From Dromaius novaehollandiae (lineage: Eukaryota; Chordata; Aves; Casuariiformes; Dromaiidae), in NCBI RefSeq assembly GCF_036370855.1, contig NC_088113.1, forward strand, positions 19,860,501-19,924,500: 64,000 nt of DNA, given 5' to 3'. Numbering within the stretch: position 1 is the stretch's first letter; every line of letters starts with the position of its first letter. A model generated the notes under the pieces. It did no database searches. It was given only the letters and a program-made list of their open reading frames with translations, and was not told the origin of the DNA. A program made the position numbers and the translations under genes. Of the stretch, positions 1 to 64,000 are shown one piece after another.

Positions 1-1740
1 TCCGCCCCGACCAGCCCGCCGAGCGCCGCGCCCCGCCGCCCCCGGGAGAGCCGCTGCCCCGGGAGCGGCACCGCCCGCCGCCTCGGGGACCTGGAAACAC
101 GCTCCTGCCTTGCTGCCAGGTGGAGCCTGCGGAAAAGGCGCCGGGGAGCTGGGAAAGGCTTTGGAGCAAAAGGCTGGGGAAGTTTTTGCCACACGCTTGT
201 GCAAAATCGGTGATAAGCAGCAGTTAGGGAGGCTGCGACAGGGCTCTGCGGAGCTGATTACATGCAAGCAATCTCCCCTTGAGTCATGAAACATCTCATC
301 TCTCCTACCATGAGCAATTACCACTTATCACAGAAACAGCTCGAGCAAGACTGCCACTTCCTTCCTAGGTTCCCTTTCGAAGCGCTGCAGGGTGATGGCT
401 GGTTTTCCCAGAAGTTACTACCAGCCCTCGGAGTGGGGGCGAGCACATCCACACTCCGAACGCTCTCATCCACGTCTTCAGGGTGGAGGACCGGGAGAAA
501 AGCAGCTCTGCAAACTCAGAGCTGAATCAGAGCAGGGTTCTGCTTATTTAACGGAGCCTTTGCAGTTTCTAGAGAAGATGCACGTTCTTCTCCAGGCTGT
601 GTGTGTATGTGTTTAAAGAGCAGATATTACGGACAAGCTGTGGCACTGCGAGCGGCACATCGCAGCCCAGTTTGGCCATTCCCTGGTCACGCCACTTTGC
701 AGGCACTTTGCGAGCTCCTTTGCGAGCCCCGCAGATTTCCCCCATCCACACTTCCTTCTTCTAAAAGGTGACTTTCTTTAAATGAAGCATTCACGGGCTT
801 TTACTATCCGAAGGGGCCGTTTGGCTCAAGCATCACAAAGAATCGCAAATCAAATGTTCGTGGAGATTTATAAAAACCCAAAACATACACCATAAAACTG
901 CTCCTGAGGATGCGGGAGCCTTCGCAGATGTTGGTAAGCTTCCAGCTGACTCAACATGCCAGAGCCAGGGTGGGGACTGTCACCCTGCTGCACCGTGGGG
1001 ACGGGGACGGACGGACAGCCGCAGCATTGCACTGAGGTTGCACTAAAGATTTGGGAAAGCCGGTGGTGGCGGGACCCCGGGAAGGCCCTGGCTGCATCCA
1101 CCGAGGTCCTGGGTGCAGAACCAGCTCCTACATGACCACATGTTTTCTAGCTCCTGCCAGAGTGAGCTGAACGGGTAAAAAGAGGAAAATCCAGACTATG
1201 GAAAAGCGGAGGTTGCCATGCCGGGAGGCGCAGCGTCCGCTCCGTAATCCAGCCGTGTGTAAGGGCCGAGAGCTGCTGTGAGCCGGGAGGTCTGTTACTC
1301 ACACGGGCGGGTGCTCGGTTGGGTTTTTAGCTGAGCAGTCACATGGAAAGGCCTATTTTAACTGCTTTCCCCACGTAACGGCGTGCGTGTCGCAGGGACT
1401 GAAAGAGAGGGTGGGATGATCATCGTCTCTCCCAGGGAAATGGGTTTTAATGAGGTTTTAAATAATAAAGTGGGATAATTTCCCTGGCTGGCAAGATCAT
1501 GAAATTTTTATGCCTCCTTTCTCTCCCAAAGTTTTATCACCTTTTATTTTTAGTGACACACAATCTTCCTTTAAAAAAAAACAGAGAAACCACTGATTTA
1601 GGGAAAGCCGCTCTTGGGCCAGGCAAAGCAATCCCACGTGCGGGAGACGGGCAGGGCAGAGGAGCAGGGTCCCCCCGGCCCCTTCCCCGGTGCCTGCACA
1701 CGGGGGCAGGCGATGCCCCCCCCTCCGCCTGCACTGTGGG
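1..1740. other. noncoding left edge, CpG-rich at 1-100
   Basis: I see no gene here. The first 100 bases are very CpG-dense and could be the edge of a CpG-island promoter lying mostly outside the window. In human, RGS19 lies head to head with OPRL1 close to a shared promoter, so an OPRL1 orthologue on the minus strand just left of the window would fit, but no OPRL1 coding sequence is visible. The rest is ordinary mixed-composition DNA with only short ORFs of no recognisable content. Confidence 0.4.
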
Positions 1741-2360
1741 GAGGAGGCCGGGTGCTGGCGCAGGGTGCTGGGGGGGTGGAGGGTGCTGGTGGAGGGTGTT
1801 GGGGCAGATGCTGGGTGCAAGGTGCTGTGTGCTGTTACTGGGTGCTAGTGCATGGTGCCAGCACAGGGTGCCAGTGCATGGTGCCAGTACCGGGTGCCGC
1901 TGCTGGGTGCCCTTACTGGGTGCTAGGTGCGTGCACTGGATGCTGGTGCAGAGTGCCAGTACTGGGTGCTCGTGCGGGGTGCTGGGTGCACGCACTGGGT
2001 GCCAGTACTGGGTGCCAATACTGGGTGCCAGAACTGGGTGCTAGGTGCATGTACCGGGTGCTGGTGCAGGGTGCCAGTACTGGGTGCTAGGTGCATGTAC
2101 CGGGTGCTGGTGCAGGGTGCCAGTACTGGGTGCCAATACTGGGTGCCAGAACTGGGTGCTAGGTGCATGTACCGGGTGCTGGTGCAGGGTGCCAGTCCTG
2201 GGTGCTAGGTGCACGCACCGGGTGCTGGTGCAGGGTGCTGGGTGCACACACTGGGTGCACGCACTGGGCGCCGCCGCAGGGTGCTGGTGCCGGTACCGGG
2301 TGCTGGCGTGGGCTTGCCGGTGCGGGTGCCGGGGCCGGGCGCTGGGTGCTGGGTGCCGGT
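1740..2360. repeat. GGTGCTGGGTGCCAGTACT-type minisatellite
   Basis: A tandem array built from a 13-16 base element of the form GGGTGCCAGTACT / GGGTGCTAGGTGCAT. Two or three elements form higher-order units of about 46 bases that recur almost unchanged between 2030 and 2220. The array decays at both ends into GGTGCTGG-rich DNA and runs directly into the CpG island that follows. Long ORFs through it on both strands encode only the repeat and are not genes. Confidence 0.9.
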
Positions 2361-2379
2361 GCCGGTGCGGGGCGCGTGT

Positions 2380-3450
2380 GCGCGCTGGGGCGTGAGGAAG
2401 TGCCGCGGCCGCGGGCGCTTTAGGAAGTCAATCGCAGGGGCCGGGGGACGCGTGCGCAGTTGCCGCCGCCCCGCTCCGCTCCGCGCCGCTCCGCTCCCGC
2501 GGCTCTGCCTCTCCCCGCGGCGCCCAGCCCGGCGGCGGCAGCGCAGAGGCGGCGGCCGCGGACGGCGCGGCGGCGGCGGCGGCGCGGATGCCCGGCCCGT
2601 GAGTACCCCGCGCCCCGGCGGCCCTGCCCGCGGGATGCCGCGCCGGGAGCCCGGCCCGCCGCCCCTCGCTCGCCCCCCGCGCCGCCTGCCCCCCCGCATG
2701 CTGCCCCCGCTTTGCTCGCACCCCTCTGCGTGCATCCCCCCCCCCCCCCCCCCGGTGCAGCGATACCGGGGCTGATGGCGAGGTCGGGCTCCGTGTGTCC
2801 CTCTGTCCCCGGCTGCCGCCTGTCACCCGCCCCATGTGCGAGCGGGCTGCGGCCGCGCCGGCGGGGGGGCTCCGCGGGGACGGCGGGCGAGGGGACCCCC
2901 CCCCGGCGCTGCATCCCCCCGCCGAGAGGGCAGGGCCCCCGCGAGGAGGAGGAGGAGGAGGAGGAGGAGGAAGGAGGAGGAGGGCGGGGGGCACCCGCCC
3001 GCCGCAGGGCTGGCTGCACCGGGGCTCGCCCAGCCGGGGGTGCGGGCGAGGAGGGGGGGTCCCCGCCGAGGCCTCCGCCGGCCGGGGCTGCGCTGGGTGC
3101 GGGCGAGGGCAGCGCCGGAGCACCCGTCCCCGGGGCCAGGCGGGACGCCGGGGTCCCTTCCCGGGCGGCTTCCCGGGCGGGCGCGGAGGGTGTCACCGGC
3201 CCAGCAGGTCTCCTGGCCACCGGCGATGGCGGAGGGGGCCTTGGTGCGGCCCGGCCCGGCCGCGGCTCCCCATCGCGCTGGACGGCGGCTCCCTGTCACC
3301 CAACCGAGCCCATCGCGTGGCGGCATCCCGGGGAGCCGCCGCACACGTGCGGATGGCCACCCGTCTCCGGGCACGGCGAGGTTCCCCCGGGAAGCTCCCT
3401 CTCCGCGCCGCTTCCGCCAGGCTCTCCTGGCACCCGTCCACGGCCTTATT
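2380..3450 (+). promoter_or_regulatory. CpG island with candidate RGS19 5' exon
   Basis: A dense CpG island begins right after the minisatellite. ETS-like AGGAAGT cores lie near 2395 and 2422 and an NRF1-like GCGTGCGCAG at about 2450. A G+C-rich segment then ends at a good donor, CCCGGCCC|GTGAGT, with the exon ending at 2598. An ATG at 2588 gives only eleven bases before the donor, and joining them to the acceptor at 10083 would not keep the RGS19 frame, so this would be a noncoding or uORF-bearing first exon. Assignment to RGS19 rests only on position and strand. Confidence 0.4.
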
Positions 3451-6400
3451 TAAGAAACTAAACAACAAGTGTGAAGTGAGTGGGAGGGATTTCCCTGCCG
3501 CGAGGGGAGTTCGTCCCCTCCGGATGCGTCTCCGTCCCCGCCATCCCCGTGGATGGGGACGCCGGTCCCGCGCCGCCCTGGATGCGCGGAGCCCGTCGTT
3601 TTTGCCGTCCCGGTGGATACTTTGCTTCGGGAAAGCGGGTCGCCGGGTGGGCACGGGCCGCGGAGCGCCTTTCCCCGGGGAGAGCAGCACATCAGACTTC
3701 CCTACAAGGATTTCAGCTCCTCCGCGGCAGCCCTTCCCCACAAATGACTCAAGCCACATGCTAATCAAAATACAGTCATGTTCTTCAGCAATTAAACAAA
3801 CTCCACCTCGGAAGATTAGAGTGGAGGAGCAGGGATTTAGTGACTTGAACATATTTCAGTCGGGGTCTGTGTGTCCATTTTGATATTGTTATTTAAGAAG
3901 AAGTAGGAACTGAAGGCAGCTAATCGGATAATGCTACTCGAACCCGGAGAGGGCAAGAGAGAAAAATACCTTGGCAAAGTAATTAATGCTGAGTCTGTCC
4001 TAGGTGCGGGAGCAGCACGTCTCTGCCCCCTCCCTGCTCTCTGATTTCATCCTGTCTTTGCTTATCTTTGGTCATAGTCCCACTTTTAGACTGGACTTGG
4101 GCTACAGCACCTGGAGTTTCAGTAAGACTAATGCAAAGGGTCTGGGCGAGCTCGCTGCTCGCTGCTCGTCCCTGTGGGCGCCCGCGAAATCCGGCGATCC
4201 GTAGGCACAAAGTGGCAGAACAGCCCCGGGAGCCAGAGCGTCGCTGCCCGCCGGCTCCTCCGGCCTCGCCGCCTGCCCGGCCTGCTCTCGCTTTGGACCC
4301 GTCCAGCCCAGAAGCGCTTGGTGTCTGCAGAGGATGGGCTCAGACTGCCACGGCTTTGGCTCTGTTTTGCCAAGCTTTTATCCCCTGGATAAGTTTATTT
4401 TGGAAAATTAGCTCAAGAGGAGGCGACATCTTTGCCATCCGCGGGGGATGCCGAGGGAGGTGCACCCTGCGCCCTGCCCTCCTTGCACCCAGCTCCTGGC
4501 ACCAACCCACCACCCCGTGCAAGCGCCCGGGCCGTTGCACGCACCGCGGGGCCGGTGCCGGTGCCATGGCCGTGCCGTGCCGCCAGGCCCGCGGCCGCAC
4601 CGCAGCACGCTTCCGGGTTGCCCCGCGCCGCAACGCTCGCGGAGGCTTCCTCCGCTCAGTTCCTCCTTCGTCTCCGCCTGCCTCTGCACTCGCGTCCATT
4701 GCAAGAGCTCTGCTGAGGACGGAGCTGAGGGTGGGTGTTTGTACACTTTATTTAACAGCTGCCTTTTAATTTGAGGAGAGAAAAGACGGTTGCATGTTGC
4801 CACCGGTTGTTTCAGTCCCGCAAATTCGCAGCACCTTGCAGGATGTTGCAACATGCTCTTGGCCCCTGGGGAGGACGCGCGGGGGAAGAGTCCCCGAGAG
4901 CCCCTGTGGCGTAAGAGAGGAAGGCATCGAACGCGGCAGAAGCCGGTCTGCAACGCACATCCCATCCCCTGCTCCAGCAAAGACTCCACGAACCCGCATT
5001 CGGCCTCGCGAGCGTCTCCCTTTCCTGCGCTCCCGCCCGTAGGAGCCACACGAGCCTCCTCCAGCTCATCCCATCATTACTGCTCTTGGCCAGTCCATTA
5101 ATGTCCCCAGCTGCTTTGCCACATTTTGCCCTGTGTTATGTCCCCCCAGCTCACTGCACCCTTCTCCGGTGGGGAACATGGTGTTTTTATTCTCTTTTCA
5201 TCCATTATCTTTCGCGGCCAGCCAGGCCCAGCCGGCCTCGGAGCCGCTCGTGCTTTCCTGCTCCGGAGATGCTTCCTCCGGAGCCGGTTCCCAGCAGCTC
5301 CGCGCAGGGCTCCGGCCTGGGGCCGCTCGTTCCCTCCCGCGAGCCGGGCGGGCAGGCTGCGTGAGCGCGGCGCTGCGGGGAGGCCCGGCTGCTCGTTCCC
5401 GCTGCTGCGCGAGCGGAGCCGCGATCCAAAGTGCGTTCAACGAGGCAGCCCCCCCCCCCCCGAGTTTCGTAGACCCTCGGCGCCCCGGGAAAGCGAGCTC
5501 GGAAGCACGGAGAATTTCTCTCCCCACGTCTGTTGTTTCTGGCTTGAAACCCACCGGGTTTCTTCTTCCTCCATGTCCCCCGGAGAGGGAAATGCTCTTC
5601 TTCCTCCGCCGCTTCTTCCCCCGCCCAAGCCGGCGGTGCCGGGGCAGGTTTCGCCAGCTGGGGAGGACGTAGCGCCGGCGTGCCGGACCGCGACCTGCGC
5701 TGAGCCCCGTCACCCGGATCCCCCTACGCGCATCCCGAATTTCACGGGAAAAAAACCCATGGCCAGGTCGGGGGCCTGCACGGCCCGGGCATCTCCTGGC
5801 AGGAGCCGGTGCCGTCGGGAGTGGGATCTTCCCAGCCCGGCGCCGCGCTCCCGGCCCGCGAGACCTCCCGCCGGCCCGGCCCGCGGCGGGTTTCCCTGCG
5901 GGGCAGGAGCGCTTCGCTCCCCACCTGCTCCGCAAAGCTCCTGCCTTTGGCCGTTTTGGGAAAGCAAAGATTTAACTGGGGAGAGGGTGAAGCAGCAGCA
6001 GCAACGGAAACATCAGCAGAGTCCTTTGGGGTTCTGCTTTAATATTCAGCTGAGAAATGGAGAAAAGGGGCTTTCCTGGCGGCAGCAAGGAGAATCTCGG
6101 AGTTTTATAGCATCCTGCGCTTCCAGTTCTCCAACCGCTCTCGCAAACAGCATCGGTTGCTCCGGTTTGACCTTTGGAGGCTCTTTGCTCATGGATCGGC
6201 TCATTTTGGGACCACGCAGGCTTTCTCGTCCGCGCTTGCACACTCCGGAGGGACACAAGGCCGGAGGGGCTCCGGCACGGCAACGCGGCACAGGGAAGGG
6301 AAAAGTCCGGGGCCGGGGAGCCCCGCACGGCTGTGTGCTGGCAGCCTGCTCCGTGGGAGCCGGGTCCGCGGCCGGCTCGGGATGCGGAGGGGACACAGAG

Positions 6401-9300
6401 AGCCGGCGGAGGGACTCGGGGGCGGCGGGTTTGGGGGTTCCCTTTGCTGCCTCCGCCGCCTCGTGCAGCCGCAAACCCGGCTGGGCTGGAGTCGTTTCCT
6501 CCGGCAGAAGGCAAATGTCCAAGTAGCATTTCAGTGCAAAGTGCAGGTGAAGAGCAAACAGGTACATATTGGCATTAGCAGGCAGGAACCCCGGAAAAGG
6601 AAGGGAAAGCTTCACGCCAGCGTTGGAAAACAAGACGAAAAAAAGCAAGAAACCGCCTGCGATTCAGCTGCGGGTTTCAGAGCGAGGAGAGGGCTCGCAG
6701 AAGGGATTTGGCGCTGCCGAAACGTGCTGCCCGGGCAGCCGCGGCAGGCGCGCGGCCCTAAAGCATCCCGCCGAGGCCGTCGTCGCGGGACGTGGCGGGA
6801 TGTCCCCGGCCGGGACGCGGGGCCGCCGGCGCGGAAAGCTGCCGGCTGGCAGGGCGCCCCGGGGCGAGGGTGCCGCGCAGCGCGCCGGCACGGCACGGCA
6901 CTTCCTTCCGCGGCGGAGCCCGCCGACTCCTCCCCGGGGCACGGCCAAGCCCGGCCTGGCAGGTTTCCTTCCCCCTCCGCGGCGGCCGCGATAACCCGCC
7001 GTGCCGCTCCGGGACGGACGGGAGCTGCTCGCGGCACGGCGGAGCACCGTGGACCGGGGCGGTTTGGGGGGAACCTCGGCGCTGCCCGTCCCTGCTGCCG
7101 CCGCCGAATTGGGGCCTCCGGAGGGCCGATGTCCTGCGGGATGGATGCGGCTGCCTCGCCCCGCGGGCTGGCATCAGCATCGGCATCGGGATCGTCCCCG
7201 TCCGTGCCGTCCGAGGCCGCATTTTGGGAAGGGAGGCAGCGGGGCTGGAGAGGGGGCCGGACCCGTCCTCCTCCGGGCAGCTCCCGCGCCGGCTGCTCCC
7301 GGCTGCCTCTGCCCCGGGCAGAAGCATCCCAAGGGGCCTCGGCATCCCGATGGGCTTCACGGGAAAAGCCGGCGTCGGCCCTGCCGGTGAGCTCCGCGTT
7401 CGCTGCAGGCGTTGGCGACGCGCAGGGTTTTCCCCTGCCTTAAACCTGCACAGGGGCCTGATTCCCGGCAGCGCGTTTCCCTGGGAGCTGCAGTTATCCA
7501 TCCGGTTACCCCCAGTGCTCCTGGGATTTCCCAGGCCAAAAATTAGTATTAATGAGCTCCGCTGCTGCTGCCGGCCTTGGGGGCAGCGTGTCCCTGAGCT
7601 TGGGGAAAAGCATCCTCCCCTCCCCGTCGGGGACAAAATCCGGCACAGCTGAATCGCCTCCAGCACGCAGGGTTTCCCTCTGTGCATCGCCGCCCTCCTC
7701 ATCCCGGCACGCTCCGACCCCGGCCCAGCGCTGGGCCACGCTCGCCGCCAGGGTTAGATCGCTAAAGGGGGGGGAAAGAAAAAGCCGGCTCTAAAAATAG
7801 CTCCTAAAACTTCCTGTGCCGCTGCCAGGTGGCCGGGGCCGGCCGCGGCGCGCGAGGCAGCTGTGGGCACCCGCCGGCTCCCGGCCCGCGGTGCCGAGCG
7901 CTCCCGAGCTCCGGGAAGCCGGCAGAGCGGCGGCTCCAGGGAAAGCTGCCGGCCGGGTTGGGCCGTACGAGCCGCTGGAGAATCCCGCAGCGGTGCTGGG
8001 AAGGGACGTGGCCGGTGCCCCGAGGATGCTGCCGGGCCGCGCGGTCCTCGCCGCTCGGGAACGGGGCACGGGAACGGGCAGCCGCGGCTCCGTGTGTGAT
8101 GGATGTGGAGCCGCTCGGCTCCTCCGGGGAGACCTGGGCAGCCGGGAGCGCGGCCGGGGCGGTTCCCACACTGAGGTTGTGCATCGCATTTCTTTCTTTT
8201 CTTTCCCTAAAAAAAAAAAGCATCGAACACGTCTGCAAGCGGCCGCGGGAGCCGGCTTTCGCCCGCGCGTCGAGCGGGCCGGGACGCCGCACGCGGGGAC
8301 GGGCCGCGCTCGCCCGGCGTGGAAAAGCGGCGGCGAGCGGAGCCTCGCCGTGCCGGGGCTTTCCCAAAAAAGGCCTGAACTCTTCGTTTGAGTTTGCCAC
8401 TTCCCTTACCACTCCCTTTCCTGTGAGAGGATGTGTTCGGTTGCTTTTCTTTTCGGCTTCTTTTTTTTTTCTCGCGCGGCTCCTGCCGCTCTCCCCGCCG
8501 CGCCGGCCGTCCCTGCAAGGCGCCCGCCGGCATGGCCCGCCCGGAGCTCCCCCCCGCGCAGCAGGTAGGGAGGCCGCGGGGCCCCCGCAGAGCCCCGGCG
8601 CCCCTTGCAGCAGGATCCGGCCGAGCGGGGCGACCCGGGGCGCTGCTCTGCCCGGGGCCGACGGCGCGCGGCCGCTTTGCACCCGGCTTTGCGCAGCAGC
8701 CGTCCCGGCGTGCAGCTGCTGGAAAACCCCCCGCGGACGGGGATGCTTCCCTGCAGGCGCCGTTTTGGGGAGCTTCCCCCCGCCAAGCGCAGCGTTCGCC
8801 CCCGGGGTCAGCCGGGCCGTGCAATCGGGCCGGGGGCCGCGGAGCCGGGCAAGGGCCGTTTTCGGGGTGTCTCCTCCCCGCGCTTGGGAAACGTCCCCTT
8901 TTCGCCAGCCTTCCTCTTTTCGCAGCCGCCCGCGCGCCCCCGCGCCTGCCCTCCCGCGGCCCGGGCTCCCGCTGCCCGCGGGAACTTCCTCCTCCGGCAG
9001 CCGCGGTTCAGCCTCCCGGCAGCCGCCCGCGCTCCGGGGAAGCGCCTGCATCCCGCCGCTCGGCGAGGGCCCGCAGCATCCCGCACCGCGGCCCGGCCGG
9101 GCGCCGGCGGCCTTCGGGGCCCATCTGCAGCAGCGATGCAGCGCGCCGGGCTCGGCAGCGCCCGGGTCTTGCTCTCAGCGCCCGTCGCTGAGCAAACTTC
9201 CCTCCCCTGCTTCCTTCCACTCATATGACACCTCGGAGCGGCTCCGACTTCCCCATCCCGGGCCTGTGAACCGCCGGGGCTGACTCAGCCGCCGGCCCCC
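3450..9300. other. GC-rich noncoding DNA upstream of RGS19
   Basis: No protein family is recognisable on either strand. ORFs of 200-480 codons arise because stop codons are rare in such GC-rich sequence; they overlap one another in several frames and lack conserved content. Short A+T-richer islands, for example 3720-3990, 5940-6070 and 7490-7560, interrupt the CpG-rich background and are the parts most likely to be conserved noncoding sequence. Confidence 0.5.
8532..8564 (+). other. candidate alternative first coding exon of RGS19
   Basis: An ATG at 8532 is followed by eleven codons (MARPELPPAQQ) and then a donor, CAGCAG|GTAGGG, in phase 0. The RGS19 exon starting at 10355 also begins in phase 0, so joining the two would supply an in-frame start upstream of the Cys-rich exon. 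A pyrimidine-rich stretch and an ETS-like TTTCCTGTG lie about 100 bases upstream. This is frame logic only; chance occurrence is quite possible in such GC-rich DNA. Confidence 0.22.
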
Positions 9301-9364
9301 GTCATGCCACCGCCGGGGCCCTGCGTGGTGCAACGCTGGGCTCGGGGCAGCTTTGCTCAGTGGG

Positions 9365-9895
9365 GCAGAGCGTCGCATCCCGGGCTGCAGCCAGGGCAGA
9401 GCGTTGCATCCCGGGATGTGGCCAGGGCAGAGTGTTGCATCCCAGGCTGCAGCCGGGGCAGAGTGTTGCATCCCGGGATGTGGCCAGGGCAGAGTGTTGC
9501 ATCCCGGGCTGCAGCCAGGGCAGAGCGTCGCATCCCAGGCTGCAGCCAGGGCAGAGCGTTGCATCCCGGGATGTGGCCAGGGCAGAGTGTTGCATCCCAG
9601 GCTGCAGCCGGGGCAGAGTGTTGCATCCCGGGATGTGGCCAGGGCAGAGTGTTGCATCCCGGGCTGCAGCCAGGGCAGAGCGTCGCATCCCAGGCTGCGG
9701 CCGGAGCAGAGCGTTGCATCCAGGGATGTGGCCAGGGCAGAGCGTCGCATCCCAGGCTGCAGCCGGGGCAGAGTGTTGCATCCCGGGATGTGGCCAGGGC
9801 AGAGCGTCGCATCCCGGGATGTGGCCGGGGCAGAGCGTCGCATCCCGGGCTGCAGTTAGGGCAGAGCGTCGCATCCCGGGCTGCAGCGTGGGGCT
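9365..9895. repeat. 31-bp minisatellite (GCATCCCGGGCTGCAGCCAG unit)
   Basis: About 17 copies of a 31-base unit. Two variants of the middle, GGGCTGCAGCC and GGGATGTGGCC, alternate irregularly, followed by AGGGCAGAGYGTYGCATCCC. As 31 is not a multiple of 3, each reading frame cycles through the same 31-residue translation, and no stop occurs in any of the six frames. This explains several false ORFs of 170-250 codons. It lies just upstream of the first RGS19-homologous exon. Confidence 0.95.
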
Positions 9896-10082
9896 GCTGG
9901 AGCACCTGCACCTCCCTCCTGGCTTTTCCCTTCCTCCCCTTGCATCATTTTCTGTTTCTCCGGCTGTATCCCGGCTCCCAGCGGTGCGGCGGTGCCGGCG
10001 GCGGGCTCTTCCCGGCGGGAAGCGCGGCTCTCCGGGCTGCGGCCCGGCGGTGACGCGGTGCCGCTCCTCTCCCTTGTCCCAG

Positions 10083-10225
10083 GCTCCGCGGAGGAGGCTG
10101 CAGGGACGCTAGCCCGGGCGCCTCCAGGGCTCGGCTCGCCGGCAGCCCCGCAGCGGCGCGGCGCAGCACCCGGGGCCCCGCAGCACGACCCAGCCACGTC
10201 CGCCGTGCATGAGGCCGGGACGCAG
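10083..10225 (+). other. RGS19: upstream RGS19 exon with N-terminal homology but no ATG
   Basis: An acceptor, CCCTTGTCCCAG, ends at 10082 and a donor, CAG|GTGAGG, starts at 10226. The last ten codons, from 10196, read TSAVHEAGTQ in phase 0. As I recall them, mammalian RGS19 proteins begin MPTPHEAEKQ, with an intron after that Q, so this exon aligns in sequence and phase. Where mammals have ATG this sequence has ACG (10196-10198), with a purine at -3. The in-frame sequence stays open upstream to 9992. Either translation starts at the near-cognate ACG or an upstream exon supplies an ATG, or the exon is now 5' UTR and translation starts at 10391. Confidence 0.55.
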
Positions 10226-10390
10226 GTGAGGGGCTCGCCGGGCGGGCCGGGACAACGGGCGGCGGCGGGGGACCGAAATCGCAGCGTGTCGCGGTGCCGG
10301 GGCCCGCGCGGTGCCCCCCCCATGGGGCCGGCTCACCCGCTCTGTGCCTGGCAGCGCGCGGGACCCGCGTCCGCAGAGCCACCCCTTCCG

Positions 10391-13300
10391 ATGTCCCGGC
10401 ATGAGGCTTCTCCGACAACGGTGCAACCCGCCGGCCACCACCGCCCCAACGCCTGCTGCTTCTGCTGGTGCTGCTGCTGCAGCTGCTCCTGGTACGTCCC
10501 GCGCCCCGCGGCTCCCGTGCGCCCGGCGTGCCGCGCCGCGCCGAACCGCGCCAAATCTGTGGGGCAGAAAGCAGCACCCAGCCGGGACCCCTCATCGGCT
10601 GCATGCACTGCTCCCGGGGGCTGCGCCCCCCCAGCAGTGCCCGGGCCCCCTCAGCAGCCAGCCCCCAGCGCGGTGGATCCCTCTCCACCAGCTGCGTCTG
10701 CTGTCCCGTTGGAGGAGTCCCAGAGCCCTTTTCTCTCTGGATAACCTGGATTTTGGAGAGCCGGTCTGCTCTCCTCCGTCCCCAGCATCGCCCTGTCCTG
10801 CAGCCGCCGGCGGCTCCGGGCTTTGCAGCCCTGGTAGCACCGAGCTGGAGGAACAGCCGAGCCCTGGGAGCTGAGCAAAGCCCGCGTGTCCCCAGCGCCC
10901 ATGCGTTGGCCCTGGACAGAGCTGCAGCACGTCTTCAGCACCGATGCATCGGCCCTGTGCACGGCTGCAGCGTGTCCCCATTGCCGATGCACTGGCCCCG
11001 TGCACAGCTGCAGCGTGTCCCCAGTGCCGGTGCATCAGCCCCGTGCACGGCTGCAGCGTGTCCCCAGCACCGGTGCATCGGCCCCGTGCACGGCCGCGGT
11101 GCATCCGCAGCACCTCCCTGTGCAACCCCGCCGCGCATCCGCGGAGCTGCAGCTCACCAAATTCCAGCCCCTTTCCTCAAATTTCGGGGGGGGACAGAGG
11201 AGGAGCAGGGCTCCCCGCACAGCGTGCCCCAACGCTCCCGGGCACAGCAGCGTGCATCCGCGCGGGGGGGCCGCCGGTGCGGGCAATCGCGCGAGCCCGG
11301 CGAGGGGCAGTGTCGCAAGCAGGAACCGCTGTGGTCATGGCAGCCCCACGCGTGGGGGCCGGGAGGGGGGAAACGACCCACGGAGAGCGGCAGCCCCCGC
11401 AGCACCGGTGCCTCCATCCCGGCGCCGGGGGGGTCCCGGGCTCTGGCTTCCGGAGCGAGGCGGGCGCAGGCCGGCTGCGCGGGGCGATAACGGGGGCGGC
11501 CCCCCCGGCATCCCCGGCATCGCCGCGGGCTGAGCCGGCACTGACCTCTGCCGGCTGCTGCGGCGCCGAGGCCGGCGGCGCGGGCACCGGGGCCGCTGCA
11601 ATTGCCCGAACGCGGGAAACGCGGTGCCGCGTTGGGGGCGAAACCGCCCGAGGGAGGGGGCTGCGCCGGGCGCCGCGGGGGGATGCGGCCGCTGGGGCTG
11701 GGGCGCGGGGAGGGGGGCAGCCCCGGCCCCCGACGCCCGTTACTACCTCTCCGTCTCCCCGTCAGGAACGAGGACCGGGAGCGAGCATGGAGGGCGTCTC
11801 GGGAGACCAAACTGGAGACCATCCCAAACTGTGAAGCCTGGTGAGTGGAGGGGCAGCGCCGCGGGGCGCCGGGGACCGCCGGGGGCTCGTGCTGGGGGGG
11901 GGGGAGGCTGCAGGGCCCGGCGTGGCACAGGGCGGCACGGCTCAGTGCAGCGTGGCACAGCTCGGTGCAGCGCGGCATGGCACGGTGCAGCGCGGCACGG
12001 TGCAGCACAGCTCGGCACAGCTCGGTGCAGCACAGCTTGGTGCAGCACGGCACAGCATGGTGCAGTGCAGCACGGTGCAGCACGGCATGGCACAGCGCAG
12101 CACAGCTCGGTGCAGCACGGCATGGTGCAGCGTGGCCCAGGCCCCCCCCCTCTCCCTTGCATGCTCCGCACGCAGGGACGCGCTCGATGCAGCGCAGCAG
12201 CGGGGCGCCAGGACTCCCGGGTCCCCTCCGCTGCTGTTCCCGCAGCCGCTCGACATCGTGCATCCCGTTCCCGGGCGAGGGGGGCACCGCAGAGCCCGCC
12301 GGCAGCCCGGCACAGCCCCCTTGCAAGGAGAAACTGAGGCAGGCGCCGCGGCTCCGCGGCCTCTCAGCCCCCCGCCAAGGGCGACCTGGGCCATGCAAGT
12401 GCCGGAGAACCCTGTGCCGGGGAGCAGCCGCCTTGCAGCGGGGCGGGGGGGGTGGTGGAGACGGGCTCCCGGCTGGCCCCGCGCTTCCCACACCGGCACC
12501 GGGACCTGCCGGAGCCAGCCGCCAGCTAAATATACTGCGGGGCACGGGGTCAGGGTGCAGCCGCTGCGGGCGGCCCCGCTCCGTGCCGAGGCCTTATAAG
12601 GCTCCGCTGCTCCGTGTGGGACCGGGACCAGGGCTGGGAGCGGGACGGGGGCAGGATCGGGACCAGGGTGCACGACAAGGCCCCGGACTGGCCGGTCCAT
12701 CCGCAGTGCTCGATGCAGCGCCCGGCACGGCGCTCAGCCCCAATAATTAGCCGCGGATAATCATTGCTCCCGGCCCCCCTTTGTATGCGTGGTGGGCTGA
12801 TTTGGGGCTGCCCCCCTCGCTCAGGGGCAGCTCAGACTTTTGCTCTCTGAAACGCTGCTGGGGGGGGGGGGGGGGGGCGCAGTGGGGCCGGCGCTGACGC
12901 TCTCCCCTTGCCCCCGCGCCGCCGCAGCGCCAGACCCACGGCCGAGGAGGTGCGGGGCTGGGCCCAGTCCTTCGACAAGCTGATGAAGAGCCCGGCGGGC
13001 CGCAACGTCTTTCGGGAGTTCTTGCGGACTGAATACAGCGAGGAGAACATGCTCTTCTGGCTGGCGTGCGAGGAGCTCAAAAGCGAGTGCAACAAGCACA
13101 CCATCGACGAGAAGGCCCGCACGATCTACGAGGACTACATCTCCATCCTCTCGCCCAAAGAGGTACGGCGCCCAGGCCAGCGCCCGTGCAGCGCGGCGGC
13201 TGGTTTCGGCTGAGTTTGGCAGGGCGGCGAGGTCTCGGTTTCGTGCAAAAGAGCAGGGGCTGAGCCGGCCACCGCCGCGGTTCCCCGGTCTTGCAGCACC

Positions 13301-14004
13301 GCGTCCCCAGGCCGCCTGGCCCTTGCTGGTCCCAGGGCCGGCTGGGTGCAGAAAACCTCGCTGCGGGGCAAAATGAGGAGGGTGAAAGCTTTGTGCTGGG
13401 CGATGCAATCTGATGGTGCGGGGAGCTGCCTCCCGGCTCTGCCCCGCAGCGGCGAGGGCATCCCTGGCGCACGGAGCAGCAGGTCCTGCGGCTGGGAGGG
13501 AGGGGACCGCCGGGCCAGGGGCCAGAACTGCAGGAGGTGACTGAAAAGCTGCTGCATCCCTGGGATGGGAGCATCCCCACATGGACGCATTATGGGATAG
13601 GAGCATCCCCACGCGGGAGCATTCTGGGATGGGAGCATCCCCACATGGGAGCTTCCTGGGGTGGGAGCACCCCAGGGTGGGAGCATCCCTGCATGGGAGG
13701 GAGCATCCTGGGATGGGAGCACCCCAGGGTGGGAGCATCCCCATGTGCCTCCCGGTGCAGCGGCAGGATCCTGCCCCGTTTCTCCGCTCACGGCCGCTTC
13801 TCTCCCGCCGCCCAGGTGAGCCTGGACTCGCGGGTGCGGGAGGTCATCAACCGGAAGATGCAGGAGCCGTCCTCGCACACCTTCGACGACGCGCAGCTGC
13901 AGATCTACACGCTGATGCACAGGGACTCGTACCCCCGCTTCCTGAACTCTGCCATCTACAAAGCGCTGCTGCACAGCGTCTCCCGCTCCTCCTCCGAGTC
14001 CTAA
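10391..14004 (+). CDS. RGS19: regulator of G-protein signalling 19 (GAIP)
   Basis: GTPase-activating protein for Gi/o/z alpha subunits, of the R4-like RZ subfamily, acting at Golgi, vesicle and plasma membranes. Coding segments are 10391-10491, 11766-11840, 12928-13162 and 13816-14004, all with GT-AG junctions and matching phases, giving 199 aa from the ATG at 10391. A further 36 coding bases (10355-10390) precede this ATG in frame. Residues 22-32 are the cysteine string (CCFCWCCCCSC), palmitoylated in family members. The RGS domain covers about 70-188 and includes the family signatures EYSEENMLFW, DEKARTIYEDY and TFDDAQLQIYTLM. The C-terminus is SSSES; human RGS19 ends SSSEA and binds the GIPC PDZ domain. 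With the upstream exon read from ACG the protein would be 221 aa, close to human (217). It converges with TCEA2. Confidence 0.93.
10880..11110. repeat. 43-bp minisatellite in RGS19 intron
   Basis: About five copies of a 42-43 base unit of the form GCATCGGCCCCGTGCACGGC followed by TGCAGCGTGTCCCCAGYRCCGG. Copies are roughly 85-95% alike. It lies in the intron between the cysteine-string exon and the next RGS19 exon. It stays open in several frames but has no independent coding evidence. Confidence 0.9.
11925..12140. repeat. pentamer array (CAGCA/CGGCA/TGGCA/CAGCT)
   Basis: About 215 bases of five-base steps such as CAGCA, CGGCA, TGGCA, CAGCT and CGGTG, 84 bases after the donor at 11841 in an RGS19 intron. 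Because the period is 5, translations run open in many frames and give Cys/Ala/His-rich or Ala/Gln/His-rich false proteins on both strands. Confidence 0.9.
13550..13750. repeat. GGGAGCATCCCCACATGG minisatellite
   Basis: About six copies of a roughly 30-33 base unit containing GGGATGGGAGCATCCCCACA, in the last RGS19 intron just before the terminal exon (13816). GGGA/TCCC inverted elements inside each unit could form short hairpins in the pre-mRNA. Confidence 0.85.
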
Positions 14005-15650
14005 GGGCACCGCCAGCCCCGGGAGCCCCGCCGGGGAGGGGGGGGCGGCCCCCCGTTTTTAGCTTTTTACCTACGAACCGTCATCGCCCTGGTTTTGGGG
14101 CCACCCGGCAGCGCTGTCCCCCCCCGGGCCAGCGGTCCCCGCGCGGGCGCCCCGCCGGCCTGGCTCCTACTACTGAAGCGCTGCCGGGGCCACCCCGGGG
14201 GGGGGGTGCGCGCTGGGGGGCTCCGGGAGGTCACTTTATCCCCTCTGCGTCCCCCCCGGGGCCGCGGCAAGTCCCCGCGGCCCTCCTGAGCCCCGCTGGG
14301 GAGTGGTTTTGGGAGGGGGGGGGTTGATCGTTGTTGGTTTGATTTTTTTTTTTAACTTTTTATTTTAAATGCTTTTTTGGTTGGCTTTTATCGAGGGGCG
14401 GGAGGGGGGTGGACAGGCGTCTGTGTACATATAAAACTTGTCAGGTTTACATCGCTCCGTCTGTTTGAAGTGGCCCCCAAGGGCGGCGTTTCGGCCCTTT
14501 TGCCTTCCCGGTGGGCTCGGACCCGAATTTGCACCGACGGGAGCCTCCCTGCACGGATCCAGCCGGGAAACTGCCGGGCACAGGGATGGGAGAGGACAAG
14601 GGCTGGAGTGCCCCAGAGCTGCCCCTGCGTCCCCGGACACCCCGCTGCCCCACGCCAGCAGCTCGGAGCAGGGGGGAAGAAAAAAACCCATCCACGCGGT
14701 TATCGCCCCAAAGCGATGGCCGCGGCCCATCAGCAGGAATCGGTGCAGGGGTTTGCCCGCTTCCCTCCGCCGGAGCTCGGCACGGGCTCCACGTGGGATG
14801 GGAAATGTCACAGGGAAGATATATAGTATCTGTGTATTTTTGTACGGCATGAGGAATTGTTTACTGGAGCTGCGGCTCCCAGGACTAGAACATTTCTGCC
14901 AGCAGCCCCTGCCCTCTGCTCTGAAACGAAGCCAGTGGCACAGCGCGGCCTCCGCCAGACCCACGTGCGATCCGGTACAGAGGAGAACCCCCCCCCGAGG
15001 GTCTTTCCCTTCTCTGACCAAAACCAGCCCCTGGTTTCATACCAGTCCCCCCTTTTTCCTTTTCTCCCCTTCTTCTCTCTCCATCCCTTCCAAAGAGAGA
15101 GAGAGGGAAAAAAAAAAAGGAGCACTGGTTCTTTTTACTGAAGGTTTTTTTAAACAAACTAATTCTCCTGGTTTTGTTTTTTTCCCTTCCTTCCTTCCTA
15201 GCGGTGTGATTGCGTGGATATTCATGTCAGTAAATTCAGTTTTGTTTGCCGAGCTGGAAATACAATTCGAGAAAATGTATTTTTGAGAGAGACCAGAGAT
15301 AGTTCGTCTATTTAGGAATGTCGGTATTTTTATTATTTGGTTGTTACCAAAATGCAAGTTGATCTCGGCCTGCCCGACGCCCTTTGGGCAAGCGGCTGTA
15401 GCAAGCAGCCCAAGCCCAGCTCCAAGAAGCTGTTTAAAAACCAGGGTAGCATTTCTCGCTAAGCAGATATCAAAGCAGCAAAGAAAGGGCCTTACTGCTC
15501 AGGGCTCTCCCACTACCTGTGTCTTAAGAGTGACGTGGCTGTGACAGCCCCTAGCAGGACACTCAGACAAACTCCCACAGGTGTGTAGTTGGTATTATCC
15601 CAGAAGCTAAAGAAAAAGGCACAATAAAATGCCATGAGACAAGATACTTT
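14005..15650 (+). other. RGS19: RGS19 3' UTR and poly(A) signal
   Basis: Sequence after the TAA at 14002 is GC-rich for about 300 bases, then becomes T-rich (14340-14460) and A+T-richer to about 15350, with ATTT-rich and pyrimidine-rich stretches typical of a 3' UTR. The first canonical AATAAA on the plus strand after the stop that I could find is at 15623-15628, giving a 3' UTR of about 1.6 kb. The base composition shifts near this point. No coding content is visible. Confidence 0.55.
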
Positions 15651-16830
15651 TCCCTAGCCTTTGAGAAGCTCCTCCTCCATCTGTGAATCTCTACCCCATA
15701 TGTAATTCAGGATTTTCAGCTGATTGCACCCAGACTCAACTCCCCCCTTAGAGTAATACAAGGAAGGCAACAGCAACTTGCTAATGAGCTGGCTCCTGTT
15801 CATAGCACACAAGCCAGAGTGCCTTGGCCAGCTTTGGTTTAGATCCTGAAGCTTTTTTAAGTGTTACTGTGAGGACACTATTCCCTCCGCAGGCTGCTTG
15901 GATAATCCCATCACCCGCCACACTCGTGAGACTCAGCAAGTTGTCAGCATCTTTGAATCTTTTCCATCTTGAGAGAGTTGACTGCACCCCTTTAAAGCAA
16001 AAGCCCTGAGCAAAGGATCCTTCTGGGATCACTGCCTCGAGGAAGGCAGCCCTCAAAGGGGCTGTGAACGGGTTTGCCCTTGCTTTCATGTGGCTGCTTA
16101 CTCCTCTCTAACCATCACAAAGATCTCTGACGAGCGTCTGCTGTCTGGCTTGCTGAAAAGCCAGTGGAAATACTTGTTTTTCACTCTGGAGCAGGGGAGC
16201 AACACAACAGAAGATGCAACTGCGAATGCTCCTGTACCACGTTTGAGCAAGAGCTGAAGTGCAGAGGACTGCTCCAGAGCTGCTGCAAACTCGGAGGCTT
16301 TGCTGGGGTCCCTTGAGCGCTGCGCAGCACTCCCAGTTAGGAGCTAGGAATCTCAGAAGAGAGGAGAGATTGTAAGAGTATCAGACTGAAAGCTGCTGTG
16401 AGGAAAGAAAGAGTTTCCTGCCAGGGTCTAGTTACCCCCACACAAACAGCCTGATCCTGCAGGAACCCCACAAGGTCACATTTTGAGACTTGGCACCTGA
16501 GACTTGCTTTGTTACCAGCTCCCTTCTTCCTCATCTCCCTGCTTCCAGGCACCAGCTACAGACTCACTTCAAACCTCATCCATTTGCAGAGCTAAGAGCC
16601 CCTACTGATCTCTGTAATCCCTGTCTCTCCCAGCTCAGGACCTCTGGATAATTTCTTGTATTTACAGCATTTCCCCCCCAAAACTCCCTCTCCGAGCTGC
16701 TTCAGCAAGCCCCTCCAAAACCTCAGCCTGCCTCTCAGCAGCCCAGCTAGGAGTAGAGTGCACAAAAACAGGGAGCTGTCTGGGACTTCCTTTTAACACC
16801 CTCACCAGCCAATGAATCCCCTCCACCTGC
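15650..16830. other. convergent intergenic spacer RGS19/TCEA2
   Basis: About 1.2 kb between the inferred poly(A) ends of the two convergent genes. The sequence is of moderate GC, without tandem repeats or recognisable mobile elements. ORFs are short and unrelated to known families. Confidence 0.5.
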
Positions 16831-17937
16831 TTTATTGATGGTTTCTTGCTAAATCAAGATTAATTGTTCCCAGGTTCCCTGGATGATGGCAATCAGGAGC
16901 AGCTGGTCACGGGGAGCAGCCTTCAGCAAGGTGAGCAGCTCAGCCAGCAGGAACAGCAACTGGCTGCTGGGTCCTGCCTGTGAGGGCACAGCCTTGACTG
17001 TCCCTGGCCCTAACGCGGTGCTAAGGGAGCCCTCAGCTACAGGGGACTCCTTCCACGGAGGGAGGGAGCCCGGGAGCCCTAGGAAATGCTCACCTCACCT
17101 GGATCTGTGCCTAGCACTCTCTTTCCTGCCCCACAGTAACAACCATTTGGTTTTTTGGTGACTGGTGTCACCCTGTTTCTAGTCTGTTACATCCTGGATA
17201 ATATGTCCTTGATCTCATCTTTGCAGCAGCCTGTGCTGTTGGCGTTTAAAGGCATGAGATCACAAGGTATGTATCCCACACAGGGAATCCAGCCCCAAAT
17301 GACTAAACCATGCCGGTGCAAAGTCAACTGATCTCCAAATGAGCTGGAGAGCATCATCTAATCTGTGCCCCAAAAGTTGTGTTCCACCACAGGCCTCCTC
17401 CAGCCAGCTGAGCAAAGCTAGTACTGCCCGCCCAGCCACTCCACGATTTGGCCCAGTGTTTTGAGGCTCATGCGTTGATTAAAAGCAAGCCTTCATGCAC
17501 TGAGGGTATACCTACAAGCAGCTTCTTGCTTTCTGGTGGTCCAAGCACTGTCCAGCCCTCATCCATCTGGACACTGACTGTCCACCAAGATCTCATGTGT
17601 CGCAAATACAAAGTGCTGTATGCACACAGTTCAAATAAAAGTCAGAAACTGACAAAAATGTTTAATATTAGTTTTGAAGAAAAAATTACCATACTTGCTT
17701 AGATGAGAAAATAACGACTAAGTGTGTTTAGTGAGCTCTCCTGCTAAACTGTCAACCCACAACTGTGGCTCTCCACTTAGGCCCAAGCAGAGAGGCAGGC
17801 CTCCCTGCAGCTGCGCTCGCAGTGCGTGACACAAGGCAAACTCACTTGGGATACAATACACAACTGCCGTGGGAGCTGGAGTATGGAGGCTGCGTTCTGA
17901 TCTGCGTTTGGCTGCCGCTCTCGGGCCATGGCACATA
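16831..17937 (-). other. TCEA2: TCEA2 3' UTR with candidate poly(A) signals
   Basis: Downstream of the TGA (17938-17940, minus strand) a minus-strand ATTAAA lies at 17661-17666 and a canonical minus-strand AATAAA at 16831-16836. Use of the first gives a 3' UTR of about 0.3 kb, of the second about 1.1 kb. No coding content is visible. Confidence 0.5.
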
Positions 17938-36977
<19,040 letters not shown>

Positions 36978-37132
36978 CGCTCCGCTCCCCGCGGCGGTTG
37001 GGTCCCCCGGGGCGGAGGGGGGAGCGGGGGGGCGGGGGGGAGGCGGGCGGCGGCGGGGGGGGCTGGCGGCGGTTGCCCGGTGCCCACAGCCCCCGGTACC
37101 GCAGTCCGGGCGGGCGGGCGGGCGGCGCGCGG

Positions 37133-37270
37133 GGCACGACGGGACTTGTAGTCCTCCGGGCGCGCGCCCCGCCTCTTCCCGGCGCCCCGCCGAGCGGCAG
37201 GACTGCAGCTCCCAGCGTGCCGCGCGGCCCCGCCCTTCCTCTCCGCGGGGCATTGTGGGAGTTGTAGTCC
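37133..37270 (-). promoter_or_regulatory. TCEA2: TCEA2 promoter with three ZNF143-type motifs
   Basis: Three copies of the ZNF143/THAP11 SBS motif (ACTACAAYTCCCAGMATGC) lie 150-300 bases upstream of the TCEA2 start codon: 37133-37154 (minus strand, GGACTACAAGTCCCGTCGTG), 37200-37221 (plus strand, GGACTGCAGCTCCCAGCGTG) and 37249-37270 (minus strand, GGACTACAACTCCCACAATG). The third is nearly perfect. This fits a TATA-less CpG-island housekeeping promoter driving TCEA2 and possibly a divergent transcript. Confidence 0.75.
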
Positions 37271-40200
37271 GGCGGCCGAGTCGCCCCCAGCGCTGCGGGG
37301 CCTGGCGGCGGCCTTAGTCCTGTCACGGCGCCCATTTTCCTCCCCGCTCTATTTCAGGGCTCCCCGAGCCAGCAGCAGTTGCGCAGCCACTCGCTCAGCC
37401 CCGTCCCTCACCCTGCCCCGGGTCCGGGCTGGCGTCGCAGGGCTGCAAGCGGCAGCGGGGATCCCGCGTCGCCCCACGGGGGTCCTGGGCACCCCCAGCG
37501 TGTCACCTCAGAGAGAGCGCGGTCCGGCCTGGGGGCTCCCCGGCCTTGGTGGCCTCCCCGGTCCCCACCGCTGCCATCAGGCCTCGCTCCATGTGCCTGG
37601 CTGGCCTTGCTCAGGGCCAGCCGAGCCCAGCTGGCGGGAGCAGCAGGGGCTGAGGGCCCCACGGCCGCGCACAGCAGCCCCCGGAGCGGCTGCCGCCAGG
37701 GCCGGGAAGGCCGCTCCAGCCGAGGGGCCGCACAAGCCCCGCAGAAACCAACCCCGCAGCCAAACACCCCGCAGCCGGCCGCCCTCAGTCCCGCGGTTCA
37801 GCCGGCTGCTTGGCTGAGCCGAGCTTTGGGGCAGCACAGCGCAGCTCGAGAGACTCGGGCGCGTTAGCGGGCAGCGGGCGGGATGGCCGCGGGAAGCGCA
37901 TCCCTCCCGAGAAGCGAGCGGTTTCGTGGTGCTCGGGCCCGCGCGAAGGCCGGGACGCGGAGCCACCCTGTAGGTGGCACTCGTAGACTGCGCGAGGACG
38001 GCGCGTCCCCGGCGGTGCCAGGGCACCGTGCGGCGTCCGCTCCTGGGACGCGCTGCCGAAAATCGTCGCGCTCTGCGAGTTTCGGTGCCTTCTGCCCGGC
38101 CGGCTTCGCGGCCCTCGCCAGGCAGAGTGGGGCACGCCGCTTGGCACGGGGATTTAGGAGAGGGTCTAAGGCAAAAGGAGAAGAAATGCAGACAGGCTGC
38201 AGCCCCAGCGAGTGCCAGATGCCATCTCCTGTCCACCAGTGCTCGTAGGGCCTTTACTGTGCTGGTAAATAGCTGCCACGTCCTGCCCCAAAAGGACAAG
38301 TAAAGGCAAGGAAACTTGCTACACAGGCCCTGGGCTGCCGGGCCTCGAGCGCTGAATCAGGTACTGGCAGCAAGGGCTGCCTGAGCTCAGCTCCAGCCCC
38401 GCTCCCTCCTGCGGCAATTGAATTACTGAGGCCAGATTTAGGTCGGCGTGGAAAGGGTGGGAATATTAAGCAGAGAGGTGCTAAATCTCTCCTGGGTAAC
38501 TGTCCCCTGAAACTGCTCTTTAGGTACCTAAAGCTGCTGGTTTGCAATTCTGCGTGGTAGCTCACGCTGAGGCAGATGGCAGTGTGGGATCCTCTCAAGC
38601 AAGAACTGCTCCTCAGAGGTACTAGACAGACACTGTGATTCATCTGCAAGCCAGCAGAGGTGGTCCCAAACCAAACCTTAGCTCCAGACCCTCTCCCTGG
38701 CATCACGCTTGGAGCTACCTCGAAACTTCTTGTCTTGGCCTCATCTCTGTAGCTGTGAATTCCCCCCAGCCCATAATCTGGAGTCTCTGCGGCATCTGGG
38801 AAGCCTCCATCCCTCGGCAGGGTCTGGCCATGAAGCGAGGGGGTGCTCTTGGAGGAGCCCACCTCTGCTAGGGAGGAGGAGGCGAGTCTGAGCAAGGGGA
38901 CGCGCCGGAGGCCCCCGGAAGCGGGCAGCCGCCTGGCCCGTGTGGGGTCGGGTCACGCCAGTCCTTGGCGTCAGAGGAGCACCCAAGAGGCACTGCTGCC
39001 ACTGTAAATGTGGTTTGTATCACTGCAACGCGAACATGGTTCCTGACCACAAGTATGGCCGGGGACGTGTCTCAGATTCCAGAGCGCTCAGTCATGCTGA
39101 GCACCGTCACCCCGTCGCTCCCTGCCTCAGAGAGAGACACGCCGCTGGCACCCGCTGCCTTCGAACGCCGGCCTGCCACCGCAGCGGTCCGGAGCATCCT
39201 CGCCCAGACCCCACGGCTGCGCGAGGGCAGTGGGTCCCGGACCGATGCAACGGCACAAAATCCTCTTAACTCACAGCCCCTGCAGCTGGACGGGAAAGGA
39301 AAATGCCCCTGTTCCCTGCAGAGGCCTGGGGCACGGGCCAGACCTGCGGCCAGACCCTGAGCCCTCCACCCGCCGCTCTGCTCCCCCCAAGGGTTAACAG
39401 GACAGGCGTCTGCAGAGCGGGAGGGTTTCTGGCTGACCTTGGCTGGGAAGCGTGTGGCGTCGCTCGGCCCAGCCCCCCGAGCACGGAGCCGGTGGCCGGA
39501 GCGCTCCCCGAGCCTGGGTGGAGGTAGATCCAGAGGAAACTCCACCTCCGCAGGAGCCAACCTGCTATTGCAGGAATTCCCAGAGAAATTCCCGCTTGGG
39601 CTGATCTGTCAACGGATCCATGAACTTTCCTTTACCTCTTGCGAAAGCAGCTACTTGAATGTGCTAAAAACAGAGCAGGGGTGAGGGTGAGGCTGGAGCT
39701 GGTCTCGGGAAAGGTTGGGAAGGGGCTTCAGCTACCCCTGCGAGGGCTTCTGCAAAGTCCCTGTGAGCCTGGCGCCTCGCTCGCGAGCACCCCTGTGCAG
39801 GCAGAGGCGGCGAAGCTAGAAGAGTTCATTGTGAAATACAAAACCACAAAATCCCCCCTGGTTTTGCCACGAGCCCACAGCTTTTCCCCAGTGACTCTCA
39901 TCCCGGCGGAGGGGCTAGATGCAGTCAGACGAGCTCTCTTCGCTTCCCCTCTCCCCACCAGATTCAAGTCACCATCATTCGTTTGGAGATCTGCACTGCT
40001 CGTGTCTGCCACCAAAACCCACCTCTCCTCTTGCTCCCAGCCGCCGCACTCCCCGTGGAGGCTGGATCTGGCCGGGTTTTGGGGCAGGAGTGGCTGCCTG
40101 CTCTCCGCAAGGCCCCAGCAGCCCGGCTTTGCCCCCTGGGCCATGCACAGCTCACGAGCAGTAAAGCGTGTCCCATGCCCGACAGTGGGTCGTGCTGGCC

Positions 40201-43200
40201 AGGGGCTGCTGGCTCAGCCCAAACCCCGGGCAGAGAAGAGAGGCCCTTCTCGGCCCACCCCTTGCCCACCACGAGACCCCCAGGGAAGCTCCCTCCTCCT
40301 CTTCTCCCTTGGGAACCAGCCCTGGCCGCGCCTGAGCACTCCTGGCTCTGGGTCGCTCTTGGCTCGTGGCCGTCCCCACCCGGCACGGCAGCCTCTGCCG
40401 CGGGGCTCCTGCCGCCTGCGTGCACGGCTGGCCGGGACGCCCGCAGCCGGCAGCCCGGCGCTGCTGGTCCAGCCGTTCCCAGCACTGACCTCCCTGGGGA
40501 CAGCTAATCCGTTTCTCCTTCTTGGGCAGCTCGTGTCTGGGAGAGGAGGAGGAGGAGGGTTGGGGGAACCAGCCCTGCGGACGTGAGCCTTTGAGCTTGC
40601 ACCAGCCCCAGAGTGAAGGCAGGGAGGCTTCCTTTCGCCTCTGTCCTTGCTGCACATGTCCAGCCTCCTCAGGCTCCCTGCCTTGGAGTTAGGGACATTT
40701 GACCTCAGGGGCCACAATCCTCCATCCAAAAACTTAAGAAACCTGGAGAATTTGGTCCAAACACTGACTTGCATTTCTGTCTTGCAGAACATCCTGATTT
40801 CTGCTCTGAGGAGCCGGAGGACTCCTCCATGCCTCTTCTCATGGCAAAGGCCCTCCTGAGCACAACAAACCAGCAGGGCTCCCGGGAAATATCGCAGGCT
40901 CCATCCATGCCCCTCCGGCAGAGCAGCCCAGCAGATGCCGGAGGCTCCATGTTCTCCCCTTCCCCCACAGCTCCCACCCGCGTCTGTCCCGGGGCTGCCC
41001 GGCCACCTCGTGAACGGCCCGTGCCCAGGGTCCCTGCCAGGGCGTCACCGTGCCCGAGCACCCAGGGGCTGGGGCACCCACAGCTCCCCTGCGACGCTTG
41101 AGCACTGCTCGCAAGCTGCCACCCGGAAAGGGAGCGAGAGCGGCCGGCGGTGCCTGCGAGCACGCAGAGGCACCTCGGGCACCCCAAAACCACGCCGAGG
41201 TTAGCGGAGGAGGGACGCGTTCCCTGAATCCCACATTCCTGCTGTCTGGACCTTGTGGGAGAAGTCCTGCACATGGAGGGGCTGCAGGATTTGGCAGCAG
41301 CCGAGGAGGAGAAGCACGGCCAGGACCACCCCGCCTGATAGCCAAGCCCCTGCTCCCCGGCAAAACGAGGAGTGTGGAAAAGCGGTCGCGGAGGAGCTGA
41401 TGGTTCCCCCGGACGCTGCTCATCGCTGGTGCTCGGGTGGAGCTCGGACCTCCAGCTTTGCAGATGCTCTTCCGAGACACTTTGGATGTTCCCTAAATCT
41501 CCTCCTTCTAGCGATTTTAATTATACTGGCTGCTGTTCAAAATAATAATGATGGGGGGGGACAAGCGCTAAGCGAGCTGCTCTCGGGGGTCGCCGGGCCG
41601 GACAAGCAGCCGGTGCGGAGCAGCGGCAGCCGGGGGGTTGCAGCCGGGTCCCCGGGCCGGGGCCGGTCGTGGGTGCCTGTGAGCGTGTGCCAGCGCTCAG
41701 CTCTCCCTCTCCCCCTCTCTCCGTCTCCTTTTATTCGCCTCCATAAAACATAGGAAGTTCAAGCCATTCATTTTGCTATTTGCGTCTGCCTCCCCACGCC
41801 CGGCTGCCTCCCCTGCCCCCCGCAGCCTCGCCGCTCGCCGGCATCCTTGACCCCGAGCAGCCCGGCGTGCGTGCACTTCCCTTCTGGCCCGCGGAAAGCG
41901 CCGCTCTGACATGGCGCCTTGATAAGTCTGCTGTGGGAAGGCAGGGGCTGCGGGGCTCTCACGCAGGGCTTTCCCGGCCGGCGCTTCCTACGCCGTCCTA
42001 CGCGCGCCCCGCGGCCACGGTGGCGAAGGGCTGCGGCCCCGGCCCGGCCTTGCCGCTGCCTGCCAGGGCGCCATGCCCTCTCCCACGCCGCTCGGGACCG
42101 ACGGGTCCCTCCGAGAGCGAGCACGCGGCCAGCGCCGGCACCGAGCCCGTGTCGGCCACGGGGGCGGCTGGAGGAAGAGGCTGGGGACCACCGTGGTCCC
42201 TCCATCGTGGGGACGGTGCCCGCGGAGCAGCGCAGGGATGCAGCGAGCGGCGACGGCCTCGTCCCTCCGCGGCGGCAGCGAGGGCCGCGCCGTGCACGGC
42301 TGGGCCCCCCGGGCAAGGGTCACCCCCCCGCTCGCCGGCCCTGCCGCAGCGATGCACCCGCCGCCGCCCCCCGCCCCCCGCCCGCCGCCGAGCCCCGAGC
42401 CCTGATCTCATCAGCGCGCCGCGCACTCGCCGCCCGAACAATAACCTCCTCCCCTGCCCGACACAATTCCCAGAAACGCGCGGCCTCCTGCTCGAGCCTC
42501 CCGGGGGGAAGCGTGCCAGCCGGCCCGGCGGCACCGCGCCACCGCCGCTGCCAGCCGCCGGCCAAGGGAGCCGGCCGCGGGGCTGCGCGGGGGGGGGGGC
42601 TGCCGCTGCGACGGCACGGCTCTGCTGGGTGGGGTGGGACGGCTGCGCCCGAGCCCCCTCGCCGGGCTCCCCACCCTGCCAGCCGCCGCTGCCGGGGGTC
42701 CCCATCCGACGCCACCCCCCGTTCCCAGCGCGGAGCCCCGGTGCCACTGGTCCCACTGGGGACCGTCAGCCTTTCGGCGCCCGCGGGAGCCGTGCAAAGC
42801 CCTGGGCCCCGGTGCAGGGTGCAAGGCGGCCGCTGCCCCGCGCTGGCACAGGGCACGCGGCGGCGAAGGGGACCGTTGTGCCCGGGGTGCTTATCACCCC
42901 CGAACACCCGCCGGGACCGCCGGGATGCTGGCGGAGCTGAGGAGGAGGAGGGCGGTGGGATGAAACGCAGCTCCGGGAAGCTGCGGGATGCGTTTGCACC
43001 TGCAGGATGCCCGGGGAGGGCAGAGCCGTGCACAGACCCCCCCCCCAGCGCGGGGACACCCACCTCCCTGCTGTGTCCCTGTCACTACCCAGCGCACAGC
43101 TGGGGCCAGCGCCCACCGAAGCGCCTGGGTGCCCCACGCACAGGGTGCCACCAGCTTTCTGCAGCCCCGGGCTTTCACCATCCAAGCGAGAGGCTCTGGG

Positions 43201-43379
43201 GGATCCCGCGAACCTCTGAGCATCATCACTGCAGCCTCCCTCTCCCTAAAATCCTCCCTGAGCCGCTCAGGCTGGAAGGTTTCTCCTTCCCAAATAAAAC
43301 TATATCTGCCTAATCTGCGGAGCCCTGCTGCTGCCGTGCCGCCTCCTCCCGCCCCGCGCCTCCTCGCAGCACGCCTTTT

Positions 43380-43540
43380 ATACCGGTAATAGCGGCGGCT
43401 CCTTCTCCCATCATTGTTGGCTCGACAATGCAACTGTTTGTATTCTTGTGTCCCCGACGCCCTGCCAATAGCACATGTGGCCCGCGCTGATAGCGGCAGG
43501 CTTTGGCAAGGCCGCAGCTCCATCAGATAAGAGCCTTTAG
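43380..43540. promoter_or_regulatory. candidate SOX/GATA enhancer upstream of SOX18
   Basis: CATTGT (43412-43417) and ACAATG (43425-43430) form a perfect inverted pair separated by seven bases, the layout expected of a paired SOX site. About 60-110 bases further on lie two WGATAR matches, CTGATAGCGG near 43488 and CAGATAAGAG near 43525. The block is less GC-rich than its surroundings. It lies 5.2 kb upstream of the SOX18 start codon. Function is inferred from motifs only. Confidence 0.35.
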
Positions 43541-44524
43541 CCTGATTCCTGCGCGGGAGCGTGCCACGCTCGGGGCCGACGGCCGCTCGCCCTCCCCGAG
43601 CCTTGTCGGTCCCCAGCGAGGCCGGAGGGGCTGAGCGGCCGGCGACGCTGTTAGCGGGGCAGAGGCGGAGGGGGTCGCGGCGCGGAGGCTGTGAAACCGT
43701 GCTGGAAGAGCCTTTCCCGGAGCCCTTCCCGCAGCCGAGCGGTGCCAGCCCCGGAGCCCCCTCTGCCCCTGCCTTCGGCCCCGGCGCCTGCACCATCCTC
43801 CTCCTCCCGCCACCCCTGGCCCCAGCTCCCCCGGTGCATGATTTTGCAGCCCTCCCCGCTGCCACTTGCCCCCAGTCATAGAGCAAAAGGTGCTCTGAGA
43901 TGGGAAAGCGAAGAAAAACACCCTAATCTCTGGTGAGCTTTTAAATAGCTTCATTTCTAGGGCAGTTTCTGGGTTGCAGTGGGTGCAAACCTGGGGTCGC
44001 TGAGCTGCCAGCACGGCACAGTCGTGCCCTGAAACTGCATGTCCCCGAGCCAGCACCGGCAAGGCAGAGCCGCTCCAGCCCTTTGCATTGCTATTATCTG
44101 TTATGATCGCTATTATTCCCTCCGGGAAAGAAGCAGGGGGTGCAGGTTGCCCCCTTCGCCCGGGAGACGGTCCCATGGGGCCGGGGCCGGGCGGGCGCCC
44201 TGCGCTGAGTTAAAACACGTTAAGCAGAAAACCCTTCCCAGATGCCGGAGCAGATTCCCGGCTGCTCGGCTGGCGGGCTCGGCAGGCTCCCGCGCAGGGA
44301 TGCTGCCTTCCTCCAGGGCTGCATCCCTCCTCCTCCTCCTCCCGCACGGCCAGCCGCAGCCTTGTCCCGCGGAGCAGCAGCTTTGCAGCGCCGTGTCTGC
44401 CGCCCGGGAGCGCGTCAGCGAGCGCGGACGTCGGTTGCGGCACTCGGAGCAGCGGAGAGGCAGCCGGATCGGCTCCTCGGCTGCTCTTCCACGCCCCGCG
44501 CTCCTGCGCTTGGCGTGAGCAGCT

Positions 44525-44600
44525 CTGCGTTGAGATAATTTGTTAATGTGGAACCAAAAATGTGTTTACAGGAGGCTTGAAATAGTTGGTAGAAGTGCAA
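44525..44600. promoter_or_regulatory. candidate GATA/FOX element upstream of SOX18
   Basis: An A+T-richer island in GC-rich DNA contains AGATAA (44533-44538) and the forkhead core TGTTTACA (44563-44570). GATA and FOX sites are common in endothelial enhancers, and SOX18 is an endothelial gene 4.1 kb downstream. The evidence is motif content and composition only. Confidence 0.28.
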
Positions 44601-44979
44601 GACTTTCCTTCCGACAAGCCCGAGCTCCCGCCGTGGTGAGAGGCGGATGCTGAAGCCGCCGCCGCCGCCGGCTGCCCGGGAAGCGGCTCAGGGGCCCCGG
44701 CCCGGCACGGCCCCGCGCACCCGGGCGAGCAGGGCAGGATCCCCGGCAGGGCCCGGCGGGACGCGCTCCGGCTGCCCGGGGCTGCAGCGTCTGCACCAAG
44801 GCCGTGCGGCAGGTTTTTGGGCTGGCTGCGGGTCTCGCTGCTCGGCCCGCGGCGGCAGCTCTCGCTCCAGCTGTGATCCCGTATGAACCCGGGGAGCTCG
44901 GCTCGTTGGGAAGAGCTGATGGAGAAAGACGGCTTTCTCCGCTGCCTTGGATGCGGTGCCTGGTTGCTGTGCTTGGCCG

Positions 44980-45720
44980 GTGCCTTTCCAGCTCCCGGCT
45001 CCTGGCTCCCAGCTCCTGCTCCCATTTCCCAGCTCCTGGCTCCCAGCTCCTGCTCCCATTTCCCAGCTCCTGCTCCCATTTCCCAGCTCCTGGCTCCCAG
45101 CTCCCAGCTCCCAGCTCCTGGCTCCCAGCTCCTGGCTCCCAGCTCCTGCTCCCATTTCCCAGCTCCTGCTCCCATTTCCCAGCTCCTGGCTCCCAGCTCC
45201 CAGCTCCCAGCTCCTGGCTCCCAGCTCCTGCTCCCATTTCCCAGCTCCCAGCTCCTGGCTCCCAGCTCCTGCTCCCATTTCCCAGCTCCTGCTCCCATTT
45301 CCCAGCTCCTGGCTCCCAGCTCCCAGCTCCTGGCTCCCAGCTCCTGGCTCCCAGCTCCTGCTCCCATTTCCCAGCTCCTGGCTCCCAGCTCCCAGCTCCC
45401 AGCTCCTGGCTCCCAGCTCCTGCTCCCATTTCCCAGCTCCCAGCTCCTGGCTCCCAGCTCCTGCTCCCATTTCCCAGCTCCCAGCTCCTGGCTCCCAGCT
45501 CCTGCTCCCATTTCCCAGCTCCTGCTCCCATTTCCCAGCTCCTGGCTCCCAGCTCCCAGCTCCTGGCTCCCAGCTCCTGGCTCCCAGCTCCTGCTCCCAT
45601 TTCCCAGCTCCCAGCTCCTGGCTCCCAGCTCCCGGCTCCCGACTACCAGCTCCCGGCTCCTGGATCCCAATTCCCTACTCCCATCTCCCTATTCCCATCT
45701 CCCGGCTCCCAGCAGCTGAG
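44980..45720. repeat. CAGCTCCTGGCTCCC minisatellite array
   Basis: About 740 bases made of a few short modules: CAGCTCCTGGCTCC (14 bases), CAGCTCCTGCTCCCATTTCC (20 bases) and CAGCTCC (7 bases). They are combined in varying order into near-identical higher-order blocks. No stop occurs in any of the six frames over about 650 bases, giving six overlapping ORFs of 260-375 codons. The 3' end degrades into GGCTCCCGACTACC-like and CCCATCTCCC steps. Confidence 0.95.
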
Positions 45721-48180
45721 AAGAGCGTCTCCCACATAACCTTTCCCAAACATTTAGAAGAGCCTGAACTAAACACAGCCCCTTCCAAGCGTCTCCAGCC
45801 GGGAGAGCAGGAGAAGGCGGCTGGCTCCGAGCCCGGCCGCGTTCGCCCCGGCTGCACGGGCAGCAGCGGAGGGACCTGGCAGCCGCGATGAGCCTCCGTC
45901 TTCGCTCCGTCTCCGCCATCCCCCCGATTCAGAGCGGAAAAGAGAGCCCGGCCCTCGGGCTAGGGGTTTTCTCCAGGTTTTCCTTGCACAGGCACGTGGC
46001 TGTTCCCGCGTCCCCGCGTGAGCACTGCACCGCCCAAACGCTTCCCGGCGGGCGGCTGCCGTGGAGCCGCCGGGGCTTCGCTCGCCACGACGCACCTCTC
46101 CCCGGGAAGCCTTTGCTGGAGGAGCGCGGCCCCGGGGAGCCCGGGAAGCGCAGCCCCCGCCGCCCCCCCGGCAGCACCGCTGCCCCGCGTGCTGGCCCGG
46201 CTCGCTTGTCCTCCAGGTGTGACCCAGCTGTGATTATTAGCTCTATTTAACAACAAATCTCTTCCTGTGCAGCATCTCATCCATCCGATCGCACGCACTG
46301 GGAAAAGCCAAGGCGCTGGGTTTAGTAATTAATTGATTAGTGGTGCAAACGCACCTAGACGCGATGCTCGCTGGTACGAGCGTGCAACGAGCACCCCAGG
46401 GGCAGCGGTGGGAGGAGGGGGGCTGCTGCCTGGTGCCCGGGGCCGCAGCGCGGGCCCCCCTCCCGCTTTACCCCCCCTCTGCAGAAAGAGGAGAAAAAGC
46501 CGTTTGCGGGTGGTAGTGCAGCGCCTTGCGCTCGCCGGGCTGGGGTCACCCCGCCGGCACCCACCTCCCTCCGCAGCCCGGATTCGGGAGGGGGCCGGGG
46601 GGCAGACGCGCATCCCGTGTGCATCCCTGCTCGTGCAGCCCCCAGCGCAGCCCAGTCCCGGCAGCAGCAGCAGCCGCCGGGCTCGGCCCGTGCCGGCCCC
46701 CCGGGAGCCCCCGGCCGCCCCAGGTGGGGCCGGCTGTGTTTCGAGGCGGTGGGAGCGGAGCCGGAGCCGGAGCCGGCTAACGAGAAGCAGGAGGCAACGG
46801 CGTGGGCTGGGGGCGGGGAGGGAAAAGGCCCTTTGTGTCTGCGGCGGGGAGCGGAGGCACGGAGCCCGCCGGCCTCTCGCAGGGGGAACCGGGGCCGGGC
46901 GGGGTCCGGCAAAACCGGGGGGAAAAAAGGAAAAAAAAGGAAAAAAACCCAACGCCGGAGGCCGCGCGGCGAGGGGGCGGCTGGCCGGGGCCGGGACGAC
47001 GCCGGCCTGGCGAGAGGTCGCCCAGCCGGCGGTCGCGGCGATCTTATCTCCGCCCGGGAATAGCTAACGCTTCCTCCCCGCGCGCCCCGCGGAGGCACCG
47101 GGGCCGGGGGGGGTCCTGCTTCCCACCCCCCCGCCGGTGCAAGCGGAGCCGGGAGCAATGCGGCCGGCCTCGGGAAGCGGAGCGGGATGCCGTCACCCCG
47201 GGGCCGGCGCTGCTCCGTCCCGCGCGGCACGTTGGGATGCAGCCCGGGAGGCAGCGGCGGGGCGAGATGCGCCGGGGCATCTCCAGCAGCCGCCGGGGCT
47301 GCCGGCCCCAAAGCGCTTTCCCCGTCCTGCCCTTCAGCCAGCGGCAGCCGCGGGGCCTTAACGAGCCCCCGGGACCGTGAAGGACATCTAGGCTGAACCC
47401 TCGGTCGCTCCTGGCTAGCGACCGGAGAATAAGTAAGATATTTTTTTTTTAAGGCCCTTGTTTTGTTTAGGGTTAACTGCAGCCCGGCTCTTTCAAATCA
47501 CTTCCAGACACTCCGAAGCCTGGCATGCAACACCGCTCCGCGGCAAGCGGCTGGAGCCGGGCTCTTGCACAACCGGTGCCCCAAGCCTTCCTCAGGCAGC
47601 TTGGGGTGCAGGCCGGGGTCTCGGCGCGCCTGCAGCCGGGGGCTGGGGCAGATGCCGGCGCTGGGGAGGCTTCTGCATTGCACCCGGACAACCCGGGCGG
47701 TGTGGAGGAGCAGGGGCAGGGTGCAAGCAGCTCTCCTTCATGGCGAGCTGGTCCGGCGGGTCCATCAGCTCCTGGGAGCCCAGGGCAGGGAGCACTCGGC
47801 ATCACCCAGCCCCGCGTGGCCACGACCATCCTGCCCGTGAACCCCCGTTCCCGAAAACTCCCTAGGCTGAAAGGCTGGAGGTGCGTTTCTTTTCATGGGA
47901 ACGGCACGTAAGGAAGGAGCCGCTTCTCCCCCTGCACCAGAAAATCGCCGGGGGAAGAGGGCTCGCCTCTGCCTCCCCCGGGGCTGCTTCCGACCCCGGC
48001 GGGGGAGGCTGGCCAAGACACACACACCAAACAAGTCATAAGAAAAATAAACGCAACCCCCCAGGCATCCCTGCCCCGCTGCAAACACGCAGCCTGGCAG
48101 GCGAATCTAAACACTTCCCCGCCTCGGCTCTGTGGGGCTGCAGGAGACGTTGGCAGACGTCAAGTGGCCAGGAAGGGGCT
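45720..48180. other. SOX18 upstream region, noncoding
   Basis: GC-rich DNA without a recognisable gene. An A+T-richer island at 46225-46370 holds GTGATTATTAGC, AACAACAAAT, CTCTTCCTGTG and TAATTAATTGATTA, a motif-rich patch that could be a conserved element. The rest shows only multi-frame ORFs from stop-poor sequence. Confidence 0.4.
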
Positions 48181-48260
48181 TGCAAAAAAAAGAAAAAAAA
48201 GGAAAAAAAAAAAAAGAAAGAAAGACAGAAAGAAAGAAAAAGGAGGGAGAGAAAGAATTA
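48181..48260. repeat. polypurine tract (A/G-rich)
   Basis: About 75 bases almost entirely of A and G, with AAAGAAAG and GAAAGAAA steps, beginning 460-540 bases upstream of the SOX18 ATG. With the polypyrimidine tract about 110 bases downstream it forms an R-then-Y pair flanking a short mixed segment. Confidence 0.9.
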
Positions 48261-48360
48261 AAAGCCCTCCTCCTTGGAAGGAAGGGACCTGGGCAGCGGC
48301 GTCCACACCGGTCCCAGCACGGCCCTCCGCAGCCTGCTTTTCCTGCTGGTGCCTGGGGAC

Positions 48361-48470
48361 GCCCCCCTTCCTCCTCCTCCCCCTCTCCTCCTCCTCCTCC
48401 TTCTCCTCCTCTCCCTCCCCTCCTTCTCCTCCTCCTCCTCCTCCTCCTCCTCCTCCTCCTCCCCTCCGCC
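48361..48470. repeat. polypyrimidine (CTC)n tract
   Basis: About 105 bases of C and T, mostly CTCCTC triplets, ending immediately before the CCAAT and TATA-like boxes of SOX18. Long homopyrimidine mirror repeats can form triplex (H-DNA) structures and exclude nucleosomes; whether it does so here is not shown by the sequence. Confidence 0.95.
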
Positions 48471-48472
48471 CC

Positions 48473-48530
48473 GCTGATTGGTCCAGCCCGGCTATATTTT
48501 GCCCCTTCCAGCTCAGCATCATCCCAAAAG
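48473..48530 (+). promoter_or_regulatory. SOX18: SOX18 core promoter (CCAAT and TATA-like)
   Basis: An inverted CCAAT box (TGATTGGTC, core 48477-48481) is followed after about a dozen bases by GGCTATATTTTG (TATA-like, 48493-48499). A start of transcription near 48525 would leave a 5' UTR of about 195 bases before the ATG at 48720. The close packing of the two boxes directly after the pyrimidine tract supports this as the core promoter. Confidence 0.55.
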
Positions 48531-48719
48531 TTTTTTTGGGGGGGAAAGGGAAAAAAACAAAAAAACCAAAAAGCCCCAGACAAAAGCAGGCGACCCCAAG
48601 TCCCCCCGAAGCGGCGCGGCGCAGGCGAGGGAGGCGAGCGGCGGTGCTCCTGCTCGGCGGACGCGGCGGGACCCGGTTCTCACCCGGTCGAGTCGGACAC
48701 AAAGTGCTGTCCAGCTGGA

Positions 48720-48834
48720 ATGAATATATCTGAGTCAAACTACTGCCGAGAGGAGATACCGCAACCCCGGGGCGACTGTTCATGGGTCACCGCCGCGGCG
48801 CCGGCCGCTGAGCCCGGGCTGGCCTTCGCGCGCC

Positions 48835-48868
<34 letters not shown>

Positions 48869-51283
48869 GTCCCCCGCCAGCCGCACGCCCAGCCCCGAGC
48901 CCGGCTTCGCCTTCGGCGCCGCGGCCCCCGGCGCGGCCCCCAGCCGCACGCCCAGCCCCGAGCCGGGCTATGGATACAGCCCTCCGGCGGGCCGCGCCGA
49001 GGGCAAGGCCGGCGAGGACTCCCGCATCCGCCGGCCCATGAACGCCTTCATGGTCTGGGCGAAGGATGAGCGCAAGCGGCTGGCGCAGCAGAACCCCGAC
49101 CTGCACAACGCCGTGCTCAGCAAGATGCTGGGTGAGCGGGGCCGCGGTGCCGGGAGGCTGCGGGAGCCGGGACGCGAGGGGAGAGAGGGCTGCGGGAGTC
49201 GGGATGTAAAGATATGGGACTGAGGGAGTCAGGATGCAAGGGTAAAGAGGGCTGCGGGAGCCGGGATGCAAAGGATATGGGACTGCGGGAGCTGGGATGT
49301 AAGGGTACGGGGCTGTGGGAGCCGGGATTCAAGGGTAGAGAGGGCTATGGGAGCCGGGACACAAAGATTTGGGGCTGCGGGAGCCGGGATACAAGGGCAG
49401 AGACGGCTGCGGGAGCCGGGATGCAAGGATATAGGGCTGCGGGAGCCGGGATGCAAAGGTATAGGGCTGCGGGAGCCGGTATGCAAGGGTACAGGGCTGC
49501 GGGAGCTGAGAGGCAAAGATATGGGACCACAGGAGCCGGGATGCAACGGTACAGGGCTGCGGGAGTCAGGATGCAACGGTACAGGGCTGCGGGAGCCCGG
49601 ACACAAGGGTGGAGAGGGCTGTGGGATGCGGGCTGCAAGGACCTGGAGCTGCGGGACGCAGGGCTGTAAGGGCACGGGGCTGCGGGATGCGGGGCTGCGG
49701 GATGCAGGCTGGAGCTGCAAGGATGCGGCACTGCAGATGCGAGGGTGCAGGGATGTGGGCTGCAGGCAGCCAGGATACGGGGCTGCGGGATGCAAGGCAG
49801 CGGGATGTGGGCTGCAAGGATATGGGGCTGCAGGATGCAGGACTGTGGGATGCGGGAATACAGGTTTGTGGGATGCAGGGATACGGGGTGTGGGGAGCTG
49901 GGGCTGCGGGAGGTGGGGTTCAGGGCTGCAGGGACACAGGGCTGCAGGGGCAGGATATACAGGGACACAAGGCTGCAGAGCGTGGGATACGGGGCTGCGG
50001 GCTCCAGGACACGGGATACGGGGCTGCAGGATGCAGGATGTGGGAATACGGGAAGCGGGACACGGGCCGACAGGGCTGCAGGATGCAGGGACATGGGAAG
50101 CAGGATATGGGCAGGCAGGGCTGCAGGATGGGGGTTGCAGGGCGGGATACAGGGCGGCGGGGTGCGGGGATGAGGGATTCAGGATACGGGGCTGCAGGAT
50201 GCGGCGTTTGGGAATAGGGGATCTGGGATGCGGGATGCAGGGAAGCGGCACTCCGGGTGCGGGGCTGTGCCGAGGGAGCAGCTGCCCGGGACCCCTGCCC
50301 TCACCCAGGACCCAGGTTAAGCCCGGAGATGGCCCCGGGAGCCCTCCCGCACCCGAAGCGCCCCATCCGCGGCCGCCCCGCCGCCGCCGGGCAGCCGAGC
50401 CGGTTTCACAGAGCCCCGCTTTCCCCTTGCAGGCCAGTCGTGGAAGGCGCTGAGCGCCAGCGACAAGCGTCCCTTCGTGGAAGAGGCAGAGCGGCTGCGC
50501 ATCCAGCATCTCCAGGATCACCCCAACTACAAGTACCGCCCAAGGAGAAAGAAGCAAGCCAAGAAAATCAAGAGGATGGAACCCAATATCCTCCTCCATA
50601 ACCTTTCCCAGCCTTGCAGTGACAACTTCAGCATGAGTCACCACGGCGGCAGCCAGCCGGGCCACCCCCAGCCTCCCCCACTTAACCACTTCAGAGAACT
50701 CCACTCCATGGGGTCGGATATTGAAAACTATGGCTTGCCAACTCCCGAGATGTCTCCCTTGGATGTCTTGGAACAGACCGAGCCGGCGTTTTTCCCTCCG
50801 CACATGCAGGACGACTGCAACATGATGCCCTTTCGCGGCTACCACCACCACCCGCAGCTGGAGTTTGCCCCGGAGAAGTGCATGGGGCGGGACGTGGCGG
50901 GGCCCTACGCGCAGACCCCCTCGCACCTGGCCGAGGCCATGAGGACTCCCCACCCCTCCAGCCTCTACTACAACCAGATGTGCTCGGGAGCTCAGGGCGG
51001 GCTCTCGGCCCACCTGGGCCAGCTCTCGCCCCCGCCCGAGGCCCACCCCCTGGAGAGCGTGGACCACTTGAACCAAACCGAGCTCTGGACAGACGTCGAC
51101 CGCAACGAGTTCGACCAGTACTTGAACATGAGCAGGACTCGGCCTGACGCCTCGGGACTCCCTTACCATGTCTCCCTGTCCAAAGTGACTCCTAGGAGCA
51201 TCTCCTGCGAGGAGAGCAGCTTGATATCCGCCCTGTCCGACGCCAGCAGCGCGGTTTACTATAGCCCGTGCATCACAGGTTAG
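48720..51283 (+). CDS. SOX18: transcription factor SOX-18 (SoxF)
   Basis: HMG-box transcription factor controlling endothelial, lymphatic and feather/hair development. Exons 48720-49131 and 50433-51283 join in phase 1 (CTG G|GC) to give 420 aa. The HMG box spans about 103-174, beginning [17 protein letters not shown], and is split by the single intron inside KMLG|QSW as in other SoxF genes. A basic nuclear-localisation stretch ([10 protein letters not shown]) follows. The N-terminus [12 protein letters not shown] differs from the mammalian MQRSPPGY start. Residues 40-50 are an 11-Ala tract and 54-62 and 75-83 a duplicated SRTPSPEPG. The C-terminal SoxF motif EFDQYLN (363-369), implicated in beta-catenin binding, and the conserved tail [17 protein letters not shown] are present. 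The start codon was chosen because translation begins directly after a plausible short 5' UTR and no earlier ATG fits. Confidence 0.95.
49140..50260. repeat. 30-bp minisatellite filling the SOX18 intron
   Basis: From just after the donor almost to the acceptor region, the 1301-base intron consists of tandem copies of a 30-base unit, GGGCTGCGGGAGCCGGGATG plus CAAGGGTAYA. Copies are regular to about 49610, then decay into shorter GGGCTGCGGGATGCAGG-like units. Roughly 35 units are represented. The G-rich strand is the sense strand, so the pre-mRNA intron would be G-quadruplex prone. Long ORFs inside encode only the repeat. Confidence 0.93.
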
Positions 51284-52080
51284 GTCTGCCCCCCCGCCCG
51301 GCGCCGCCGGGGAGCCCCGGCTCTGCCCGAAACCAGACGCCGCCTCCCTTTAACCGCGAGCTCCATCGTATTTAGAGTATCTCATTAAATGCATCGCTTT
51401 CATCTTCTTTTCTTTTTTTTTTTTAAAAAAAACCGTGCTGACGTCACTGATATACCGTATACCTATATAACACAGCTAGACGCCTTTCCAAAGCCGAGGC
51501 CGCCCGCGCACCGGCTCCGTGCCGGCCCTGCGGCTGCAGCTCCCCGGGGACGCGGTCCCACCCGCTCGGGGGGGGGGGGTTTAGGCAAACTGCAGCGAAT
51601 CCTGCCCAAAAAGCAGCGCCGAAGCGAAGCGCGGGGCAGCCGGGGCCGCTCGAGGAGCGCTCTGCAGGGACGGCCAAGGATGCGGTGCCTGTTAGCGGGG
51701 GTCTTTAGGACAGTTTTTACTGTATTATCAGCAATATATTTTAATTGGGCAACAAAACTATATTTTTACTAAGCATTTTTATATATAAAATGATATTTAA
51801 TGTCTTTGGGGGTTTTTTTTATTAGACTTTTTAAAAATAAATCAAGGGATATCCATGAGATCTAAAGCATTTATGTAGCAAAGCTGGATTTAAAAAAAAG
51901 AGCAACGAAAAGGAAAAAGGAGTTATTTTGTGAAAAGGGAATTGCAATGTAAATATTATGGAACAATTGACTGGAATTTTGTACAAAAGAAAAATACGAC
52001 TGCAAACACTTTTATTGACTAGAACTGTATGGAGAGCAAACTGTTTTATACCGGTTAATTATTAAAACATCTTCATATAA
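51284..52080 (+). other. SOX18: SOX18 3' UTR with poly(A) signals
   Basis: After the TAG (51281-51283) the sequence is first GC-rich then, from 51690, strongly A+T-rich with ATTTTTA and TATATAAA elements. Candidate poly(A) signals are AATAAA at 51836-51841 and ATTAAA near 52060. The abrupt return to GC-rich sequence after about 52190 fits the end of the transcript before then. Confidence 0.6.
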
Positions 52081-52099
52081 TTGCTCCCATCTTGTGTGC

Positions 52100-53815
52100 T
52101 TGTTGTGCGAACACATATTTTCCCCCAATACACGCTGTCCCAACCGTTTCCAGATTGCTGCATCCGTTGATTCATGTTTTGACAACCTGGCAAATGTATT
52201 AATTTGGGGCCCGGCGCGGGTCGCGCGCAGCCCTCGGCTCGCCGTGCCGTGCCCGGCCGCCCATGAGCTGCCGGCGGGGAAAACCCGGCAATCAACCGTG
52301 CCATTCCCTCTGCAAACGCCCGCGTGGTTTCCATCGGGAAGCATCGGGTTGGGGGGGGTCGTTCCTACAAGCCCCGTTTTCCCGTGGGACCCCCCGAAAC
52401 GGCCGGCGTCCGCCGTGCTCTGCCCAACGCCGCGTTTACACAGGGGAAACGACCGTATCTGGTGCCTAAAGACCGAGCGGCAGCCGTTCCCCCAACAACG
52501 AGTGATTTCAGCCAGGCCGATATAGCCAAAAAAGGCTATTCAAAAAAATGACTAGAAGAGGAGCTTTTTTGCTGTTGTTGTTGGCAGAGAATTGCCTTTT
52601 AGGGGAAATGGATATTTAACAAATGACATTAATTTTCAAGCTTCTCCTAAATTAAATTCACATCAGTGTTAACAGGACTCAGTCCTGACTCACTTCTCTC
52701 TTTTTTTCCTCCCTTTTTCTCCCCGCGGCGCGCTGGGACGCGGAGCCGTCCGGGGCTGGCGCTGCGCGTTCCCGCTAGCCGAGGCGCGCGCTCCGCCGCC
52801 TTTCCATATACAGTATGCAAAAAGGGGGAACACATGGAAAAATGAGCTCACTACCTACACGGGAGGGCTGGCGCCGGGCCACGAGCAGCGCGGCCGGCAT
52901 GCGCCGGCGTCGGCACCGCGGCAAGCCAGCAAAACGCCCCTCGAGCCGCATCCTGCGCCCGTGCACGGCCGCGGGAGGAGGGAAAGAAAGCAGGAAAAAC
53001 GGGAGAGGGAGAAAACGGGAGCGCGGGTTTGGGGCAGATAACGGCAGGTAGAGGCGCCCGGGCCGGGCTCTGGTTCCTGCCCCTCGGCAGAGCCTCCCGG
53101 CGCACAGCATCCCGCGGCCGGGCAGCACCGTCCTCCCTGCCAGCTCCTGCTCGGCGCTGGAGAAAACGAGCTATTTGCACCCAAACTTGCCGTTTCGATT
53201 TTAATTAACCAGCTATTGCAAGAAACGGTGGCTCCTTCGTGGGCTTTGACTAGCTGCACTGGAGGAGATGCTGCTAAGCCGCTCTTTTCCCGCGTACTTT
53301 GCCCTGGAGGTTTGGCTGGATTTGCTTTTCGTCCCCGCAGCCTCGCCACGGCGCGAGCCCCCCCGGTCCCACCGCAGCCCCTCACCCCGGCCTCCCGGCA
53401 GCGCCGGCGCGGGAAGCGCTCCCCGAGCGTGCTGTTCCGCGGAGCGGCGGCGGAGCGGTGCTCAGGTGTTACGGGGAAATGGGAACGGCTCTGCTGGAAT
53501 AGTTTGGGGATGATTTCACTGCTGTTATGGCTCAGGCCGGGGCTGTTTCCACGCAGCCCCTTCCGATTTTATGACTTAAGCTCTGCAAAGCTCGGTGCCT
53601 GATGGGCTCTTCCCGGCGAGGAGCAGCCGGGGGCTCTTAGCAGGTCGTTACTGCCCAAATGTGCACGACGTATTTGACAGGTATATTTAAAAGCTGACAG
53701 CCCCGTCCTGCCGGCTGGGCTCGCCTGGGGCTGCTGGCGGGGTCTGGGGGGGGGGGGGAGCGGGGAGGGGTCCTTGGCTTCGCGGGCAGGGGCATCAGCC
53801 CTGCACCCTGCGGTG
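52100..53815. other. noncoding DNA downstream of SOX18
   Basis: No gene is visible. A+T-richer islands at 52550-52700 and 53165-53240 (TTTTAATTAACC) stand out from GC-rich sequence and may be conserved noncoding elements. Longer ORFs are multi-frame and unsupported. Confidence 0.45.
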
Positions 53816-54365
53816 AGCGTGCAGCCGTGTGCGTGCGTGTGCATGGCCTCGTGCGTGTGTGCGTGTGCATCGCTGCGTATCAGGGGGTCCATGCGTCCCC
53901 TGCACGTGTGCATCACTCGGCAGCTGTGCATGTGTGTGTGCATTGCTGTGCAGCCGTGTGTGTGCGTGTGCACGGCCACGTGTGTGCACCAGTGTGTGTG
54001 CGTGCATCGCTGTGTATCTGTGTGTGTATCCACGTGTGTGCGTGTGCATTTGCAGCCTCATCTGAGTGTGTGCATGCATTCACGTGCGTGTGCACGATGC
54101 ATGTGTGTGCATCCGTGTGTGCATCCATTTGCACCTATCCACGTGCGAGTGCATCCGTGTGTGCCTGCATCAGTGTGTGTGCATCCGTATGTATGGATTC
54201 GTGTGCACGTGCATCTCTGTGCGTGTGCGCAGCTGCGTGTGCATCCATCTGCATCTATCCACGTGCATGTGTGCGTGTGCACCTGTACGTGTATCTGTGT
54301 GCGTGTGCATCCCCGTGTGCGTGTGCATCGGCGTGCGCGTGCACCCGTGCGCGTGTGGGCTCTGC
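53815..54365. repeat. TG-rich imperfect array (GTGTGCATCCGTGTGTGC)
   Basis: About 550 bases of alternating purine-pyrimidine sequence, GTGTGTGC interrupted at loose intervals of 10-25 bases by CATCC, CATCG or CACGTG. The array stays open in most frames on both strands, giving Cys/Val/His- and Thr/His-rich false proteins. Such sequence can adopt Z-DNA. Confidence 0.9.
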
Positions 54366-55904
54366 TGCAGGCTCATCGCTCAGGTTTATAGACGTTCTGC
54401 TTTTTTATGGCATTACAGAGCGCTCGATGACATCAGCCAAATATTAAAACAGCATGTGCCAGCCGGCCCGGCCCGGGACCGCGCCGCTCGCGGCTACGCG
54501 AGGGTGAGGACGCCCCGGCGGCGAGCGGGGCTGTGGGCGCGGGGCGCGCGGTGGCCGGAGCATCCCCAACCGGTGCCCGAAGCGGTGCCAGTGGCCTGGC
54601 CGAGGATGCCCTCCTTCTCCTCCTCCTCCTCCTCCTCGTCTCTCCACCCACACGCTTGCGAGGCAGCTGCTCCGGAGGCTTGGTGGGGATTTTTTTTACT
54701 TTTCCACCAAAAATATGAGGATTTATCAAAACCAAACCTGTTTGTGGGAAACGGCTCCCAAACATTTCCTGACTCGAGAGAAAAAAAAAAGAGTGCTGGG
54801 AAAAAAAGAAAAGTTTCCAGGTTTTTTTCGATTCAGGGCAAGGTTTTGGGATGTGTGACTTGCGTTAGATTTTCAAAGGTTAAACAAAGGGAAAAGGTCA
54901 GAATCCCAAGAAAGGTTTCGCGGTACGCCGAGAGGAGCCTTCCACGACCAGCCCGAACGAGACGCTGTCTCAGCTCGCCCGTTCCCAAACTTTCCCAAAC
55001 TTTCTGCTTTGCCGCCCGGTTTGGGAACGGAAATGCTTTAAAATCGCAGCGCGTCTTGCAGGACAGGAAAGCCACGGTTTCCTCCCCGGCGCTGCTCGGC
55101 GGTGCCCGGAGCAGGACGGAGCAGAGGGGCGATGGAGGGCTACCCCGGTCCTTCCCCCCAGCCGCCGCGAAGCCGGAGCCCGGCGAGACGCTATGTCACG
55201 CTCTGCCCACCCGAAATCCCCCCGCGAGGTCCCGCGGGCGACGTTTCTGCCCTGCTGTCCGCTTTGGACAACACACGTTAAGCCCCAAACCGGCGAGGAG
55301 GCAGGAGGGAGGAAGAGTGTGGTTGGGAGGGCAGGTGATGAAGATCCCGGGCCGCAGAAGGGTTTCAGCTCTGCAGCTTTGCATCGGCAGCCAGGACTTG
55401 TTTTCCGCCCTCCCCGCTTGGCTTCGGAGCCCGTTACCTGGAAAACAGCTACGGAGAGCTGCCGGAAGAGTTGGGCCTGTCGTGTCACCAATATCACAGG
55501 CTCTGCCAAAGAAAAGGAAAACACGCCAGCAAGGGGTCCCTGAACGTGCCCTGGAAAGTCTCCGCAGCCTGAAACGAGTTCTTCTTTCGCAGAGCCCTGC
55601 TGCCGTCCCCGGGCTGGCGCAGCCCTCCCCTCGCCACGCAGCCCCGACGCCCGGAGCGATGGCCACACCAGACGCCCCGGGCTGTAGGGGAGGCCGTTTG
55701 GGGCGCAGGGTCCTCGTGGCGGGAGCCACGGGGATTTGGGGTGGTTTGCCCCAGCACACACGAGCTGAGCCCCGCTGACGCCCGTCGGCTCTGCTCTGTG
55801 TCCCTGCGCCGACCCAGCGATGCTGCAACGCGCCCGGCGCTGCATGAGCTCCTGGCAGAAATCAGGCTGGTTGGGCTCCCTGCGGGTCCCCGAGCCGCCT
55901 GACC
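54366..55904. other. noncoding spacer
   Basis: GC-rich to mixed DNA between two arrays, without a recognisable gene. One 570-codon ORF crosses from the TG array through this segment, but it has repeat content at its start and no conserved domain after it. Confidence 0.45.
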
Positions 55905-56570
55905 TCCCCCAGCCCAACCCAAACCAGCCTAACCCTCCGCAACCCAGCCTAACTCACTCTAAACCAACCTAACCTGCCCCAATCCAACCTAACCTGCCCC
56001 AACCCAACCTAACCCACCCTAATCCCCCTCTTAACCCAGCCCAGCTCAACCCTACTAACCCAAACTAACCTCCCCCAACCCATCTAACCAGCCTAACATC
56101 CCTCTAATCCAGCCCAACCCCCTTAACCTGATTCCCCTTTTAACCCAGCCTAACCTCCTCTGAACCCAACCTAACCTGCCCCTAAGCCAACCTAATCAAC
56201 CTAACCCAATCTAACCTGCCCCTAACCCAACCTGACCAACCTAACCTCCCCCAAAAGCACCTAATCTCCCCCTAACCTGACTGTATCCTGCTTCTAATCC
56301 AACCTAACCAACCGAACCTCCTCCCAAACCACCCCCAACCTGCCTCTAACCTGCTTCTAAACCAGTCTAACCAGCCTGACCTACCTGTAACCCAACCCAA
56401 CCTCCCCCAACCCAACCTAACCTCCCCCTGACCCCATCCAATCTCTCCCTAACCTGCCTCTAACCCAACCTAACCTCCCCTTAACTCAACCTGACCTCCC
56501 TCTAACCCAACCTAACCAACCCAGCCTTTCCCTAACCCAACCCAGCCTCCCCCTAACCCAACCTCCCGCC
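55905..56570. repeat. degenerate CCTAA/CCCAA array, telomere-like
   Basis: About 660 bases dominated by the five-base steps CCTAA and CCCAA with CCTCC, CTGCC and CCAAC interruptions. The strand shown is almost free of G. It resembles a degraded C-strand telomere repeat (CCCTAA) but the period is mostly 5 rather than 6, and true CCCTAA hexamers appear only singly. It ends at a CpG-rich block. Confidence 0.9.
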
Positions 56571-57310
56571 CCGAGCAGGTCTCTCCATCACCTCCCGTGC
56601 GGCCGAGCTCCGGCCCTCCGGGCTGGCAGGGAGGTGTTGGTGGGACCCCCTCCTTGCCGCGGGCTGGCCGCCCGGGGGGGGCTGAGCCCTGGCGGGAGCT
56701 GAGTCACCCCCCCCGCCGCGCGGGAGCGTCACAGACCGTCTGAGGCCCATCGGCAGAGTCAGGCCGGGCCGCCGGGCCGCTCCGGGAAGGCGTCCAGCCA
56801 TCCGTCGGAGAGAGGAGGCTGCCTAAAAATGCCTCTCCTGGCTCCTCTCCACGCTCCGACCGGCCCATATGGAACGAATGTACATTTTCCATCGATTGTT
56901 TGTATTTTTCATTTAAAGAAAGGAAAAAAAAGAGACAGAAATAAAAGCAAAGGGGTTATACATGTATGCAAAGTGTCAGCGGCGGCAGATAGGCCCCATC
57001 GCGGCGAGGGAGAGACGCTGGCCACCGTTCAAGAGCCTCCAACGTAGGGGACGGAACAATAAACTTTAAGTGTGTTTTGACATATTTGGTGGTCTCGGCC
57101 TCGCGCTTCGTGAGCGCTGGTGCACGTTGCAGAGGAGCCGCCCGGCTCGAGGTGGCTGGCGGCGGTGCGGGGAAGCCCCCGGCCGGACCAGCCAGCCCGG
57201 AGGCCGCGGCGGTCCCGGCACGCGCAGCCGAGGAGGATGCGGGAGGAGCACCGCGGCCCCGGCAATGCCGGGAGGGCCACGGCTTGGGGCGAGCAGCGGC
57301 GATGAGCGGC
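56571..57310. other. noncoding, with A+T-rich island
   Basis: GC-rich DNA with an A+T-rich island at 56860-56990 (CCCATATGGAACG, GATTGTTTGTATTTTTC, GGTTATACATGTATGC) that could be a conserved regulatory element. No gene seen. Confidence 0.4.
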
Positions 57311-57445
57311 GCAGGGTGTCTGCGGGACACCGTTGCACGCTGCTGCAGGCTGTTGCATGCTGCTGCACACCATTGCACGCTGCTGCACGCTGTTGCACGC
57401 TGCTGCACGCTGTTGCACGCTGCTGCACGCTGTTGCACGCATCCC
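57310..57445. repeat. 10-bp array TGYTGCACGC
   Basis: About 12 tandem copies of TGCTGCACGC / TGTTGCACGC, with a 20-base alternation. It gives the Cys/Leu/His-rich and Ala/Cys/Asn/Gln-rich false ORFs seen on both strands. Confidence 0.95.
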
Positions 57446-60400
57446 CGGGCGATGCTCGGCCACGTTTCCATCAATGCAGAGCTGGACGCGCTGCTTCGCC
57501 CCGCGGTCCCTCGTGTCCCCACCACCGCGAGCAGGGAGACGCGGGGCGAAGCCGGGCCGGCTGCGGGAGCATCCCTCGACACGCTGCCCGCCTCCCGTCC
57601 GACCGGGGCTGCTCACAGAGATGGACATGAAAGTGGAGCTTGGCTCTGTTTTCTCTCTCATTCAGAACATTCAAAAACTATTAACTGTGGTGGGGGTAAG
57701 AAAGCAGCTGGTTTTAATATCGTGCTCTTCCAATTGTGTGCTTTTTCTTTTTCTTTTTTTTTCTTTTTTTTTTTTTTTTTTTGCTTTTCACGAGCACTTT
57801 AAGTGACATGGTTACATGCATTTGATTAAAAAGCTGTAATTCAGCGAGTGCGTTTTCTTGTGCTGTTTGAAGCGGCTTAAAGACGCAGGGTGCATTTACA
57901 GCGGGGCCGGGTCGGCGCGGGGAGGCAGGACACCGGGGCGCTTGGGGAGGGGGGACACAGCGGGAGACCCCAGCCCCGGTGACAGATCCTGCCCCAAAGG
58001 GGGGAAAAGCCTTTACGAGGTGCCCCGAGCCTGGGACCGGCTCCCGTCGAGCCGGGGGCAGCGCATCGCTGCCCGGTCCAGGGCAGCCGGCGGGTCCGGG
58101 GCGGCCGGCGCTTCCCGGCGGCTTCGAGCCGTGTCTTTTCCTTGGCTCGGCCCGGCTCAGGGATCACCTGCAGTTCAGTTGATTTACGAGCGGAGAATTT
58201 TTCGGGCTCCGTTTCCTTCTCATTGTTGTTTCAGTTGCTGCGCTCGCTTCCGCCCGCCTTTGAATAGCTCTGGCCGCGCCGCGAGCGATGAGAATCGCCG
58301 GCAGTAAACACTCACACTCGGGCGGAGGGAGGTGCAGGGGGGTCTGGGCTCGCGGTGGGACGTCGCCCCGGTGCCGCGGGGGGGGGATTCAGCCCCGGGT
58401 GCTGCAGCGGGGCGGGTGGTTTCACCGGGGGGGGCCCCAAAAAGCGGCTCGCGGCCCGGCTTCGTCTCGGCGATGCATCGTCTCGTGCCGGTGCTGCCTG
58501 CCGCATCCCTGCCCGGGGCGGGGGCCGCTGGCGGAGGGAGGCTCCGCGGGGCCGGCGTCGAGCAGCGGCCCTGCCCCTCGCCCGGCGGCGGGGGAGGCTG
58601 CGGGGAGCCTGGGCTGATTTGCAGCAAAACCCTAAAAAAAAAAGAAAAAAGGGGGAAACGGAAAAAAAAGGACCCGCAGCCGCAATCTCAGCTCGGCACT
58701 CGGGCCCCGCTCGTCACCCCCGGACCGAGGCTGAGCCACCCCATCCCTCGCTGCCCCTTCTGCACCGGGGCCGCCGGACGGAGCCGGGGGGGGCCGGGGG
58801 GGTGGCCGCAGCCGTGGGGTCCGGCGGCGCTGCCGCGCTCCCGCGCCGGCTCCTGCCCCCCGCCGCGGAGCCGGGAGCAAACAGGAAGCTCTCCCCAGCG
58901 TGATGCAGCGGAAATGAGACAAACGGGCTGGAGCGGCAGCGAGGAAGCGGGCGGAAGCGCGCCGGATATTTGGAACGGCCGGCGAATTCTTGGGCTTATC
59001 TCTGCGCCGCAGAGGCCCAGGAGTCCTTACAAAACAGCGCCCAGCTGGAGCGCGGCCCGCGGCGGGGCCGGAGCCGGCCGCTGGCGGGGCGCGGGGCTGC
59101 TCCTCACCCCCGTGCCGTGGCCGCAGGGATGGGCATGGGGACGGGCAGGTCCCCTCCCCGCAGAAGCCAGCTCTAGACCTGAAAACCAGGGTCCCGTCCC
59201 CTCGTTCCTCTCTTCTTGAAGCCATCGCTCATCCGGGTCCCGTTTTCCTGGCTCGCCCCTGGTTCTCCCTGCGCAGCCCTCTCGCTCGCGCAGTGCAGCC
59301 CGGGGCCTGCCACGTGCTCCCGCCGCGCTGCCCGGGCACAAAGGCTTCCTCGCCCCTCAAATCCGCTTCGCTCCCATCCAGCCCTGCCAGCCGATGCTTG
59401 CCTTTGGGGTTTCTTTGTTTTTTTAATCCCTTTTCGTAACAATGCGGCGCTGCTGCCGGAGCCGCCGTGCGCAGGGCCTGCCCGGGGAGCAGCAAATGGG
59501 TTCAGGCTGCGAGTGCCGCGCTGGAATGCTTTTCCCCAAAGCCGGAGGCTTCCGCAGCCTTTCCCAAAGCCAGGCAGGCGGCCGCCACCGCTTCCCGCGC
59601 CCAGCACCCCGGCTCAGCCCCCCGCCCCGGCCGGCCTTCCCGCGGGAGCCGGAGCCGCCGGGGACACAAGGGATGGAGGCGGCGGCCGGTTGCGCCACCT
59701 CCCCGCCAGCACGACGGAGCTGCCGCCGCTTGTGCAATGGCCCCGGTGCTCCCGGGGGGGCCGCCGCGCCGTCCCCCCCCACCCCGGGGAGGCACCCGCT
59801 CCGGGGCCGGGCAAAGCACCGCCACCTGCTTCCGTGGGGCTCGGCGACGGGAAGCGTCCCGGGGGCTGCCGCGGGGGCCGGGGGGGCCGAGGCAGGTGAC
59901 GCGGGACCGTCCTGCAGCTGGTGGCCCATCTGCAGCCTCCAGGCTGCAAAGGCTGCGGCGACCGGCTGCTGCCGGGGGGGGCCGGAGAGGGGCACACGGA
60001 CACGCTCCCGCGCTGGCCCCGGCACCCCCCATCTCCCCTTTTTTACTCCTGACCCGAGATTTCATTCCCCCCCGTTTCCTGCCTCCATGAAAAATCACTT
60101 CCCCGAGCAGGTGGCGGTGATGCCGTGGGGGCCCCCGCTGCCGGGCTGCTTTTTTTTGAGGGGGGGGGTAAATTGGGGGAAGAGTTTGTTGTTTATTTTC
60201 GTATTTACAAAGCGCAGCTTTTTCCTGAGGCCGGGCATAGGAAGAGGGGCAGGATGTGACCGTCATCCATCGCCGCCTCGCTCACACAATGCCGCGGCGG
60301 CGCGGGACGGGAAGACCTCGGCGGGCGCGAGCGGCATCGCCCGGGGCTCGGCCGCGGTGCCGCCCCGCTCGACCGGCCGCTTCCCTCCGCCTCCGCGGGG

Positions 60401-62519
60401 CAGCGGGAGAAGAAAAGGAAAACTGGGCTCGCGGCGGTTTAATGAGCTCGGCGTTACGAGCTGGGGAAAAGCTGTGGAACACACAAGTGGCAACGCAGGA
60501 TTAATCTTCCCTTTAGTCTTGGGAATTATGTTTTCATTAATCCTAATTTTTCCAGATGTTTCACTCCTTACACCACGCTCTTCAAAGCCTCTGCGGCTGC
60601 AAATTCTAATGAAGCCATGAGAACATTTTAAAGAGCAGGATTCAAAGCTTAAATTGCTTCCTTTTTTTTTTTTTTCCTTTTTTTTATTTTCTGTGTTTTC
60701 GGGGGTGGGGACACGCACGCCGGGCTGTTGGGGAGCGCATGTGTGTGCGGTCCGGGGCCTCCCCACGCCGCCTCGCGCAACGTGCGGCCAAGACGCAGGC
60801 GGCCGCAGAGCCGCGCGACGCGCCGTGACGTCCGGGCGGACCCGTCCCGCGGACTGCAAAACCTATATGTTCTTATGCAGATGTTTAATGCAGCTGGATG
60901 CTGCTGCTGGCGCCCGCGGGAACCGCTCCGGCGCCTCGGGTACCGCCGGAGAAGGGTCCCCGGGAGGGATGCTCCAGCCGGCAAAGCCCAAGGCGCAGCG
61001 GCTCCCCGAGGCTCGGCGGGTCCCCAAAGCGCATCGGGTCCCCACAGCCCGTCGGCGGGTCCCCAGGCGGGTGCCGGCAGCCCGGTGACGCAGCCGGTCG
61101 GACGGGCCCGCCGGAGCAATCCCGCCGCTCGGGATTCACATCCATGTACTTATATGGCCTTCAAGCCGCGGCGGGAGCATGACCAACGTCTGGAAATCCA
61201 GCTCCGGCTAGATCCCTCCATTAGCAATTTCTCGTACATGACTCGGGAGACCGGAGGGATTTGTTCAGTTCGCAGGAGTGTTTTCCCAGTGCCACGGACC
61301 GGCTGCTGCCAGCATTGGCTCGGATCTGCCGGATCCTGTCGCCTTACGCGACCCGCCGCGGCTCCGGCCTCGCTCCGTGCGCAGCCCGCAGCGGGGAGCC
61401 GGCTCCCGCGCCGCCCCGGCCCCGGCGGCTCCGGCCTCCCGGGGAAACTTCGACCTTTTTTATGGGTGCCATAAAGGTTATTTTTTAATCGGCTCCCAGC
61501 GAGGTTTCCCCACCGCTGGGGTCGGTGGCCTGGGGAGCACCGCGGCATCACCGCTCTTTTGCCCCATTTGGTTTTTTTTGGCAGAAGTGAGGCTTTTTGC
61601 AGGGAGACGCCGGGATGGGGGGACGGATGGCCACCCCTCACCGCGTGGCGGATCCGGATCTGTCCCCGGAGATGGCTCCGGCTCCACGTTTCTTAGGGCA
61701 AAATATTCCCACCGGTGCCATCGCCTGCCGCTGGCAACCCCGGTCTTGCAGCAGGGCCGCGTCGGCCGCCGGGGCCGGGAAAGGCACCCGGAGCATCGCC
61801 CCGCGGACGCCCCTCTTCCTCGGCGGTGCCCCATTTCCAGCGCTTGGCGCTGCGAGCGGCCGGGGAGGGTTTGGCAAAGGCGCCGCTCGCGGATTCTGCA
61901 ACAATAGTTTCCCATTTTGCGCCCTCGCCTGCCTCATCCTCCAGCAGCGATGACGAAGGGCGGCGCGGAGCCAGCGCCCGCGGCAGGGGTGTTGAGATCA
62001 GGGACAGCACAAAAATATCTCCTCTCTGGAACAAATATTTACCAACCCTTCTGCCTTTTGTTCTTGTGGTTCTCATATTTTTTTCTCCAGACATTCGCTG
62101 GCAAAATGTCACATTAAGCAGCAACCCAGAAACTTCGGGGTAGCTGCTTGGCTGCTCCGCGCGTTGTTTTTCTCGCGCGCTAATTGGTAATGAATTTCCA
62201 GCCGTTCGCGCCGATGCAAACCTAGGCGAAAACCATCTTTGCAGCCCGGTTTCGGCGCTTCCCGGGCCTCCACGAAGGCCTCTGCTGCTCCGCTCGCTGC
62301 CCTCCGTGGCGGAGTTTCCCTCCATCTCCTTAAAACCTTAAAACCCTCGCGTCGGCTTTTGATGGCTGCCGAGCGAGAGCGCGCGGGTAATTTATGAGTG
62401 TTGAATCTACGGGGGGGGTCCGGTCTTCTGAACGTTGACTTATACCTGCGGTTAAAAATTAACCACGGCAATAAAACCGCAAATGCGAGAGGGCAGCAGA
62501 ATCCGCCGACCCCGGCGCC
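57446..62519. other. GC-rich noncoding DNA
   Basis: No gene is recognisable over about 5 kb. A long T-run lies at 57756-57781 and a shorter one near 60661-60686. A+T-richer islands at 57620-57720, 60480-60660, 62000-62130 and 62330-62470 contrast with the CpG-rich rest and are candidate conserved noncoding elements; the 60480-60660 island contains GGATTAATCTTCC and TTCATTAATCC, homeodomain-type motifs. All long ORFs overlap in several frames and lack family content. Confidence 0.45.
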
Positions 62520-63035
62520 AACCGGCTCCGCAGCATCTTCCCCCTCTTCCAGGACGTGCGGGTGATGCCGGGGGTGGCCCTGGGGCCCCTGACAGCCTCC
62601 ATGCCCGGCTACGGGCTCGGCGCGCTCGCCTGCAGCTTCCTGCCGCTCAGCTTCTCCACGCAGCGGGCCCTGGTCCTGCAGGGCTTGCTCTGCCTCTTCC
62701 ACCACGGCAAGGTCCCCCGACCGGGCCATCGTCACCTGGCTGAAGGTCCCGGACGGGGGAGGAACCATCACCATCCACGTCTTCGCTTGCTGTTTCGGCC
62801 TCGGCATGTCCAAGGCTCTGTTCCGGCCAGAAGAGCAGCTGGGACGTCCCAAGGAAAGCCCGACCTGCCCGTCGGACCTCCGTCGGTTCAGGTTCCTGGC
62901 ACCCTTCCTGGCGAGGCGCCTGGGGCTCCTGGACCGGCGCGGCACCCGCAGCCTCCGCGGGCTGCCCGGCATCGGGGACGGCGGCGATGCCCGCGGCCGA
63001 GGGTGGCCCCTCCTCACCGCGGCGAGCATCCCTCC
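62520..63035 (+). pseudogene. Rh-family ammonium transporter remnant
   Basis: Three blocks align in order with Rh glycoproteins (RHAG/RHBG/RHCG). Block 1 (62535-62713): FPLFQDVRVM, matching PLFQDVHVM, then GYGLGALACSFL and a QRALVLQG resembling IQWALLMQG. Block 2 (62716-62860) is shifted by one base: LKVPDGGGTITIHVFACCFG resembles KVKDAGGSMTIHTFGAYFG, followed by LGMSKALFRP resembling LTVSRVLYRP, and SDL. Block 3 (62880-63035), in the same frame: FRFLAPFLARRLGLLDRRGT resembles YKYLTPFLESRLKIQDTCGV, then RSLRGLPGI resembling HNLHGLPGV. Relative to family members about 45 residues are missing between blocks 1 and 2 and about 110 between 2 and 3, and the N-terminus and last membrane segments are absent. 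No introns separate regions that lie in different exons in Rh genes. Key pore and fold residues are lost, so it cannot be a normal transporter. Comparison is from memory. Confidence 0.7.
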
Positions 63036-64000
63036 CCGGGAGAAACGCCGGCCCGGCTCCCGCGTACTGCTCCCCGGGCGCCGCCGGGCGCCGGTGCCCT
63101 CGGCACCTCCGTGCACCGGGATGCATCCTGCCCAAGACGCCGGCGAGTCGGAGCAGCCCCCGCCGGGAGCCCCGGGATGCAGCTCGCCTCGTGCTGCCGC
63201 CGCAGAGGCGACGTCGGAGATGCTCGCGGCGAGCGCCGAGAGGACCAAACCTCGGTGGGGCGGGGGGCGGGGGGCAGCCCTCGGGCTTTGCAAGCGCTGC
63301 CCCGCGGGAGCACCCCAGCCGCGTCCGAGCATCGCCCGGCCCCTCGCCCCCAGGACGGGCCCCCCCAGCCCCCCCGCCCTCGCCGTGGGGTGGCAGCGCC
63401 GTCCCGGGCACCCCAGCGCCGTGGCACACGCAATCTGCTCCGCAGATGCTGCCAAAACCAGCCGTGGGCCCATAAAAGCACACGGAGGGGGGTCCCCCCC
63501 CCCGGGACCCCAGCGTTGTTGCTCGGCGCCGTTTGCAGCACGGTCGTCGCTGGGGGCTAATTGCGCTGCCCGGCACCGGCACCGCGGGGACCGGCGTGAC
63601 CCGCTCCGGCCCGGGGGTCCCGGCAGCACCACGCTGCTCCGAAGCCGCCGCTCTCCAAAGGACGGAGCAAAATATTAAGCAGAGCCCCCAGCGTTTATCG
63701 CGCCATAAATCTGCACTTTCAACAGCTTCACAGCGCTGCGGGGAGGGGGGCGAGGACGAAACGCCCCAGCTCGCAGCGGGACGCGGCTTCGTGGACTCCA
63801 TCCCGCGCGGGGCGAGAGCCGGCGCCCACCGGGCCCCCGGGAACAGCGAGGCCAGCGCCGGGGGGGGGAGCCGGGCTGTTTTCAAGGCGGTCGGACGCAG
63901 CTGGGAAGTCCATTGCCCGGCGGGGGGGCCCGCACCTGCAGGCACCCGCGGCACCGCGCCGATGCGCCCTGCAACGCACAGCCGCGGCGGCCGGTGGCAC
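63036..64000. other. noncoding right edge
   Basis: Very GC-rich DNA without recognisable genes. I found no continuation of the Rh-like homology. An A+T-richer patch at 63665-63730 (AAAATATTAAGC, CGCCATAAATC) may be a short conserved element. Minus-strand ORFs of 430-500 codons that cross this region and the Rh-like segment are antisense, stop-poor artefacts. Confidence 0.45.

Follow-up and report, generated by a model that had tools for sequence, protein, structure and literature searches.

Remnant of an Rh-family gene downstream of SOX18 in Dromaius novaehollandiae, possibly a fossil of Rhp2

A 64,000-nucleotide stretch of Dromaius novaehollandiae DNA (assembly GCF_036370855.1, contig NC_088113.1, positions 19,860,501 to 19,924,500; hereafter the window) carries, near its end, the remnant of a gene of the Rh family (SLC42). 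Descent from this family is confirmed at the sequence level by significant colinear similarity to Rh proteins. The reading preferred here, to which a probability of about one half is given, is that of a dead Rh-family gene that was already intronless in life and was most likely Rhp2.

Layout and identity of the locus

The features of the locus and its surroundings, numbered from the first nucleotide of the window, are the following:

12.9–14.0 kb, plus strand: RGS domain pieces
about 36.9 kb, minus strand: TFIIS-like amino end (TFIIS proteins make up six of seven PDB rows at E up to 10, with a best E of only 0.0075)
48801–51283 (approximate, from open reading frames), plus strand: SOX18-type gene of two exons, encoding an HMG box and a Sox17/18 central domain
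62538–62714, plus strand: Rh block 1, RhCG 60–118; 59 gapless codons, two transmembrane helices, mostly exon 2
62715–62739, plus strand: break between blocks 1 and 2; frame 0 to 1, about 54 residues (RhCG 119–172) lost
62740–62880, plus strand: Rh block 2, RhCG 173–219; last part of exon 3, then the bulk of exon 4
62881–62886, plus strand: in-frame join of blocks 2 and 3; about 101 residues (RhCG 220–320) absent
62887–62973, plus strand: Rh block 3, RhCG 321–349; last part of exon 6 and on into exon 7

The preliminary description of this DNA had placed three colinear Rh blocks downstream of SOX18, with a frameshift near 62714 and two large internal gaps. These elements are all borne out. The remnant lies about 11 kb downstream of the SOX18-type gene on the plus strand, the four motifs quoted in that description occur in the translations, and the PDB, tblastn and profile matches agree with the blocks. 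The frame (start modulo 3) passes from 0 to 1 between 62714 and 62740, with five consecutive C at the break, and the missing residues number about 54 and 101. The end of the feature had been set at 63035, which is too far downstream, as Rh similarity stops at 62973–62982. Block 1 has a weak upstream extension, tblastn placing RhCG residue 43 at 62487, and its coding signal starts at about 62505. In total, 344 of the 479 RhCG residues are unmatched by the remnant. By tblastn and an ungapped profile scan, RhCG 43–59 and 350–352 have weak matches at the locus and none above noise was found there for RhCG 1–42, 119–172, 220–320 and 353–479. Among the best matches of the missing-piece scan of 62000–64000 (at most 20 per strand, scores of at least 24), other segments reached no more than 35 on the plus strand and 27.8 on the minus strand, which is the range of shuffled sequence. 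An exact 10-base repeat, ACCACGGCAA, is found at 62462–62471, upstream of block 1, and at 62701–62710, just before the frame change; it may be due to chance.

The RGS, TFIIS-like and SOX18-type neighbours fit the order RGS19-TCEA2-SOX18 of the human genes. A look for the octamer repeat of CR1 3' ends, which would mark a bird-like genome, gave 0 matches. A 31-base minisatellite at 9363–9887, whose higher-order unit measures 155 bases (94% matches), lies upstream of the RGS exons, and tandem repeats of 40-, 44- and 168-base units (36494–36809) adjoin the minus-strand TFIIS-like amino end. Upstream of SOX18, a minisatellite of 7- and 41-base units with about 17 copies of the latter (44988–45713) sits inside several long open frames on both strands. 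Minisatellites of 30-, 62- and 45-base units (49156–49856) occupy more than half of the SOX18 intron.

The block translations match only Rh proteins in the PDB. Block 1 is matched by RhCG (3hd6, chain residues 64–115; E 9.5e-5), RhAG and RhCE, the three matches at E up to 10 all being Rh. The translation of blocks 2 and 3 is matched by RhCG (E 5.1e-9), RhAG and three bacterial Rh50 entries, again all Rh (five of five at E up to 10). When four human Rh proteins were used as tblastn queries against the 64 kb, the nine rows obtained at E up to 1 all fell within 62487–62982, with E from 1.6e-6 to 9e-3; RhBG missed block 3 and RhCE matched block 1 only. The 104 decoy queries (4 reversed, 100 shuffled) reached a best E of 0.013, and 1 of their 71 rows overlapped 62480–63000. 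A four-protein Rh profile recognized the open reading frame with block 1 (E 3.3e-9) and that with blocks 2 and 3 (E 6.2e-6), while block 3 alone gave E 3.2. In the ungapped profile scan of 62000–64000, blocks 1, 2 and 3 score 85, 68.2 and 48.2, respectively, and the highest of 60 shuffles 45.5. Since block 3 barely exceeds this maximum, its assignment rests on order and spacing. Pfam-A gave no match at E up to 1 for any of four translations (both block translations and two long open reading frames). The Rh identity proposed earlier thus stands by the PDB, tblastn and profile searches but not by Pfam-A, so that the refutation test which the preliminary description had set itself, a search without significant Rh hit, came out negative in part.

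Profile searches were extended to other contigs. None of 40 viral contigs passed. One of 546 prokaryotic contig stretches did and was rejected: at E up to 0.01 it is matched by none of the four human Rh proteins and not by a second profile, and the open reading frame behind it presumably codes for a bacterial phosphoribosyltransferase.

State of the gene and model of its decay

The blocks retain the signature of coding sequence. Their 135 codons include no stop, and their pooled GC3 and GC2 are 0.91 and 0.50 in flanks of 67% GC (block 1: 0.983 and 0.458; block 2: 0.787 and 0.511). GC3 exceeds GC2 by 0.41; among 4692 overlapping nearby segments this difference never goes beyond 0.12 and has a standard deviation of 0.048. 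When the entire window was scanned for GC3 excess in open, GC-rich frames of 150 bases, nothing emerged but the exons of RGS and of SOX18 (both with minus-strand echoes) and 62502–62726, which is block 1; blocks 2 and 3 fall below its threshold and show a weaker excess in their own frame.

Of the positions invariant among RhCG, RhAG and RhBG, 36 of 66 (0.55) are kept, compared with 23 of 66 (0.35) in human RhCE and 41 of 63 in bacterial Rh50; because the remnant retains more than human RhCE, this measure alone fails to show death. GC was raised at 17 of the 30 changed positions, lowered at 4 and left as it was at 9. Block 2 keeps D177 and H185, while in block 3 H344 is replaced by Arg and DTCG reads DRRG; H185 and H344 are the twin pore histidines of RhCG. 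W102R, T337R and C338R likewise speak against function. Over RhCG 66–107, which covers both helices of block 1, there are four prolines versus none in each of the four human proteins. The hydrophobic peak is lowered in block 1 (1.26 versus 1.62–1.88 in the human proteins), but block 2, at 1.59, shows no such reduction against human values of 0.88–1.49. The full set of 11–12 transmembrane helices in one frame is absent from the locus. A functional Rh channel is rejected on account of the frame change, missing helices, H344R substitution and helix prolines. The decay perceived in the preliminary description is upheld by these features and by the internal losses, and the locus appears to be a real fossil gene that does not look like a working one.

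The course of decay was simulated from RhCG with a GC3 of 0.95, on the premise that invariant positions changed only once the gene had died. Neutral drift towards an equilibrium GC of 0.8–0.9 gives, at 0.15–0.2 substitutions per site, a retention of 0.53–0.67, GC2 of 0.46–0.56 and GC3 of 0.90–0.94, with 35–47% of runs free of stop codons, to be compared with the observed 0.55, 0.50, 0.91 and no stop. An equilibrium GC equal to that of the flanks (0.67) fits worse, with GC3 of 0.84 and 12% of runs stop-free at matching retention. GC-biased neutral decay of about 0.15–0.2 substitutions per site can, in this model, account for the present state. Small insertions or deletions are fewer than neutral decay predicts under assumed indel rates (one versus about 3–8), and this shortfall suggests that the gene was probably still coding when some of the divergence accumulated. 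For bird regions rich in GC, PMC8449477 describes rapid GC-driven change of proteins.

Introns, parentage and alternative origins

The intervals between the Rh blocks, 25 and 6 bases, are too short to hold an intron. Exon junctions were placed from exon lengths that we take to be those of RHCE and projected onto the other paralogues. On this map the blocks span junctions 1/2, 3/4 and 6/7, and the match to the preceding exon continues for 2, 2 and 5 residues upstream of them. Random flanks do equally well in fractions of 0.007, 0.024 and 0.002, respectively (Fisher combined 4e-5, in a test devised post hoc with the blocks already known). The short upstream matches and the post hoc nature of the test leave the intronless state of the remnant likely, short of proof; in this form the claim of an intronless locus is maintained. 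All three blocks start no more than 5 residues from the assumed starts of exons 2, 4 and 7. Neither a retrocopy nor a single-exon gene deleted at random explains this proximity, which could be due to chance.

The parentage of the remnant was approached by comparison with human sequences only. Identity amounts to 53/135 positions with RhCG, 49/135 with RhBG, 47/134 with RhAG and 34/135 with RhCE, while RhCG, RhAG and RhBG have mutual identities of 0.58–0.69 over the same positions. These values point to a glycoprotein-type Rh protein that has no clear parent and, as judged from the alignments, is not a near copy of any human paralogue. The ammonium channels RhCG and RhBG share with it the block order and sequence, including Asp177 and His185, but their identity to it is only 39% and 36% over 135 positions, and the remnant is mostly unmatched, broken in frame and devoid of His344. 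The human RhCG and RhBG genes contain introns. Rh30/RhCE aligns with block 1 through its residues 52–106, GKV end included; blocks 2 and 3 are unmatched by it and its identity is the lowest of the four.

Nakada et al. reportedly found, in 2010, that the coding region of shark Rhp2 lies in a single exon. If this holds, Rhp2 and the remnant have an intronless coding region in common, a feature that a retrocopy shares. Rhp2 is nevertheless favoured because a single coding exon makes retroposition unnecessary and because retrocopies are few in chicken. Shark Rhp2 transports methylammonium, which the remnant should be unable to do. A distinct vertebrate Rhp2 clade is recognized in extracts of PMC3844404 and PMC5568229.

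The remnant could instead have arisen by retroposition of a multi-exon Rh gene such as RHCG or RHBG, the processed copy landing downstream of SOX18 and decaying there; this origin is unlikely but still deserves serious weight. Like processed pseudogenes, the remnant is intronless, truncated at its 5' and 3' ends and broken in frame, and a bootstrap over positions (5000 draws) prefers RhCG in 56% of draws and RhBG in 40% (RhAG, 4%). It differs from them in having no close parent among the four human paralogues (25–39% identity to each) and neither tail nor target-site repeats: from 62974 to the window end at 64000 there is no A-run of at least 5, AATAAA or ATTAAA, and none of the nine direct-repeat families in 62200–63400 resembles a flanking target-site repeat. 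An old retrocopy could have lost both. Such copies are also scarce in chicken, the figures given in an extract of PMC3136929 being 78 there versus 4738 in human.

It is rather improbable that a multi-exon Rh gene collapsed here, at least two genomic deletions having taken out entire introns and exons so that only pieces of exons 2, 4 and 7 were left. Such a collapse would fit the closeness of each block to an exon start and the AG found directly before exon 4. That AG is the only one at the three junctions, and this origin is at odds with the resemblance of the residues upstream of all three exon starts to the previous exon and with the 25- and 6-base gaps, which contain no intron.

The damage could instead lie in the assembly, segments having been dropped and one base miscalled in a living GC-rich Rh gene. 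This is held to be improbable. The codon signature and stop-free blocks are in its favour, as are the false losses and frameshifts documented for GC-rich bird genes in an extract of PMC9516821 and the fast protein change in PMC8449477 mentioned above. Against it, the window contains no N, and, as a correction to the C-run-rich composition noted in the preliminary description, there is no C- or G-run of at least 6 in 62419–63261, and thus none within the blocks. Dropped segments also leave the four helix prolines and loss of H344 unexplained; the prolines of chicken GLUT4, according to an extract of PMC8449477, rose only outside the membrane.

The codon signature and stop-free blocks leave room for yet another reading, in which a small Rh-derived membrane peptide without transport role would be transcribed and translated beside SOX18, the frame change being a base-call error and both losses real and in-frame; this is considered very improbable. 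Chance similarity in GC-rich DNA, with which the silence of Pfam and the near-shuffle level of block 3 by itself would agree, is rejected in view of the three colinear matches, the Rh-only PDB matches, the weaker decoys and a codon signature that sits in the same frames as the blocks.

Putative history and meaning of the fossil

In the preferred reading of a dead Rhp2 gene, the living gene would already have been intronless, most likely with the single coding exon attributed to Rhp2. It would have died by frameshift and internal deletion. Drift under GC-biased substitution would afterwards have held down the number of stop codons and preserved the high GC of third positions, and may have put Pro, Arg, Gly and Ala into the helices. 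Today the remnant is most likely without function.

A search of one open-licence library for literature on Rh glycoproteins, Rhp2 and SOX18 synteny gave no account of the locus among the matches listed, and the terms RHBG, RHCG, RHAG, RHCE, ammoni and SOX18 are absent from the main text of PMC4290089. An extract of a study of avian dot chromosomes states that no pseudogenes were met where genes were lost (PMC12954441). A broken gene copy is, on its own, ordinary. In an avian genome, the locus would also be the still visible fossil of a gene lost in GC-rich surroundings. If it is Rhp2, a lost ammonia-channel gene would be pinned to a named spot downstream of SOX18. Its loss could then be dated species by species, which would bear on the change in ammonia handling in land vertebrates.
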